In this document: in pieces, positions 1 through 64,000 of the stretch
Numbering within the stretch: the stretch's first letter is position 1
Layout: every line of letters begins with the position of its first letter
DNA from: Kangiella sediminilitoris
Lineage (GTDB): Bacteria; Pseudomonadota; Gammaproteobacteria; Enterobacterales; Kangiellaceae
Direction of reading: 5' to 3'
Assembly (NCBI RefSeq): GCF_001708405.1
Contig: NZ_CP012418.1
Location: 248,001-312,000 of the forward strand
Length of the DNA stretch: 64,000 bases
The notes under the pieces: model-generated
The model's input: the letters and a program-made list of their open reading frames with translations, nothing else
Databases searched by the model: none
Told to the model about the DNA's origin: nothing
Translations under genes and position numbers: made by a program

Positions 1-924
1 TATCTTGTATTTGAAGAAGGGCAGGTTGCTAGATTAGCCCTCTTTTTTGGTATAACACCGTTGGCTTTAGTTTTAATGATCATTTATTTGCCAGCATGGA
101 TAAGCTACCTGATGGCAAAAAGAGCTGTGTCTCCAGTAATTAAGTTATCGCGTAAAATGGAAACGGTCGATGGTGATCATGGTTTTGAAATAGACTTTTC
201 TGATATTGAAGAAAACGCGGACGCAGAAGTAAAAGTATTGTTGGACGCATTCAGGCAATATGCTCATAAAGTCTCAGAGTACATTGAAAGAGAGAAAAAC
301 TTTACTCGCTACGCCAGTCATGAACTGAGAACACCTCTTGCCGTCTTAAAGGGATCTTTAGCTGTATTAGACCGTCAATCATTAGAGTCCAGGCAGCAGG
401 CTGTGGTAGATAGAATGCGGCCTATGATTAAAGAAATGGAAGATTTGCTGGAAGCACTGTTGCTACTTTCACGGGAGCAGAAGCCTGAGGTATCAAAGGA
501 ACCCATTGTTTTGAATGAATTGGTTAGCCAGCAGGTAAGACAAATTCAAAAACTCAATGCACACAAACAGATTACGGTATTGACTGACTATAAGAATAGT
601 ATTGAGCGAGTATTACCCGAACGTTTATTCTGTATTTGCATTAATAATATTATCAGTAATGCCTTTAACTATACTGAAAACGGTACTATTAAAATTACCA
701 TAGAGGACAGTTCTATCATCATCGAAGACACTGGCTGTGGCATACCTTCCACAGCACTGAAGCGGATCTATGAGCCTTTTTATAGAGTCAATCGCGACAG
801 CAGTAAAGTGAAGGGTTTCGGTCTGGGGCTTTCGATTGTCTACCGAATTTGTGAGCAGATGGACTGGAAGCTGACAATCGAAAGTGTGCCGGAGGAAGGT
901 ACTAAGGTTAGTTTGGTGCTTTAG
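1..924 (+). CDS. Sensor histidine kinase, 5' end cut by the window
   Basis: The reading frame is open from base 1, so the true start and the sensor region lie upstream. The 307 visible residues begin with the end of a periplasmic segment and one membrane helix. They continue through a HAMP-like linker and a dimerization H-box (ASHELRTPL, His at about residue 107 of the fragment), then an N-box (NIISNAFNYTENG) and ATP-lid motifs (EDTGCGIP, GFGLGLSIV). It should autophosphorylate and pass phosphate to an OmpR-type regulator. The obvious partner is the regulator on the opposite strand, whose stop overlaps this one by three bases. The signal sensed is unknown. Confidence 0.93.
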   Translation, partial: YLVFEEGQVARLALFFGITPLALVLMIIYLPAWISYLMAKRAVSPVIKLSRKMETVDGDHGFEIDFSDIEENADAEVKVLLDAFRQYAHKVSEYIEREKNFTRYASHELRTPLAVLKGSLAVLDRQSLESRQQAVVDRMRPMIKEMEDLLEALLLLSREQKPEVSKEPIVLNELVSQQVRQIQKLNAHKQITVLTDYKNSIERVLPERLFCICINNIISNAFNYTENGTIKITIEDSSIIIEDTGCGIPSTALKRIYEPFYRVNRDSSKVKGFGLGLSIVYRICEQMDWKLTIESVPEEGTKVSLVL

Positions 925-1613
925 CTTTGTTCCTCGGGCGCTACTATTTTGATTCCTATACTGGGCACAGTTTCTAGTAAAGAGCAGTCAAAAGGTTTAT
1001 CAATGACTTTCCTTAGATTATAAAGGTGGCTACGTAAAACGTCGCTGTTCGGAACGATATCACCCCACAATTCCCGCTCAAGCTCTTCTCGAGTAACCAG
1101 CTCAGGAGAGCGACGCATAAGCATCTTGAGAATTTGTAACCCTGTAGGCGACAGCTTTAGCTTCTGACCAGCCCGGGTAACCTGCATGGTTTTAGGGTTT
1201 AGTTCTAAATCGTGTATTTTGAGAGGCTTACTGCTGAACTCACCTTTATGGCGCTTTATAATCGACTGCAGCCGGGCGTTAAGCTCTTCGAAGTCAAAGG
1301 GCTTAACCAGATAGTCATCGGCCCCGGTGTCAAAACCTTCCAGCTTATCTTTCAATTGATCTCTAGCAGTCAGCATGAGAATTGGGATATCAGACTCTTC
1401 TTCTTCTCTTATTTTGCGGCATATTTCATAGCCATTCAGACCCGGTAGCATGATGTCCAGAATCAAGGCATCGTAATCGTTCGATTTGGCCAGGTTCAGT
1501 CCAGAGGGACCATCGCTGGCATAATCAACAATATAACCGCACAGTTCTAAAAACTCGCCTGTGGTTGCTGCCAGCTCGGCATGATCTTCTACCAGGAGTA
1601 TGCTGTATGCCAC
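921..1613 (-). CDS. OmpR/PhoB-family response regulator
   Basis: The 230-residue protein has an N-terminal receiver domain with the acidic pair E9/D10, phosphoacceptor D53 (ILDIMLPG), T82 and K104 (VKPFDF). A winged-helix DNA-binding domain follows from about residue 130 (SPTGLQILKMLM...REELERELWG...RSHLYNLRKVID). It is a phosphorylation-controlled transcription factor. It lies tail to tail with the histidine kinase, sharing three bases at the stops, and is a likely but unproven partner. It starts 16 bases downstream of the yhbY stop on the same strand, so the two may be cotranscribed. Targets cannot be named from the sequence. Confidence 0.93.
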   Translation of the reverse strand: MAYSILLVEDHAELAATTGEFLELCGYIVDYASDGPSGLNLAKSNDYDALILDIMLPGLNGYEICRKIREEEESDIPILMLTARDQLKDKLEGFDTGADDYLVKPFDFEELNARLQSIIKRHKGEFSSKPLKIHDLELNPKTMQVTRAGQKLKLSPTGLQILKMLMRRSPELVTREELERELWGDIVPNSDVLRSHLYNLRKVIDKPFDCSLLETVPSIGIKIVAPEEQS

Positions 1614-1629
1614 AAAAAGACCTTATTCG

Positions 1630-1926
1630 TTATTTGGGTAGAACGATTTTTACATCATCTGAGCGACGGTACAAGGCTAAAATGTGCCCAATGACCTGCA
1701 CTTGATGTGCATTACATTGCTTGCAGATGGCTTCAATCATTGCCTTTTTATCATCACGCTCTTCGGTACGGATGCGTACTTTGATGAGTTCGTGGTGATT
1801 TAAGGCGTTATTGATCTCTTCGATAACGTTTTCCGTTAAGCCTTTATCACCAACCATAACAACGGGTTTTAACTTGTGTGCTTTACTGCGTAAGAATTTA
1901 ATCTGTGATTTGCTAAGTTGAGACAT
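1630..1926 (-). CDS. yhbY: CRM-domain ribosome-associated RNA-binding protein YhbY
   Basis: At 98 residues this is a single CRM (YhbY) domain of normal family length. It carries the conserved KxLRxxAHxLKPVVxVG-type N-terminus (KFLRSKAHKLKPVVMVG) and the later VRIRTEERDDKK segment. Family members bind the precursor of the 50S subunit. It is divergent from rlmE, separated by 94 bases, and this yhbY/rlmE-ftsH pairing is widely conserved in gammaproteobacteria. That context supports a role in 23S rRNA or ribosome maturation. Confidence 0.93.
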   Translation of the reverse strand: MSQLSKSQIKFLRSKAHKLKPVVMVGDKGLTENVIEEINNALNHHELIKVRIRTEERDDKKAMIEAICKQCNAHQVQVIGHILALYRRSDDVKIVLPK

Positions 1927-2020
1927 TTAATTAACTTAATAGTGAGAATTGAAGTTATTTTAACGTAAAAAAGGTACAATAGAGACCTTATTTTATTGAA
2001 TACAAGTAAATTTCTAGGTT

Positions 2021-2644
2021 ATGTCTCGCAGTAAAAGCAGCCAGCGTTGGATGAAGGAGCATTTTGACGATCCCTACGTTAAGCGATCGCAGAAAGAGGG
2101 ATATCGTTCTCGTGCGGTGTATAAGCTGGAAGAGCTGGATAAGAAGTATAAATTGATAAAGCCAGGGTGTACTATTGTGGACTTGGGGGCTGCTCCGGGG
2201 GGCTGGTCACAGTATGCCGCCTATAAGGTCGGTGATAAAGGGAAAATATTCGCTTTGGACATACTCCAAATGGATCCGCTGCCTGATGTTGACTTTATTA
2301 AGGGTGATTTTCGAGAAGAAGCAGTATTAAATCAGCTTATGAGTGCAATCGGTGAGCAGAAAGCAACCCTTGTTTTATCGGATATGGCCCCCAATATGAG
2401 TGGGATGGATGCCATTGATCAGCCAAAGGCCATGTACCTGGCTGAATTGGCACTGGAGCTGGCGAGAGATGTTTTAAGTCAGGGTGGAAGTTATGTGGTC
2501 AAGGTTTTTCAGGGAGAGGGCTTTGACGAATATATTCGAGAGTGCAGGGCAAGTTTCAGTAAAGTGATGATTAGAAAGCCAGATGCATCACGTGATAGAT
2601 CTCGTGAAGTTTACGTTATAGGCCAGGGTTTTAAAGGCTTTTAG
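2021..2644 (+). CDS. rlmE: 23S rRNA (uridine-2'-O)-methyltransferase RlmE
   Basis: The 207-residue protein matches the usual RlmE/FtsJ length of about 209. It has an SAM-binding motif ([14 protein letters not shown]) and the conserved K-D-K-E style catalytic elements (RSAVYKLEE lysine, [10 protein letters not shown] aspartate, [10 protein letters not shown] lysine, SREVYVIG glutamate). It methylates U2552 in the A-loop of 23S rRNA. A possible -10 hexamer TACAAT lies at 1975-1980. The gene is followed by ftsH 131 bases later, the conserved order in relatives. Confidence 0.97.
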
Positions 2645-2697
2645 ACTGGCTAAAATAATTATGATAGATGATGTTACGTTTTGTTAAGATATTGGGC

Positions 2698-2725
2698 TTA
2701 TCAATTTCTTTAAGCGTGGCATAAT
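2698..2725 (+). promoter_or_regulatory. Possible ftsH promoter
   Basis: TTATCA at 2698-2703 and CATAAT at 2720-2725 are separated by 16 bases, about 50 bases before the ftsH start. The match to the sigma-70 consensus is moderate. I did not see a clear heat-shock sigma-32 promoter, although ftsH is heat-controlled in E. coli. Confidence 0.35.
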
Positions 2726-2743
2726 GTTGAGTCAGAATTTAAA

Positions 2744-2757
2744 GACAGCACGCTGTC
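2744..2757. repeat. Short perfect palindrome in the ftsH leader
   Basis: GACAGC and GCTGTC flank a 2-base centre just ahead of the ftsH ribosome-binding site (GAGG at 2764-2767). In RNA this could form a small hairpin. In DNA it could be an operator. It is only 14 bases and may be chance. Confidence 0.4.
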
Positions 2758-2775
2758 AAAGTTGAGGTTCTAATT

Positions 2776-4701
2776 TTGAGCGATTTAGTGAAAAATATTC
2801 TATTTTGGGTAATAGCGGCAGTAATTTTATTTGTCGTGATTGACGCTATTCAGGAAAAACAGCTCGATGATAGTAAAATTGCTTTTTCTGAGTTTGTAGA
2901 AAAGATTGAAGCACAAGAAGTTGAGGATGTTGTCATTGACCCTAACAGTGCCGTGGTGTCAGGCAGAGACTCGGGCTCAAATAGCCAGGTTAGAGCTGAA
3001 ATACCTGCGGGTGGCTCTGAGAAGCTCAACGAAATTTTATTAGATAATAAAGTAAAGTATTCAGGTAAAAAACGCGAGAGCGGCGGTTTTGGAACATTCC
3101 TACTGAGTTTCGGCCCCATCCTTCTGCTAATAGCCGTGTGGATCTATTTCATGAGACAGATGCAGGGCGGCGGTAAAGGTGGCGGAGCCTTGTCATTTGG
3201 TAAAAGTAAGGCTCGTATGCTGAGTGAAGACCAGGTAAAAACCACTTTTGCCGACGTTGCCGGTGTTGAGGAAGCAAAAGAAGAAGTTGGAGAGCTAGTA
3301 GACTTCTTGCGTGATCCTCGTAAATTTCAGCGACTGGGCGGGAAAATTCCTCGCGGTGTTCTAATGGTTGGTCCTCCCGGTACTGGTAAGACATTATTGG
3401 CAAGAGCAATCGCAGGCGAGGCGAAAGTTCCTTTCTTCACCATCTCAGGCTCTGATTTTGTAGAAATGTTTGTTGGTGTTGGTGCGTCACGTGTGCGGGA
3501 TATGTTCGAGCAGGCCAAGAAGCATGCGCCTTGCATTATCTTTATTGATGAGATTGATGCGGTAGGTCGCCATCGTGGTGCGGGCCTTGGTGGTGGTCAT
3601 GATGAGCGCGAGCAAACATTGAACCAATTATTGGTAGAAATGGATGGTTTCGAGGGTGGTGAAGGCGTCATCGTCATTGCTGCAACCAACCGACCAGATG
3701 TTCTTGACCCTGCACTTTTACGCCCTGGACGTTTTGACCGACAGGTTATTGTTGGCCTTCCAGACATTAAGGGCCGAGAGCAAATTATCAAAGTGCACAT
3801 GCGTAAAATACCGATTGACGACGATGTTGAGCCAAGCTTGATTGCGCGTGGTACACCGGGTTTCTCAGGCGCGGATTTAGCCAACCTTGTTAACGAGGCT
3901 GCACTATTTGCAGCGCGAGATAACAAGCGCACAGTGGGTATGGAGCAGTTCGAGAAAGCCAAGGATAAAATATTGATGGGAGCGGAACGTCGCTCGATGG
4001 TCATGACGGAAGAAGAGAAGCGTAACACTGCCTATCATGAGGCTGGTCACGCAATCGTAGGTATTCGAGTTCCAAGCCACGACCCTGTCTATAAGGTTAG
4101 TATCATACCGAGAGGGCGCGCTCTTGGTGTTACCATGTACTTACCGGAGCAAGACAAGTATTCACTTTCAAAAGAAGCTTTAGAAAGCCAGCTTTCATCG
4201 CTTTTTGGTGGTCGAATTGCAGAGGAGTTATTGAATGGACCCGATAAGGTAACAACAGGTGCTTCAAACGATATCGAAAGAGCAACGGATATCGCCCGCA
4301 ATATGGTTACGAAGTGGGGTCTTTCAGAAAAATTAGGGCCTTTATCTTATGCTGAAGATGAAGATGAAGTTTTCTTGGGTCGTTCAGTAACTCAGCACAA
4401 GAATATTTCTGATGATACAGCTCGTCTGATCGATGCAGAGATTAGAGAAATTATCGACCGTAATTACGAGCGGGCTAAGAAAATATTGAATGATGATATT
4501 GATAAGCTGCATGCTATGGCGGAAGCATTAATGAAGTACGAGACTATTGATGCACAGCAGATTGATGACATCATGAAGGGTGAGGATCCTCGACCACCAG
4601 CTGACTGGTCTGATAAAAATGTTAAAGCGAGCAAAGAAGGGAACAATACCTTAGAGCAGGAAGAGCCTGAGAGTGACACTCCCGAGAAAACAGAGGATTA
4701 A
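2776..4701 (+). CDS. ftsH: ATP-dependent zinc metalloprotease FtsH
   Basis: The 641-residue inner-membrane AAA+ protease has two N-terminal helices (about residues 5-23 and 107-126) around a small periplasmic domain. The AAA module has Walker A GPPGTGKT at 199-206, Walker [10 protein letters not shown] and the second region of homology. The zinc-protease site is HEAGH at 421-425. It degrades membrane proteins and regulators, including LpxC and sigma-32 in E. coli. TTG is the likely start because GAGG lies 8 bases upstream and the following residues match the family N-terminus. The C-terminal tail of about 50 residues is acidic and variable, as is usual. Confidence 0.98.
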
Positions 4702-4710
4702 ATCAAAATA

Positions 4711-4733
4711 AGGGCCCCTCGAGGCCCTTTTTT
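4711..4733 (+). terminator. Rho-independent terminator after ftsH
   Basis: A GC-rich hairpin with arms AGGGCC (4711-4716) and GGCCCT (4723-4728) is followed by a T-run at 4728-4733. It lies 10 bases after the ftsH stop and should separate ftsH from folP at least partly. Confidence 0.85.
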
Positions 4734-4753
4734 CATGGAGCCTTAACTTTTCA

Positions 4754-5572
4754 ATGAAGACATTAGAATTATTATTGTCACAAAACCGTCCTCTAGTTAT
4801 GGGGATTCTTAATACAACACCCGATTCCTTTTCTGACGGTGGCAAATTTCTAAAGCAAGGTGACGCCATAAAGCAGATTGAAAGGATGCTAAAATGTGGC
4901 GCTGACATCATTGACATTGGAGGGGAGTCAACCCGCCCTGGCGCGGCTGAAGTCCCGGAGCAGGAGGAGATTGAGCGGGTAATGCCGTTGGTTGAAGCTG
5001 CAAATAAAATGGGGGCAGTGGTCTCTGTAGACACTAGTAAAGCAAGTGTTATGAAAGAAGCCTTAGCTCAGGGTGTTGAGCTAATAAATGACGTCCGAGC
5101 GCTACAGGAAGAAGGAGCGATAGAGGTAGTTGCAAACAGCCGTGCCCATGTATGCCTGATGCATATGCAGGGAAGTCCAAGGACGATGCAACAAAATCCG
5201 ACTTATGAAGATGTTACAAACGAAGTTAAGGATATGTTAAGGCAACGAATTGCAGTATGTACTAAACACGGAATAGAGGCGAAAAGAATCATCATTGATC
5301 CGGGTTTTGGCTTCGGCAAAACGTTACAGCATAATTGCCAATTAATGCACTTACTGGATGAGTTAAAGGAACTTGAGTGTCCGATTCTTGTAGGGGTATC
5401 AAGAAAGAGGATGATAGGCGACATTCTTGATAGAGAAGTAGATGATAGAATCATTGGAAGCGTAGTAGCTGCGGCTTATGCGGCACAAAAAGGTGCAAAG
5501 ATTTTACGAGTACATGATGTTGACGAAACGGTACAAGCAATCAAAATTGTTCAAGCATTCGAAAAACAATAA
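4754..5572 (+). CDS. folP: Dihydropteroate synthase
   Basis: The 272-residue TIM-barrel enzyme condenses para-aminobenzoate with the pterin diphosphate in folate synthesis and is the sulfonamide target. Signature motifs are present near the N-terminus ([15 protein letters not shown] and [12 protein letters not shown]). Further on are INDVRAL, a pterin-site DPGFGFGKT and [10 protein letters not shown]. Length is typical. It sits in the conserved ftsH-folP-glmM order, 11 bases before glmM, so folP and glmM are probably one transcript. Confidence 0.97.
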
Positions 5573-5583
5573 TAGGAAAGGTA

Positions 5584-6909
5584 ATGAGTGAAAGAAAATA
5601 TTTTGGAACAGATGGAATACGTGGAACGGTTGGAGAGTTTCCAATTACCCCTGAATTTGTATTAAAGCTTGGCTGGGCTTTAGGACAAGTTTTAGGTAAT
5701 AGTGGAAAAGTTGTTATTGGTAAAGATACTCGTATCTCTGGATATATGTTTGAGTCGGTTCTTGAAGCAGGTTTAACTGCGGCAGGGGTCGACAGCTTAT
5801 TAGTAGGGCCAATGCCAACACCAGCAGTTGCCTACTTAACTCGTACATTAAGAGCTGATGCAGGTATCGTCATCAGCGCTTCTCATAATCCTTATCATGA
5901 TAACGGTATTAAGTTTTTCTCTGCTGATGGTACTAAGTTCCCAGACGAAGTTGAACTGAAAATTGAAACCCTGCTTGATGAAGAGATGCAGACCCTGGAC
6001 AGTAAAAACTTAGGGAAGGCTTTTCGAATCAATGATGCCCCCGCTCGATACATTGAATTTTGTAAAGCCAGTTTTCCCAATGATTTGTCATTAAAAGGAC
6101 AGAAAGTAGTGGTAGATTGTGCACATGGAGCCACTTATCACATCGCACCATTTGTATTTAGAGAGTTAGGTGCTGATGTAATTGAGATTGGTAATAAGCC
6201 GGATGGTTTAAATATTAATCTTAATTGTGGGGCTACAGCAACAGGGAAACTTGCAGAGAAGGTTATAGCAGAGAAAGCCGATCTAGGCATTGCTTTCGAT
6301 GGAGACGGCGACCGCGTCATGATGGTAGATAGTCAGGGACGTCTGGTCAATGGCGACCAGCTCATCTGGTTACTGGCAAAGTATTTGCAAAACAATGATG
6401 AGCTTAAAGGCGGTGTTGCAGGAACGCTGATGACAAATATGGCAGTTCAAGTAGATCTTGAGAAAATGAAAGTGCCATTCATTAGAACAAACGTTGGTGA
6501 TCGCTACGTGATGCAGGCTTTAAAGAAGCATGATTGGAAATTAGGAGGCGAATCGTCTGGGCATGTAATATGTCTTGATTATAACTCCACCGGAGATGGG
6601 ATTATAGCTGCATTACAGGTATTAAAAGCAATCGATGGAATGGGTTTCAGCCTAGAGCAGTTTGTGGATGAGCATCCATTGTTCCCTCAGACACTGATTA
6701 ATGTCAGGGTAGAAAATGCTGAAAAAATTCTATCTAGCGACAAGCTTAAAAAGGTAATTGCTGAAGTCGAAAGTGACTTGTCAGATTCCGGGAGAGTTTT
6801 AATTCGGAAGTCTGGGACGGAACCATTAATACGTGTAATGGTTGAAGCTGAGGACGAAAGTAAGGCAAAAAATTTCGCAGAAAAGATTGCGAACGTTGTA
6901 AAAGCATAG
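5584..6909 (+). CDS. glmM: Phosphoglucosamine mutase
   Basis: The 441-residue enzyme converts glucosamine-6-phosphate to glucosamine-1-phosphate for peptidoglycan and LPS precursors. The active-site serine loop is ISASHNP (Ser100), the metal loop is FDGDGDR, the sugar loop GGESSGHV, and the C-terminal phosphate loop is [13 protein letters not shown] ribosome-binding site (AGGAAAGG) precedes the ATG. Length is a few residues short of the E. coli enzyme, within family range. It is normally followed by tpiA or secG in relatives; here about 9.5 kb of other genes intervenes. Confidence 0.97.
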
Positions 6910-6972
6910 GTATAGAAAATTGTAAAATTATACAAACTTGAGTATATTTTCATTGTAACTCATTGTTTCATG

Positions 6973-6978
6973 TATAAT
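6973..6978 (+). promoter_or_regulatory. -10 element for the OmpA-family gene
   Basis: A perfect TATAAT stands 47 bases before the ATG at 7025, in an AT-rich gap after glmM. The best -35-like match (TTGTAA at 6953-6958) is only 14 bases away, so the upstream element is uncertain. A strong promoter is expected for an abundant outer-membrane protein. Confidence 0.45.
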
Positions 6979-7024
6979 ATCATCACTCTTGAAACAAATA
7001 GGAAAAGGAAAAGAGGGTAACACT

Positions 7025-8161
7025 ATGAAGAAAAAGCTAATAGTAGCAGCATGCATGTTGGCACTAGGTTCAACGGCATTTGCAGAAGAAGGTGACGTGA
7101 AGGACCGCCATGGATTTTATGGTTATATAGGTCTGCATGATCTAGATTTGGATGTTCATAGAGATACGAGTGAAAGGATCGGTGGAGATTTTGGTCTAGG
7201 TTGGGCTTTTAATAAGAACTGGCAGATCGAAGGTTTGTACCAATATACTGATGACATGTACAACAATACTCTGGGCAGCCGCACAGATGTATTAACTTAC
7301 AGCTTAGATGTTCTTTACAACGATACGGGCTGGATTGGTAGTGCAGAAACTCATCCCTTCCTGAAAGTAGGTTATGGACAACATGATGATAAGTACGGTG
7401 TTTATCACCCAGACTTTGAAGATGAGTTCTACAAAGTTGGTTTAGGTATGCAGCATTTTGCTAATGACAACGTATTCATGCGAGTTGGTTTCGACTTTAT
7501 GGATTCAGGCGAGCGTGGCGATGATCATTATGCTTATTTCAATATTGGTTACTTTTTTGGTGAAACTGTTAGAGCAGCTGCTGCACCAAAGGTAGAAGAA
7601 ACCCCAATGGTTGAAGCCAAAGATTCTGACGGCGATGGTGTATTGGATGCAGATGATCGCTGCCCGGGCACCCCTGCAGGAGCTGCAGTTGATGCATATG
7701 GGTGCGCTCTAGACAGCGATGGCGATGGAGTAGCAGATTACAAAGATGCATGTCCTAATACTGAAGCTGGCGCACAAGTCGACGAAAAAGGTTGCAAGAT
7801 TCAGCCAAAAGAAGAAGTTGTTGTCGATATGCGTTTGAACTTCGATACAAATAAATACGCAATCAAGCCAGAGATGGTTTCTGAAATAGCTAAAGTAGCA
7901 GAGTTCCTACGTCAATATCCTGACGTGAATGCAGAAATACAGGGACACACGGATAGCGTTGGTTCTAATCAATATAACCAGGGTCTTTCTGAGCGTCGAG
8001 CAAACTCTGTTAAAGATTATTTAATCGATAACTTTGGTATTGAAGCGACTCGCTTAACAGCCGTAGGATACGGTGAAGAGCGCCCGATCGGTGATAACTC
8101 GACAGAAGAAGGTCGTGCTTTGAACCGTCGCGTTGAAGCCAGTGCTCAAGCAATGAAGTAA
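7025..8161 (+). CDS. OmpA-family outer-membrane protein with calcium-binding repeats
   Basis: The start is set at the ATG preceded by AGAGGG, giving 378 residues with a clean signal peptide (MKKKLIVAACMLALGSTAFA). An upstream in-frame TTG would disrupt it. The next 170 or so residues form an eight-strand beta-barrel type domain. Then come two acidic thrombospondin type-3-like repeats (DSDGDGVLDADDRCPGTP and DSDGDGVADYKDACPNT). A C-terminal OmpA peptidoglycan-binding domain follows (NFDTN, IQGHTDSVG, LSERRANSVKDYL, LNRRVE). It probably tethers the outer membrane to the cell wall. The architecture resembles OprF-like proteins. Confidence 0.92.
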   Translation: MKKKLIVAACMLALGSTAFAEEGDVKDRHGFYGYIGLHDLDLDVHRDTSERIGGDFGLGWAFNKNWQIEGLYQYTDDMYNNTLGSRTDVLTYSLDVLYNDTGWIGSAETHPFLKVGYGQHDDKYGVYHPDFEDEFYKVGLGMQHFANDNVFMRVGFDFMDSGERGDDHYAYFNIGYFFGETVRAAAAPKVEETPMVEAKDSDGDGVLDADDRCPGTPAGAAVDAYGCALDSDGDGVADYKDACPNTEAGAQVDEKGCKIQPKEEVVVDMRLNFDTNKYAIKPEMVSEIAKVAEFLRQYPDVNAEIQGHTDSVGSNQYNQGLSERRANSVKDYLIDNFGIEATRLTAVGYGEERPIGDNSTEEGRALNRRVEASAQAMK

Positions 8162-8182
8162 TTATTGGTTGATATCGAAATG

Positions 8183-8217
8183 AACAAAGCCCGGCGTATG
8201 CCGGGCTTTGTTTTTTT
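8183..8217 (+). terminator. Strong Rho-independent terminator after the OmpA-family gene
   Basis: Arms AACAAAGCCCGGC (8183-8195) and GCCGGGCTTTGTT (8200-8212) pair perfectly around a 4-base loop, and the T-run continues to 8217. It lies 21 bases after the stop. Confidence 0.95.
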
Positions 8218-8275
8218 AGGCAAATAAGCTACTATCAAAGTGAGCAATAATAAAATTACTTAAAAGGAGTTGCCA

Positions 8276-8671
8276 ATGCTTAAATCGGTTACAGTCCGTG
8301 ATTACATGACTTCGGCAATGATTACTTTAAAGCCAGAAACAGACGTTGTTGAAGCAGCGCAAACTATGATGGAGTACAGATTAACCGGTGCTCCTGTTCT
8401 CGATAATCACAATCGCTTAGTTGGTTTTTTATCAGAAAAAGATTGTTTACACACAGTACTGAGTGCTATATATCACGGTGATCTTGGCGACCGAGTAATG
8501 GATCGTATGAGTAAAAGCGTTAAAACTGTTCACCCTGATGACAGTATTGCTGATGTCGCAGAGCGCTACTTACAAGATAATTGTAGAATGTATCCTGTAG
8601 TAGAAAAAAGTCAGCTTGTGGGAATGATCTCCCGTCAGAGTATTCTAAAAGCTTTTCAGCACTTTTCTTAA
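8276..8671 (+). CDS. CBS-domain pair protein
   Basis: The 131-residue protein consists of two CBS motifs (VRDYMTSAMITLKPETDVVEA and the second half from about VMDRMSKSVKTVHPDDSI). It has no fused catalytic domain. Such pairs bind adenosyl ligands such as AMP or ATP and regulate a partner, which is not identifiable here. ATG at 8276 is preferred because AAAAGGAG lies 6 bases upstream; the in-frame TTG at 8270 touches that site. It is downstream of a strong terminator and so has its own promoter. Confidence 0.88.
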   Translation: MLKSVTVRDYMTSAMITLKPETDVVEAAQTMMEYRLTGAPVLDNHNRLVGFLSEKDCLHTVLSAIYHGDLGDRVMDRMSKSVKTVHPDDSIADVAERYLQDNCRMYPVVEKSQLVGMISRQSILKAFQHFS

Positions 8672-8684
8672 TTGTTACAAGAAG

Positions 8685-8711
8685 GTGGAAGAGGTTTGGT
8701 TACTCTTCCAC
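8685..8711. repeat. 9-bp inverted repeat at a convergent gene junction
   Basis: GTGGAAGAG (8685-8693) and CTCTTCCAC (8703-8711) pair perfectly around 9 bases and overlap the 3' end of nqrM. There is no T-run, so it is not a classical terminator. It may stabilise 3' ends of both convergent transcripts. Confidence 0.5.
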
Positions 8712-8924
8712 TACAGTTACATCAAGTCTGTGCTCGTTATTTCTTAGGCGGGCCCTTTTCTTGGCACAAGGCTTCTCACAGTCACAGGCCTTCTCAATTC
8801 CTAACGCGTCAAGGCCACCACAGCTGCCACTGATGCGTTTTTGCTGAAAGATATATCCTATAGCCATAATTACGATTACGGCAACAAACAGGATGAATGC
8901 GAGTATGAATGTACTACTTGTCAT
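8700..8924 (-). CDS. nqrM: Na+-NQR maturation factor NqrM (DUF539)
   Basis: This 74-residue protein has one N-terminal membrane helix (about residues 5-26) and then four cysteines in the family pattern: C35 (SGSCGGLDALG), C47, C49 and C53 (ACDCEKPC). The family is established as needed to insert the iron site between NqrD and NqrE. It follows apbE on the same strand, 165 bases away, completing the nqr-apbE-nqrM order seen in Vibrio and relatives. Confidence 0.93.
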   Translation of the reverse strand: MTSSTFILAFILFVAVIVIMAIGYIFQQKRISGSCGGLDALGIEKACDCEKPCAKKRARLRNNEHRLDVTVVEE

Positions 8925-9089
8925 ATTGAAAAGGATTAAGGACTAATTGAAAGATATTTTATCACAGCTTCAGGGATTATTTATAGGGTAAAAAGTGGAC
9001 AATTTATTGTCAGGTTAGAAAGATAGGGAGCTTAAAACGACTACAGTTTTGCGCCATGAGCTTATCCACTTTTATCCATTTTCTTTAAA

Positions 9090-10103
9090 CTAATTTAACG
9101 CACCGTTTATGATAAATGGTGTAAACCATTCCGTCTCATCAGTCTGGAGTTCGTCACCCAAGTGATTGATAAGGAAAATTGGCAGACGATGCTTATTAGC
9201 AAAAGCTATAGCCTTTTCTTTTCCCATAACCGTTAGAGCAGTGGCATAGGCATCGGCATACATATTGCTTTCATGGATAACGGAAACAGAGGTTAGGTTA
9301 TGAGTAACAGGGTGACCGGTTTTGGGATCGATAGTGTGTGAAAAGCGTAAGCCATCGACTTCAAAATAGTTACGGTAGTCACCAGAAGTAGCTATCGAAG
9401 TATCAGCAAGACCAATAATCAGCATTTGCTGTTGTTTCAGGTCAACTGGCTTCTCAATAGCAATTCGCCACACAGCGCCTGCAGGATTCACTCCCTTGGC
9501 TACCGTTTCACCACCTATTTCAACCAGGTAATTATAAACACCATATTGCTCTACTATAGTTGCAACCTGGTCAACACCATAACCTTTGGCAATGGCAGAT
9601 AAATTGATAGTAATAGCTGGAGTCTGTTTACTTATACACTGACTGTTATGATTGTAGTCGAGTTTATCGGTACCTACCTGCTGTAACAGTTGCTGGATTT
9701 CACTGTCCGATGGAACTTTTATGTCATATTCCTCTACATTAAATCCCCAGCGGGATATCAGTGGTCCAAGAGTAATATCGAATGCACCGTTGGTTTCAAG
9801 ATAAATCTGTTTGGCAGCAACTAGAACTTCCCACGTCCTATCAGAAAACTTAAAACAGGAGCTGTCCTTAAGTTGATTAAAGGTATTGATTTCACTATCA
9901 GGGATATAGGTAGACATCAGCTGGTTTATATCCTTCAATTCCTGCTCAATATCTTGGTACAGACTCTTGGTGTTAACGCCTTCTGACTGCACTATAACGC
10001 TATAAGTGGTCCCCATCGTACTGCCGGTAATTTTGGTATATTCAGGCTCTTCCGCGCAGGAGATGAGGAGCAGTAAAAGGAAGGATAATATCGATAAACG
10101 CAT
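9090..10103 (-). CDS. apbE: FAD:protein FMN transferase (lipoprotein)
   Basis: The 337-residue ApbE-family protein has a lipoprotein signal with lipobox LISC (Cys16). Family motifs include GSTMGTTYSV near the N-terminus, an INLSAIAKGYGVD segment, a VEIGGE segment and the C-terminal SHTIDPKTGHPV with the metal-binding region after it. It transfers FMN from FAD to threonines of target proteins. NqrB and NqrC, encoded just upstream, both carry the SGAT acceptor motif. It is separated from nqrF by a terminator hairpin, so its expression may be partly independent. Confidence 0.96.
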   Translation of the reverse strand: MRLSILSFLLLLLISCAEEPEYTKITGSTMGTTYSVIVQSEGVNTKSLYQDIEQELKDINQLMSTYIPDSEINTFNQLKDSSCFKFSDRTWEVLVAAKQIYLETNGAFDITLGPLISRWGFNVEEYDIKVPSDSEIQQLLQQVGTDKLDYNHNSQCISKQTPAITINLSAIAKGYGVDQVATIVEQYGVYNYLVEIGGETVAKGVNPAGAVWRIAIEKPVDLKQQQMLIIGLADTSIATSGDYRNYFEVDGLRFSHTIDPKTGHPVTHNLTSVSVIHESNMYADAYATALTVMGKEKAIAFANKHRLPIFLINHLGDELQTDETEWFTPFIINGALN

Positions 10104-10131
10104 AGGTATAACCTTGATAGTTAACGAATAT

Positions 10132-10155
10132 AAAAAAGGCGGCTCAAGGCCGCCT
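10132..10155 (-). terminator. Terminator after nqrF
   Basis: Reading the minus strand, AGGCGGC (10155-10149) pairs with GCCGCCT (10143-10137) and is followed by a run of six T (10137-10132). It lies between nqrF and apbE. Confidence 0.85.
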
Positions 10156-10177
10156 ATTTTAGAAGAGTTGCTGGTGA

Positions 10178-11404
10178 TTAGCCACCAAAGTCATCTAGCA
10201 AGATGTTTTCAGGCTCAACACCTAGATCTTCCAGCATTTTAATACAAGCTGCGTTCATCATTGGAGGTCCGCACATGTAGAACTCGCAATCTTCAGGAGC
10301 TGGATGATCTTTCAGATAGTTGTCATACAGGACATTATGGATAAAGCCCGTGTAACCTTCCCAGTTGTCTTCAGGAAGTGGATCTGAAAGGGCAACGTGC
10401 CATTCGAAGTTTTCGTTTTCTGCCGCAAGCATGTCGAAATCTTCTTCATAGAACATTTCGCGCTTACTACGGGCACCATACCAGAATGTTATCTTACGAT
10501 CAGTCTTGATACGGCGAAGCTGATCGAAGATATGCGAACGCATTGGAGCCATACCTGCACCACCGCCGATAAACACCATCTCTGCGTCGGTATCCTTCGC
10601 GAAAAACTCACCGTATGGACCAGAAATAGTTACTTTATCACCTTCTTTAAGGTTCCAGATATAAGAGGACATTTTACCTGCTGGCAAAGACATATCGCGA
10701 GGCGGAGGCGTTGCGATACGTACGTTAAGCATAATAATGCCTTCCTCTTCTGGGTAGTTGGCCATTGAGTAGGCACGAATCACTTCTTCTTTTGACTCAG
10801 CCTCAACGTCAAATAGGTTGAACTGTTCCCAATCCGAGCGATACTCTTCAGGAATATCGAACTCGCTATACTTAAGTTTATATGGTGGGCACTCAATCTG
10901 AATATAACCACCAGCTTTAAATGGAACACTCTCACCATCAGGAATACGAAGTACAAGCTCTTTAATGAAAGTAGCTTTGTTATCATTAGAGATAACCTCG
11001 CACTCCCATTTCTTAGTGCCAAATACTTCTTCTGGCACTTCGATCTTCAAATCCTGTTTAACTGCCACCTGGCACGATAAGCGATAACCCTCGGCTGCTT
11101 CACGCTTGGTAATATGGCCTTCCTCAGTTGGAAGGATTGAGCCACCACCCTCAGTAACTTTACAGATACACTGACCGCAAGTACCACCGCCACCACAAGC
11201 AGAGGATACAAAGATACCGTTATTAGCTAAAGCACCGAGCAATTTACCACCAGCTTCTGTAGTGATCGACTTTTCAGGATCCTCGTTGATTTCGATTGTA
11301 ACGTCACCAGTAGCTACCAATTGCTTACGGGCGAACAAAATCACCATCACCAATGCAAGGATAACTACGGTAAATAAGGCAACGCCTAGAATAATTTCAC
11401 TCAT
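10178..11404 (-). CDS. nqrF: Na+-NQR subunit F, NADH dehydrogenase flavoprotein
   Basis: The 408-residue subunit is the NADH entry point of the sodium pump. One N-terminal helix (about 4-24) is followed by a plant-type [2Fe-2S] domain with C70, C76, C79 and C111. A ferredoxin-reductase-like FAD and NADH domain ends the protein (RAYSMANYP for [15 protein letters not shown] and CGPPMM for NADH). Length matches Vibrio NqrF. It is the last gene of nqrABCDEF, 18 bases after nqrE. Confidence 0.98.
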
Positions 11405-11422
11405 TAGTTGTTTCCTTATAAA

Positions 11423-12031
11423 TTACAATTTAATACCAGAGAACGACATGAAGCCGATTGCCATTAAGCCAACCGTAATAAAGGTTATGCCAAGGCCTCG
11501 AAGACCATCTGGTACGTCTGAATACTTCATTTTCTCACGAATACCGGCTAGCGCGGCGATCGCTAAGGCCCAACCGAAGCCAGAGCCCAAACCAAAGACA
11601 ACCGACTCAGGGAAGTTATAATCTCGCTCGACCATGAATAGTGAGCCACCCATGATGGCACAGTTCACGGTAATCAAGGGTAGGAAAATACCCAGTGATT
11701 GATAAAGCGCGGGGAAAAACTTATCCAAAGTCATTTCCAGTATCTGAACCAAGGCAGCGATAACACCGATATAAACGATTAAACCAAGGAAACTTAAGTC
11801 TGCTTCGGGGAAGCCCGCCCAAGCCAAGGCACCATCAGCAAGTAAGTAATGAACCAGTAGGTTGTTCACTGGAACTGTGATGGTTTGTACGATAATAACC
11901 GCAATACCAAGACCAATCGATGTCTGAACTTTCTTCGACACTGCCAAGAAAGTACACATTCCCAGAAGGAATGCTAACGCCATATTTTCTACGAAAACAG
12001 AGCGGATAAATAATGATAGATAATGTTCCAT
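11423..12031 (-). CDS. nqrE: Na+-NQR subunit E
   Basis: The 202-residue integral membrane protein has six hydrophobic helices and the GMCTFLAVS and [11 protein letters not shown] signatures of the NqrE/RnfA family. The cysteines C26 (GMCTF) and the one in VNCAIMG correspond to residues that ligand the intramembrane iron with NqrD. Its start overlaps the nqrD stop by one base, indicating translational coupling. Confidence 0.98.
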
Positions 12032-12666
12032 TATTCGCTATCCTCCACTTGGTCTTTTTTCCAGGTGCGAAGCGCCCAGATTAATAAGCCAATAATAAAG
12101 AATGAACTCGCTGGAAGAACCAACATGCCGTTTGTTTCGTACCAGCCACCGTTAGCTGTTGACGGCAAAATGGTGTAACCCAGTAGCTCGCCAGAACCAA
12201 ATAGTTCACGAATAATACCAACAACGATAAGCAGTACCGAGTAACCAAGACCATTACCCAAACCATCCAGGAAGCTCATTACTGGACCATTTTTCATGGC
12301 ATAGGCTTCCGCTCGACCCATCACGATACAGTTGGTAATAATCAAGCCAACGAAAACCGATAACTGCTTAGATACTTCATAGGCGTAAGCCTTAAGTACC
12401 TGGTCAACCAGAATTACCAGTGAGGCAATGATGGTCATCTGAACGATAATACGAATGCTGGAAGGTATTTGTTTTCGAATCAAACTGATTAGAAAGTTCG
12501 AAAGTGCTACAACAGTGGTTAAAGCTAAGCTCATAACCAAAGCTGTTTCCAGTTTACTGGTTACCGCAAGCGCAGAGCAGATACCCAGTACCTGAAGTGC
12601 GATTGGGTTGTTATTAAAAATCGGTGAAAATAAGACCGATTTGGCTTCATGTTTATCAAATGCCAT
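12031..12666 (-). CDS. nqrD: Na+-NQR subunit D
   Basis: The 211-residue membrane subunit has six helices and shows the paired motifs GICSALAVT and [13 protein letters not shown] typical of NqrD/RnfE. The cysteines in these motifs contribute to the iron site shared with NqrE. It lies one base from nqrC and overlaps nqrE by one base, in the fixed nqr order. Length equals the family norm. Confidence 0.98.
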
Positions 12667-12667
12667 C

Positions 12668-13429
12668 TTAAATTTCTCCCGCTCTTACTTTTGCTAAGAA
12701 TGGGCCAAAGCCATCCTCACCTAACCAATAGTGGAGTGTATTCTCAACACCATTACTGGTTAGCGTTGCTCCGGAAAGGCCATCAACCTGGTGCTCATTT
12801 TGTGCCGAACCTTTTACAAGTTTAATGATTGGCTCACCTTGCTCATTAAGAACTTTCTTATCAGGCCAAAGGGCACGCCATGATGGGTTTTCAATCTCGC
12901 CACCAAGACCGGCGGTCTCGCCCTGCTCGTAGTACTTGAAACCAACGACAGTGGTCGTATCTGGCTCTAATGCCAGGAAACCATACATGGTTGACCAGAG
13001 ACCGTATCCATGAACAGGAAGAATGACAGTGTCTAGCTTGTCGCCATCTTTAACGAAATAAACATTAGCCAGTTGAGAACGCTTTTTAATACCAGCAATA
13101 TCTTCTTTACCGGTTAGCACTTTGTTTGTATCCGGATCTTTGGCGAACTTACGTTGGTTGAAATCTTTTGGTGCTTCAACAATTTCACCTTCAGATAGGT
13201 CAACAACGTGAGTTTCGACTTGTTTAAATAGCTCTTCAACTTCAGCCTGGGTACCGCCTTGTTCAAGCAGACCAGCTGCAATCAAGATGTTACGTTTGCG
13301 GTCAAGCTCTTTGTTGAGTTCCTGCTGAGGTTTCAGCTGAATTGCAGCGAACGATACAACTACTGAGCAGACCAAGCTCAAAACCACGGCAACTATAATG
13401 GTTTTAATAGGACTTTCTTTCTTAGACAT
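12668..13429 (-). CDS. nqrC: Na+-NQR subunit C, covalent FMN protein
   Basis: The 253-residue protein has one N-terminal helix (about residues 9-30) and a periplasmic FMN-binding domain. The acceptor motif is [13 protein letters not shown] with Thr222 as the predicted phosphoester site, equivalent to Thr225 in Vibrio. It passes electrons within the sodium pump. Its start overlaps the nqrB stop by 8 bases. The apbE gene that would flavinylate it lies downstream of nqrF. Confidence 0.98.
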
Positions 13430-14627
13430 GACGACGAGCCCTCCGTTTGATGTTCGCTTGAACCACGAAGTGGTCGATTAGTGGCGCAAAAAGATTTGCG
13501 AATAAAATAGCCAGCATCATACCTTCTGGGAATGCTGGATTAACAACACGAATCATTACGACCATGAAGCCAATCAAAGCACCGAAGATCCACTTACCTT
13601 TGTTGGTAAGAGCTGCTGATACCGGATCAGTAGCCATGAAGAACATACCGAACGCAAAACCACCTGTTACTAGGTGCCAGTACCAAGGCATTGCAAACAT
13701 AGAGTTAGACTCACTACCGATACCGTTAAGGATATAGCTTGTTGCAATCATACCCAGCAGTACACCCAGAACAATACGCCATGAAGCTATTCTCATGTAG
13801 ATAATGAATAGACCACCAAGGATAATCATCAGTGTCGATACTTCACCGATTGAGCCAGGGATACGGCCCATGAAAGCATCCCACCAGTTTGCATTAATGC
13901 TGTAGTCAGTAATAGAACCCGCCGCAGCAGCTGCTAGTGGAGTTGCGCCTGAGAAGCTATCTACAGCTGCCCATACGGTTTCACCAGAGATATCTGCTGG
14001 GTAAGCGAAGAACAGGAATGCACGACCCGCTAGAGCTGGGTTCATGAAGTTCTTGCCAGTTCCACCAAAAATTTCTTTTGCTACTACCACACCGAAAGAA
14101 ATACCAATGGCTACTTGCCACAATGGTATTTTCGCAGGAAGGATCAAAGCGAACAGGATCGAAGTGACGAAGAATCCCTCGTTGATCTCATGACCACGAA
14201 CCGATGCGAACAATACTTCCCAGAAGCCGCCGACGATGAAAGTAACGGCATAAATCGGGAGGAAGAAACAGGCACCGTAGAACATCAGACCTAAAACACC
14301 CGTTTCAGGAGTAATAGCTCCCCCCATAAATTGGAAGAAATCAACCTGCCACATGTCAGGTAAGCTCATGCCAGCCTGTAGGGCAACTTGAGCCTGGTAG
14401 CCAACGTTCCACATACCCCAGAACATGGCTGGGAAAGTAGCAAACCAAACCATGATCATGATTCGTTTCAGATCAATGTTGTCTCTTATGTGGGTTGTGC
14501 CCTTAGTGACATGACCTGGTGTGTAGAAAATAGTCGCTGCAGCTTCATATAGCGCATACCACTTTTCCCACTTACCGCCTTTCTCAAAATGCGGCTCGAT
14601 TTTTTCGATAAAATTCTTTAAACCCAT
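13422..14627 (-). CDS. nqrB: Na+-NQR subunit B, membrane channel subunit with covalent FMN
   Basis: About 401 residues form a multi-helix membrane protein with the FMN acceptor motif SFSGATPL (Thr229 from this start). The start chosen ([14 protein letters not shown]) matches the Vibrio NqrB N-terminus, and AGAAGG lies 9 bases upstream. Earlier in-frame starts at 14636 (ATG) and 14645 (TTG) would sit within the nqrA stop region. NqrB holds riboflavin and FMN and carries the sodium path. It is tightly coupled to nqrA, with one base between. Confidence 0.96.
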
Positions 14628-14628
14628 C

Positions 14629-15975
14629 TTAGCCATCCTTCTCAATCTTAGTCAGATTTTCTCGGAGAATTGAGCCGTACTCGTATTTGCCCGGGCAAAC
14701 GAAAGTACACAATGCAAGGTCTTCCTCGTCCAGCTCAAGACAGCCAAGTGCTTGTGCTGTATCTGTGTCACCAGAAACCAGTGCACGAATAAGCTGAGTT
14801 GGCAAAATATCCAAAGGTAAAACGCGCTCATAGTTACCGATAGGCATAATGGCACGAGCTGAACCACCTGTTGATGTGGTCATTTTGAATTTTTTGCTTG
14901 GGAAGATATGGCCCAAGAAAGCACGTGTAACAGAGAACTTGTCGCTACCAGGCATAGCCCAGCCGAAGAACTCTTTGTCACGACCTTCGAGGATAACCGT
15001 AACCTGATTATCATAACGACCGATAAATGCGCGAGAGTCGACTGCATGAGTACCATTCAGTACTGAGCCTGAAATTTGACGGCTGTCAGAGTCAACAATC
15101 TCATTTGTTAAAAGTTCATCAACGTTAGCGCCCATACGAGTGCGAACAAGACGAGGATTTTTAACTTCAGTCCCGCTAAGCGCGATGACTCGGTTAACAA
15201 ATAATTCACCATCGGTGAACAGGCGTCCTAGAGCGATGACGTCCTGATACCCCATATGCCAGACGAAGTTATCTGCCGCAGCTGGATATAGATGGTGGAT
15301 GTGAGTTCCAACAAGCCCCGCTGGATGTGGGCCTGTAAAACTTTCATAGCTCACTTTCGAGTTAGAAGACTGCTCAATAGCTGAGTCTACCTTAGTACCT
15401 ACGAAGACCTTCTCTTCGGCTAGCGTACTTAAAATAGCCAAGCCATTATTAAAGTCTGCGTTATGCTCCTGGATAACTACTTCAGGGTCAGCGGCTAGTG
15501 GATTCGTATCCATGGCGCTAACAAAAATAGCTTTGGTTGTGGAGTCAATGGCAGGAACTTTTGAATATGGACGAGTGCGCAGTCCTGTCCACATACCAGA
15601 GTCAACCATCTGATCAACAACGGCTTGTCGATCCAGTTGTGCAAGCTGATCGGCTGGGTATTTATTAAACTCTACCGATTCCTCCTGGTCGGCGATTTCT
15701 ACGACGACTGAGAGTAATTTTCGCTTTGCCCCACGGTTGATTGCGGAAACAGTACCGGCTGCTGGAGCGGTATATTTCACTCCCGGTGTTTTCTTATCCT
15801 CGAAGATGAGCTGGCCTTTTTTTACAACATCACCGACCTGTACGTGCATCGTCGGTTTCATGCCAACATAATCTTCGCCTAAGATGGCGACGGTTTTGAC
15901 CGTAGCACCAGTTGAGATCGTTTGCTCTGGCTTTCCTTCTAAAGGAAGATCCAGGCCTTTTTTAATCTTAATCAT
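14629..15975 (-). CDS. nqrA: Na+-NQR subunit A
   Basis: The 448-residue soluble subunit starts with the family sequence [18 protein letters not shown]. It contains a biotinyl/lipoyl-like segment near residues 35-75 ([26 protein letters not shown]) and an SLBB-like region. It has no redox cofactor and stabilises the complex at the cytoplasmic face. It is the first gene of the operon. The 419-base gap upstream should hold the operon promoter. Confidence 0.98.
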
Positions 15976-16123
15976 AGGTCGCTACTTTACATTTACCTAG
16001 TGGTTGTCACTTCAATAATTGCAATATGTGAATTTCCCAAAAACAAAAACCTGGTGTGCAGTGTACTGCAACCAGTCTAACTATTTGTTTTTTGGTATTC
16101 TTCCATTACAATCGCTCTAAATA

Positions 16124-16149
16124 AAGGTCAAAAAATAATCAATGACCTT
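16124..16149. promoter_or_regulatory. Inverted repeat in the nqr leader, possible operator
   Basis: AAGGTCA (16124-16130) and TGACCTT (16143-16149) are perfect inverted arms 12 bases apart. They lie just downstream of the likely minus-strand -10, so they would fall at the start of the nqr transcript. The spacing suits a dimeric regulator; no specific factor is recognised. Confidence 0.4.
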
Positions 16150-16160
16150 AAACGGCGCGT

Positions 16161-16166
16161 ATTATA
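16161..16166 (-). promoter_or_regulatory. Likely -10 element for nqrABCDEF
   Basis: On the minus strand these bases read TATAAT, about 186 bases upstream of nqrA. No good -35 hexamer is visible 16-18 bases further upstream, so it may need an activator. Transcription would start near 16154. Confidence 0.35.
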
Positions 16167-16394
16167 CTTGGATCACCCCCGTAAGATCCATGCTTTTCGG
16201 GATAAAACACATTAATCCACTGAAAATGCACGGTTCTTGTGCATCAAAGCTTGTGTTCAAGCCAAGCCTCAGTTAATATTTGCGCCCTTTTGTAAAAAGG
16301 AGGGGTGCGCTGTTGCCTGACGTAAGTGTCGAAGACATCTTAGTTAATGGTATCAGGGGGCCCTGGACATAAAGTAAAGATTTAGAGGTGGGGT

Positions 16395-17162
16395 GTGCGA
16401 AAAACACTGATAGCTGGAAACTGGAAAATGCATGGCAGCCAAGATTCCATTAAGGACTTACTTAACGGTATTACAGGCCAGCTGGATGCATCAATGGACA
16501 GCGATATTTTAGTGTGTCCTCCTACTATTTATATAGATAGCGTTAAAAAACAGCTGGAGAATGCTCCCGTTGCAGTTGGTGCACAGAATGTATCTGAGCA
16601 GGACCAGGGCGCTTTCACTGGCGAGGTCAGTGGTGACATGCTCAGGGATTTTGGCGTGGAATATGTGCTTGTTGGCCATTCCGAACGCCGCAGTCTATTT
16701 AATGAGTCTGACGAAATCGTTGCTAAGAAGTTCGCGAAGGCTCTAGAGCATGGGATAAAACCTGTTCTTTGTATCGGCGAAACACTTGAACAGCGAGAAA
16801 ATGGCACCACTATGGCTGTTATAAAGCAGCAGATTGATGCGGTGATTGATTTTTATGGTGATCGCGACGTTGCTTTAGATAAGATTAGCCAGGCCGTTAT
16901 AGCTTATGAACCGGTTTGGGCAATTGGTACTGGAATGACAGCAACGCCAGAGCAGGCGCAGGACGTTCATTCGTCTATTCGCAACTATCTGGCTGAAACA
17001 AGTCAGGATACAGCTGACAAAATACAAATTTTATATGGTGGTAGCATGAAGGCGTCAAACGCTGAACAGCTACTGGCTCAACGAGATATCGATGGCGGAC
17101 TGATTGGGGGAGCTTCCCTGAAAGCCGACGAGTTTATCGCAATTTGCAAAAAAGCAGGTTAA
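16395..17162 (+). CDS. tpiA: Triosephosphate isomerase
   Basis: The 255-residue TIM-barrel enzyme interconverts dihydroxyacetone phosphate and glyceraldehyde-3-phosphate. Catalytic residues are K11 (AGNWKMHG), H95 (VGHSERR) and E172 (AYEPVWAIGTG), and the phosphate loop GGSMKASN and GGASL are present. GTG is the start, preceded by GAGGTGG at 16385-16391. It is 4 bases before secG, and tpiA-secG-tRNA-Leu is a common gammaproteobacterial order. Confidence 0.98.
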   Translation: MRKTLIAGNWKMHGSQDSIKDLLNGITGQLDASMDSDILVCPPTIYIDSVKKQLENAPVAVGAQNVSEQDQGAFTGEVSGDMLRDFGVEYVLVGHSERRSLFNESDEIVAKKFAKALEHGIKPVLCIGETLEQRENGTTMAVIKQQIDAVIDFYGDRDVALDKISQAVIAYEPVWAIGTGMTATPEQAQDVHSSIRNYLAETSQDTADKIQILYGGSMKASNAEQLLAQRDIDGGLIGGASLKADEFIAICKKAG

Positions 17163-17166
17163 GACT

Positions 17167-17682
17167 ATGGAATTATTTTTAATGATTAGCTTGTTAGTAG
17201 TCGCATTACTACTGATTGGTGTTATCTTAATCCAACAAGGTAAAGGTGCTGAAATGGGCGCTTCATTTGGTGCTGGTGCTTCAAATACCTTGTTTGGTGC
17301 TCCGGGCTCGGGTAACTTTTTGACTAAAAGTACAACCGTGCTTGCGATTGTATTTTTTGCTATTGCTTTGGCGATTGGTGCTCTGAACTCGCATGAGACA
17401 GCAAATAAGTCGAGTTTACTGGATGATGTTGATCAGACTGAACAAGGCGCAGCGGTAGAGTCTTCAGAAATCCCAGCGGAAACAAACGAAGCTATTAGCA
17501 CTGAAATTCCAGCCGAAGCCAATGATGAAATTAGCGCGGAAATCCCTACAGAAGAACAAGCTTCTGATGAAATTGCTGAGTCCATTGATGCTGCCGCTGA
17601 AGCAGCAGCTTCTGCCGATGAAGTAAAGGATGACGCAGAAGAGGGCGCCAAAGACGAAGATAAAGGCGACGACAAGCAGTAA
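17167..17682 (+). CDS. secG: Protein translocase subunit SecG with a long acidic tail
   Basis: The first 75 or so residues are a normal SecG: two membrane helices around the conserved cytoplasmic loop (ILIQQGKGAEMGASFGAGASNTLFG). SecG assists SecYE during export. The protein is 171 residues, about 60 more than E. coli SecG. The extra C-terminus is rich in Glu, Asp and Ala with an approximate repeat (EIPAETNEAIS, EIPAEANDEIS, EIPTEEQASDEI). The tail should lie on one face of the membrane as an acidic unstructured segment. It is cotranscribed with tpiA and probably with tRNA-Leu. Confidence 0.95.
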   Translation: MELFLMISLLVVALLLIGVILIQQGKGAEMGASFGAGASNTLFGAPGSGNFLTKSTTVLAIVFFAIALAIGALNSHETANKSSLLDDVDQTEQGAAVESSEIPAETNEAISTEIPAEANDEISAEIPTEEQASDEIAESIDAAAEAAASADEVKDDAEEGAKDEDKGDDKQ

Positions 17683-17693
17683 ATTCTGAAAAA

Positions 17694-17779
17694 GCTCAGG
17701 TGGTGGAATTGGTAGACACGCTATCTTGAGGGGGTAGTGGCCGTAGGCCGTGCGGGTTCAAGTCCCGCTCTGAGCACCA
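17694..17779 (+). tRNA. tRNA-Leu (anticodon GAG)
   Basis: The 86-base class II tRNA has acceptor arms GCTCAGG and TCTGAGC, the anticodon loop TTGAGGG with GAG at 17728-17730, a long variable arm and the T-loop GGTTCAAGTCC. The 3' CCA is encoded. It decodes CUC and CUU. It follows secG by 11 bases, a conserved location, and is followed by a terminator. Confidence 0.97.
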
Positions 17780-17784
17780 AACAT

Positions 17785-17820
17785 AAAACGACTGTTGCGT
17801 AAGTAGCGGTCGTTTTTTTT
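17785..17820 (+). terminator. Terminator after tRNA-Leu
   Basis: Arms AAAACGACTG and CGGTCGTTTT pair (one G-T) around a loop and run into a stretch of T ending at 17820. It ends the tpiA-secG-tRNA unit. Confidence 0.88.
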
Positions 17821-18209
17821 TGCTTGATTCCAGCAGGGGTAAGGGTTATTGGAAGAACATTAATGGATAGGCTTTAGAAAGGTCGTTGAAAGTTTAGAAT
17901 TTGGCCCCGTAAACAGGAATATAGTCTACTCCTTTTAACCTCTGGTGTTTTAATATAAAAAGATAAAAATGTTATAAAATCTGACAAAAATTTGTTTAAT
18001 AGACGTTGATTTCTTTTACATAATTTATGAAAAAAATCCGAATTTTTTATTTATTATTGCTTGTTTGGATAGTGAGTCCCAACTCAAGAAGAATCAGGTG
18101 GTGGGCCTAGAGAATCGGGTATTTTCTTTTGCTAGAATATAAATCTCCAGTATGTTGCGCGTCAACGAGGGTCGCGCTTGTGTTTGGTTTTTTGCAAGAG
18201 GATTTGCTC
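17821..18209. other. AT-rich non-coding gap
   Basis: About 390 bases without a credible gene. The part at 17940-18060 is very AT-rich with several A and T tracts. The only signal I can support is the extended -10 element at 18130-18138, ahead of a small membrane-protein gene. Confidence 0.5.
18130..18138 (+). promoter_or_regulatory. Extended -10 promoter for the first small membrane protein
   Basis: TGCTAGAAT is a TGn-extended -10 about 72 bases before the ATG at 18210. No clear -35 is visible, as is common for extended -10 promoters. The AT-rich stretch upstream could act as an UP element. Confidence 0.4.
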
Positions 18210-18335
18210 ATGAAACAGACTATTACCCCGAAAAAAGTGCATCAGCATGATGCGGAAGAAATCTTTCTCGATACCTGTAAAGTGATTGTGGCTTTACTGC
18301 TCATAGGAGCGCTTGGATTTTCATTCTTCTTATAA
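18210..18335 (+). CDS. Small single-helix membrane protein A (41 residues), unrecognised family
   Basis: The ATG is preceded by AAGAGGA (18196-18202) at good spacing. The product has a short charged N-terminus (MKQTITPKKVHQHDAEE) and then FLDTCK followed by one hydrophobic helix of about 19 residues ending at the stop. Its C-terminal half matches the 43-residue protein encoded at 20702-20833: D-A, F, D, C, V, V-A-L, L-I-G are shared in register. The two genes flank an Omp85-type gene on the same strand. An upstream TTG at 18129 would add 27 unlikely residues. I do not recognise the family. A tail-anchored inner-membrane role is inferred only. Confidence 0.7.
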   Translation: MKQTITPKKVHQHDAEEIFLDTCKVIVALLLIGALGFSFFL

Positions 18336-18345
18336 ATACATATGA

Positions 18346-18397
18346 GGTATCGCAGCTTACCGTTGGGGAGTTGTGATACCGAATATGTCCTATTTTT
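18346..18397 (+). terminator. Hairpin after small protein A, possible terminator
   Basis: GGTATCGCAGCT (18346-18357) and AGTTGTGATACC (18369-18380) pair over 12 positions with two G-T pairs. A run of six T follows only after 12 further bases, so termination is possible but not certain. Confidence 0.4.
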
Positions 18398-18515
18398 TGA
18401 ATCATCTTGGTGGGATGAGGGGGGATCCTGCATTTCAGCTTACAGTTCAATCAGAACATAAGTAGTTAAAAACCAGAATTCTTACTTCTCTAATTTTCGA
18501 ACGATCCTTTTCCTA

Positions 18516-18674
18516 AGGCAGCTGAAAAATTAACACTAAAATTCACATATAGGCTGCCTGAACCTTCAGGTCTGGAAGTCGCATATCTCAAAACATCCAT
18601 AATAGCTCATGCCAGGCAGGTTTAGGTGCAATGAGTGGTATTGAGTGTAGAAACCTTTCGAAGGCTCCACTCAA
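18516..18674. other. Structured intergenic segment, possible non-coding RNA
   Basis: Within the 576-base gap before the Omp85-type gene, several self-complementary elements are clustered. AGGCAGC (18516-18522) pairs with GCTGCCT (18553-18559). CCTGA and TCAGG (18557-18570) form a tight hairpin. TTGAGTG (18641-18647) pairs with CACTCAA (18668-18674), enclosing CCTT-TCG-AAGG (18654-18664). No open reading frame, known riboswitch or tRNA is seen. This could be a leader RNA or small RNA; the evidence is pattern only. Confidence 0.35.
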
Positions 18675-18911
18675 GACTACTTAAAAGTGAGTCAGATACT
18701 CAGGAGCTATTTCTAATAGAAGGTAGTTTAGTTTTGAAGGTAAGTTATGTAATTGACCACACCTAATCATTAGCATTAAATTAGTATTTGGTGGGGCTCC
18801 TAGTGCTGCTTAGGCAATTTGATGTATTTGCTGGATTGTGTGACAGTTACTAGGGTAAATATTACGTATCACCTATGATGGGCAAGATTAACAATATAAG
18901 ACAATAACTAT

Positions 18912-20501
18912 ATGCGAAAATTATTCGGCATAGTGGTATTACTGGTACTGCTGGCTGCTAATATAGCTGCTGGGGCAGAAAATAATAATCAACATACTAT
19001 AAAAAGTATTCAGATAGTCACTCATCCTATCTTTAGCGAGGATGAGCGAACCAGCTGGCTTTATGAAACTGCTGATGATCTGCATATTGATACCAAGCCC
19101 TACGTTATTGAGCGTTTACTTCCATTTAAAGTCGGTGACACAGTTAATGAGCGCTTGCTGATCGAAGCTGGCCGTATTTTGCGTGGTCAGGGTTTTTTGC
19201 GGGAAGCGAGAGTAAGCTGGAAGCAAGCTGATGGCGGTATTGATGTTTTGGTAGAAACATGGGAAACCTGGACTTTAATCCCCACCGTGGATATAAGCCG
19301 AGAGGGCGGTGCTAATGAATATGCTTATGGTATTGAGGATGACAACCTGCTTGGGCATGGCATTCGTGCAACACTGGAGTATTTTAAGGAAGAAGAGCGC
19401 TCCGGCTACACTTTTATTATGGCATCGGATGTATCAACCAATCACCACATTCAGAGTGCTGTAGCATTATCGAATAACTCAGATGGAGAGCAGTACTCCT
19501 TCTCGCTAATAAGGCCTTTTTATACCTTAGAAGATACCTGGGCAGCTGGTGCTAACTTCAATACCCAGCGTTTACAGGACACTATTTACAGTAATGATGA
19601 AACAGTCAATGTCTTCGAGCAGGAAATTGATGAATTCGGATTTTCTACAGGCCTGTCACAGGGAATCGTAAATAATGATGTTTGGAGATTCCTGGTCGGG
19701 TATAACCAGGAAGAGCACCGTTTTGACCCTCTGCTTGATACCAGTGTTTTACCTGATGATCGTGGCTTAGAATACTTTTGGGCTGGTCTTGAGTATCAGC
19801 AGGATAACTTCATAAAAACGAAGAACCTATACCTTATAGATAGAACCGAGGACATCCAGCTCGGCTGGTATCACAATTTAAAACTTGGTTATAACACTTC
19901 AGAACTGGGCAAGGAGGAAGGACTTGTTGGCTACTGGAGGGGGCGTTACGTGAATAAGCCTGATGACAGCCATCTGGTACATGCTTTCGCCAGTTTGAGC
20001 TCTGAGGGTGAAAGCATTGATCGTTCAGGGAATCCATTGGGCGTAACTGCTTATTACGGTATAGGTACCGAATACTTCTATCATTCCAGTAAAGAACATA
20101 TCTGGTATACCCGCCTTCATTATCGCGCAGCGGATAACCCTTATGTTGATCAGCCAATTTCCCTGGGTGGTGAATCTGGGCTGAGGGGGTATCCTTTGGA
20201 GTATCTGCATGGCGAGGAAAGTTACCTTCTGAATGTGGAGAGACGTTTTTATCCGGGCAACACCTGGTTTAAGTTATTAAACGTTGGGTATGCCGCATTT
20301 GTTGATGCGGGTAGAGTAAGTGGTTACACCCCCTACACTAACCAAGAAACAGGGACGCTTGCAAGCGCTGGAGTTGGCTTAAGGCTTTTTATTGCTCGTT
20401 CCAGCGGACGTAAGGTGATCAATATAGATTTTGCCTCTCCGGTGAATTCAGAGTTTTTAAGTGGCGTTGAAGTCAGCATCACACTAAAGGCTAGTTTTTA
20501 A
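18912..20501 (+). CDS. Omp85-superfamily outer-membrane protein with one POTRA domain
   Basis: The 529-residue protein has a signal peptide (LFGIVVLLVLLAANIAAGA) and one POTRA-like domain at about residues 30-115, with the typical GDTVNERLLIEAGRILRGQGFL helix region. A barrel of about 410 residues follows, carrying the superfamily lid motif (GGESGLRGYPLEYL) and ending in a phenylalanine (LKASF). BamA has five POTRA domains and TamA three, so this is neither. It may insert or translocate outer-membrane cargo, or export lipids; the substrate is not inferable. No good ribosome-binding site precedes the ATG. Two small related membrane proteins flank it. Confidence 0.88.
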   Translation: MRKLFGIVVLLVLLAANIAAGAENNNQHTIKSIQIVTHPIFSEDERTSWLYETADDLHIDTKPYVIERLLPFKVGDTVNERLLIEAGRILRGQGFLREARVSWKQADGGIDVLVETWETWTLIPTVDISREGGANEYAYGIEDDNLLGHGIRATLEYFKEEERSGYTFIMASDVSTNHHIQSAVALSNNSDGEQYSFSLIRPFYTLEDTWAAGANFNTQRLQDTIYSNDETVNVFEQEIDEFGFSTGLSQGIVNNDVWRFLVGYNQEEHRFDPLLDTSVLPDDRGLEYFWAGLEYQQDNFIKTKNLYLIDRTEDIQLGWYHNLKLGYNTSELGKEEGLVGYWRGRYVNKPDDSHLVHAFASLSSEGESIDRSGNPLGVTAYYGIGTEYFYHSSKEHIWYTRLHYRAADNPYVDQPISLGGESGLRGYPLEYLHGEESYLLNVERRFYPGNTWFKLLNVGYAAFVDAGRVSGYTPYTNQETGTLASAGVGLRLFIARSSGRKVINIDFASPVNSEFLSGVEVSITLKASF

Positions 20502-20701
20502 TAAATATATCGCGTAAAAAACTATGTTAGGTATGAAATATTTAGACATATATAGTATCTAACTCACTGTAATTATGACTGGATTATTTGCAAAGCAATA
20601 GTTGTTTACATTTATAAACACACATTTCCTCAAAAATAGTATTACATAGACTTATAGCTTAACGCAGTAAGTGGTTTGAATACTTAACGGAGGATATGAC
20701 C

Positions 20702-20833
20702 ATGAAAAATACAACTAAAGTTCCAGCACACTTTGACGATGATGCATATGATGCTCAGGACTTATTTTTTGACGCCTGTACGGTAGTAGTAGCCTTGGTG
20801 TTAATCGGAATGGTGTTATTTGCAATAGTCTAG
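20702..20833 (+). CDS. Small single-helix membrane protein B (43 residues), paralogue of A
   Basis: GGAGG at 20689-20693 lies 8 bases before the ATG, an excellent ribosome-binding site. The product has an acidic N-terminus (HFDDDAYDAQD) and then LFFDAC and a hydrophobic stretch (TVVVALVLIGMVLFAIV) that ends at the stop. The last 26 residues align without gaps to the protein encoded at 18210-18335, sharing D-A, F, D, C, V, V-A-L, L-I-G. The stop overlaps the stop of the convergent glycosyltransferase by two bases. Family and function are unknown. Conservation of the Asp-x-Cys before the helix suggests a functional site. Confidence 0.75.
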   Translation: MKNTTKVPAHFDDDAYDAQDLFFDACTVVVALVLIGMVLFAIV

Positions 20834-21921
20834 TTAGCTTGTTCATTCAGCGGCTGTTCTAGACCATAAAAGTCAATAGCCCTGGTAATAAGCTCTTTGA
20901 CTTCCTGCACACTTATATTCTGCATGAGATCGCTCCCCTTTAAGCGATACCCCCAAGGAATCATGTCAGAGGAGCAACCTAGCTCCTCTGACGCTTTTCG
21001 TGTGTAGGCATCAGCGATAAAACGTTGATAAAGATATGGGCCCGTACGCTTTGGGTTGCTGTGAGCATAAAGACCAATAACGGGGGTGCTTTGAGTCACA
21101 GCCATATGGGCTGGCCCTGAATCAGGAGCGATTACAAGCTGAGCCTGCTGAAGAGTGAGTAATAATTGTTTAAGGTTTGTTTTGCCTGCCAAATTTATAG
21201 TAACAGCTTTAGTTTCCTGAGCGATGCTGCGACAGATCGTTTTTTCAGACTCTGAAGGGCCACCTGTCAGGAGCACGGTATAACCTAATTGGTGACAATA
21301 ATCTGCAATGGCTGCATAGCGCTCAGTTAACCAGTTACGTTCGGCTTTACTGGCCGCGGGGGAAATAACAACAAAAGGTTCTTTCGGAAGGTAGTTTGCT
21401 GCCCAGGCTTTAGCCTCATGTGGGATGGGTATTCGCCAGGAGGGTAGCTCATCTTCAACACCAATGGCTCTTACAAAATCCCTGAAACCATCCAGGACAT
21501 GAAATCCACGACTATCTTGAATATGCTCTCCTACAAACAAAGAGTGAAGTTCTTTGCTGCGTTCTTTGGCAAAGCCAATTTTTCGATCAGCAGGAATAAA
21601 AAAAGCAGCCAGGTTGGCCCGAAAGGCCAGCTGCATATGAAGAAGGATATCGAAGTGACGCCCCTTCATGGAGTGCTGAAGTTCACGGTAAGCCTTCCAT
21701 CCCTTACTTTTATCAAAGACCACGAAATCTACGCCGGGAAGGTCACCGATAAGTTTCTCTTCAACTTTTCCAATTACCCAGGTGATGGTTGCCTCAGGAT
21801 AAGCTCTCTGAAGCGCTTGAACTGAGGATACTGCGTGGCATACATCTCCGATCGCTGAGAGGCGCAGGATGCAGATTGATTTTGGTGTAGCAATGTTTGT
21901 GGAGGTCAAAGCGGCGCTCAA
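20830..21921 (-). CDS. Glycosyltransferase family 9 (heptosyltransferase-like)
   Basis: The 363-residue GT-B enzyme opens with ILRLSAIGDVCHAVSSVQAL. It has the acceptor-side segment HMQLAFRANLAAFF, a VVISPAASKAERNW linker and the ADP-sugar-binding APDSGPAHMAV with NPKRTGPY after it. These are GT9 features of LPS core heptosyltransferases. It is divergent from the Kdo kinase gene, 69 bases away, consistent with inner-core LPS assembly. Whether it adds heptose I, heptose II or another sugar is not decidable here. Confidence 0.9.
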   Translation of the reverse strand: MSAALTSTNIATPKSICILRLSAIGDVCHAVSSVQALQRAYPEATITWVIGKVEEKLIGDLPGVDFVVFDKSKGWKAYRELQHSMKGRHFDILLHMQLAFRANLAAFFIPADRKIGFAKERSKELHSLFVGEHIQDSRGFHVLDGFRDFVRAIGVEDELPSWRIPIPHEAKAWAANYLPKEPFVVISPAASKAERNWLTERYAAIADYCHQLGYTVLLTGGPSESEKTICRSIAQETKAVTINLAGKTNLKQLLLTLQQAQLVIAPDSGPAHMAVTQSTPVIGLYAHSNPKRTGPYLYQRFIADAYTRKASEELGCSSDMIPWGYRLKGSDLMQNISVQEVKELITRAIDFYGLEQPLNEQAN

Positions 21922-21990
21922 ATGTTATGGATAGTTCAGATTTTAATGTATAGTATGACATAAACCAACCGCGCAATTAGTTGAGCTTGA

Positions 21991-22710
21991 GTGAAAATCC
22001 AACAAATTGATAAAAACCGCTTTATGGTGGCTGTCAAAAAATACCGAGAGAAGGTAACAAAGGATTGGTTTGACCCTGAACAACTCAAGAAAAATGATGA
22101 AATTATTGGTCAGTCAGTAGGACGAAATACGACTTATTTCTTCGAGAAAGACGGTAAACGTTTTGTATTAAGACGTTACTACCGCGGTGGTTTGATCGCT
22201 AAATGGGTTGAAGATAGTTATCTGTTTCTTGGCTTAAGAAAAACCCGGGCTTTCCGTGAGATGAAACTACTGAAAGAGATGCGTAAACGTAATCTCCCTG
22301 TGCCAGAGCCAGTGGCGCTAATGGTCAGTAGAAAAGGACTAACTTACCGCGCATCTATCATCATTCGATTGATCGGTAATTCTAGAGATCTGTTTCACAT
22401 CCTGCGTGAGCGAGCATTAACTGAAAAAGAATGGTTAGCGGTAGGTAGGCTCATTAGGAATTTTCACAATAAAGGCGTCTACCATGCTGATTTAAATATC
22501 CATAATATATTGCTGAGCCGGGACGGTGAAATGTGGCTAATTGACTTTGATCGAGGTCGTTTTGTTGAACCGAATGCCTCTAACCTGGAGACTAATCTTG
22601 GACGCCTAAAGCGTTCATTGGAAAAAGAGAGTAAAAAATGGCAAGAATTTCATTGGCGACAGCCTGACTGGGAGTTGTTATTGAAAGGCTACCATGATGA
22701 ACATCAGTAG
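21991..22710 (+). CDS. kdkA: 3-deoxy-D-manno-octulosonic acid (Kdo) kinase
   Basis: The 239-residue protein of the KdkA/WaaP lipopolysaccharide kinase family has a kinase-like fold. VLRRYYRGG carries the ATP-binding region, the catalytic loop is YHADLNIHNILL (H165, D167, N172), and LIDFDRGR (D185) is the metal-binding segment. It phosphorylates Kdo of the LPS inner core on the cytoplasmic side. The start is GTG at 21991. It is divergent from a GT9 transferase. Its catalytic region is also the closest match in this window to the C-terminal domain of the acyltransferase at 30543-32141. Confidence 0.93.
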   Translation: MKIQQIDKNRFMVAVKKYREKVTKDWFDPEQLKKNDEIIGQSVGRNTTYFFEKDGKRFVLRRYYRGGLIAKWVEDSYLFLGLRKTRAFREMKLLKEMRKRNLPVPEPVALMVSRKGLTYRASIIIRLIGNSRDLFHILRERALTEKEWLAVGRLIRNFHNKGVYHADLNIHNILLSRDGEMWLIDFDRGRFVEPNASNLETNLGRLKRSLEKESKKWQEFHWRQPDWELLLKGYHDEHQ

Positions 22711-22718
22711 CCTTTAAG

Positions 22719-23726
22719 CTATACGGAGAACAGAGCTGCCATCATAGCGAAAACGGTAATAAAAGCGAAAACGATCAGGTAAACGATGCTGAAAACAATA
22801 AATTTAAGACTCGTAGGCCAGAAGCCTTGACCGTAGAAGCGCTTCATGGAAAGAAACAGATAGATGACCACCCATATCAGCAATATCGATCCCAGCGGGA
22901 CATAACTCAGCCAGCTAAACACCTTTTGTAATTGATACCATCCGAGATACAGTAGGATTATAGCGAACATGTAGCTGTGAGAATGTAGCAGTAGAACCAG
23001 GTGCTCTACGTACAAATGGCGCTTCATGAAATATAGTAGCTGTAAAATGACTGCCAAAAGTGGCATGGTAAAGAGAAAAGTCTGAGGCAGGGCTTCTATC
23101 GCGCTTTGCCCGAGAGATAGCCAGAAGTTGATTTTGGCTTTAGTCTGCTTTTCTTCAGGCAGATACTGGATATCATCGTAGGCATCGCAGACAGCGGCTG
23201 TTTTTTTATCAAAATAGTTATCAAGCCACTGGGGCCAAAGTTGGATTATATCCTGGGTATGATCGCATCCACCCCCAAAGATAACTGTTGTGTCATTAAT
23301 CGCGACATGGTCGACTGCTTCTAACTGTTCTGGAGTAAGATTTTTTTCTTTTTGTATTGCCTCAATTTCCTGTTGAACCTCCTTATCATCTAAAGCAGTT
23401 TTTACGTCAATTTCCATTTCAGTCAGGCTGAAACCGCCGAAGCTGGTTAATAAAAAGAATATAATCGAGAGGAATATATAGAGCCGTATCGGGGTGACGT
23501 AGTGGTTGTTGTGATGAGAGTTTCTAAAGTAATCAAGGCTTAAAGCGGCGGGTTTGGCAAGTGCTGCCGCCGTTTTATAAGCTTTTGAGTCATAGCCAAA
23601 CCAGTTCTCAACAAATTCCCACAGCAATTCTTTAACGCTGCGGTGCGGGCGAAAAGTTTTCTGCCCACATTGAGAGCAATATTTTTTGGGTTTGGGTGCA
23701 ACTTCCTTAGTTGTTGTTTCGCTCAT
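22719..23726 (-). CDS. DUF3667-type membrane protein with N-terminal Cys pair
   Basis: The 335-residue protein starts with a short zinc-ribbon-like motif (YCSQCGQKTF). The family segment RSVKELLWEFVENWFGYDSKAY follows, then several membrane helices (first at about residues 80-97, four or more near the C-terminus). A soluble insert of about 100 residues (DKEVQQEIEAIQKEKNLT onwards, with GGGCDHTQD) lies between the first helix and the rest. Function is unknown. It overlaps the upstream DUF2909 gene by 20 bases and so is probably translated with it. Confidence 0.8.
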   Translation of the reverse strand: MSETTTKEVAPKPKKYCSQCGQKTFRPHRSVKELLWEFVENWFGYDSKAYKTAAALAKPAALSLDYFRNSHHNNHYVTPIRLYIFLSIIFFLLTSFGGFSLTEMEIDVKTALDDKEVQQEIEAIQKEKNLTPEQLEAVDHVAINDTTVIFGGGCDHTQDIIQLWPQWLDNYFDKKTAAVCDAYDDIQYLPEEKQTKAKINFWLSLGQSAIEALPQTFLFTMPLLAVILQLLYFMKRHLYVEHLVLLLHSHSYMFAIILLYLGWYQLQKVFSWLSYVPLGSILLIWVVIYLFLSMKRFYGQGFWPTSLKFIVFSIVYLIVFAFITVFAMMAALFSV

Positions 23727-23967
23727 CAGTGACAGCTTCCTGTGCTGGATCTACGGGTAAAACGCCTTCTCTCATATTGATGACGCCGAAGTAATCAAGC
23801 AGTATGACGATAATAAACAAAGCAAGACTGAGGCCAATCCGCCACATTAGTGACCTTAATAACTGTTTACTATTCTCCTCTCCCCCCTTAGTCAGAAAGA
23901 ATAAACCTCGAAAAAGGCTGAATAATATAGCCAGCATCAATATAATAACGACAACTTTAACCCACAT
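23707..23967 (-). CDS. DUF2909 twin-helix membrane protein
   Basis: The 86-residue protein has two membrane helices (about residues 4-26 and 45-62) joined by a charged loop (TKGGEENSKQLLRSLMWR). This fits the DUF2909 family, which is usually found between cytochrome c oxidase subunit III and SURF1. Here it is divergent from SURF1 and no oxidase subunit is present. It probably belongs to oxidase assembly; this is inference from context. Confidence 0.8.
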   Translation of the reverse strand: MWVKVVVIILMLAILFSLFRGLFFLTKGGEENSKQLLRSLMWRIGLSLALFIIVILLDYFGVINMREGVLPVDPAQEAVTDERNNN

Positions 23968-24025
23968 AGTGTGCTCAACGGTAATTTTCGACTTTTGTCA
24001 GTCATTATACGAGAAAAGTTGAGGA

Positions 24026-24883
24026 GTGAAAGCACCAGCGCTAAGAGATTATCGTGAGCGAGCCAATGTCACAGGTATTATTTTGAGTGAGCTTCCTATA
24101 AAACCAAAGTTCTGGCAAAGACCCTTGTTCAGGCTTCCGCTTGGTAGCAGGGTATTCCAACCTCGCTTAATTCCAACATTGGGTTTCTTAATATTGATGC
24201 CTCTATTGTTGAGGCTGGGGGTGTGGCAAATTGACCGTGCTGAGGAAAAAGCCAATATCATAAGTGAGCTGGAGCAAAAGTCTGCGGCCGCTCCGATACC
24301 CCTGTCAACGGCTCTAGAAACTGAGTCCCCTGATATGATGGCTGTGATTTCACAGGGCAGTCCGATTTCAGAAGTTACCCTGGTCACCGATAATCAAACC
24401 CAAAACGGGCGTCTGGGCTATGAGATCTATAGCCTTTGGCAGCCATCAGAAATGACAAAACCTATTATCGTGAGCCGAGGTTGGCTTCCTCGAAAGGATT
24501 TCTACCAAAAAGTTCCTGAAGTACCTTCCTTTGACGCTGAGCAAATAAAAGGGACCCTGTATTATTCTAAAGGAGCAAATACGGTAGTGGCTGATAATGC
24601 GGTCTGGCAGGAGTTCAACGGAATATGGTTGATTGGACAGTTCGATTTTCAAACTCTTGCAGAAAAAATAAAGCAAATGGGGTATGATAGCGCCCCGTTT
24701 ATCATCAGGCTCGAACCTGATGCTGACAGTGAATTCGTTCGGCAGTGGGAGGTTGTCGCCAGCCCGCCCGAAAAACACATCGCGTATGCGATTCAATGGT
24801 TTGCCATGGCACTGGCTTTGCTGGTGTTGTTTATTATTCTCAATCTGAAGCGAGTAAAACACAATGAGTCAACAAACGGTTGA
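24026..24883 (+). CDS. SURF1-family cytochrome c oxidase assembly protein
   Basis: The 285-residue protein has two helices (about residues 50-66 and 258-276) flanking a periplasmic domain. Family motifs are LGVWQIDRAEEKANI after the first helix, VSRGWLPR in the middle, and HIAYAIQWFAMALALLVLF at the C-terminal helix. It assists heme a insertion into the oxidase. The start is uncertain: GTG at 24026 gives an N-terminal extension of about 45 residues, and GAGGA directly abuts that codon. It overlaps the next gene by 20 bases. Confidence 0.92.
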   Translation: MKAPALRDYRERANVTGIILSELPIKPKFWQRPLFRLPLGSRVFQPRLIPTLGFLILMPLLLRLGVWQIDRAEEKANIISELEQKSAAAPIPLSTALETESPDMMAVISQGSPISEVTLVTDNQTQNGRLGYEIYSLWQPSEMTKPIIVSRGWLPRKDFYQKVPEVPSFDAEQIKGTLYYSKGANTVVADNAVWQEFNGIWLIGQFDFQTLAEKIKQMGYDSAPFIIRLEPDADSEFVRQWEVVASPPEKHIAYAIQWFAMALALLVLFIILNLKRVKHNESTNG

Positions 24884-25466
24884 TCCTAAACAGAGAAAAA
24901 GTAATCGTCGTGTAGTTTCAGCGCTGGTATTGCTTTTTGCTGCTCCTGTTATCTTAGCTTATATCGCTCATTATATGGGCTGGTTTAATATTGCCACTCA
25001 GAATAACGGGAAATTACTAGAGTCTCCTTATCCTCATTTTGAGCAGTTCGAGTGGTCGTCCGCCAGTGGTGATCCGCTCCACTTCCGCGATTTTGAAACC
25101 TTATGGTGGTGGGTATATATCCCTCAATCTGATGACTGTGGCAATACCTGCGAAATGACAATTAAGTGGCTGACCAGAACGCATGTGACTTTAGGTAAAG
25201 AAGCTGAAAAGTTAAAGCGGTTGGTTGTATTCCCATCCGAGGTTAACTACCAGGATAAAGTTGAAGATGCCGATAAGATCGTATTGGCCCGTGGCTCAGC
25301 AAAAAACAGCGAGACTGAGCTTGAACGCGGTAAAGTCTATTTGATGGACCCTCATGGCAATATTTTTATGCAGTATGATTCTGTTAGCACTCAGGAAGAA
25401 GCTAAAGCAAGTAGTAAAGGAATTCGTGACGATGTCCGTAAGGCAATGAAAGTAACTGGACTATAG
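24864..25466 (+). CDS. Membrane-anchored thioredoxin-like protein of the oxidase assembly cluster
   Basis: The 200-residue protein has one N-terminal helix (about residues 18-37) and a periplasmic domain with a Cys-x3-Cys pair (DDCGNTC), at the place where SCO proteins carry their copper site. Later segments (LKRLVVFPSE, YLMDPHGNIFMQYDS) resemble SCO/thioredoxin-fold strands. It sits between SURF1 and ctaA, a slot often filled by this uncharacterised type of protein. A role in copper delivery or disulfide exchange for cytochrome oxidase is inferred. Confidence 0.8.
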   Translation: MSQQTVDPKQRKSNRRVVSALVLLFAAPVILAYIAHYMGWFNIATQNNGKLLESPYPHFEQFEWSSASGDPLHFRDFETLWWWVYIPQSDDCGNTCEMTIKWLTRTHVTLGKEAEKLKRLVVFPSEVNYQDKVEDADKIVLARGSAKNSETELERGKVYLMDPHGNIFMQYDSVSTQEEAKASSKGIRDDVRKAMKVTGL

Positions 25467-25476
25467 CGAGTATCTC

Positions 25477-26571
25477 ATGCAAAAAAGAACATTACATCGA
25501 TTAGCAATTTTTGGCTGTTTTTTGGCTTTGTGTGTCATATTACTGGGTGCCTGGACCCGCTTAAGCGATGCTGGTTTAGGGTGTCCTGATTGGCCAGGCT
25601 GCTATGGCCATTACCTTGTTCCAGATGATGCAGAGTTTATCAACGCTGCAGAACTAAAATATAACCAGAAGTTTGAAGCAGAAAAAGCTTGGCCAGAAAT
25701 GATCCATCGTTATTTCGCTTCTGGAATTGGTTTATTGATTGTCATACTTTTCATCGGGGCTATAACAGGTCGACGTAAAGATCCGAGCATACCGATTGTT
25801 CTGCCGAGTATTCTATTGCCTTTGGTTATATTCCAGGGAATGCTGGGAATGTGGACAGTAACTTTAAAAGTTCATCCATTTATCGTGATGGCACATTTGC
25901 TGGGAGGTTTCTCTATTGCCACCTTGCTATTCCTTTATGTGCTTCAGTTGAGACCGAAGATAGTTTCTCTATCTCAGGTTGTGGCAAAGAAATTTAAGAA
26001 ATTTGCAATGATTGGTCTAGTGCTGGTAGTGGCTCAAATAGCACTGGGGGGCTGGACTGCTTCTAATTATGCTGCTACGGCTTGTACTGAGATGCCTTTA
26101 TGTAATACCGGATGGACTGATAATGCAGATTTTGCTGGCGCATTTGATTTATGGCAGAAAGGATTTGAGTTTGACGAGTTTAAGCTCCATGAATTAGAAA
26201 AAATGCAAGCGGATTTGGCGCACGCGCGCGGTGAAGCTTTCATTAATTATGAAGGTGGTGTGTTACCGCATGATGCTAAAGTAGCTATCCACGTGACGCA
26301 CAGAATCGGTGCTTACATTGTTTTTGTTGTTATTGGGCTATTAGCCTTGTTATTGATGCGTGAGAGAGACAGCGTACTATTACGTCATCTAGGGCGCGCA
26401 CTCACGGTCGTTCTATTGGCACAGATGCTTTTGGGTATTAGTAATGTGGTATTTGGTTTACCGCTGTATGTTGCAGTTGCTCATAATGGTGGTGGTGCGA
26501 TTCTGCTACTAACTCTGATTGCTATCAATTTTGTCGTTAACTGGCAGTTTAGGGGGAAGAATGTCGGCTGA
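25477..26571 (+). CDS. ctaA: Heme A synthase (CtaA/COX15)
   Basis: The 364-residue protein has eight membrane helices and converts heme O to heme A. Conserved elements are GAWTRLSDAGLGCPDWPGC after the first helix, the heme-ligand histidines in WPEMIHRYFAS, MAHLLGGF, VTHRIGAY and VAHNGGGA, and the cysteine loop ATACTEMPLC. It starts 10 bases after the previous gene and overlaps ctaB by 11 bases. Confidence 0.96.
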   Translation: MQKRTLHRLAIFGCFLALCVILLGAWTRLSDAGLGCPDWPGCYGHYLVPDDAEFINAAELKYNQKFEAEKAWPEMIHRYFASGIGLLIVILFIGAITGRRKDPSIPIVLPSILLPLVIFQGMLGMWTVTLKVHPFIVMAHLLGGFSIATLLFLYVLQLRPKIVSLSQVVAKKFKKFAMIGLVLVVAQIALGGWTASNYAATACTEMPLCNTGWTDNADFAGAFDLWQKGFEFDEFKLHELEKMQADLAHARGEAFINYEGGVLPHDAKVAIHVTHRIGAYIVFVVIGLLALLLMRERDSVLLRHLGRALTVVLLAQMLLGISNVVFGLPLYVAVAHNGGGAILLLTLIAINFVVNWQFRGKNVG

Positions 26572-27475
26572 AACTAAATACCGGAATCCTCGACCAATTA
26601 CTTGGCGAGATTACTACGAGCTGACCAAACCAAAAGTTGTTTATCTGCTGGTTTTTACAGCAGTTGTGGGGATGTTCCTGGCGAATGATGTTACTCAAAA
26701 CTGGTTTCCTCCTCTGAATGCCTTGATTTTCGGTACTATTGGTATTGCGCTTGCTTCCGGAGCTGCTGCTGTCGTAAATCATGTGGTCGATGCACGAATA
26801 GACACTATGATGGCTCGGACACAGCAGCGACCTGTTGCACAGGGTCGGGTTAGCTCGGGCAAGGCTATTGCTTTTTCAGCCGTGCTGGCCACTATTGCCA
26901 TGGTAATGTTGTGGTTTCTGGTTAACCCGCTCACGGCTATCCTGACGCTAGGTGGTTTAGTTGGCTATGCCTTTATTTACACGATGTTCCTGAAGCGTGC
27001 TACGCCACAGAATATTGTTATCGGAGGGCTTTCAGGAGCCATTCCACCATTATTAGGATGGACGTCTGTAACGGGCAGTGCCGATCCCCATGCCTGGCTA
27101 TTAGTGTTAATTATCTTTACCTGGACCCCGCCACATTTCTGGGCACTGTCGATACATCGAATTGAAGATTACGCTAAAGCAGAAATTCCGATGCTCCCGG
27201 TGACGCATGGTGAAGACTTTACCAAAACCTCGATCGTGCTTTATACGGTACTACTGATTTTATCAACACTACTGCCGTATTTAACGCATATGAGCGGCAT
27301 CATCTATTTGATTGGTGCCGTAGCGCTGGGTATTTGGTTCCTGTATTACACTATGGTTCTTAAATATCGTGAGAAGGAAGGTATAGCCATGAAGACATTT
27401 GGGGTCTCCATTGGTTACCTGACTATTCTCTTTGCGGTTCTTTTAATCGATCATTATGTCGATCCTTTTATATAG
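26561..27475 (+). CDS. ctaB: Protoheme IX farnesyltransferase (heme O synthase)
   Basis: The 304-residue UbiA-family membrane enzyme farnesylates heme B to heme O for CtaA. Prenyltransferase motifs are NHVVDARIDTMMART and FTWTPPHFWALSIHRIEDYAKA. ATG at 26561 is chosen because AGGGGGA lies just upstream and the product then begins at the family-typical N-terminus. An earlier in-frame start would read through the end of ctaA. Confidence 0.96.
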   Translation: MSAETKYRNPRPITWRDYYELTKPKVVYLLVFTAVVGMFLANDVTQNWFPPLNALIFGTIGIALASGAAAVVNHVVDARIDTMMARTQQRPVAQGRVSSGKAIAFSAVLATIAMVMLWFLVNPLTAILTLGGLVGYAFIYTMFLKRATPQNIVIGGLSGAIPPLLGWTSVTGSADPHAWLLVLIIFTWTPPHFWALSIHRIEDYAKAEIPMLPVTHGEDFTKTSIVLYTVLLILSTLLPYLTHMSGIIYLIGAVALGIWFLYYTMVLKYREKEGIAMKTFGVSIGYLTILFAVLLIDHYVDPFI

Positions 27476-27511
27476 AAAAGAATTATTGACTGGTTTTAAG
27501 TGAGAGTGATT

Positions 27512-28180
27512 ATGACAAAACAACACGGTTCAGCGCGCTTAATTATAATTTTGGTGGCGTTGTTATCTATCGTTATTGGTGTCGTCGGCTATCAGGTATT
27601 ATTTGCTGAAAAGAAAATGGAGTTGATCCGTAATTTTGACCAGCCCCGTTCTATAGTCGCTTTCGAGGGCAAATCTCATAATGGAGACACTTATACAGAA
27701 AGTGATTTCCTGGGACAGTGGAGCATTGTCTTTTTTGGATTTACTACTTGCCCGGATATCTGCCCTACGGCTATGACCAATATTAATGGAGTCATGAAGA
27801 ATATCGATCCTGAGTTCAAGAAAGACACTCAAGTGGTAATGATGTCAGTTGATCCTGAAAGAGATACCCTGGATAAGCTTGCAAAATATGTTCCGGCCTT
27901 TAACCCCGAATTTATAGGCGTTAATGCTGGCTGGGATGAAACACAGAAAGTTGCAAAGTCTGTTGGAGTAAGTTTCTATAAGGTGCCTGTTGAAGGTCGA
28001 CCTGATGATTACACCATTGACCATACTGCTCGCTGGTTCGTTATTGACCCACTTGGTCGTCGGTATGCCTATATTTCGCCTAATCAGGTTCAGCGAGGTA
28101 AAGATCTGATTCAGGTGGTTGCCAGTGATTATAATATATTGCGTGAAAAAGCAGGTGAGCTGCACTCTAACGGACAATAA
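27512..28180 (+). CDS. SCO1/SenC-family copper chaperone
   Basis: The 222-residue protein has an N-terminal signal-anchor (about residues 9-29) and a thioredoxin fold with copper ligands CPDIC (C80, C84) and H171 (DHTARW). It delivers copper to the CuA site of cytochrome c oxidase. ATG at 27512 is preferred over GTG at 27500 because GAGAG is suitably spaced. It ends the SURF1-ctaA-ctaB-SCO run. Confidence 0.94.
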   Translation: MTKQHGSARLIIILVALLSIVIGVVGYQVLFAEKKMELIRNFDQPRSIVAFEGKSHNGDTYTESDFLGQWSIVFFGFTTCPDICPTAMTNINGVMKNIDPEFKKDTQVVMMSVDPERDTLDKLAKYVPAFNPEFIGVNAGWDETQKVAKSVGVSFYKVPVEGRPDDYTIDHTARWFVIDPLGRRYAYISPNQVQRGKDLIQVVASDYNILREKAGELHSNGQ

Positions 28181-28183
28181 TTT

Positions 28184-29560
28184 TTGGCTATCTGGTCAAT
28201 TGCAGACGTCAGGGAAGATTTAAGCGATAGGCAGCAACATCGCAGTACCTGGCGTATTGCAGCCCCGATGTTGCTGTCAAATATGACGGTACCATTGGTT
28301 GGGTTGGTTGACTCGGCTGTCATGGGGCACCTTCCCGAACCCTATCATCTGGCTGCGGTAGGTCTTGGCGCAGCATTATTTACCTTCATTGTGTGGACCA
28401 TGGGATTTCTGCGCATGATCACCACGGGTCTCGTAGCTCAGGCCTATGGCGCTGGTAATCATTATGATATCCGGCAATGGCTCTATCTATCATCCATCCT
28501 GGCTTTGTCAGTTGCTCTGTTTACCCTATTACTCAATCCATGGATTATTGACCTGATACTATGGTGGGTTGAGGGGTCGAATGAGGTAGAGCAGAGCGTA
28601 CTGCTTTATTGGAATACCCGAATCTGGGGCTTGCCATTTACACTGTTGAACGCCGTTATGATTGGTTGGTTTATCGGTATGCAAAATGCCAGAGTGCCAT
28701 TTGTCATGCTGCTTATCATCAATCTCTGTAATGCTGGGCTGGACTTCTTGTTCGTTCAGGGGTTTGGCATGGCAGTAGATGGGGTAGCTATTGCAAGCGT
28801 CATATCGGAGATTCTGGGTTTTATTTACGCCGCTATCTGCTTACGCTCATTGCTAAAAAAATATCCGATAAAAGAAAAGCTTCAGCTAGCATTACTGAAA
28901 TTAAAGCGTTTGTTACGACTTAATGGGGACTTATTGCTCCGTACCTTATCACTTGAGCTGGTATTTTTTACTATCCATTCACGAGGCGCCGAACTGGGAA
29001 ATGAAGTGATGGCGGTTAATGCGGTACTGTTGAATTTCCTGTTAGTGATATCTAACGGTCTTGACGGTTTTGCCAACGCAGTAGAGGCGCAGGTTGGGCG
29101 TGCTCTGGGACGTGATAGCTGGCGTGAATTCAGGGCAAGCATTAATGTTGGTGGATTCTGGTCAATCATCACCAGTCTGCTTTTTTGTCTGATATTTTTG
29201 TTGTTTGTTGATACGTTTATTGGCTGGATTACGGATATAGAATCAGTGCGAAATCAGGCTGAACCATACCATATCTATATTATACTCATCCCTCTGGTGG
29301 CTATCTGGGGTTTCTGGCTGGATGGGGTTTTTGTTGGAGCCTCTGCAATTACGACCATGCGAAACTCAATGATATTAGCCGTCGTTATCGGTTTTATTCC
29401 GTTATATTTTTTGACCAAGGATTATGGGAATCATGGATTATGGTGGGCCTTCTTCGCTTTCCTTGGAATGCGTGCACTAACTTCATTCTGGTTGTTGTAT
29501 AAAGGTATTCTTGAGGGGCGTTACATCAGTTTAGAAAGAATTAAAGCTCATCAAATATAG
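28184..29560 (+). CDS. MATE-family efflux transporter (DinF-like)
   Basis: The 458-residue protein has about twelve membrane helices in two halves. The MATE first-helix signature (MLLSNMTVPLVGLVDSAVMGHL) is present, with the second half starting near LLRTLSLELVFF. It should export cationic drugs or metabolites using a sodium or proton gradient. The start is a weak TTG at 28184, 3 bases after the SCO gene; no better start is seen before the first helix. It is followed closely by a broken glycosyltransferase gene. Confidence 0.88.
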   Translation: MAIWSIADVREDLSDRQQHRSTWRIAAPMLLSNMTVPLVGLVDSAVMGHLPEPYHLAAVGLGAALFTFIVWTMGFLRMITTGLVAQAYGAGNHYDIRQWLYLSSILALSVALFTLLLNPWIIDLILWWVEGSNEVEQSVLLYWNTRIWGLPFTLLNAVMIGWFIGMQNARVPFVMLLIINLCNAGLDFLFVQGFGMAVDGVAIASVISEILGFIYAAICLRSLLKKYPIKEKLQLALLKLKRLLRLNGDLLLRTLSLELVFFTIHSRGAELGNEVMAVNAVLLNFLLVISNGLDGFANAVEAQVGRALGRDSWREFRASINVGGFWSIITSLLFCLIFLLFVDTFIGWITDIESVRNQAEPYHIYIILIPLVAIWGFWLDGVFVGASAITTMRNSMILAVVIGFIPLYFLTKDYGNHGLWWAFFAFLGMRALTSFWLLYKGILEGRYISLERIKAHQI

Positions 29561-29566
29561 GTTTTG

Positions 29567-30589
29567 ATGATGAATATATTAGTAGTCAGGTTGTCGGCAA
29601 TTGGGGATTGTACACTCGTACTGCCTGTTATTCGTGCTATTTTGGAGCAAAAGTCAGAGGCCAAGGTGACATGGCTAATCGGCACAGCGGCCTATGAGTT
29701 GCTGAAGCACTGCACGCATCCACGTTTGACATATATTGCAACTGACAAACCAAGGTCTATCGCCGACTATTACCGATTAAAGAAAAAGTTAGGCAGTCAA
29801 TACGATATTCTGATGGCCATGCAGGCAAGTTCCCGGGCTAATTTTATTTACCCTATGGTCAAAGCGAAAAGAAGAATCGGCTTTGATAAGGTTAGAGCCA
29901 GGGAGCTGCAGTGGCTTTTCACTAATGAGGTTATTAAATTCAATCTCGAACACTTACATGATAGCTTTTGTCAGTTTGCCCATAGGATTGGGGTTAATAC
30001 AAATTAGCTGGACTGGCATGTTGATTTGCCACAAGGGGGCACTTATCCGGAATTACCTGAAAAGTTCTGTGTAGTGAATCCAGCCGCGAGCAAGTTAGAG
30101 CGTTGCTGGTTTGCTGAAGATTATGCCGCTGTTATTGACTATTGTGCTGAGAGGTATGGGATTCAAGTAGTGATAACAGGAGGTGAGGCAGGTTTTGAGA
30201 TAGAGCTTGCTTCTAGAGTTGAGGAATTAGTAACGTCTTCAGTCATTAACCTGGTAGGCAAGACAAGTCTCCTGACCTTGGCTGCAATTCTATCAAAAGC
30301 AGAGTTCTGTCTGGCACCTGATACTGGCCCCGCGCATATTGCCAATGCAATGAATACACCCGTTATCGGACTTTATGGAGTGGTCTCCAGTCAGTTATCT
30401 GGACCGTACCTGTATAAAAAGTATGTGATAGATCGTTTTGAGCATGCAGTAAAAGATATCCTTAAGAAGGATCCAGAACAAATACCATGGCGAACCCGAG
30501 TTCACGATCGAAAAGCCATGGCATTGATAAGAAAAGAGGACGTTATGAAGATGATTGATCGGTTGATGGCTGATCAGAGTCCTGAGTAG
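29567..30589 (+). pseudogene. Glycosyltransferase family 9 gene interrupted by one in-frame amber codon
   Basis: The frame begins MMNILVVRLSAIGDCTLVLPV and runs to a TAG at 30005-30007. It then continues in the same frame with LDWHVDLPQGGTYPELPEKF and on to a normal stop at 30587-30589. The downstream part holds the GT9 core (VVNPAASKLERCW, LAPDTGPAHIANAMNTPVIGLYG, SGPYLY). So only one codon breaks a complete gene of about 340 codons, equal in layout to the intact GT9 at 20830-21921. The break falls between the two Rossmann domains. It may be a recent nonsense mutation, a sequencing error or a readthrough site. Confidence 0.88.
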
Positions 30590-32141
30590 GTAAATGGTTC
30601 AAGCGATTAAGTCTGTACTGTTCATGGAACAACTTACGGCTACTATCGTCAGCATTTAAAAAACCCATTGAATTAATAAACATGTCGATATCTTTCTTTC
30701 TTAGCCTTTCCTTCAAGCCCGAGTCATAAAACTTGCACTCTCTGGGATTAAGTAAAATAGGGCTACCGTTGGGCAATAATTGAATATTGCTCTCGCGAAT
30801 GGAACTCAGCCTTATCCCTTCATTATGAAGCTGAGCTAACCAACTCCCGAGTATTATGGCTGTGGGCTGACGTCTACTGGCTGGTATATGATGTAACGCA
30901 ACCCCAGGCACTTCTTGATATCGAAGCATATAGGCCTGGCGTTCTGCACAGTAGGTAAACTCCTGTGGTGTAATGGTATAGAAGCCTCGATAGGTAAACT
31001 TTGCACAATTATCCAGCATGTGCTCAAGCTCTCTTCGAGTAAGGTCTACTCCCAGGCTGGTCTGTCGGTGGAATACATTAAGCAACTGCTCATCGATGGT
31101 GCGTACTAGCTTGGGCATTCCCGCAGACTGGGACAGTATCTTACCTGAATACAATGCTCCATCATGAAGTTTGGAGTCAATCTTTTTAAGCCCAGGAGGC
31201 TTTTGGAAATAAATATTTCTCTGACCTTCGGGCAGAGTCTTAAACCGACGGTGAACCCAATAATACTGCTCGGGGGCCTGCATGATACAGGCCTCAAGGA
31301 TTTTATTGATCATGGTGCAGTCGATTTGATCATCTCCGGTAAATTCAATCTCCGGGAGTACTTCGATAGTCATGACACCTTTGGTGTCTTTATAATAACA
31401 AACTGGTAAAACCTTGGCTTTACCCAGTTTTGCAATTCGAGGAGGTGAATTTAAGGTACAGGCAGGTTTCCCAAAAAATGGCGCGAATACGGTACTGTGT
31501 CTTCCCATATCCTGATCAGGCATCAGCCATAACCCTTCACCACTTTTTAACCATTTACCAATAGAACGAATATCGTTTCGCCCCATGGTTTTGCTACGGT
31601 TATTTCGGCCTTGCTGGATATGCTTGTCCAGTACCGGGTTCTTATTGGGCCGATAGAAGGCTGCAAAGTCCAGGTAATGTGCCATGACTGCGCCTGCAAG
31701 CTCAAGACTAGTGGTGTGATAGCCTAAAAAAAGTATTCCTTGCCCTGATTCTCTGGCTTTTTCATAGTGTTCCAGGCCTTTAACCCGGTGATACTTTTTT
31801 AATTTGTTAAATGGTTTGTACCAGGCAAGAGCGAGCTCGGCAAAACCTTCCCCAAGTGCAAGGAAGTGCTTTTTTGCCATTGTCTGCCGCTGATCGAATG
31901 ACTGATTTGGGAAGCAGTAGCGCAAATTCGCCTCCACAATTAAGCGACGACTTTTAATACGATACAGCAGCCTGCCGAGTAAACGGCCGCTGGCTACAAC
32001 GACCGGGTAAGGGAGTTTGGCAAATAACTTTAGAAGCCCGAAGGCAAAACCAAGTCCAAGTCGGGAAAGTAGTGACGCTTTAGCTTTAGACAAAATAACA
32101 AAAAGTTGGTGTTTTCGACATTTTACCGTGTAAAAGACCAA
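30543..32141 (-). CDS. LpxL-type lipid A acyltransferase fused to a C-terminal pseudokinase-like domain
   Basis: The 532-residue protein has a typical LpxL/HtrB acyltransferase in residues 1-315, with the HX4E catalytic motif (H142, E147 in YHTTSLELAG), MPDQDMG and YYWVHRRFK. About 215 extra residues follow. Residues 432-470 align without gaps to Kdo kinase KdkA 152-190: LHN-x-G, N452-I453, N-G. But the catalytic Asp is Ser447 and the metal-binding Asp is Asn465, so it looks inactive as a kinase. The start is uncertain (TTG at 32141; no ATG nearby). Its 3' end overlaps the broken GT9 gene by 47 bases. It probably acylates lipid A, possibly steered by the C-terminal domain. Confidence 0.85.
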   Translation of the reverse strand: MVFYTVKCRKHQLFVILSKAKASLLSRLGLGFAFGLLKLFAKLPYPVVVASGRLLGRLLYRIKSRRLIVEANLRYCFPNQSFDQRQTMAKKHFLALGEGFAELALAWYKPFNKLKKYHRVKGLEHYEKARESGQGILFLGYHTTSLELAGAVMAHYLDFAAFYRPNKNPVLDKHIQQGRNNRSKTMGRNDIRSIGKWLKSGEGLWLMPDQDMGRHSTVFAPFFGKPACTLNSPPRIAKLGKAKVLPVCYYKDTKGVMTIEVLPEIEFTGDDQIDCTMINKILEACIMQAPEQYYWVHRRFKTLPEGQRNIYFQKPPGLKKIDSKLHDGALYSGKILSQSAGMPKLVRTIDEQLLNVFHRQTSLGVDLTRRELEHMLDNCAKFTYRGFYTITPQEFTYCAERQAYMLRYQEVPGVALHHIPASRRQPTAIILGSWLAQLHNEGIRLSSIRESNIQLLPNGSPILLNPRECKFYDSGLKERLRKKDIDMFINSMGFLNADDSSRKLFHEQYRLNRLNHLPTQDSDQPSTDQSSS

Positions 32142-32195
32142 TTACAATCATTGCTATCTTTGTCATAATGCAATGGGTCAACAAAGAGACAAAAT

Positions 32196-32582
32196 ATGAA
32201 GAGAAATTTTTTATTACATGGAGCTATGTTTATGGCTCTCGCAGTAGCTTTAGGAGCTGCGGGGTCCCATGTTTTATCCGCAAAGCTAACGGAAAACTCT
32301 TTGCGTCTGTTCACCCTTGGAGTTAATTATCAGATTTACCATGCGTTAGGACTACTGGCTATTGGCATGATCTTTGACCAATACCCTAATCGCAAAACAG
32401 TTATCTCTGGCTGGCTGATGTTTGTGGGTATCATTGGCTTTAGTGGCGGTCTGTATTTTTATGCATTAACACTCTCAGAGTGGGTAAGAAGTATCATCCC
32501 GGTGGGCGGGCTCTTGCTAATAAGCAGCTGGCTGGTTTTAATACTGGCAATTTTCACAAAGCCAACAAAAACCTATGACTAA
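32196..32582 (+). CDS. DUF423-family membrane protein
   Basis: The 128-residue protein has four membrane helices and the DUF423 features ALAVALGAAGSHVL near the start, NYQIYHALGLLAIGM, and SGGLYFYALT. The biochemical role is unknown, though homologues (YgdD type) are widespread. It overlaps the next gene by 8 bases. It is divergent from the acyltransferase gene, which leaves little room for promoters (54 bases). Confidence 0.88.
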   Translation: MKRNFLLHGAMFMALAVALGAAGSHVLSAKLTENSLRLFTLGVNYQIYHALGLLAIGMIFDQYPNRKTVISGWLMFVGIIGFSGGLYFYALTLSEWVRSIIPVGGLLLISSWLVLILAIFTKPTKTYD

Positions 32583-33090
32583 CCTGGATATTGTTTTAGA
32601 AGAAAGAGATATTTCTGCCGCTGACTGGGCTGATGAGTTCTGGGACTGGACTTGTACTGTTTATGCTAATGGTGATGTACAGACTCAGTGTTTAGCGATG
32701 CAAAACCGTTTTAATTGTAATGTGAACTTTCTGTTGCTGGCTATCTGGCTTGGTCAGCGTAACTACCTAATCCCCAAAACAGGCTGGGTTTTGTTAATTA
32801 AACGTACTGAAAAGTTAAGAGCAGGGGTCAGAAAGCTGAGACAGAAGCGACGTCAGTTAAAGCTCAAAGACCGTGAGAAATACGAGGAATTACTCGATCT
32901 TGAGCTGAAGGGTGAGAACCTGGTTCAGGCCAAGGCACTGGAGACTTTGCTCGAGTGTAACCCCTCTATCCTTGAAGAAGTAACAGTCGAGCCCAATCTA
33001 ATATCCTACGTCCAGGCCACCCGAAGCGGTGATGAAGTAGAAAGTGCTGCAAAGGAATTGGGTGCTTTGGTTCAAAAGTTGAGCGATTAG
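32575..33090 (+). CDS. TIGR02444-family conserved protein
   Basis: The 171-residue soluble protein contains the family core: FWDWTCTVYANGDVQTQCLAMQ, NVNFLLLAIWLG and a basic central helix (RKLRQKRRQLKLKDREKYEELLDLEL). No catalytic motif is seen and no function is established. It overlaps the DUF423 gene by 8 bases, so the two are translated together. Confidence 0.82.
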   Translation: MTNLDIVLEERDISAADWADEFWDWTCTVYANGDVQTQCLAMQNRFNCNVNFLLLAIWLGQRNYLIPKTGWVLLIKRTEKLRAGVRKLRQKRRQLKLKDREKYEELLDLELKGENLVQAKALETLLECNPSILEEVTVEPNLISYVQATRSGDEVESAAKELGALVQKLSD

Positions 33091-33162
33091 GCTCGCATTT
33101 TGGTTATATGTATGCAAAATGTTATCTTTCTAACTATAAATTAACTATTTGGGGAAACCTCA

Positions 33163-34269
33163 ATGACACATATTTCAATTAAAAAAACAGCTGTAGCTCT
33201 GGCGCTAACAGGCGTATTAGTGGCTTGTGATTCAGGTAACGATAAGGTAGCTAACTCTGCCTCTGAAGAGCAGCCGGTAGCTGCAGGCGAAAATCAGACT
33301 GTTGAATTTAAAGACCAGTATGAGAAAGCCGCTTACGCAATGGGCGTTAACTTCTCGACACAGATGACTAAAAACTTTGACTCTCTTAAAGAATACGATA
33401 TTGAGATTAACAAAGACTTGGTTGTACAAGGTATGCGCGATGGTTTCGCTGGCGATGCCAAGATGAGCGAAGAAGAAGTTATGGCGAATATCAATGAATT
33501 CCAAACCGCCTTAAACGAAAAAATGAAAGAGCGTCAGGCTGAGCTTGCTGCTGAAGCTAAAGAGCGCGCTGAAGAGAACCTGAAAGCAGGGCAGGCGTTC
33601 CAGGCAGATTACGCTGAAAAAGATGGCGTTACAAAAACAGAGTCTGGTTTGCTATACCGTGCTATTACAGAAGTTGAAGGTGGTGAGTCTCCAACCGCTG
33701 AAGATGCAGTCCGCGTACACTATCGTGGTACTTTTATTGACGGTGAAGAGTTTGATAGCTCCTATAAGCGTAACCAGCCAATTGATTTCAATTTGAATGG
33801 CGTCATTCCTGGCTGGACAGAAGGTCTGCAATATATGACCGTCGGTGATAAATACGAGTTTGTGATCCCTGCTGATTTAGCTTATGGCGAAAATGACCGT
33901 GGAAACATTCCAGGTAATTCAACCCTTGTTTTTGAAGTTGAGCTACTGGCTGTTAATCCTACCGAGCCTTATGTTGCTCCTGAAGAAACTATTGAAGAGC
34001 AGGCAGAAGAAGCTGTTGAAACTATAGATGAAGCGGCGGAAGAAGCTGGTGATGTGGTTAAAGAAACTGCTGAAGAAGCAAAACAAATAGCCGAAGAAAC
34101 TGCTGAAGAATTAAAGCAAGATGTTAAAGGCACAGCGCTGGAAGACAGTGTAGAAGAGTCAAAGCAAAAGAGCCTTGATGCTATTGAAACTACAGCTGAA
34201 GATGCTGGTGACGCGGTTGAAAAAACTGCTGAAGATGCTAAAAATGAAGTAAATGGCGATAACCAGTAA
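33163..34269 (+). CDS. FKBP-type peptidyl-prolyl isomerase lipoprotein with a long acidic tail
   Basis: The 368-residue protein has a lipobox LVAC (Cys22). A Mip/FkpA-type N-terminal dimerization region follows (AYAMGVNFSTQMTKN to about residue 140). The FKBP domain is at about 165-265 (VHYRGTFIDGEEFDSSYKRNQPIDF, GWTEGLQYMTVGDKYEFVIP). It should speed proline isomerization of envelope proteins. The last 100 residues are an unusual Glu/Ala/Lys-rich repeat (EETAEELKQD, ETAEEAKQIA, KTAEDAKNEV) predicted to be a long amphipathic helix. It is not the usual FkpA length (about 270). Confidence 0.92.
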   Translation: MTHISIKKTAVALALTGVLVACDSGNDKVANSASEEQPVAAGENQTVEFKDQYEKAAYAMGVNFSTQMTKNFDSLKEYDIEINKDLVVQGMRDGFAGDAKMSEEEVMANINEFQTALNEKMKERQAELAAEAKERAEENLKAGQAFQADYAEKDGVTKTESGLLYRAITEVEGGESPTAEDAVRVHYRGTFIDGEEFDSSYKRNQPIDFNLNGVIPGWTEGLQYMTVGDKYEFVIPADLAYGENDRGNIPGNSTLVFEVELLAVNPTEPYVAPEETIEEQAEEAVETIDEAAEEAGDVVKETAEEAKQIAEETAEELKQDVKGTALEDSVEESKQKSLDAIETTAEDAGDAVEKTAEDAKNEVNGDNQ

Positions 34270-34275
34270 GGTTAT

Positions 34276-34602
34276 ATGGCAGAAAAAGAAATAAAAACAT
34301 TTTCTGAATTCTGGCCTTATTATCTGGGCGAGCATCGCTTGCCCAGAAATCGTGCCCTTCATTACATCGGTACCGTTTTATCCAGTGTATTGATCATTAC
34401 TATGCTGGCTTTTCAAATCTGGTGGCTATTACCACTAATTTTAGTTGCTGGTTATGGTCCAGCCTGGATTGGACACTTTTTCCTTGAAAGGAACCGGCCA
34501 GCGACATTTACCTATCCTTTATGGTCGTTAGCCGCTGACTATAAAATGTTTTATTTCGCCTTAACCGGGCGATTAAAGAATGAGTGGCCTAAATATTTTT
34601 AG
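34276..34602 (+). CDS. DUF962 (Mpo1-like) family protein
   Basis: The 108-residue protein begins with the family segment FWPYYLGEHRLPRNRALHYIGT, then has two hydrophobic helices and GPAWIGHFFLERNRPATFTYPLWSL. The His residues after the first segment and in IGHFF are the conserved metal-binding candidates in Mpo1-like dioxygenases. The yeast homologue acts on hydroxy fatty acids; the bacterial role is untested. It is 6 bases after the FKBP gene. Confidence 0.88.
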   Translation: MAEKEIKTFSEFWPYYLGEHRLPRNRALHYIGTVLSSVLIITMLAFQIWWLLPLILVAGYGPAWIGHFFLERNRPATFTYPLWSLAADYKMFYFALTGRLKNEWPKYF

Positions 34603-34829
34603 TCTCCCATATCTGGCTGGTCAAACTGAAAGATTTCTTCAATTGGTTTATCGAATATACGGGATATCCTAAAAGCTACTTCCAGTGATGGGGAGTATTT
34701 TCCTTTTTCTATAGCTGCCACTGTTTGTCGAGTTAATTCAAGGCGTTCAGCCAATTGCTGCTGTGTCATCTCGCCATGTAAAAAACGTAGCGTCTTAATA
34801 TTATTGTTAAGCAAAGCGGGTCTCGTCAT
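34599..34829 (-). CDS. Small XRE-family transcriptional regulator
   Basis: The 76-residue protein is a lone helix-turn-helix of the XRE type (MTQQQLAERLELTRQTVAAIEKGKYSPSLEVAFRISRIFDKPIEEIF). It lies 2 bases after a membrane protein gene on the same strand. This arrangement is typical of self-regulating pairs. Its stop overlaps the stop of the convergent DUF962 gene by four bases. Confidence 0.92.
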   Translation of the reverse strand: MTRPALLNNNIKTLRFLHGEMTQQQLAERLELTRQTVAAIEKGKYSPSLEVAFRISRIFDKPIEEIFQFDQPDMGD

Positions 34830-34831
34830 AA

Positions 34832-35266
34832 CTAAACTCCGCGACGAAAAAGAACCAGCTGACAGCTATAATTAATAATTTCAGCAACAACAAAAATAAT
34901 AAAGACAAAGTAAACGCTTAAGAATGGAATCTGGAAAATAATACTAAGGGCAAGGTAACCGATTAGGATAAAGCCCAGCACGTGACTCGAATAGTAGCTG
35001 GATTTTAGCGTAATGAGTTTTTCTCTCTCATCAGATTTGGTATTGGCCTCCCTGCGATTGTGTAACGCTACCCAGGTATGGCCAATCACTTCAATCAGTA
35101 TAAAGATAAGAATAGCGAACCAAAGGGGTTTCACCTCTAATATAGATTCCTCAAAACCACTAAAAAAGGGCCAGATTATTATCAGGGTATACGCCAGAAG
35201 TAGAGCCAACGCGCCAATATGAATGGCGGCACTTTTCTCTCTGAAAGATAACTCTTTGAAGAACAT
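34832..35266 (-). CDS. Four-helix membrane protein paired with an XRE regulator
   Basis: The 144-residue protein starts MFFKELSFREKSAA, at an ATG with AAGGAG 8 bases upstream; a TTG two codons earlier is less likely. It has four membrane helices with a charged central loop (NRREANTKSDEREKLITLKS), the layout of DUF2178-like proteins. Such proteins often share an operon with a small XRE regulator. Function is unknown. Confidence 0.78.
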   Translation of the reverse strand: MFFKELSFREKSAAIHIGALALLLAYTLIIIWPFFSGFEESILEVKPLWFAILIFILIEVIGHTWVALHNRREANTKSDEREKLITLKSSYYSSHVLGFILIGYLALSIIFQIPFLSVYFVFIIFVVAEIINYSCQLVLFRRGV

Positions 35267-35293
35267 TATCAAAACTCCTTGTACAAAATATAG

Positions 35294-35329
35294 ATAATGT
35301 AGTGTTAGCTATATTTAACATTATGTCAA
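35294..35329 (-). promoter_or_regulatory. Promoter and possible operator of the membrane protein/XRE pair
   Basis: On the minus strand a perfect -35 TTGACA (35329-35324) lies about 60 bases before the start. An inverted repeat, ATAATGT (35294-35300) and ACATTAT (35318-35324), overlaps it. A good -10 is not obvious. The placement suits binding by the XRE protein encoded in the same unit. Confidence 0.45.
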
Positions 35330-35359
35330 ATATATTTTCCATGAAGGGTTTTTAGGGGC

Positions 35360-35387
35360 AAAAAAAACGCCAGCAAAAGGGCTGGCG
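35360..35387 (-). terminator. Terminator after the ABM-domain gene
   Basis: On the minus strand CGCCAGC (35387-35381) pairs with GCTGGCG (35374-35368), followed by a run of seven T (35367-35361). It ends the dsbB-ABM transcript. Confidence 0.9.
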
Positions 35388-35408
35388 GTTTTGATAATAA
35401 CTAACAAA

Positions 35409-35708
35409 TCAATCTTTCTTTAAATTGGTGGCTTCCAATACCATGATTTTTTCATCCTTCTCTAATAAGGGACGTATTTCTTCAAGAAGGTCCAGGCGTT
35501 CTTCTGAATCAGCCCAAACTTCCCAGGTGTCGAAAGAATCCCAGCAGGACATGACTATGACCTGGTTGGGGTGTTCTTTGACGTGAAAAATTTCTCCGGA
35601 TAAAAAGCCCGGCATATTGCTGGCTTTGTTTTTTGCTTGGCGAATCAGTGTATGATAGTCGTCGAGCTTACCATCGAGAATGTTGCGCTCAATAATAATA
35701 CGAACCAT
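35409..35708 (-). CDS. Antibiotic biosynthesis monooxygenase (ABM) domain protein
   Basis: The 99-residue protein is one ABM ferredoxin-like domain (RIIIERNILDGKLDDYHTLI, MPGFLSGEIFHVKEHPN, WDSFDTWEVWADSEER). Family members include quinol monooxygenases and heme-related enzymes, but many are uncharacterised. It lies 24 bases after dsbB on the same strand. A specific substrate cannot be assigned. Confidence 0.85.
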   Translation of the reverse strand: MVRIIIERNILDGKLDDYHTLIRQAKNKASNMPGFLSGEIFHVKEHPNQVIVMSCWDSFDTWEVWADSEERLDLLEEIRPLLEKDEKIMVLEATNLKKD

Positions 35709-35732
35709 TAGGACACCTAACTATTGTGTTGG

Positions 35733-36245
35733 TTAGAAGGGTTTTGGTTTTTGGAGTGACTGAAACAGTCTTAAGCCAATTACCAAGGTTGCAATAATAA
35801 ATATAATCAGCATCCACTCAGGCATGGATAATCCAATAAAGTTCCAACTGATCTTAGCGCATTCACCGTCACCCGCCAATACGGTTTGGATTACTTCCAT
35901 GAAAGGTAGCATATCCATCAGGTTTTCTAACGGGGCACCGCAGGCCGGAACCTCATCTTCAGGTAAGTGTTGTAAATATACATGTCGACCTGAAATAATT
36001 ATACCGCCAATTGAGGGTAATAGCGCGAGGATTTGATAAGTCCGATTGGCCCATGAATGACGCTTCGGATTGTGAATTGCATTTATTAATAAGACAGCAC
36101 CCAGGGCTATGACCATGACGCGCTGAAAAATACATAAAGGGCAAGGCTCTAAGCCATCAACATATTGAAAATATAGGGCTGTTACGATGAGCTGGTAGCA
36201 TATAAATGCGCCCAGAAAATTCCAGCCTCGACCATTCAGATTCAT
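35733..36245 (-). CDS. dsbB: Disulfide bond formation protein DsbB
   Basis: The 170-residue inner-membrane protein has four helices and two periplasmic cysteine pairs: C35/C38 (EPCPLC) and C102/C129 (PACGAP, GECAK). It reoxidises DsbA and passes electrons to quinone. Length and the QRVMVI segment after the CxxC are family-typical. DsbA is not in the window. It is probably cotranscribed with the ABM-domain gene. Confidence 0.96.
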   Translation of the reverse strand: MNLNGRGWNFLGAFICYQLIVTALYFQYVDGLEPCPLCIFQRVMVIALGAVLLINAIHNPKRHSWANRTYQILALLPSIGGIIISGRHVYLQHLPEDEVPACGAPLENLMDMLPFMEVIQTVLAGDGECAKISWNFIGLSMPEWMLIIFIIATLVIGLRLFQSLQKPKPF

Positions 36246-36417
36246 GAGTTTGACTCTTTGTTAGACTCTTATTTGAGCAAACGATTTAGCGCACAGTACA
36301 TGGACTTTGAATAAAGTTCAAGTAGTTATGCGCCTATCGCTCATTACGCTATAACCCTCATCAGGCCAAGCTTTGATAAATCCTGCTATAATTTCAATAG
36401 CTTAGATTCAATACTTA

Positions 36418-38742
36418 TTATTTATCCTTCTTCAGTGCCGCTGTGAGGGCATCTGCAAAAGCGCCCTGGGGCTGTTTGTTTTGCTTTTTGCGGCCGGACA
36501 TAGCCTTAGTCTTGTTGCTGGACCTGTTAGTTTTTGGCTGAGCCTGTCCCTGGGTGTCAGGTCCTACCATGGATAAGCTGATACGTTTGCGCTGCTTGTC
36601 AACGTCCAGTACCCAGACCCGCACAATATCACCAGCCTTAACTACTTCACTAGGGTCTTTAATGAATTTGTTAGCCATTGCAGATAGGTGTACCAGACCA
36701 TCCTGATGAACTCCGACATCGACAAAAGCACCAAAAGCAGTAACGTTAGTAACAACCCCTTCAAGCTCCATCTTTGGTTTTAAATCATTGAGCGTTTCTA
36801 CTCCATCTTTATATTGAACCATGCGGAACTCAGGGCGAGGGTCGCGCCCAGGCTTATCCAGCTCTTTTAGAATATCGTTGATTGTGTGCTCACCAAACTT
36901 ATCGTCAGTGTAGTCTTTTGCTGTAATCTGTTTTAATTGTTTGTCGTTGCCAATCAGTTGGTGGATATCCTGAAGTTGTAAATCCTTAATGATTTTCTCA
37001 ACGATAGGATACGTTTCAGGGTGAACACCTGAGCTATCCAGTGCGTTGTCACCATCGGTGATACGTAAGAAGCCAGCTGCCTGTTCGAAGGTTTTTGGAC
37101 CCATACGTTCGACTTCCAGTAACTGCTGACGAGAATTGAAGCGGCCGTGCTCATTGCGCCAGTTGTAAATATTTTGTGCCAGAGTTTTGCTAAGACCTGA
37201 TACACGAGTCAATAGCGGAACTGAGGCCATGTTAAGATCGACACCGACGGCATTCACACAGTCTTCAACAACCCCTTCAAGGCTTCTAGCTAACTGGCTT
37301 TGGCTGACATCATGCTGATATTGACCTACGCCAATAGACTTTGGCTCAATTTTCACCAGTTCAGCTAGAGGATCCTGTAGTCGACGAGCAATTGAAACCG
37401 CACCACGATAGCTAACATCCAGATCGGGGAACTCTTTAGCCGCTAGTTCAGATGCGGAATAAACTGAAGCGCCTGCTTCACTGACCATAATTTTTTGTAG
37501 CTTAAGCTGAGGAGCCTTCTTCATTAACTCAGCAACCAGCTTGTCGGTTTCTCTGGAAGCCGTTCCGTTTCCGATACTGACTAATTCCACCTTATGCATT
37601 TCGCACATGGTTTCAAGCTTACGTAGAGACTGATCCCACTGTTTCTGCGGGGCATGAGGGAAAATGGTGCTGTGAGCAAGAAGTTTACCCGTATCATCCA
37701 CAATCACGGCTTTAACGCCAGTACGCAGGCCGGGGTCTAACCCCATAGTAGTTTTGGCACCAGCAGGAGCGGCCATTAATAAATCATTAAGGTTTTTAGC
37801 GAAAATTCGGATCGCTTCAGTTTCCCCTAATTCACGAACTTTGGTCAATAGCTCCGTCTCCATATAAAGGTGGAGTTTAATCTTCCAGGTCCATAGAACT
37901 ACTTGCTGTAGCCATTTGTCTGCTGCGCGGCCCTGGTCGTGAATATTGAAATGCTGAGCTATCATGCCGATGCAAGGATCTGCAGCGTCTTCATCCTTGA
38001 CCAGGCGTTGGTTTGAAACCATTTGTAGCGATAGAATATTTTCGTTACGACCCCTCAACAAGGCTAGAATGCGGTGTGATGGAATGGCATTGAATGCTTC
38101 ATTGTGATCGAAGTAATCAGAAAATTTGATGCCTTCTTTTTCTTTTCCTTCAATGACCTTTGCCTGTATATAAGCATTTTCCCATAAATACTCGCGAAGC
38201 TGTTTTAGCAAGTCTGCATTTTCTGCAAACTCTTCCATCAGAATTTGACGCGCACCATCCAAGGCATCTTTGGTGGTAGCGATGTTCTTATCTTTTTCAT
38301 CGCTTTCCTGTAGATATTTCTCGGCTTCTTTTTCAGGATTGAGTGTGGGATCTTGCCATAAAGCATGAGCAAGAGGCTCCAATCCTGCCTCGCGCGCAAT
38401 TTGCGCTTTGGTACGACGCTTAGGTTTATAGGGAAGGTATAAGTCCTCCAGCTCACTCTTGGTATCTGCGCTTTTAATGGATGCTTCGAGTTCAGGTGTC
38501 AGCTTTTCCTGTTCCTCTATGCTTTTAAGGATAGCGCTGCGACGTTCTTCCAGTTCTCTGAGGTAGCCCAATCTCTGTTCCAGATCCCTCAGCTGGGTAT
38601 CATCCAGAGCACCGGTTACTTCTTTACGGTAACGCGCGATAAATGGAACGGTTGAGCCTTCATCAAGAAGTTTGACCGTTGCTTCGACTTGCTGAGGACG
38701 AATATTTAGCTCTTGAGCTATTTGCTGGTTAATTTGTAACAT
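36418..38742 (-). CDS. tex: S1-domain transcription accessory protein Tex
   Basis: The 774-residue protein shows the Tex order: N-terminal helical region ([23 protein letters not shown]), a YqgF-like RNase-H fold ([20 protein letters not shown]), helix-hairpin-helix repeats ([23 protein letters not shown]) and a C-terminal S1 RNA-binding domain ([29 protein letters not shown]). A lysine-rich tail follows. It binds nucleic acid and affects transcription; the YqgF fold is generally thought inactive. It has no operon partner. Confidence 0.97.
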
Positions 38743-38859
38743 CTTATTTGTGAGTATTGGGAAAAATATGACGGCATAGTATAGTGCTTGTGGATAATTG
38801 AAAAAAGCCTAAATTGGGTATTCTGTGGAGCTTCTATGCGCAGGTATCACATTTAGAGA

Positions 38860-38865
38860 TATAAT
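38860..38865 (+). promoter_or_regulatory. -10 element for ompR-envZ
   Basis: A perfect TATAAT lies 35 bases before the ompR ATG. No good -35 is present at the right spacing. It is the best promoter candidate in the 158-base gap between tex and ompR. Confidence 0.42.
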
Positions 38866-38900
38866 TTTAAGGGTTTTTGGGGAAGTGTAGGAACTAGGCC

Positions 38901-39623
38901 ATGACTGAAGAAACACCAAAAGTATTAGTAGTTGATGATGATGTGCGTTTAAGAAGCTTACTTGAGCGTTACCTCAAGGAGCAGGATTTCATCGTTCGCA
39001 CGGTAGAAAATGCGGAACAAATGGATCGCTTTTTAGAGCGAGAAAACTACCATTTAATGGTATTGGATCTGATGCTGCCCGGTGAAGATGGTTTGTCTAT
39101 CTGTCGTCGCCTACGCTCACAGAACAATCCAATCCCGATTATCATGCTTACCGCTAAGGGTGATGAAGTGGATCGCATTGTGGGTTTAGAGGTCGGCGCT
39201 GATGATTATTTGGCGAAGCCATTTAACCCAAGAGAGTTGCTTGCTCGAATTCGAGCCGTTCTCCGTCGACAGGCAAAGCATATACCCGGTGCCCCGAGTA
39301 ACTCCGAGTCAGTTATCAGCTTTGGACGATTTACTTTAAACCTGGCAACTCGTGAAATGACCGATGACGGAAAGTCTATTTCCTTAACCAGTGGTGAGTT
39401 CGCAGTCCTTAAGTCGTTAGTTGAACATGCACGACAGCCCCTGTCTCGGGATAAATTAATGAATCTAGCTCGTGGTCGAGACTATTCAGCACTTGAGCGA
39501 AGTATTGATGTTCAGGTGTCCCGTTTACGACGTTTGATCGAAGAAGATCCGGCCCATCCGCGTTATATACAGACAGTCTGGGGTGTTGGTTATGTCTTTG
39601 TACCAGACGGTGGTGAAGCCTGA
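38901..39623 (+). CDS. ompR: Osmoregulatory response regulator OmpR
   Basis: The 240-residue regulator has a receiver domain with acidic D12-D14, phosphoacceptor D56 (LDLMLPGEDG), T84 and K106 (AKPFNPRELLARIRAVLRR). The winged-helix domain carries the OmpR-specific SLTSGEFAVLKSL, PLSRDKLMNLARGRDYSALERSIDVQVSRLRRLIE. These match OmpR rather than generic PhoB-like proteins. envZ follows 22 bases later. It probably controls outer-membrane protein genes. Confidence 0.97.
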   Translation: MTEETPKVLVVDDDVRLRSLLERYLKEQDFIVRTVENAEQMDRFLERENYHLMVLDLMLPGEDGLSICRRLRSQNNPIPIIMLTAKGDEVDRIVGLEVGADDYLAKPFNPRELLARIRAVLRRQAKHIPGAPSNSESVISFGRFTLNLATREMTDDGKSISLTSGEFAVLKSLVEHARQPLSRDKLMNLARGRDYSALERSIDVQVSRLRRLIEEDPAHPRYIQTVWGVGYVFVPDGGEA

Positions 39624-39645
39624 TCCTTAATATAAGATCCAGCTA

Positions 39646-40953
39646 ATGCGAATTTTACCGAAAACTGCGTTTGGACGTATTGCCTTTCTGGTCGGCGTAC
39701 TTCTGCTCATCAATCAGTGGGTATCTTACCTGACAATTTCATGGTACGTGGCACAGCCTTCTATGAAGCAGTTGGTGCAGTTAATTTCGTCTGATGTCAA
39801 AACAGCTCTTACAATGCAAGACTTGGAGCTGGAGGGCAAAATGTCGAATGAGGTACGAGTTGAAATCATGGCTGACCAGCGTATTCAGATGATTTCTACT
39901 CGTATGGGCGAGCCAAAGCAGCTTCGTGAGGCGCGCTTATATACCGTGTTAACATCTCAGCTAGCCGAAAGCCTCGGGGTGGCAGAAGACAGCACCGAGA
40001 TGCGGGTCGAAGAGTCAGATCAAATTTATTACTGGATCAAGTCACCCCGACACAGCAACGTTTGGTTCCGCATCGCCATGGAGCCTTTTGAAGGCTTCTA
40101 TATTCATCCGCCGCTGGTTTATTTTACTGCAATCCTATTGCTTAGTTTGTTGGGTGGATGGATATTCACCAAGCAAATCAGTCGCCCATTACGTCGCTTG
40201 GAGTTCGCTGCCCGAGAAATTGGCCGCGGTGACAATCCAGGGCAATTAAAGGAAGAGGGACTGGAAGAAATGGTGACGGTGACCCGAGCTTTTAATCAGA
40301 TGGCGCGAAACGTCCAGCAGCTTGAAGAAGATCGAACCATGCTCTTGGCAGGTGTGTCCCATGATCTGAGAACACCCTTAACCCGTATTCGCCTGTCGAC
40401 TGAATTTATGAGCGATGATGAGGAAGAGGTGCGAGAAGGCATTATCCGTGATACAGAGGATATGGATCAGATTATCGATCAGTTTATTTCTTTCGTGCGG
40501 GATGGCCGTGATGAACGGGACCAGGTTGGTGATATCAATGCTCTGGTTGAAGATTGTGTTAAATCTGTTCGTCTACAGACTCAGGATATTAGCTATAACC
40601 TTGCTGATATGCCTGCTGTATCCTTCAAGCCAATGGCGATGAAACGTTTGGTCACTAACCTTATCATGAATGGATTAAAATACGCAGGAGCTCCGCTTCA
40701 TGTAGAAACCAAGCTGGTGGATAATATGGTCAGAGTATCGGTCTTTGATGAGGGGCCGGGTATTGATGAAAAGGAAATCGAGCGCTTATTCCAGCCTTTC
40801 TCTCGAGGTAACAGTGCTCGTAGTGGTGGTGGCTCAGGTCTGGGTTTAGCTATCGTACAGAGAATTGCAGAACTGCATAAAGGACATGTTAGATTAATTA
40901 ATCGCCCTGAAGGCGGGCTGGAAGCTCGGCTAGAGTTCCCAGCCAATCGTTAA
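39646..40953 (+). CDS. envZ: Osmosensor histidine kinase EnvZ
   Basis: The 435-residue kinase has two helices (about 12-34 and 158-174) around a periplasmic domain. Then come a HAMP domain (QISRPLRRLEFAAREIGRG), the H-box VSHDLRTPLTRIRL (H239) and a catalytic domain (NLIMNGLKYAG, VFDEGPGID, GSGLGLAIVQRI). It phosphorylates and dephosphorylates OmpR. The convergent hslO stop is 2 bases away. Confidence 0.97.
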   Translation: MRILPKTAFGRIAFLVGVLLLINQWVSYLTISWYVAQPSMKQLVQLISSDVKTALTMQDLELEGKMSNEVRVEIMADQRIQMISTRMGEPKQLREARLYTVLTSQLAESLGVAEDSTEMRVEESDQIYYWIKSPRHSNVWFRIAMEPFEGFYIHPPLVYFTAILLLSLLGGWIFTKQISRPLRRLEFAAREIGRGDNPGQLKEEGLEEMVTVTRAFNQMARNVQQLEEDRTMLLAGVSHDLRTPLTRIRLSTEFMSDDEEEVREGIIRDTEDMDQIIDQFISFVRDGRDERDQVGDINALVEDCVKSVRLQTQDISYNLADMPAVSFKPMAMKRLVTNLIMNGLKYAGAPLHVETKLVDNMVRVSVFDEGPGIDEKEIERLFQPFSRGNSARSGGGSGLGLAIVQRIAELHKGHVRLINRPEGGLEARLEFPANR

Positions 40954-40955
40954 TA

Positions 40956-41840
40956 TCAGTTGACGCTGTCACTCGGAGCGTTGCTACTTAACAGCGTCAT
41001 GATGTCATCCTCACTGAAAACTTCTTTACTGCTGCAAAAGTCACATATCAGTTCCAGTTGTCCACCACTTTCCTTAACCATATTGACTAACTCGGAAGGC
41101 TCAATGGTACTTAGCGCTCTTTCATTGCGTTGGCGGGAACAGCTACACTGAAACTCAATGCTCTTCTCTGGGTAGAGCGTTACCTCATCCTGATGGAACA
41201 GCCGGTACAGTATTTCCTGATGGCTTAGGTTAAGCGCTTCGTTAGCTTCCAGCGTTTCAGCTAAGGTTTTTACGTGCTCAAAGGCACCAGCCTTATCTTC
41301 GGGTGATATATCCTGTTGCGAGTTTGCTGGCAGAGCCTGTAAAAATAAGCCGGTCACCTTATTATCATTCACATAAAGCTGGATTGAAGTTGGCAACTGT
41401 TCTGAGCGAGCAAAGTAGTCTTCAAGACATTCAGCCAGGTTTTGGTTTTCTAAGGGCACAACACCTTGATAGCGCTGGCCTTCTTCTGGCTCGATGGTAA
41501 TAGCCATTTGACCATTCTGGGTCCAGTTTGGGAAGTTAAGTTCGGAACCATCGTTACTTTCATTGGTGTGCATCAAGCCACGAATATGACCCTGATGATC
41601 ACACTCTGTGAGTAATAACTTAACGGTCGACGGGCTCTGCAATTGAAGGGCTATTTTTCCTTTTATCTTAATGATCTCAGCCATTAAAGCATTGGCCGCA
41701 AGAGCTTGCCCTAGTAACTGACGTTCAGCCTTAGGGTACTGGTGTTGCTCAACTATAGTTTGATAGCTCTGTTCGAGAGTAATGACTTCGCCACGGATTG
41801 GGAGTTTTGCAAATGTGAATCGTTGAATTGTATCTGACAT
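40956..41840 (-). CDS. hslO: Redox-regulated chaperone Hsp33
   Basis: The 294-residue chaperone has the four zinc-binding cysteines in the family spacing: C232 and C234 (FQCSCS), C266 and C269 (ICDFC). Oxidation of these activates the holdase. The N-terminal folding domain and the GHIRGLMHT-type segment are normal. It follows hslR by 30 bases on the same strand, the same pairing as in E. coli. Confidence 0.96.
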   Translation of the reverse strand: MSDTIQRFTFAKLPIRGEVITLEQSYQTIVEQHQYPKAERQLLGQALAANALMAEIIKIKGKIALQLQSPSTVKLLLTECDHQGHIRGLMHTNESNDGSELNFPNWTQNGQMAITIEPEEGQRYQGVVPLENQNLAECLEDYFARSEQLPTSIQLYVNDNKVTGLFLQALPANSQQDISPEDKAGAFEHVKTLAETLEANEALNLSHQEILYRLFHQDEVTLYPEKSIEFQCSCSRQRNERALSTIEPSELVNMVKESGGQLELICDFCSSKEVFSEDDIMTLLSSNAPSDSVN

Positions 41841-41870
41841 ATATTATCCGGTTAACTCTGTAGCTGTTTG

Positions 41871-42251
41871 TTAATTTTGATCGCGTTTGAATCGATGTAT
41901 TTGACGCCTTTGTCGTTTGTCAGGCTTGCCTTCGGTTTTTGGCATAGATTGTCTCTGTACCGCGAGGGCTTCTCGCTTCTTGATACTTTCGTCGGTTTCT
42001 TCGTAAAGAGTCTGCGCAATTTTCGCTGGTCCACGCTGTGAAGACAAGTCTTTTACTATGACGGTTTTTTCATTAAAACCCTGTCGGATTTTAAGTGTCA
42101 TTCCGACGGTGACGGCGCGACTGGCTTTGCCTTTTACTCCGTCACAATGGACTTTACCTCCATCGATCGCTTCTTTGGCAATGGAGCGCGTTTTAAAAAA
42201 ACGGGCAGCCCATAACCACTTGTCTAACCTCACAAAATTGTCAGCTGTCAT
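41871..42251 (-). CDS. hslR: Heat-shock protein 15, S4-domain RNA-binding protein
   Basis: The 126-residue protein begins with an S4 domain (VRLDKWLWAARFFKTRSIAKEAIDGGKVHCDG) and ends in a basic tail. Hsp15 binds free 50S subunits carrying nascent chains and helps recycle them. The hslR-hslO order is conserved. It is divergent from the type II secretion operon, 150 bases away. Confidence 0.96.
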   Translation of the reverse strand: MTADNFVRLDKWLWAARFFKTRSIAKEAIDGGKVHCDGVKGKASRAVTVGMTLKIRQGFNEKTVIVKDLSSQRGPAKIAQTLYEETDESIKKREALAVQRQSMPKTEGKPDKRQRRQIHRFKRDQN

Positions 42252-42323
42252 CTTGAACCTTACTAATCTTTACAGTATCTTAGCTTGCTTTTCCACAGTT
42301 TCAGTGGGAATATGCTTATTATA

Positions 42324-42346
42324 AGCTATCTCAAAGAAAGATAGCT
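42324..42346. promoter_or_regulatory. 8-bp inverted repeat upstream of gspC
   Basis: AGCTATCT (42324-42331) and AGATAGCT (42339-42346) are perfect inverted arms 7 bases apart, lying between hslR and gspC. There is no T-run. The site is 24-46 bases upstream of the -35 of the gsp promoter, a fitting position for an activator or repressor. Confidence 0.45.
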
Positions 42347-42369
42347 AAACAAATGACTTGGGACTTTTG

Positions 42370-42398
42370 TTGGGAGTACGGAAACGGGCACATATAAT
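42370..42398 (+). promoter_or_regulatory. Sigma-70-like promoter abutting the gspC start
   Basis: TTGGGA (42370-42375), a 17-base spacer and a perfect TATAAT (42393-42398) form a strong-looking promoter. The gspC ATG is only 3 bases after the -10, so the transcript would start at or just past the ATG. Either gspC is leaderless, or translation starts further in, or this is not the true promoter. Confidence 0.5.
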
Positions 42399-42401
42399 AC
42401 C

Positions 42402-43361
42402 ATGAACGTAACGTCGAAAAACTTTACACAGTTTGTGCAACAGCGGGGTAGGTTAATTGCACGAATTGTTGCTCTAGTACTAGGGGTGATCTGCCTCTAT
42501 GTCTTAGCGAAATTAGTCTGGTTATGGGTGGATTATTTCCAGCCAATGCCAGCGGTCACCCCTGTTAATACAGCTCCTATTCCTGATAAGCAGCCTACCG
42601 TCAATATTGAGCGGATTGCGGCCATGCATTTATTTGGCGAAGCTAACGCACCCGTCGAGCAACAGGTTGAAGCGGAAGAAACCAAGCTGAACCTTAAACT
42701 ATTGGGTACTTATGTATCTGATGATGACAATGTCAGTAGCGCTATAATTCAGTCCAATGGTAGCCAAGAGGATGTGTACTTTATAGGTGATAAGCTAAAG
42801 GTACGAGGTAATGTGACCCTGCACCAAGTAGAGACCTTGAAAGTTATTATTAAGAATGGTGGTAAGTTTGAGACTCTAACGCTACTAGAGCAACTAAATA
42901 AACAAGTATTATCGACAGCAAAAAAGCCTGAGCTGTCAGAAAGTCAGGAACGGACGATTGATAAACGACGTGACGTCAGGTTAAGCCGTGAATTGTCCGA
43001 GATGAAACAGAAACTGTATGAAAATCCTCAGTCCTTCATGGATGTGGCGCGTGTAGAGCGAGTCATAGGGGCTGATGGTCAGGTAAGCGGTTATAAAGTG
43101 GCTCCTGGGAAAGACCCTAGAATGTTTACCCGTCTCGGGTTACGCCGAAACGATGTGATTACATCAGTCAATGGACAACCGCTAAACGATAAAGATTTAA
43201 TGGGAATGTTAACCGAGTTAAATAGCGCTCAATCTGTAGAGGTTACTATTGAGCGTAATGGGCAGCCTGTAACATTATTACTGGGCTTTTCAGATTTAAG
43301 TAATCAACGCCCACAGCCGAACTTAAATGAGAGAGATGGCAATGCTAGACAAATTAGGTAG
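42402..43361 (+). CDS. gspC: Type II secretion protein GspC
   Basis: The 319-residue inner-membrane protein has one helix (about residues 18-40) and a periplasmic homology region (IAAMHLFGEAN, LNLKLLGTYVSDDDNVSSAIIQ) that contacts the GspD secretin. A C-terminal PDZ domain follows (RLGLRRNDVITSVNGQPLND). It links inner and outer parts of the secretion machine. No ribosome-binding site is visible before the ATG, and a -10-like element sits 3 bases upstream. It is the first gene of the gspC-N operon. Confidence 0.95.
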   Translation: MNVTSKNFTQFVQQRGRLIARIVALVLGVICLYVLAKLVWLWVDYFQPMPAVTPVNTAPIPDKQPTVNIERIAAMHLFGEANAPVEQQVEAEETKLNLKLLGTYVSDDDNVSSAIIQSNGSQEDVYFIGDKLKVRGNVTLHQVETLKVIIKNGGKFETLTLLEQLNKQVLSTAKKPELSESQERTIDKRRDVRLSRELSEMKQKLYENPQSFMDVARVERVIGADGQVSGYKVAPGKDPRMFTRLGLRRNDVITSVNGQPLNDKDLMGMLTELNSAQSVEVTIERNGQPVTLLLGFSDLSNQRPQPNLNERDGNARQIR

Positions 43362-45513
43362 TCAGGATCATAACAAGCAACAAAGAACCCAGTGGAGACA
43401 CGGAGTGACTATGGGATTATGTGCCTTGTCGTTACTTCTGTCTTCTGCCATGGTCAAAGCAGAGCGTTTGAATGTACGTGATGCTGATATTCGGGAGGTC
43501 GTCGAAACGGTAGCTCGAATCACGGGCAAGACCATGATTGTAGACCCGCGAGTCAAAGGGTTAAAAGTTACTATCATTTCAAATAATGATTTCAGTAAGG
43601 AAGAAATTTATAACCAGTTCGTATCAACGCTGCAGATTCATGGATTTCAGGCAATCGAAAATAACGGTGTGATTAAGATCGTTCAGGATCAAAAGGCACG
43701 TTATGAGGCCTCTCCGGTTAATGTCAAAAATCCACAAAGTTATGGTGACAGAGCTATTACACAGGTTATCCCTGTGCAAAATGTTGACGCGCAGCAGATT
43801 ATGAATGTACTGCGTCCGTTAGTTTCGCCACAGTCGGGGCATCTATTTGCGGTACAGGGTACTAACACTTTAATTCTGCATGATTCTGCTTCGAACGTAG
43901 AGCGTATTACCCAGATTATTGAGCGCACGGATAAGGCGAACGATGAAGAGATAGAAGTAATACCGTTACAACACGCTTCGGCCAGTGAAATTGTCCGTAT
44001 TCTGGAAAGTCTGGATCGCGCGGGACAGCAAGAGAGAGTTAATCAGGTTAAAGCGCCGCGCTATGTAGCGGATGAGCGGACAAACAGTATTTTATTAAGT
44101 GCTGGTCAGCGTCAGCGTGTCCGACTTCGTGCTTTAATTCATAGCCTTGACCGTCAGCTGGACAGTACCGGTAACACAAAAACAGTGTTCCTCAAATACG
44201 CTAAGGCTGAGCAGGTGGCCGACGTTTTACAAGGTGTTGGTGAAATAAAGAAAAAAGAAGAGGCGGCTAATGCTGGACGAGCAGGTGCCGGGGCTGCTTC
44301 AGGCACGGCTGCTAAGAAAGCGTTGTACTCGGTACAGTTCCATGAAGAAACGAATTCCTTAGTACTAACTGCTCCACCCGATATCATGCGTGAGTTTGAG
44401 TCGATTATCCGCAGTCTGGATATTCGCCGTAAACAAGTTCATGTCGAAGCAATCATTGTCGAGATTTCAGATACCAAGGCAAAAGAGCTGGGCATCCAGT
44501 GGCTGTTTTCTCCGAGTGGCTCGGGTACGCAACCAGCAGGTATTATCAACTTCGATAATACAGGAACCTCGATTGGCCAGGTAGCTGGAGGTGCTATTGC
44601 AGCACGTGGCCAGGAAGAGGAAGTCTTTACTCGTGATCCTGAAACCGGAGCCATTACAGGGACTGAAACTATCACAACTGGTGGTGATAATGGTGCAGCA
44701 TTGGCTGAGGTTCTCGGCGGATTGCAGGGTGCCGGTTTAGGTATTGCACGCATGAGTCAGACGGGTGTCAGCTGGGCAGCCTTTATTAAGGCGCTTGAAG
44801 GTGTAACCGACTCTAATACCTTGGCTCGTCCGAGTATCACTACCTTGGATAATGTCGAGGCTATATTTAAAGCTGGTCAGGAAATACCGATTATTACTGG
44901 CTCAACCTTAGGCAGTGGTAATACGAACCCTTTCCAGAGTGTTGATCGTAAAGATGTGGGTGTGATGTTGAAAATTACACCGCAAATTAATGAAGGCAAT
45001 TACGTTCGTCTGGATATTGAACAGGAAGTATCATCACTTGCTGGTACTACGGCGGTAGACGTTGTCACTAACAAACGTGAAGTGAAAACATCCGTTCTGG
45101 TACCAGATGGCGGCATGGTGGTTTTGGGTGGATTGATTGATGATGATATACAGGAAAGCTCGCAGAAAGTGCCTCTATTAGGTGACATACCCATTATTGG
45201 TCATGCCTTTAAGTCGCAGCGAACTCAAAAGATTAAGCGTAACCTGATGGTGTTTATCCATCCGCGAGTGTTGAAAGATGATAAAGATTTACGCGAAATT
45301 AGTAATGCTAAATATAGTTATATGAGAGCTCAACAGATTGAGCAGGCGAACCGTGGTATTAGTTTAATGCCAAGCGCTGAGTCGCCAATCATGCCAACAT
45401 ACGATGAGGCTTTGGTGTTACCCCCAAGTTTCGAAGAGTATCTCGATAATGAGAAGCTACTGGAAAATGGTGAAGAAAATACCGAGTCTACCTCAGAGGA
45501 AGGTGAAGACTAA
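43342..45513 (+). CDS. gspD: Type II secretion secretin GspD
   Basis: The roughly 723-residue secretin forms the outer-membrane pore. Signal peptide [17 protein letters not shown] precedes the N0 domain ([31 protein letters not shown]) and N1-N3 repeats. The secretin core has [16 protein letters not shown] near the end. ATG at 43342 is preferred because GAGAGA lies 6 bases upstream; in-frame ATGs at 43327 and 43336 are alternatives. It overlaps gspC by 20 bases, and its stop overlaps the gspE start (TAATG). Confidence 0.96.
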
Positions 45514-47045
45514 TGTCTGAGCTAGTTGAAAATAATACAGCCTTAGAGTCTGAAGTTAAGCCAACGGTAGAGGCTGGACGCTTCCGTGCCATGCCGTTTA
45601 GCTTTGCCAAGAGACATGGTGTATTTTTAACAGAGAGTGATGATGGAATAAAATGCTTCATGCGAGATGATGCTTCACCTCAGGCGCTCCTGGAAGTTCG
45701 CCGTCATTACCCGCTGTCCTTCAACTTAGAGCGTTTAGACGCAGAATCATTTGAAAAAGAACTGAGTGCTTACTATCAATCAGGAACCACAGACGCACGT
45801 CAGACCATGGAAGACCTTGGTGATGAAATGGATCTGTTTCGTTTGGCCGAAGAGTTACCCGAAACGGAAGATCTTTTAGAAGCTGAAGATGATGCTCCAA
45901 TTATTAAGTTAATCAACGCATTATTGACGGAGGCAATTAAAGAAAATGCTTCCGATATTCATATTGAAACCTTTGAGAAAAGCCTGTCTGTACGTTTCCG
46001 TATTGATGGGGTGTTGCGTGAGGTATTGCAACCTAGCCGAAAATTGGCGCCATTGCTGGTTTCACGTATTAAAGTTATGGGCAAGCTGGATATTGCTGAA
46101 AAGCGAATTCCACAGGATGGACGAATTGCACTGAGAATTGCAAATCGTGCGGTAGATGTGCGTGTATCAACGATGCCCTCCAGTTTTGGTGAGCGAGTGG
46201 TATTACGTCTTTTGGATAAGGAAGCGGGGCGGCTGGAGTTCGAACATCTGGGAATGCAGCATGACATCAGAGAGTTGATGAAAGATATACTGCACAAGCC
46301 TCATGGAATTATCCTGGTTACCGGCCCCACCGGTTCCGGTAAAACAACCACCCTGTATGCTGGTTTATCACTGCTTAACAACACATCCAGAAATATTTTA
46401 ACGGTGGAAGACCCTATTGAGTACTTAATCGATGGTATTGGCCAGACTCAGGTCAATCCAAAGGTTGATATGACTTTTGCTCGTGGTTTGCGAGCAATCT
46501 TGCGCCAGGATCCGGACGTGGTGATGATAGGTGAGATTCGTGATCTGGAAACGGCTCAAATTGCCGTTCAGGCAAGTTTAACCGGTCACCTGGTGCTGTC
46601 TACCTTACACACCAATACTGCGATTGGTGCGGTAACCCGTATGCAGGACATGGGGGTTGAGCCGTTTTTATTATCTTCAAGTATATTGGGTGTGCTAGCT
46701 CAGCGTCTGGTTCGTAAACTTTGTAATGAGTGTAAACAACCTGCCATTGCTAATGAAAAAGAGTGTGAGTTGATGGGTTTTGATCCACAGGAACCTCCAA
46801 CAATTTTTCACCCGGTTGGATGTGAACATTGTAACCAGCAAGGATTTCGTGGGCGTCAAGGTATATATGAACTGGTTCTGATCGACGATCAGATGAGAAC
46901 CATGATCCATAATAATAGTAGTGAACAGGAAATGGAGCGTCATGCTCGCCAGTCTACGCCAAGTATTCGCGCTGATGGCCGTCAGCGTGTGGTTGACGGT
47001 ATAACCACAGTCGAAGAAGTCCTACGCGTTACTCGGGAGGACTAA
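45513..47045 (+). CDS. gspE: Type II secretion ATPase GspE
   Basis: The 510-residue cytoplasmic ATPase powers pseudopilus assembly. Walker [10 protein letters not shown] is at 271-279, followed by the Asp box, Walker B ([12 protein letters not shown]) and the His box ([13 protein letters not shown]). The tetra-cysteine zinc motif is present (LCNEC, GCEHC). The N-terminal domain for GspL binding precedes. It is coupled to gspD and gspF through TAATG overlaps. Confidence 0.97.
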
Positions 47046-48265
47046 TGGCTGCTTTTGAATTCGTTGCGCTTGATCCCAAGGGCAAACAAAAAAAAGGTGT
47101 GCTTGAAGGCGATACAGCTCGGCAGATCCGCCAACAACTCCGTGAGAAAAGTTTAACCCCGCTGGAAGTTAATCATGTTGGAGATAGCGTCAGCCGCAAA
47201 GAAAAAGGTGGTGGATTTTTCGGGCCAAAAATCAGTGTATCTGATTTAGCGCTGATTACCCGTCAGCTTGCAACATTAGTCAAAGCTGCTTTACCAATTG
47301 AAGAGGCGCTTAAAGCGGTTGCTGATCAAACGGATAAGTCAAAAGTAAAAACCATCATTCTCGGTGTCCGTTCCAAAGTAATGGAAGGTCATACTCTGGC
47401 TGATGGTTTGTCAGATTTTCCCAGTGTATTCAATGAGCTTTACCGTTCTATGGTTGCAGCGGGCGAGCGAGCAGGTCATCTGGATAAAGTATTAAATCGA
47501 CTGGCGGACTATACTGAGCGTCGTCAGAAGATCAGTAGCAAAGTTTCAGCTGCCATGGTTTACCCCATTGTTTTGATCTTGGTTGCTATTGGTGTTGTCG
47601 CAGGCCTGATGGTTTTTGCAGTTCCTAAAGTAGTAGAACAGTTCCAGAATATGGGGGAAGAATTACCTACCATAACTAAAGTTTTGATTGGTATTAGTGA
47701 CTTTACAATTTCCTACGGACTGTATGTATTGGTACTGCTGATATTAGGCTTTATTGGTGCCAAGATGTGGTTACGAAAAGAAGAGAATAAGCTTAAATGG
47801 CACCGGGTAATACTTCGAATGCCGGTTATAGGTCGGTTATCCAGTAATTTGAATACCGCTCAGTTCTCCAGCACACTGAATATCCTTCACTCCAGTGGCG
47901 TACCTTTACTTGAGGCGATGAACATTGGTGGTAAGGTTCTGTCTAATTTAAAGATGCGAAAAGCTATTCAGGAGGCGGCTGTTAAAGTTCGCGAGGGTGG
48001 CAGTCTTAAGATGGCTTTACAGCAAACCGGACAATTCCCACCAATGATGATTCATATGATTGGTAGTGGTGAGGCATCCGGTGAGTTGGAGCATATGCTG
48101 GAACAGGTGTCTGACAACCAGGAAGGATTGTTCGAAAATAGTATTGATGTGGCTCTGAATATCATGGGGCCACTGATTATTTTAGGGTTAGGGGCGATGG
48201 TAATGTTTATTGTTGCAGCAATGATGCTGCCGATATTCCAGTTAACTAACTCCATTACAGGTTAA
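47045..48265 (+). CDS. gspF: Type II secretion inner-membrane protein GspF
   Basis: The 406-residue protein has the two cytoplasmic T2SSF domains and three membrane helices. Typical segments are LALITRQLATLVKAALPIEEAL, YRSMVAAGERAGHLDKVL, NTAQFSSTLNILHSSGVPLLEAM and MIHMIGSGEASGELEHML. It forms the membrane platform with GspL, GspM and GspC. Length equals the family norm. Confidence 0.97.
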   Translation: MAAFEFVALDPKGKQKKGVLEGDTARQIRQQLREKSLTPLEVNHVGDSVSRKEKGGGFFGPKISVSDLALITRQLATLVKAALPIEEALKAVADQTDKSKVKTIILGVRSKVMEGHTLADGLSDFPSVFNELYRSMVAAGERAGHLDKVLNRLADYTERRQKISSKVSAAMVYPIVLILVAIGVVAGLMVFAVPKVVEQFQNMGEELPTITKVLIGISDFTISYGLYVLVLLILGFIGAKMWLRKEENKLKWHRVILRMPVIGRLSSNLNTAQFSSTLNILHSSGVPLLEAMNIGGKVLSNLKMRKAIQEAAVKVREGGSLKMALQQTGQFPPMMIHMIGSGEASGELEHMLEQVSDNQEGLFENSIDVALNIMGPLIILGLGAMVMFIVAAMMLPIFQLTNSITG

Positions 48266-48283
48266 TTTTAAAGAGATAGGTAT

Positions 48284-48769
48284 ATGAAAGGTATTAATAA
48301 ATCGAAAATGAATAAGCGCGCAAAAGGTTTCACCTTAACCGAGATTTTAATCGCGTTAGCCATTGTAGCGATCATGGGAACCGTTGTAACTTTAAGCTTG
48401 ATTGGTAACGTCAATAAGGCAAACCTTGAGAAACTCAAAGGTGACATTAATACGCTAAAAACAGCCTTAACCAGTTACAAAGTGGATAATGGTACTTACC
48501 CTACTACGGAGCAGGGGTTAGAAGCTTTAATCAGACGCCCTACCAGCGAACCGGTACCTCAAAACTACCCAAGTAGCGGTTATTTAGGCTCTTCAGCTGT
48601 GCCAAAAGATCCTTGGAAGCGTGATTATATTTATATATATCCGGGCCGTCATGGGGACTTCGACCTATATACTTTAGGCAACGATGGTCGTGAAGGCGGC
48701 GAAGGTGAAAATATGGATATTGGTACTTGGAATTTACATGAAGCCAATTTCAATACAGAGAACCAATAA
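48284..48769 (+). CDS. gspG: Major pseudopilin GspG
   Basis: The 161-residue prepilin has a short basic leader cut after glycine in AKG-FTLTEILIAL, with Glu5 of the mature protein present. The globular part has the GspG signature (DNGTYPTTEQGLEALIRRPT, PKDPWKRDYIYIYPG, FDLYTLGNDGREGG) with calcium-binding residues near the end. It forms the pseudopilus shaft. The prepilin peptidase GspO is not in this window. The end overlaps gspH by 32 bases. Confidence 0.97.
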   Translation: MKGINKSKMNKRAKGFTLTEILIALAIVAIMGTVVTLSLIGNVNKANLEKLKGDINTLKTALTSYKVDNGTYPTTEQGLEALIRRPTSEPVPQNYPSSGYLGSSAVPKDPWKRDYIYIYPGRHGDFDLYTLGNDGREGGEGENMDIGTWNLHEANFNTENQ

Positions 48770-49388
48770 ACTTAATTTCTTTAGATCCGCACATCAGGCA
48801 GGATTCACCCTGCTTGAGGTGCTGATTGCGATGACTATCGCGGCTCTAATGATCTCTGTCGCAACTATTGCCTTCGGTGATAACGATCTTGCCAAGTTAA
48901 AAAATAAATCTCGTCAGTTCTACGGCCTATTACAAATAGCTCAGGAAGAATCCATTATTCGTGGTGTTGAGATGGGGGTGAGGGTTGAGTCTGATGGCTA
49001 CTCCTTCATGGTCTATAACGGAGGGAAGTGGCAGCCACTGCAAGATCATCGATTACTTCGCCCAATAAAGCTGGATGAGCCTGTCCACACTTACGTCAAT
49101 GTAGAAGGACAGGAGTCCCTATTACAAAATGAACCTCAGGAAGAGGAAGTGACCAGTGATAAAAGAGGGCAGGAAGCGGAGCAAAAGAAGAAAGAGCCTG
49201 AAACGCCACAAATCTATATGTTATCCAGCGGTGAGAGCAATCAGTTTGTGGTGACAATTGGGTTAGACCGAGATGAACCTGTTTTCTATAGAATAACTGG
49301 CGATTATGTCGGTAATATAGAACTGTCTTCTGCCCTTGAGGGGCATTACAGCCATGACTGGGATAAAGATTTAGAAGATGATGAGTAG
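48738..49388 (+). CDS. gspH: Minor pseudopilin GspH
   Basis: ATG at 48738 gives 216 residues with a prepilin leader processed in HQAG-FTLLEVLIAMTIAALM. An earlier start would only extend over gspG sequence. The body holds the GspH region (QFYGLLQIAQEESIIRGVEMGVRV), but a Glu/Lys-rich insert (QNEPQEEEVTSDKRGQEAEQ) of about 40 residues makes it longer than many homologues. It is a pseudopilus tip component. Confidence 0.92.
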   Translation: MKPISIQRTNKLNFFRSAHQAGFTLLEVLIAMTIAALMISVATIAFGDNDLAKLKNKSRQFYGLLQIAQEESIIRGVEMGVRVESDGYSFMVYNGGKWQPLQDHRLLRPIKLDEPVHTYVNVEGQESLLQNEPQEEEVTSDKRGQEAEQKKKEPETPQIYMLSSGESNQFVVTIGLDRDEPVFYRITGDYVGNIELSSALEGHYSHDWDKDLEDDE

Positions 49389-49779
49389 GTTGAACCGTAA
49401 GCAGAGTGGTTTAAGTTTACTGGAGCTTTTAATTGCTCTAGCTGTATTCTCGATCTTTATTATACCCATGCTCTCCGGTTTATTTTCTTCCAGCATCATT
49501 GCCCTTGGAAACTCAAAAGATAAGACTCTAGCAAATTTTGTCGCCCAGAATCATTTTGCTGAACTGCAGTTAGATGATGACTGGCCCTCTGTTGGTAAAA
49601 GACGGGGTGAAACCGAATACGCAGGCCGCATCTGGGAATGGGAGCAGAATGTTGTCGGTACAGAAGTGGAGGATATGCGTAGGGTTACATTATCGATCTT
49701 ATATGGCGAGAGCGGAATTTATACGATGACTGGCTTTGTAGGAAAAAAATCCGACGATAGGGATGCGCCAAGGCGATGA
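49378..49779 (+). CDS. gspI: Minor pseudopilin GspI
   Basis: The 133-residue prepilin has a cleavage site in KQSG-LSLLELLIALAVFSI and the GspI features NFVAQNHFAELQL and GRIWEWEQNV. It forms the tip complex with GspJ and GspK. It overlaps gspH by 11 bases and gspJ by 4 bases, so translation is coupled. Confidence 0.95.
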   Translation: MMSRLNRKQSGLSLLELLIALAVFSIFIIPMLSGLFSSSIIALGNSKDKTLANFVAQNHFAELQLDDDWPSVGKRRGETEYAGRIWEWEQNVVGTEVEDMRRVTLSILYGESGIYTMTGFVGKKSDDRDAPRR

Positions 49780-50489
49780 ATATGAAGCTGAACAGAGCAA
49801 AAGGTTTTACCCTAACCGAGGTACTGATAGCTCTATTTATTTTTAGCATCGTAGTTGCTGGTGCACTACAGGTTTTCAACTTTGTACAGATAACGTCTCA
49901 ATCAGCAGATAAACAAATTGAGCGTTTGAGAGAGGTACAGTTAGCATTCAGGCAGCTAGAAGAAGATATTCGGTACCTGGTTCCACGTGACCGCCGAAAC
50001 GTTTTTGGTGATAAAGCACCGTTGTTAAAAGCTGACTCTGAAAGTGCTAACAGCTACATTGAGTTTACGAGAGCCGGTTGGCGTAATCCTGCAAAACTAA
50101 AGCGTAGTAGTTTGCAGCATGTAAAGTATGAGTTTTTAGATGATCGAGTGGTGCGCCATCATTGGCTCTACGTAGATAGTGCTCGGGAGGGGCAGGAGCT
50201 AACACGTGATATGTTAACCCGAGTTGAAGATTTTAAGTTGGAATTCTTAAGCGATGATATCTGGAAAAAATCTTGGTTGGTTGATGGACAGCAGCTTTTG
50301 TCCTTACCAGAAGCCATTAAAGTTACCATCAAATTAGAAGACTATGGAGAATTATATCGGCTTTTCCCCATGCCACGTTATACCGCGATGGAGCAACAAG
50401 AAGAAAATGCAGAGCGGGAGGATCCAACCTCTGGGGGAACTGACAATAATGGCAGGAGCAATAATACAAGAGGGGGCGGTTACCGATAG
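49776..50489 (+). CDS. gspJ: Minor pseudopilin GspJ
   Basis: The 237-residue prepilin is processed in AKG-FTLTEVLIALFIFSI. The domain includes QLAFRQLEEDIRYLVPRDRR, which is typical of GspJ. The C-terminal 25 residues are glycine- and asparagine-rich (GGTDNNGRSNNTRGGG) and probably disordered. It is part of the pseudopilus tip. Confidence 0.94.
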   Translation: MNMKLNRAKGFTLTEVLIALFIFSIVVAGALQVFNFVQITSQSADKQIERLREVQLAFRQLEEDIRYLVPRDRRNVFGDKAPLLKADSESANSYIEFTRAGWRNPAKLKRSSLQHVKYEFLDDRVVRHHWLYVDSAREGQELTRDMLTRVEDFKLEFLSDDIWKKSWLVDGQQLLSLPEAIKVTIKLEDYGELYRLFPMPRYTAMEQQEENAEREDPTSGGTDNNGRSNNTRGGGYR

Positions 50490-50494
50490 GTTTT

Positions 50495-51556
50495 ATGGTT
50501 AGCTTCCAACGAAATCAAGGCGTTGCCCTAATCACTGTATTGGTGATTTTTTCTGTTCTTAGCATCATGGCAATTCAAATTTTAAATAGCCAGCAGATGC
50601 AGGTACAACGGACAGCAAATATTATTAATGGATCTCGTGCTTATCAGTATATGTATGGAGCAGAAGTATTTGCGACCAGCCAGTTAAAAAAATTCTTTGA
50701 AGAAAGTAAAGCTGAGCGAGTGCATCGATTGCAACCATGGTCAGAAAGCGGGCTGGCTTTTGAAATCGAGCAGGGCTTGGGTCAATTACAAGGTTCGATA
50801 AAAGATATGCACAGTTGCTTCAATATAAATAGCATCATTATGGAGCAGCAGGCAGCAGGAGATGGAGGCGAAGAAGGTCGTGAAATTGGTAGCGGTGGCA
50901 ATGGACTCCAGCCTGTTAGCGAGGGGCGAGTGAATGATGGCTCTGAAGGTAGTGGAATGCCGGGAGTGGATATATTTGCAAAATTGATTGAGTCACGTCT
51001 CGAGGATAGCTCAGTATCACCACAGGCCCTGGCAGTTGCGACAAAAGATTGGATTGATGAGGATCAGGAACCGACGGGTATCGATGGGGCTGAAGATTAT
51101 ACTTATACAGGTATGAAGATACCTTACCGTACGGCAGATTCTTTTATGGCGCACAGTAGTGAATTATTGGTTATTAAAGGTTTTACACCGGAAATCTATG
51201 ATCAAATAAAAGACTTAGTCTGTGTCTTGCCGACAAAAGAGGGTACTATCAACGTTAATACAGTTGAACCTGAGAATGCTGAACTAGTGTGGATGTTACT
51301 TCAGGATGTTGATCTTGGGCAGGTCAGACAAGCATTAGAAAATTTACCCGATGAAGGTTATGACGAGGCTGGTTTTTTTGAAGCGCTAGGAAGTGGTAAA
51401 GTATCTAAACAGGGAAAGGGACGTTTAGTTTTTGACAGTAAGTATATGTTGTTAACAGCCGAAGCAAGCGTTAACACAGGTAAAGCGGTCGTGAGCTCAT
51501 TGATGCTAAAGCAAGATTCTGAGTTCAATGTAATAGCACGACACATTGGAGAATAA
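50495..51556 (+). CDS. gspK: Minor pseudopilin GspK
   Basis: The 353-residue protein has a hydrophobic prepilin segment (QRNQG-VALITVLVIFSVLSIMA), where the usual +5 Glu is absent as is normal for GspK. The alpha domain carries DEDQEPTGIDGAEDYTY and the PYRTADSFMAHSSELLVIKGF motif. It caps the pseudopilus. A Gly/Glu-rich insert of about 40 residues (DGGEEGREIGSGGNG) interrupts the first beta sheet region. Confidence 0.94.
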   Translation: MVSFQRNQGVALITVLVIFSVLSIMAIQILNSQQMQVQRTANIINGSRAYQYMYGAEVFATSQLKKFFEESKAERVHRLQPWSESGLAFEIEQGLGQLQGSIKDMHSCFNINSIIMEQQAAGDGGEEGREIGSGGNGLQPVSEGRVNDGSEGSGMPGVDIFAKLIESRLEDSSVSPQALAVATKDWIDEDQEPTGIDGAEDYTYTGMKIPYRTADSFMAHSSELLVIKGFTPEIYDQIKDLVCVLPTKEGTINVNTVEPENAELVWMLLQDVDLGQVRQALENLPDEGYDEAGFFEALGSGKVSKQGKGRLVFDSKYMLLTAEASVNTGKAVVSSLMLKQDSEFNVIARHIGE

Positions 51557-51559
51557 ATA

Positions 51560-52783
51560 ATGAAGCAGCGGTTATTTATAAAAGTCAGTAGTGACGAAAA
51601 GTCATTGCAGTGGGGGCGCTTATCAGACGATGAGCACGGTAGCGATGGTTTCGTTGATCAGGGACAGTTGCTAATGGAGGATGCCGAAACTTTAGGGGAA
51701 GTCGTTTCTGAAGAGCAGATTATACTGATGTTACCGGCGCACCGAGTTAAGTGTTTCAATGTTGAACCGCCGACAAAAAATCGTAAACAGTTAGAAAAAG
51801 CAATTCCCTACCAGCTGGAAGAGCAAGTCATTGATAATGTCGAAACACAGCTGTTTGCTCTAGGTAGCTTTGACGCAGAAGGAAGAATTTCGGTCAATGT
51901 GATTGATAAAGGGTATCTGCGCCAGCTCTTGGACTTATTGAAGGAAGCGGGAGTTGAGCCTGATGTAGTGGTATCTGAGGCTGCCTGTGTTCCTTACTTT
52001 GAAGATGCCTGGAGCGCCGTGGTCGGTGAGCAGGTATTATTGCGGCAAGAACCAAACTTGTTTTGGTCTGCTGATAAGGACTTAGTGAAGGAGTTGTTGA
52101 AGCTTGAAATTCAAAGTGACGATTTGGGAATGTCTCAAGCGATACGTATATTTGCAGAGGATGGCCAGCAACTAAACCTTGAAGGTATTCCAGGACTGGC
52201 AACGCAGCAGGAATCAATCGAAAGTTTATTTTTATGCTTGGCTAAGAATTACAGAGAAGGCGGGATAAACCTGTTACAGCAGGAGTTTGCGTCACAAAAG
52301 AAAACACAAAGAAATTATGGGCAATTCAAGTTGCCGGCGATTGCGGCTTTAGCTTTAGTTATACTGGGTATAGTTTATTTAGTAAGCCATATTATTTCCC
52401 TGAATAATAAGCTGAGCACTCTTGAAGAGAGAACGTTAGCTGAAACACAAAAGCTCTATCCGAGCTTACCTTTGACCACAGCTCGCATTCAAATCAACAA
52501 CAGCTATCGTAATATTGGTGGGGATGATGGTAGCAGCAGTAGTTTTGCGGGTTTGATCGATAAGTCTGTTCGAGCTATGGATGCCAAAAATATACAGTTT
52601 TCACAGCTGGAGTATATCGATAGCCGTGGTCAGTTAAGTATGGATGTAAGCGCACAAAGCTATGAGATCCTGACGCAATCGCAACGAAATCTTGAAGCCG
52701 CAGGTCTAAAGGTAGATATGCGAAATGCATCTGAAAATGGCGGTGTCTGGACGGCAAGAATTTCAGTGGGGTTAAACCAATGA
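51560..52783 (+). CDS. gspL: Type II secretion protein GspL
   Basis: The 407-residue bitopic protein has an actin-like cytoplasmic domain with MLPAHRVKCFNVEPPTKNRKQLEKAIPYQLEEQV near residue 55-90, which recruits GspE. One helix lies at about residues 257-275, and a periplasmic ferredoxin-like domain ends the protein. It lies 3 bases after gspK and overlaps gspM by 4 bases. Confidence 0.93.
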   Translation: MKQRLFIKVSSDEKSLQWGRLSDDEHGSDGFVDQGQLLMEDAETLGEVVSEEQIILMLPAHRVKCFNVEPPTKNRKQLEKAIPYQLEEQVIDNVETQLFALGSFDAEGRISVNVIDKGYLRQLLDLLKEAGVEPDVVVSEAACVPYFEDAWSAVVGEQVLLRQEPNLFWSADKDLVKELLKLEIQSDDLGMSQAIRIFAEDGQQLNLEGIPGLATQQESIESLFLCLAKNYREGGINLLQQEFASQKKTQRNYGQFKLPAIAALALVILGIVYLVSHIISLNNKLSTLEERTLAETQKLYPSLPLTTARIQINNSYRNIGGDDGSSSSFAGLIDKSVRAMDAKNIQFSQLEYIDSRGQLSMDVSAQSYEILTQSQRNLEAAGLKVDMRNASENGGVWTARISVGLNQ

Positions 52784-53262
52784 ATGCTATACAAACTTGG
52801 TATAGCGGCTTAAATGGTCGCGAACGTAATATGGTCACAGTATTAGGAATCATGATGATCATATTGATTCTATTTATCGCCATAGTTATGCCGATTCGTT
52901 CTTATATGGCTGAGCTAAGTGATAGTGTTGAGAGAGCTCAGAGTGAGCTGCCTGAGATTGCCTCAAAGGTGCAGGCTCTAAAAAGTCGAAGTGGTGGCAA
53001 ACAGGTCAATGCCTCGCGCTCACTTAATCAGTTAATAACCACGAGTAGTAAACGCTATGGATTAAAGTTCTCCAGAATTGAGGAGCGCAAACGCAATGAG
53101 GAGATCCAGGTACGGCTAGATGATGTAGAGTTCGATCAGTTGTTACGTTGGGCAACTCAACTAGAGCAGCAACAGGGATTAGTGATTGATACATTAAGAG
53201 TATCAGATACTGATGTGGTAGGAATGGTAGACGCATCAATCAAATTTATAAAACCAACTTAA
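52780..53262 (+). CDS. gspM: Type II secretion protein GspM
   Basis: The 160-residue protein has a short cytoplasmic start (WYSGLNGRERNMV), one helix (about 18-38), a coiled-coil segment and a small periplasmic domain ending in LEQQQGLVIDTLRVSDTDVVGMVDASIKF. It pairs with GspL. Length is normal. Confidence 0.94.
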   Translation: MNAIQTWYSGLNGRERNMVTVLGIMMIILILFIAIVMPIRSYMAELSDSVERAQSELPEIASKVQALKSRSGGKQVNASRSLNQLITTSSKRYGLKFSRIEERKRNEEIQVRLDDVEFDQLLRWATQLEQQQGLVIDTLRVSDTDVVGMVDASIKFIKPT

Positions 53263-53282
53263 TCCCTGAGAATAAAAGTTTT

Positions 53283-54035
53283 ATGAAAAAAATTATTATG
53301 GGGGCTGTTTTGGCCCTTATTCTTTTTGTGGCGATGTTAGTCATATTAGCGCCAGCAAATACCATCAGCTCGCTGTTAGCAGAAAAGGTTCCGGGTCTGA
53401 CCTTAAAGCAGGTAAATGGAACTTTATGGTCAACTAAGGTCGGCCGGATCAACTATAAACAATACGAATTGAGAGATCTGCAGTTAGAGACAAGCTTGCT
53501 GGGGCTTCTTCTAGGTAAATTACAGTCTTCAGTGAAAGTGAACGATCCTAAACTTAAGTTGAACTCAGAGATGGACCTTAGAGAGGGGCGTTATAGACTA
53601 AAGCACACAGACTTCACAATCGATACTGCCTATGTAACATCAGTTGTACAATTACCCATTGAGGGTTTAATTGGCCCTGTTAATGGAAACATCACTGAGC
53701 TAGAAATGACACAGCAAGAGTTACTTGAGTTAAATGGTGGCGGGACTTGGAGCAATGCAGTTATCCAATATCCCGGAAGTAATTTGGAATTAGGAACAAT
53801 CCATTTTACCCTATCAAAGCTAGCAGATAGTGATAACACGATTAGAGTAGAAATCACTGACAATCAGGGAGTGCTTGATTTAAAAGGATACATTGATGCT
53901 TCTCTGGATAAGCGTTTTAATATGAACTTAAGTACGACAACAGACGTACCGCAAAACCTAAAGTCATGGTTATCCCGCTGGGGAAGAACTGAAAACAATC
54001 GGATCTATTTACAATGGCAAGGCCGAATACCTTAA
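53283..54035 (+). CDS. gspN: Type II secretion protein GspN
   Basis: The 250-residue protein has an N-terminal signal-anchor (MGAVLALILFVAMLVILAPA) and a periplasmic domain with the GspN segment VPGLTLKQVNGTLWSTKVGRINY. GspN is an optional member whose role is poorly defined. Its end overlaps the start of yrfG by 22 bases. Confidence 0.93.
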   Translation: MKKIIMGAVLALILFVAMLVILAPANTISSLLAEKVPGLTLKQVNGTLWSTKVGRINYKQYELRDLQLETSLLGLLLGKLQSSVKVNDPKLKLNSEMDLREGRYRLKHTDFTIDTAYVTSVVQLPIEGLIGPVNGNITELEMTQQELLELNGGGTWSNAVIQYPGSNLELGTIHFTLSKLADSDNTIRVEITDNQGVLDLKGYIDASLDKRFNMNLSTTTDVPQNLKSWLSRWGRTENNRIYLQWQGRIP

Positions 54036-54688
54036 GCAGACAGGACTGGGAAAATATCGATGCCATCCTATTGGATATGGATGGCACTTTGCTCGATCTA
54101 TCTTTTGATAACCACTTTTGGCAAACAGCAGTCCCGGAGCTATATGCCGAGGAAAAAGGTATCAGTCTGGAAGACTCACATCAATATTTAGGAGAGTGTT
54201 ACGATGAGTTCAGTGGTACTCTAAATTGGTACTGTACTGACTTCTGGTCTGAGAAACTTGGGATTGATATCATTCAGCATAAGTCAGGCATGGCTCATCA
54301 CATAAGCCTAAGACCTGGAACCAAAGAGTTCCTGGAAAAGGTATCATCTTTGCAAAAACAAATTGTACTGGTAACTAACGCCCATCCGGAAACATTACGG
54401 GTTAAACTGGAGAAGACTTCGATAGACCAATATTTTGATCGGCTATATTCGTCACATCAGTTTAATCAACCGAAGGAGTCAGCTGGATTTTGGCAGCAAT
54501 TAGAGCAGGACTTAACCATTCCTTTGCATAGATGTTTATTTATTGATGACACAGAAAATATTTTAATGCGAGCGAAACAATCCGGTGTTAAATATGTGGT
54601 AATGGTTGAACAGCCCGATATGACTCGACCTGCCAGAGGCAGTAAACACTTCCCAACCCTGAACCGATTAACCGAGTTATTAAAATAA
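54014..54688 (+). CDS. yrfG: HAD-family GMP/IMP nucleotidase YrfG
   Basis: The 224-residue phosphatase has the HAD motif I LLDMDGTLLDL, motif II VLVTNAHP, the Lys in NQPKES and motif IV FIDDTENIL. In E. coli the homologue dephosphorylates GMP and IMP. The neighbours nudE, hslR and hslO are also together in E. coli; here the gsp operon has come between hslR and yrfG. Confidence 0.93.
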   Translation: MARPNTLSRQDWENIDAILLDMDGTLLDLSFDNHFWQTAVPELYAEEKGISLEDSHQYLGECYDEFSGTLNWYCTDFWSEKLGIDIIQHKSGMAHHISLRPGTKEFLEKVSSLQKQIVLVTNAHPETLRVKLEKTSIDQYFDRLYSSHQFNQPKESAGFWQQLEQDLTIPLHRCLFIDDTENILMRAKQSGVKYVVMVEQPDMTRPARGSKHFPTLNRLTELLK

Positions 54689-54691
54689 ATT

Positions 54692-55237
54692 ATGTCTAAG
54701 AAACTACCCAGAATTAAAAACCAGAAAATTATAGCCGAAACACGCATCTTCGCGGTTGAAGAGTTGGAGTTAGAGTTTTCCAACGGTGTTTATCGCATAT
54801 ATGAGCGATTAAAAGCTGGTAAATATGGTGCCGTACTAATCATCCCCATGCTCGATGATAACACTCTTCTACTAATAAAAGAGTATGCGGCAGGGGTAGA
54901 GCGCTATGAGTTGGCCTTTCCTAAAGGGTTGGTTGATCCTGGTGAAATAGCACTGGATGCGGCAAATCGTGAGTTACAGGAGGAAGTTGGCTATGCTGCA
55001 AGGGAGTTAACTCAGATGAAACGGATTACATTGGCACCCGGTTATCTAAGCCACAAAATGGATGTTGTTTTAGCGCGAGATCTATACCCAAGCAAGCTTG
55101 AAGGAGATGAGCCTGAACCCATCGAGGTTGTTGAGTGGAAAGTCGATGAACTAGACGCTTTGTTGGAACTGGATGAATTTAGTGAGGCCAGGAGCATTGC
55201 TGCTCTGCACTTACTACAGCATGCATTGAGGCAATAA
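54692..55237 (+). CDS. nudE: ADP compounds hydrolase NudE
   Basis: The 181-residue Nudix enzyme has the full box GLVDPGEIALDAANRELQEEVG in its central region. E. coli NudE hydrolyses ADP-ribose, NADH and Ap3A. It follows yrfG by 3 bases and is followed by a terminator. Confidence 0.94.
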   Translation: MSKKLPRIKNQKIIAETRIFAVEELELEFSNGVYRIYERLKAGKYGAVLIIPMLDDNTLLLIKEYAAGVERYELAFPKGLVDPGEIALDAANRELQEEVGYAARELTQMKRITLAPGYLSHKMDVVLARDLYPSKLEGDEPEPIEVVEWKVDELDALLELDEFSEARSIAALHLLQHALRQ

Positions 55238-55241
55238 AAAG

Positions 55242-55269
55242 ACAGCCGCTTATTTAAGCGGCTGTTTTG
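55242..55269. terminator. Bidirectional terminator between nudE and the convergent exported-protein gene
   Basis: ACAGCCGCTTA (55242-55252) and TAAGCGGCTGT (55255-55265) pair with a very tight centre, in practice a 9-10 bp stem. T-runs flank both sides: TTTT on the plus strand and TTTTT on the minus strand (55240-55236). It can serve both convergent genes. Confidence 0.88.
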
Positions 55270-55284
55270 ATAGGAGCGTTTTTT

Positions 55285-55791
55285 CTAGCGCTCTTCGGCC
55301 GACATTGAAATGATTTTTTTGCCATTGTCATCCTGTGTCAGAGTACCGTTTGTTTTAAGGTAAGACTCGATAGGTTTATCTCCAGCAACTATTCGTATAG
55401 CGAAAGGCTTCCTATGAGATTTAGATGCATCCTCTGCTACAACGGTAATTAAGTGGATGCCTTCCGTCATAGGGGTAACACTAAATAGATGACTCACTTC
55501 GTTACCTTGCTTCTGTAATGAAATCTGTTTCTCACCGTGAAGCACCAGCTGCTTGCTTGTTGTTAAGTCGGCAAGTTTTGGACTTTCTGCGCCTTTGAGA
55601 GCCAGAGTAATGTTGACTGTCTCACCCACGGCAACTCGTTCCTTAGAAACGCTATAATCCATTTCAATTTTCGCTGCAGGCTTGCCCGGGCTTTTGTATT
55701 GGCTACCAGAAGAAGTTTCCTTCGCAATTACCTGATGGCTACCAGCAATAAACGCTAAACCCACACATGATAATAATATAATTTTTTTCAT
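55285..55791 (-). CDS. Exported protein with an immunoglobulin-like fold, unrecognised
   Basis: The 168-residue protein has a signal peptide (LLSCVGLAFIAGSHQVIA). The body looks like a beta-sandwich (VAVGETVNITLALKG, GIHLITVVAEDAS), similar in style to BatD/CARDB-type domains. I do not recognise a named family. It lies 21 bases after the metallo-lipoprotein gene on the same strand, so the two are probably cotranscribed. A role as a partner of those lipoproteins is inference. Confidence 0.72.
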   Translation of the reverse strand: MKKIILLSCVGLAFIAGSHQVIAKETSSGSQYKSPGKPAAKIEMDYSVSKERVAVGETVNITLALKGAESPKLADLTTSKQLVLHGEKQISLQKQGNEVSHLFSVTPMTEGIHLITVVAEDASKSHRKPFAIRIVAGDKPIESYLKTNGTLTQDDNGKKIISMSAEER

Positions 55792-55812
55792 GAAACTGAC
55801 CTCAGTAAATTA

Positions 55813-57420
55813 TTAATTCTGAATAAGGGATACATCAAAGCAATCTGCCTGATCCCAAACCAGGACATCCGCAACGTAAGTACCCGCTGAAAAATTCTGT
55901 GTAATATTAACAGTTGACGATGTAAATGAATCATCGGCCGCGACAATGGTACCTCGACTATAGATATACCCATCCAGATCGCGACTTCCAGAAGGTGTCA
56001 GGCGTAGAGTGTAACTGCCATTCGTTTGTATGTTTAAGCGTAAAAACTTTCGGTTACCGAGTTTGTTGCGGTTCTCATTTGATGAGAACCCACCAAAAGT
56101 ACTGATTGTGCAGAGCTGTCGGCTGTCTCCAGCGGAGAATGTTTCATATACAGGAAGAACTTCGGGCTGACCTTCGCTGTCAGTCTCATTACTCCCCCAG
56201 ATATCCACATTCGTTTGGATGTTCTGATCTATCAATAACAGATCCAGAGATGCAGTGTCGCCAGGATTATTAGCTTTCATATATGTCATGAAGCTGAAGA
56301 TACTGGTAAATGCCTGAGTATCTCGCTGAGACCCCGTCAAAACATCATAGATTGGTTGTAACCCTAGGCTTGATGGGTCTTCATTATTCGAATCATAGAT
56401 GTCATATAGAATCGACTGCACGGAACCTTCGCTGAACCAGCCAGGGTTTGAAACGTTATTATTTTCAACATTAATCACAAAGCCGCTTGCCTGATTAGGC
56501 CCAAAAGAATCTCTGTAAAGTGGATCATCGGTTATGATGCCTGACCAGGCATTACCAAAGCCCTCGCCGAATGCCACTCGCATATCTAGGCGGTCACCTC
56601 CTGCATGGCGTCCTCCGATACTGTCAGAACGGGCATTGGTATCTTCAAAATAATGCCCCCACTCATGGATGATGACATGACCATCATATTCATCCGTATC
56701 CGTATCTTCCGCGCCCAGTAAGAATATTTTGCCATTACTGTAAAAAGAGGTATTAATTTTACCCGTTGAAGTGTCGCCAGGCTCAGGAATATTGTTTGGA
56801 CTCCAGTTGATAACAAGAGATGGAAGTTGTATATCTGCATCGACGGTCTGCAATTTAGCTATTATCTCATATGCACGATCAAGAATATGAAAGGGTGCTG
56901 CGGCACGGGTGGAGATGTAGGAGCTTCCACCCCAGCCAGAGGCCGCGTTTAAATTACGTGTAGTGCTGGTCGATGATGGGCTAAAGCTTTCTGAGTCGAG
57001 GACATATAAAGCACCGCTGTTGGTATTGTCGACAACTTCGACATCCCAGGCAGGAGTACCTGTTTTTTTCAGCTCCGCTCGTATACGGATACGATAAGTT
57101 GCACCTGTTTCGCCCTGCAGAGAGTAGCGTCCATTAGCGTCGCTGACCGTAGTATCAATGACCGTGCTACCACTGCTGCCCTCAAGGAGTTGCACTGTAG
57201 CCCCTCGAATGGGGTCTTGAGTGGTTGCATTGTAGTTAAGACCGCTCGTGCTTGTGTTATGTGGCACATTATCATAGGTCGCTGTTCCTGAAATAGTTGC
57301 AGCTTGACCACTACCCCCGGAAGGTGGCGGTGTTGAATTGTCGTTGGAGTCACTGCCGCCCCCACAGGCATAAAGAAGTATGCTGAACGCTGTGATTAAA
57401 ACGACTTTTAATTGCTTCAT
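55813..57420 (-). CDS. Putative zinc metalloprotease lipoprotein 1 (HEWGH)
   Basis: The 535-residue protein has a lipobox LYAC (Cys19) and a Gly/Ser/Pro linker. A carboxypeptidase-regulatory-like beta domain follows (about 42-115; RGATVQLLEG, DANGRYSLQG). The middle region has HEWGH at 252-256 and E286 (AFGEGFGNAW) as a candidate third ligand. The C-terminus resembles a PPC domain (SYTLRLTPSGSRDLDGYIYS). Its neighbour at 57449-59017 is a paralogue. It probably sits in the outer membrane and cleaves proteins; catalytic activity is inferred from the motif. Confidence 0.8.
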   Translation of the reverse strand: MKQLKVVLITAFSILLYACGGGSDSNDNSTPPPSGGSGQAATISGTATYDNVPHNTSTSGLNYNATTQDPIRGATVQLLEGSSGSTVIDTTVSDANGRYSLQGETGATYRIRIRAELKKTGTPAWDVEVVDNTNSGALYVLDSESFSPSSTSTTRNLNAASGWGGSSYISTRAAAPFHILDRAYEIIAKLQTVDADIQLPSLVINWSPNNIPEPGDTSTGKINTSFYSNGKIFLLGAEDTDTDEYDGHVIIHEWGHYFEDTNARSDSIGGRHAGGDRLDMRVAFGEGFGNAWSGIITDDPLYRDSFGPNQASGFVINVENNNVSNPGWFSEGSVQSILYDIYDSNNEDPSSLGLQPIYDVLTGSQRDTQAFTSIFSFMTYMKANNPGDTASLDLLLIDQNIQTNVDIWGSNETDSEGQPEVLPVYETFSAGDSRQLCTISTFGGFSSNENRNKLGNRKFLRLNIQTNGSYTLRLTPSGSRDLDGYIYSRGTIVAADDSFTSSTVNITQNFSAGTYVADVLVWDQADCFDVSLIQN

Positions 57421-57448
57421 ATCATATCCTCATAAACAATTTGCATTG

Positions 57449-59017
57449 CTAATTCATAACAAGCTCAGCATCGAAACAGGTCGCAACAACACTTGTTCCT
57501 GCCTCATCATATGCAACAGTATCTGCGATACTGACACCTTTTGGTAACTCTATTGTCATCACAACGGGGTCTATCCCCGGTGCCTCGTCTTTAGCAATTT
57601 CTTCTCCGTTGTTCAGTATATACCCATCAATGTCATTATTTCGTGATGGAGTCAGAGTTAAGGTATAACTCCCTGCTGATGGAGCATTCAGCTTCAAAAA
57701 GCGGTGATTAGCCAGTTTATTCCAGTCTGCGCCTTGAGTGGTACTGGTGCAGACGCGTTTTACATCTCCAGGATTCATTATGATATAGACTGGCAAGGCC
57801 TCAGCCAAAGTACCGTTGTTACTGGCGTTACTACCCCATATATCAATATCAGAGGTAATGCTTTGGGCCTCCAGCAGTTGACTAAAATCATTTGTATATG
57901 CTGGATATTGCTGATTTAGATAAGTCATAAAAGAGAAAATGCTCGTTAAAGCTGGGGTCTCTTTCTGCTGCCCTTGCAACACCTCAATAATCGGTTGTAA
58001 ACCCAGCTGTATGAAGTCCTGTCCATCCGATGCTTCATCATAAATGTCATATAACAGGGATTGCACTGAACCCTCACTGAACCAGCCGGGGTTAATAACG
58101 TTATTATCCTCAATAGCTATAGAGAAACCGTTAGCCTGAGCTTGATCGAAGGAGTCCTTATACAGCGGCTGATCGGTAATCATAGCGGACCATGCATTGC
58201 CAAACCCTTCTCCAAAAGCAACTCGTAAATCAAGGTAATCTCCGCCTGCATGGGCGCCACCGATACTATCTGACCGGGCTAGACTATCTTCAAAAAAGTG
58301 CCCCCATTCGTGAATGATGACATGCTGATCATATTCATCCGTATCGACATTTTCAGCGCCAAGCAGAAATATTTGACCTTCCTGATAGTAAGATGTGCCG
58401 ATTTGGCCAGATTCAATATCTCCAAACTGTGGAATATTGTTAGGACTCCAGTTAATGGTGAGCGGCTGAAGTTCAACAATGCCAACTGTTTTAAGTTTAA
58501 CGATAATGTCGTAAACCTTATCGAGGATGTGAAAAGGCGCGGCGGTACGGGTATTGTCATAACCCTTGCCTTCAACCCAACCCGATGGAGCATGAAGGTT
58601 TTTACTCAAGGTCTCATTATTAACTTTGAAGGTATCCGTTACCATCGTATATAAAGCATTTTCATTGGTATTATCAACCACTTGAACTTGCCAGCTATGA
58701 TCATCTTCATCATCGGCGGGATTGGAGAGTTGGGCTTTAACACGAATCTGAACATAGGTGTCCATCTTCTTCAAAAATTTGTATTCCCCTGTGTCATCCG
58801 TGATGACAGAGTCAATGACCTTGTCATTCTCTATTAGTTCTACAAGAACACCACGTGCAGGTGCTTCAAAAGACTTGGTGTACTCCAATCCATTTGATAT
58901 GTCACTGTGAGGGACCTTTTCGTAAGTGATGGTCCCTTTAATTTCGGCATTGGGTACATCACAGCCGGCGACCATTAAGATCGACAAAAGTGCGCAAATT
59001 ACTCTCCAAGAAATCAT
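57449..59017 (-). CDS. Putative zinc metalloprotease lipoprotein 2 (HEWGH)
   Basis: The 522-residue paralogue of the adjacent gene has lipobox VAGC (Cys19), the same beta domain (RGVLVELIEN, DDTGEYKFLKK), HEWGH at 236-240 followed by RSDSIGGAHAGGDYLDLRVAFGEG, and a PPC-like C-terminus (SYTLTLTPSRNNDIDGYI). It lacks the Gly/Ser linker after the lipobox. It starts 28 bases upstream of its sibling's start region, on one transcript. The strong identity around the motif and weaker ends point to an old tandem duplication. Confidence 0.8.
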   Translation of the reverse strand: MISWRVICALLSILMVAGCDVPNAEIKGTITYEKVPHSDISNGLEYTKSFEAPARGVLVELIENDKVIDSVITDDTGEYKFLKKMDTYVQIRVKAQLSNPADDEDDHSWQVQVVDNTNENALYTMVTDTFKVNNETLSKNLHAPSGWVEGKGYDNTRTAAPFHILDKVYDIIVKLKTVGIVELQPLTINWSPNNIPQFGDIESGQIGTSYYQEGQIFLLGAENVDTDEYDQHVIIHEWGHFFEDSLARSDSIGGAHAGGDYLDLRVAFGEGFGNAWSAMITDQPLYKDSFDQAQANGFSIAIEDNNVINPGWFSEGSVQSLLYDIYDEASDGQDFIQLGLQPIIEVLQGQQKETPALTSIFSFMTYLNQQYPAYTNDFSQLLEAQSITSDIDIWGSNASNNGTLAEALPVYIIMNPGDVKRVCTSTTQGADWNKLANHRFLKLNAPSAGSYTLTLTPSRNNDIDGYILNNGEEIAKDEAPGIDPVVMTIELPKGVSIADTVAYDEAGTSVVATCFDAELVMN

Positions 59018-59101
59018 TCTCTACCCCAGTTTATTATGCTCTCTGACGAGTTAACCGGCTCAGTCTAATACAAGAACCACAGGGGATCGAGCAGGGGAGA
59101 A

Positions 59102-60379
59102 TCAGTTTTGGCTATTTTTGATGTGTTTTAAAGCGGCCATGACCTGATTATCCCTTTTATAACTTTGGGTTACGGAACCTTTTGATTCTCCTGACTTTTT
59201 TGTATCAGTTTGTATTTTTGCGTCGTTATTATCGTCCACAGGCTCAAACTCAACTGTTATATCCGGTGTGATACCAGAATCCTGAATAGAGCGATCATTA
59301 GGCGTGTAGTAGAGAGACGTGGTCAACTTGATGGCATTGCCACCATGTATAGGTAAAATTGTCTGAACCATTGCCTTGCCAAATGACTGGGTACCAATGA
59401 TAGTCGCTCGCTTATGATCCTGTAACGCACCGGAGACAATTTCTGAAGCTGAAGCAGAGCGCCCGTTGATAAGGACGACCAGGGGTTTACCTCGTAGAAT
59501 ATCACCTGAACTGGCATTGTGAACCTCGTTGGTCTCCTCTTGGCGGCCTTTAGTTTTGACAATAACACCGCTATTTAGGAATAAGTCACTGACCTCTGTG
59601 GCGCCATCGAGCAGTCCGCCGGGATTGTTTCTGAGGTCAAGAATGAGGCCTGCCAACGGCTTTTTATTTAAATATTCCATATTACTGATGGCCTGACTGA
59701 GATCGTTAGCCGTTCTTAATTGGAATTCAGTGATTCTGGCGAAACCTATATTATCCTCCAGTAATTGGTAGGTCACACTGGTGGTATGGATAACCTGTCG
59801 AGTTACGACAACCGTTACTTCTTCTTCATCACTATTAATATAAGTTAGTTCGACTTTACTACCAGGACTTCCACGCATAAGCTCGGAGCCTTCCTCAGCG
59901 GGAAGACCGGCCGCAGAGATATCATTTATGTGGGTAATCAGATCCCCGGGCTTAAGGCCTGATCGTTCAGCTGGAGAGTCCTTAAAAACGTTAACGACCT
60001 CAATACCTTCTTCTATGTGGTTTGCTTCAATGCCAATGCCCGCATAATCACCAGTCGCGCTTTCCTGTAAAGCCGCAAATTGTTCGGCGGTGAGATAGGT
60101 TGAGTAGGGGTCAAGGTTGCTCAACATGCCACGAATTGCCGCATCAAGAATCTCTTTGTCAGTCAGCTCTTTGACGTAGGACTGTTTGATTTGCGCGTAG
60201 GCGTCAGCCAATGCCGCTAACTCGTCTAACGGTAATGTCTCGACAGTGTCTGATGTGCCGGATTCTTGCTCTTCAATGGTTGGCTCTTGCAGCGATTGTT
60301 CCTTTTCAGGATGATCTGCAAAAGCAACACCTGTAATGAAAAGGCACAGCAATAGCACTGTGGCTAACTTGTTTAACAT
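59102..60379 (-). CDS. ctpA: Carboxy-terminal processing protease CtpA (S41 family)
   Basis: The 425-residue periplasmic serine protease has a signal peptide (LATVLLLCLFITGVAFA). A PDZ domain is at about 105-190 (YAGIGIEANH, SGLKPGDLITHI). The Ser-Lys catalytic core is NGRSASASEIVSGAL and GTQSFGKAMVQ. It trims or degrades envelope proteins. Its place after envC and gpmI is conserved in gammaproteobacteria. Confidence 0.96.
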   Translation of the reverse strand: MLNKLATVLLLCLFITGVAFADHPEKEQSLQEPTIEEQESGTSDTVETLPLDELAALADAYAQIKQSYVKELTDKEILDAAIRGMLSNLDPYSTYLTAEQFAALQESATGDYAGIGIEANHIEEGIEVVNVFKDSPAERSGLKPGDLITHINDISAAGLPAEEGSELMRGSPGSKVELTYINSDEEEVTVVVTRQVIHTTSVTYQLLEDNIGFARITEFQLRTANDLSQAISNMEYLNKKPLAGLILDLRNNPGGLLDGATEVSDLFLNSGVIVKTKGRQEETNEVHNASSGDILRGKPLVVLINGRSASASEIVSGALQDHKRATIIGTQSFGKAMVQTILPIHGGNAIKLTTSLYYTPNDRSIQDSGITPDITVEFEPVDDNNDAKIQTDTKKSGESKGSVTQSYKRDNQVMAALKHIKNSQN

Positions 60380-60419
60380 CGGAGTATATCCCTCTGATTA
60401 TCCTACTATGATTATTGTT

Positions 60420-61601
60420 TTAGCGAATCCAGGCAACTGGATTCTGTGGTCGGCCGTTATATCGAATTTCAAAATAAAGGCCTGATTGACCACTGCCGCC
60501 ACTCCCCCCAGAGGTAGCGACAGGTTCTCCGGCCTCAACCCAGTCTCCCGGAGATTTCATAAGGGTTTGATTCTGTCCGTATAAGGACAGATACCCTTTA
60601 CCATGATCCACAATAACTACTAAGCCATATCCGCGCAACCAGTCTGCAAAAACGACTTGTCCATGGTGTATGGCGTGAACGGGATCGCCTTCCTTTGAAC
60701 CGATTAAAATTCCATTCCATTTCAATCTGTTGCCAAGTTTGTTGCTACCATAACGATGAAGAACAGAGCCTTTTACGGGCCATTGCAGTTTATTTTTGAA
60801 TTTACTCAGACCCGCCAATGATTGCTTTGGCGCAAACTGACGTAGTGTTTTCTCAATGGAGCGGATAACTTTAGCAAGTTCCTGCTCGTCTTTGCGTAAT
60901 TTTTCAAGACGTGAATTTTGGCTACTGTAACTTTCTTTCAATTGATTCAGAGCAACCTGTTGTTCTTTCTTTAGTTCTTGCTGTTCTTTTTGTTGAACCA
61001 CTTGCGCTTCTTCGAGATCAGATAGTGTGATCAACGTACTCTGGATATCCTGCTCGATAGTCTGCAAACGCTGTAACGTTTGTTGCAGCTCTTCAATATC
61101 ATCTATTCTGGCCTGATTGAGGTATCGGTAATATTCCAGCATCCGGGAAACTTTTGCAGGGTCTTCCTGGTTAAGAAGTAGCTTAACGTATTCCTGACGA
61201 CCAGCTATGTAAGCACTTCGTAACTGCGAAGCTAGTCTTTGTCGCTGCTTTTCTCTTAAAGCAATTTTTTCAGTTTGTTCAACTTCAAGCGACTGCAGTT
61301 TGTTATTTGCTTGAGTAATCCGTTTTTTTGTCTGGCGTAATTGCGAGGTAACTTCTGCCAGCTTTTTATCGATACTTTTAATTTTCTGCTGGGCCTGACT
61401 TTGCTGCGCAAGATTATCCTCAAGCTCTTCCTGGATTTCTGATATGGCGGCTTTTAATATCTTTAACTCTTTTTCAGCTTGTGCTTTATCCTGAGCAGCG
61501 GGCGTAGCAAAACTATAGAGTAAAAGCAAAAAAATAGAAGCCACCAAGTATATGGCTTGGCGTTGTATCGTTCGGCTTGGTGGCATCATTCGTATCAACA
61601 A
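60420..61601 (-). CDS. envC: Murein hydrolase activator EnvC
   Basis: The 393-residue exported protein has a signal peptide near residues 14-35, a long coiled coil (about 40-255, Gln/Glu/Lys-rich) and a C-terminal LytM/M23 domain. The LytM zinc ligands are replaced (WNGILI, LSLYGQNQ), as expected for EnvC, which activates amidases AmiA/AmiB at the septum rather than cutting peptidoglycan itself. It is 3 bases after gpmI and 40 bases before ctpA. Confidence 0.95.
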   Translation of the reverse strand: MLIRMMPPSRTIQRQAIYLVASIFLLLLYSFATPAAQDKAQAEKELKILKAAISEIQEELEDNLAQQSQAQQKIKSIDKKLAEVTSQLRQTKKRITQANNKLQSLEVEQTEKIALREKQRQRLASQLRSAYIAGRQEYVKLLLNQEDPAKVSRMLEYYRYLNQARIDDIEELQQTLQRLQTIEQDIQSTLITLSDLEEAQVVQQKEQQELKKEQQVALNQLKESYSSQNSRLEKLRKDEQELAKVIRSIEKTLRQFAPKQSLAGLSKFKNKLQWPVKGSVLHRYGSNKLGNRLKWNGILIGSKEGDPVHAIHHGQVVFADWLRGYGLVVIVDHGKGYLSLYGQNQTLMKSPGDWVEAGEPVATSGGSGGSGQSGLYFEIRYNGRPQNPVAWIR

Positions 61602-61604
61602 ACG

Positions 61605-63137
61605 TTAAATTTTAAATATCGGTCGGCCAGTCATCTCTTCAGGGATTGGTAACCCCATCAGAGTCAGCATGGTCGGAGCGAGATCGGAAAGAACACCGTC
61701 AGTGACTGTGGGAGCTGCTTTTCTGCCTATATAAAGCAAGGGCACTGGTTCGCTAGTATGAGCCGTGTGTGCCTGACCGGTTGTGTCGTCAGCCATCTTT
61801 TCGGCATTACCATGATCCGCTGTAATTAATGCTTCGCCACCCACTTTTTCAAGAGCTTCAACGATTCGACCAATACATTCATCCAGAGCTTCGATTGCTT
61901 TGACTGTCGCTTCGAAGTTACCGGTATGACCAACCATGTCAGGGTTGGCGAAATTACAGATAATGGCATCGTATTTCTGGTCTTCGATCACTTTTACCAA
62001 ATGATCCGTCACCAGTTTGGCGTTCATCTCAGGCTGTAAATCATAAGTCGCTACATCAGGCGATGGGATCAGCTCACGATCTTCCCCCTCAAAGGGTGTT
62101 TCTAGTCCACCATTAAAGAAGAAAGTGACATGGGCGTATTTTTCGGTTTCGGCGATTCGAAGCTGTTTCTTACCAAGTTTCATCAAATGTTCGCCTAAAA
62201 CGTTATCCATCGAAATAGGGGGGTAGGCAATGCTGGCATCTATATCTGATGCATACTGCGTCAACATAACGAAATCTGATAACTGCGGACGAGCTTTACG
62301 CTCAAAGCCTTCAAAGTCGTCATTAGCAAAAGCTTTGCTCAGCTGTCGTGCGCGGTCTGCACGATAGTTCATAAAAATAACGCTGTCGCCATCTTCTATG
62401 GGGGCAGTTTCTCCAATAACGGTTGGTTTAACAAATTCATCGTTTTCATCACGCGAGTAAGCCGCGCTTAGCGCATCAACGCCAGTGTCAAAGCGATAGT
62501 CGGCGGTCGACTGAGTCAGCGTGTTGTAAGCTAGTTCGATACGGTCCCAGCGGTTGTCTCGATCCATGGCGTAGTAGCGGCCAACCATTGTGGCCAGTCG
62601 GCCTACGCCAACTTGCTGGCAAACATTATCGAGCTTCACAAGACTCGCTTCGGCGCTACGAGGAGGCATATCACGTCCATCGAGGAAGGCATGAATATAG
62701 ACTTTTTCCGCGCCACGTTTCTGGCACAACTGTATTGCAGCATGAATATGGTCTTCATGACTATGCACACCGCCAGGAGATAGTAAGCCCATGAGATGAA
62801 CCGCTTTACCTTGGGATACAGCTTTATCTACTGCTGTTACAAGAGCTTGGTTGTCGAAAAACTCACCAGTTTCAATCGCCTTACTGATGCGGGTGTAATC
62901 CTGATAGACCACTCGACCAGCACCAAGATTAAGATGACCCACTTCTGAGTTGCCCATTTGACCTTCGGGTAAACCTACGTCGGTACCAGAGCCTGAAATC
63001 AGGGTATGACTGTATTGGTTCCAGTACTTATCCCAATTAGGCGTATTGGCCGCCATGATGGCATTATCTTTCGGATCTTCGCTATATCCCCAACCATCCA
63101 AGATGATCAGAGCCACAGGTTTTGGACTTTTGCTCAT
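61605..63137 (-). CDS. gpmI: 2,3-bisphosphoglycerate-independent phosphoglycerate mutase
   Basis: The 510-residue two-manganese enzyme interconverts 3- and 2-phosphoglycerate. The N-terminal metal site is in ALIILDGWG, the catalytic serine is Ser64 ([15 protein letters not shown]), and further ligands are in [12 protein letters not shown] and [12 protein letters not shown] at 63137 gives the family-typical N-terminus; an upstream in-frame TTG at 63158 is less likely. It starts the gpmI-envC-ctpA transcript. Confidence 0.97.
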
Positions 63138-63339
63138 GAGTATTGAATAAAATGACAAACTTGGGCGCTATTGTAGCGTGCCAGTGGTGCCTTAACCAGT
63201 GATCGAGTCTAATCTTTAATCAGTTTAAATATTGGGAAAGTGCTTTTCACTAAAAGTCATTGAATTGCTAACCGGAAACATTCTATATTGTTGAGCCAAT
63301 AATAATCTTAAAAAACAAAAATTTTAGAGGAATATTTGA

Positions 63340-64000
63340 ATGGAATTTATTATTGCTTTAGTTGCCCTGGTCGTGATTGGCATTTTCTTAGGGGTCAAAA
63401 CGGTTTCCCAGGGAAGTCAGTATACGGTCGAACGTTTCGGGAAGTACCGCAAAACTCTCTCGCCAGGCTTGCATATTATTATCCCAATTATCGATCGCAT
63501 CGGTGCTAAAGTGAATATGATGGAGCAGGTTCTGGACATTCCTGCGCAACAGGTTATTTCACAGGACAACGCTACCGTCACGATCGATGCTGTCTGTTTT
63601 TATCAGGTGGTGGATCCGGTCAAAGCGACGTATGAAGTCAATCAACTTCATCGTGCTATGCAGAACCTGGTAATGACGAATATCCGTACCGTATTGGGTA
63701 GTATGGACCTGGATTGGATGCTATCAAAGCGTGATGAAATTAATGCACGAATTTTGACGATTGTGGATGAGGCAACTAATCCATGGGGCGTAAAAGTTAC
63801 TCGTATAGAGATCAAAGATATTCTGCCACCGCGTGATTTGGTGGATGCCATGGCACAGCAGATGAAGGCGGAGCGTTTAAAGCGTGCGCAAATTTTAGAA
63901 GCTGAAGGCAGCAAGCGTTCTGAAGTGCTGGAAGCAGAAGGTGAGAAGCAGGCACAAATTTTAAAGGCTGAAGGTGAACGAGAAGCGGCGTTCCGTGAAG
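63340..64000 (+). CDS. SPFH/stomatin-family protein (QmcA-like), 3' end cut by the window
   Basis: The frame is open from the ATG to the window end (220 codons). AGAGGA at 63326-63331 is the ribosome-binding site. The product has one N-terminal helix ([18 protein letters not shown]) and then a band-7 domain ([40 protein letters not shown]). A coiled-coil stretch rich in EAEG repeats follows. QmcA-type proteins form membrane microdomain assemblies and often neighbour an NfeD partner, which would be to the right of this window. Confidence 0.92.

Follow-up and report, generated by a model that had tools for sequence, protein, structure and literature searches.

Several small proteins span the bacterial inner membrane once, among them AcrZ, CydX, KdpF, MgrB, and MgtS, and oxidases possess one-helix small subunits. 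Phospholamban, a regulator of SERCA in eukaryotes, has a cytoplasmic N-terminal part, and the second transmembrane segment (TM2) of signal peptidase I (LepB) is an N-in helix. YohP is described as another small single-span inner-membrane protein. Within the Omp85 superfamily, PlpD is named in the literature as a single-POTRA protein (PMC4104836). The window analyzed in this study, a stretch of 64,000 nucleotides from Kangiella sediminilitoris, contains two very short genes, mini-gene A and mini-gene B, on either side of an Omp85-superfamily gene.

Two Mini-Genes of a Kangiella-Wide Family

Mini-gene A (18210..18335, + strand) encodes 41 amino acids with a hydrophilic N-terminal part, a D-x-C motif, and a C-terminal helix, and is the paralog linked to secG and a tRNA gene. 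Mini-gene B (20702..20833, + strand) encodes 43 amino acids and is the copy linked to the Omp85 gene and a heptosyltransferase-like gene; it is carried by all 18 near-complete genomes of the genus. These coordinates agree with a sequence-only reading of the window, as does the presence of two ribosome-binding sites, GAGG for mini-gene A and GGAGG for mini-gene B, each of which ends 8 nt upstream of the ATG. A second in-frame ATG, at 20696, makes a less likely start of mini-gene B because GGAGG lies only 2 nt away. The C-terminal 26 residues of the two proteins align without gaps (MAFFT alignment) and are identical at 13 positions, which include the DA, F, D-x-C, V, VAL, and LIG residues listed in the earlier reading and a further F. 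This similarity is well beyond chance. Within the window's own genome, the two proteins are each other's sole recognizable relatives (two matches at E ≤ 10), and a further search added a single chance-level match (E = 0.12) within a larger protein.

The family comprises 27 genes, with products of 38–57 amino acids, in 18 out of 18 near-complete Kangiella genomes, so homologs are not confined to the genome of the window; 18 out of 20 genomes of the genus gave a match, and the two without one are 55% and 86% complete. Judged from their substitution pattern, both mini-genes are coding genes under purifying selection, with a dN/dS of 0.04–0.19 in the 17 out of 24 pairs for which it was computable (several with dS > 1) and saturated dS in the other seven. 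The products consist of a hydrophilic N-terminal part of 11–28 residues, a conserved ten-residue motif (D-A-E-x-x-F-L-D-x-C), and a single hydrophobic segment that runs to the C-terminus. Met1, the Asp of the D-A-E motif, and the Cys are invariant (27/27). The proposed conservation of the pre-helix Asp-x-Cys holds fully for the Cys and less strictly for the acidic position, which is Asp in 23 members and Asn in the remaining four. The suggestion of a small inner-membrane-type protein family stands: it is real, Kangiella-wide, and characterized by a single predicted helix and the conserved pre-helix motif.

Searches beyond Kangiella

At the family level, 26 out of 40 genomes matched at E ≤ 1, of which 18 belong to the genus and eight gave weak matches (best E = 0.027). 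At the order level, 40 out of 295 genomes matched at E ≤ 0.1 and 17 of these belong to the genus; the best of the other matches were LepB (E = 1.9e-4) and a protein read as formate dehydrogenase (E = 8.6e-4). At the class level, three out of 369 genomes matched at E ≤ 0.005, the window's own genome and two weak hits (E = 5.9e-4 and 0.003). Pattern searches yielded five hits and no relatives in viral contigs and 43 hits and no relatives in a first scan of genome contigs, and the 301-base stretch 20600–20900 was without a match in plasmids. A second scan of 84,980 species genomes gave 38 pattern hits and 10 relatives (nine Kangiella, one Kangiellaceae), with a sensitivity limited to the recovery of 10 of the 18 genus genomes that carry the family. 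In these searches no credible homolog appeared beyond Kangiella, and the family is so far genus-only. As the earlier reading had supposed, no described family matched above a curated cut-off; PHROGs, which has no cut-offs, gave weak hits only. The published list of Kangiella signature proteins used an e-value threshold of 1e-30 (PMC6000758). The 41-amino-acid mini-protein matches itself at E = 3.8e-23 and is unlikely to reach that threshold, so that the family is probably not among the four signature proteins, as far as the list is described there.

Genomic Neighborhood of the Mini-Genes

The Omp85-superfamily gene lies between the two mini-genes on the same strand (18912..20501, +), as had been noted, and encodes 529 amino acids. 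According to a predicted model and structure alignment, the protein consists of one POTRA-like unit and a β-barrel, and the barrel aligns with TamA, BamA, and Sam50 chains. A GT9-family (heptosyltransferase-like) gene (20830..21921, − strand), for which the NCBIfam heptosyltransferase models score under their cut-offs, is convergent with mini-gene B and overlaps its end by 4 bases. Mini-gene B sits between the Omp85 gene and the heptosyltransferase-like gene in 18 out of 18 genomes. An eight-gene run from the heptosyltransferase gene to sco is also kept at this locus (17 out of 18 genomes; the contig of genome G017 ends inside kdkA), and the adjacency of mini-gene B and Omp85 is therefore weak evidence for a tie between them.

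The usual address of mini-gene A is marked by secG (17167..17682, +; the SecG match was obtained on the G017 ortholog only), followed by a tRNA gene (17694..17776, +; Rfam tRNA, read as tRNA-Leu) and then mini-gene A. In four related genomes approximately 8–14 kb of sequence, ilv genes included, separates mini-gene A from the Omp85 gene, and the two are close in the window because its genome is without this ilv-containing block. The genes upstream of Omp85 vary by clade: cox genes precede it in G009 and G013, the ilv block does so in the clade of the window, and G005 has other genes there. The proposed synteny with Omp85 thus holds for mini-gene B and does not extend to mini-gene A, which belongs beside secG and the tRNA gene and is missing from the close relatives G017 and G019, apparently through two losses; both genomes retain the Omp85 gene. 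The case calls for caution, as adjacency in a single genome can mislead: one "flanking" mini-gene is near Omp85 only through a missing gene block.

A Promoter-Like Block Upstream of Mini-Gene B

A conserved promoter-like block was predicted from sequence upstream of mini-gene B (20595..20647, + strand) and is found 5' of the Omp85-linked copy in 18 out of 18 genomes. Its order, a geometry that was read after the fact, is a G..A..AGTT-like element, TTACAT (20606–20611), N3, a CTGACA-like element, 21 nt, and a TNNNAT hexamer, which in the window is again TTACAT (20642–20647). TTACAT occurs in nine out of 10 representatives, compared with a best 6-mer in at most seven out of 10 in 200 mononucleotide-shuffled sets, a control that overstates the signal because the representatives are related. 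The conservation of the block suggests that mini-gene B is probably transcribed separately from Omp85. Among nine second-copy genes, T[TA]ACAT was never found at the position of the block and occurs within 300 bases of two, where it precedes the start by 182 and 194 bases.

The published site of CpxR is given as GTAAA-N4-8-GTAAA (PMC5063474). The reverse strand of the block reads approximately GT-x-x-x-N5-GTAAx, which is reminiscent of this site; the first half fits poorly and a CpxR site is not claimed. A looser CpxR-like motif is present at two sites in the genome, this block and a position 5' of a gene read as sppA, a count that is uninformative because a backward-read control likewise yields one hit.

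Predicted Topology and Proposed Role

All members of the family (27/27) end in an uncharged hydrophobic segment of 16–18 residues, and none carries a charged residue past the position directly after the Cys, which is K or R in 16 members. The AlphaFold2 model of mini-protein B is a single helix (residues 13–42) with a block-mean pLDDT of 61 for residues 11–20 and 89–96 from residue 21 on; a helix is expected for nearly any such sequence and the model is uninformative on a partner. The mini-proteins are thus predicted to have one transmembrane helix in fewer than 60 amino acids, and the predicted topology places almost no residue in the periplasm. A positive-inside argument for this orientation is weak because the N-terminal part is net acidic in most members.

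The explanation preferred here, with a probability of about 0.45, is that these are Kangiella-specific, tail-anchored small proteins of the inner membrane that may each bind and tune a larger membrane protein. The N-terminal part would stay cytoplasmic, with the Asp-x-Cys face at the cytoplasmic membrane surface, and the helix and juxtamembrane D-x-C segment would pack against a larger protein of the inner membrane and thereby tune or stabilize it. The mini-proteins themselves would have no enzymatic activity. Control of mini-gene B probably lies with an activator bound to the upstream block, and mini-gene A (18210) may be a dispensable, diverged paralog. The reading as a tuner of a membrane partner is generic and not specific to these data. 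The invariant Cys, the constant address, the conserved promoter-like block, and the existence of natural one-copy and two-copy genomes make the function testable by simple deletion.

Alternative Roles

An inner-membrane accessory component that contacts the Omp85 protein through its pre-helix Asp-x-Cys appears unlikely. Mini-gene B does lie directly 3' of Omp85 in every genome while the genes 5' of Omp85 vary, but the heptosyltransferase-like gene and seven more are linked just as constantly, the conserved promoter-like block stands between the two genes, and mini-gene A is only secondarily close. None of 15 Omp85 loci inspected outside the genus has a mini-like gene, so that constant co-occurrence across lineages fails despite the 18 out of 18 within it. 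The Omp85 protein is also an unlikely partner because almost no mini-protein residue would reach the periplasm; if the orientation is N-in, there is no periplasmic part to meet the POTRA unit. A functional tie of both copies, as originally proposed, is not supported, and a working partnership is a weaker proposition than it had seemed, adjacency alone being no proof.

An accessory subunit or assembly factor of an aa3-type cytochrome c oxidase is quite unlikely. Genes read as coxB, coxA, ctaG, and cox3 lie just 5' of Omp85 in G009 and G013, both of which were inspected (the cox3 family match was confirmed for G009), and surf1-ctaA-ctaB-sco-like genes, labeled by reading, lie downstream. However, Omp85 always stands in between, and coxB-cox3 were not seen upstream in the window's clade or in G005 (of the G001/G003/G005/G010 clade), where the mini-gene stays with Omp85. 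Among oxidase small-subunit families the sole match was CoxIIa (E = 0.11, one out of 27 members).

The size, the one helix, and the paralogous intergenic copies would also suit a hydrophobic toxin from a type I toxin–antitoxin system, present as two diverged copies, which is very unlikely given the purifying selection on a conserved acidic pre-helix stretch and one copy at a fixed address in all 18 genomes. Apart from the tRNA, a search of Rfam over 17000–22000 gave two hits at chance level that fell short of the gathering scores, and no antitoxin; promoter-like sites were not commoner than in shuffled sequences (9 vs. 8.1, sd 3.0).

Derivation from, or mimicry of, LepB TM2, with an action on Sec/LepB, is highly improbable. 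The TM2 of LepB in genome G087 was the top non-genus profile match in the order, its E value being per genome; with 295 genomes searched and a soluble putative formate dehydrogenase nearly equal, this hit is close to noise. Several LepB proteins of the genus have I-D-I-C-R-S before TM2, and hhalign scored the genome's own LepB segment (24.8) and a LepB profile (23.0) above all 81 hydrophobic segments taken from the window as controls, the best of which was SecG (20.0). However, the probabilities were only 49–65% and the SecG control reached 61%, LepB was chosen for the test because of the resemblance, and its Cys is replaced by Ser in seven of the 16 genus LepB segments (16 of 20 loci), in contrast to the invariant Cys of the mini-proteins. 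The likeness is not significant once search size is allowed for.

An independently evolved counterpart of phospholamban/sarcolipin, in which a tail-anchored (N/D)-x-C helix would bind and regulate a SERCA-class P-type ATPase such as the window's genome appears to encode (class read from motifs), can be given next to no credence.

Comparison with Known Small Proteins

The phospholamban matches, none of them significant and not from independent searches, comprise the best PDB profile match (E = 0.029), the lowest E value in Pfam (0.047, three out of 27 members), and a match in NCBIfam (0.0072), where KdpF had a lower E value (0.0016). The family cut-off (PF04272, TIGR01294) was not reached (best 16.0 vs. 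72.85 bits), and the model matched two out of 10 real members (four out of 27 in a full-set search), no shuffled control (0/10), and neither member in the window. The C-terminal helix of phospholamban opens with an LF-x-N/D-x-C run similar to that of the mini-proteins; homology with this animal protein is implausible. Some LepB members likewise have D-x-C-R/S ahead of TM2 where the mini-proteins have D-x-C, but in LepB a periplasmic protease domain follows, whereas the mini-proteins end with the helix, and the catalytic domain (PF10502) is absent from them. Both resemblances are below threshold and serve as leads only. The KdpF match (two out of 27 members, one of which scores 11.7 vs. a cut-off of 53 bits) was put down to hydrophobic-helix similarity and an identity as KdpF was rejected; no kdp gene was recognized by eye near the mini-gene loci. 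The likeness to TamA and BamA of the Omp85 superfamily, one POTRA-like unit and a barrel, is that of the neighboring protein, to which the mini-proteins show no relation.

The mini-proteins share no family with AcrZ, CydX, KdpF, MgrB, MgtS, or YohP above any cut-off. Their resemblance to these small single-span proteins of the inner membrane is one of kind, in a length of fewer than 60 amino acids, one predicted helix, and no catalytic domain, and they add a conserved family to the under-annotated mini-proteins of bacterial membranes. Unlike the AcrZ and CydX type, they have a helix that forms the very C-terminus and is immediately preceded by an invariant Cys, and they have been seen in one genus only.

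Two mini-genes and their family

In the window, mini-gene A (18210-18335, plus strand, 41 codons plus stop) and mini-gene B (20702-20833, plus strand, 43 codons plus stop), each with a ribosome-binding site, lie on either side of an Omp85 gene (18912-20501). Their products share 13 identities over the last 26 residues in a gap-free alignment, which confirms the paralogous pair described in the sequence-only reading. An alternative in-frame ATG of mini-gene B is found at 20696, and 20702 is the better start because it is eight bases from a GGAGG that ends two bases 5' of the ATG at 20696. The host genome is a single contig of 2.50 Mb.

That the pair belongs to a wider family, as proposed from the sequence alone, was borne out by protein searches that detected the family in 18 of 20 genus genomes, namely in all 18 with a completeness of 90% or more and a contamination of 5% or less. 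Completeness is 55% and 86% in the two negative genomes, and an Omp85 of the same type was not seen there either. The 27 genes read from the 18 genomes (two copies in nine, one in nine) carry a signature of purifying selection, with dN/dS values of 0.04-0.19 in 17 out of 24 chosen pairs (Nei-Gojobori, some with dS above 1) and saturated dS in the remaining seven. Three residues are invariant in all 27 members, namely Met1, the D-A-E Asp and the D-x-C Cys; the first position of D-x-C is Asp in 23 members and Asn in four. A scan of 84,980 species genomes returned ten relatives, nine titled Kangiella (including K. aquimarina, K. shandongensis, K. taiwanensis, and K. spongicola) and one Kangiellaceae. 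Overall, the family is real and its genus is Kangiella. No Pfam or NCBIfam family matched the mini-proteins above its own cut-off, and PHROGs gave weak matches only. No description of the family was found among the papers listed for Kangiella, small membrane proteins, phospholamban in bacteria, and single-POTRA Omp85, nor in the parts consulted of PMC6000758, PMC4104836, PMC5063474, and PMC12719787.

Gene order and history of the copies

In all 18 genomes, one mini-gene has the Omp85 gene on one side, on its own strand, and a convergent GT9 heptosyltransferase-like gene on the other. Four genomes (G001, G003, G005, and G010) carry a second copy between the Omp85-linked copy and the heptosyltransferase gene, and a winged-helix regulator gene (family match run for G001) separates the two mini-genes. 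This gene (L070:9232-9882, L067:9386-10045, by match also in loci L068 and L069) resembles the DNA-binding part of CadC/PhoB and is a candidate regulator of the mini-gene family.

The second copy is placed after secG in five genomes (the window genome, G002, G004, G006, and G018). Its distance to Omp85 is about 8-9 kb in G002, G004, and G018 and about 14 kb in G006, and the intervening stretch in these four carries genes read as ilvC, ilvB, ilvE, and ilvD plus a citramalate-synthase-like gene. Mini-gene A is only 576 bases from Omp85 because this ilv block is missing in the window genome (window 17777-18910 versus loci L061, L063, L065, and L059/L060). The flanking of Omp85 by mini-genes noted in the sequence-only reading is constant for the downstream copy alone (18/18), since the secG-linked copy lies about 8-14 kb away in four relatives and is missing from others. 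Kangiella species vary in Val/Ile synthesis according to PMC6000758, a difference compatible with ilv-type genes having been gained or lost. In the Omp85 tree, two genomes without a second copy (G017 and G019) group near G002; parsimony on this tree suggests that the second copy was lost twice, assuming orthology of the secG-linked copies. The deep order of the copies is not settled by the mini-protein tree, which has 43 columns.

A metallophosphatase gene adjoins Omp85 within the ilv-containing stretch in G002, G004, and G006 and none was seen in G018. This LpxH-like gene (L061:9377-10237; also in L063, L060, L072, and L074) is divergent from Omp85 and has the same arrangement in G017 and G019 as in the former three genomes; LpxH models matched the G004 protein below their cut-offs. 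In G013 (L075:3465-8045) and G009 (L071:11359-15629), the Omp85-mini pair is immediately preceded by genes interpreted as coxB-coxA-ctaG-cox3 and has surf1-ctaA-ctaB-sco-like genes downstream. In the window, a two-helix ORF of 86 aa (23707-23967, minus strand), which may be DUF2909-like, adjoins surf1.

A conserved block upstream of the Omp85-linked copy

A promoter-like block (window 20595-20647 for mini-gene B) is found with the same geometry within 160 bases 5' of the Omp85-linked mini-gene in all 18 genomes. It consists of a G..A..AGTT-like element, TTACAT (TAACAT in G011), three bases, a CTGACA-like element, 21 bases, and a final hexamer that reads TNNNAT in 17 out of 18 genomes (exactly TCTAAT in six; TCTTAA in G009). 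TTACAT is common to nine of ten representatives picked to limit relatedness, compared with at most 7/10 for the best 6-mer in 200 mononucleotide-shuffled sets, a control that overstates the case as the geometry was read post hoc and the representatives are still related. Upstream of second copies, a TTACAT-type hexamer occurs in two of nine cases, at other positions. A sigma-70 scan of 17600-21000 performed no better than on shuffled sequences. Given the conserved block, the Omp85-linked mini-gene is probably transcribed separately from a putative promoter of its own, perhaps through an activator.

Predicted topology and a possible mechanism

The model of mini-protein B is a single helix (residues 13-42, confident from about residue 21). 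Beyond the position directly after the Cys, which is K or R in 16 of the 27 members, no member has a charged residue. The simplest topology has a cytoplasmic N-terminus and a helix that ends at the C-terminus; we can only infer this orientation, because the N-terminal part is mostly net acidic. Such a topology would leave nearly nothing for contact with an outer-membrane partner, and a functional link to Omp85, the invariable neighbor of one mini-gene, seems improbable. The reading we favor, at a probability of about 45%, is that the mini-protein would be tail-anchored in the inner membrane, where its helix and D-x-C start would bind a larger inner-membrane protein and thereby tune or stabilise it, the mini-gene being switched on from its own putative promoter.

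Resemblance to known proteins

Phospholamban was the best PDB profile match of the family (E 0.029) and gave the lowest E in Pfam (0.047; 3/27 members). Within NCBIfam it matched four of the 27 members (E 0.0072 and 0.0093 for two of them), with a lower value for KdpF (0.0016; 2/27 members). None of ten segment-wise shuffles had any hit, compared with five of ten genuine members at E<=1; the matches lie far below the cut-offs, and neither mini-protein A nor mini-protein B has one. In an order-level search, the best match from outside the genus was LepB transmembrane segment 2 (E 1.9e-4), which outscores 81 control hydrophobic segments; a protein read as formate dehydrogenase reached E 8.6e-4 in the same search and a SecG control gave a similar hhalign probability to LepB. 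Both the phospholamban and the LepB resemblances may serve as leads. The Cys of the LepB segment is replaced by Ser in 7 out of 16 segments.
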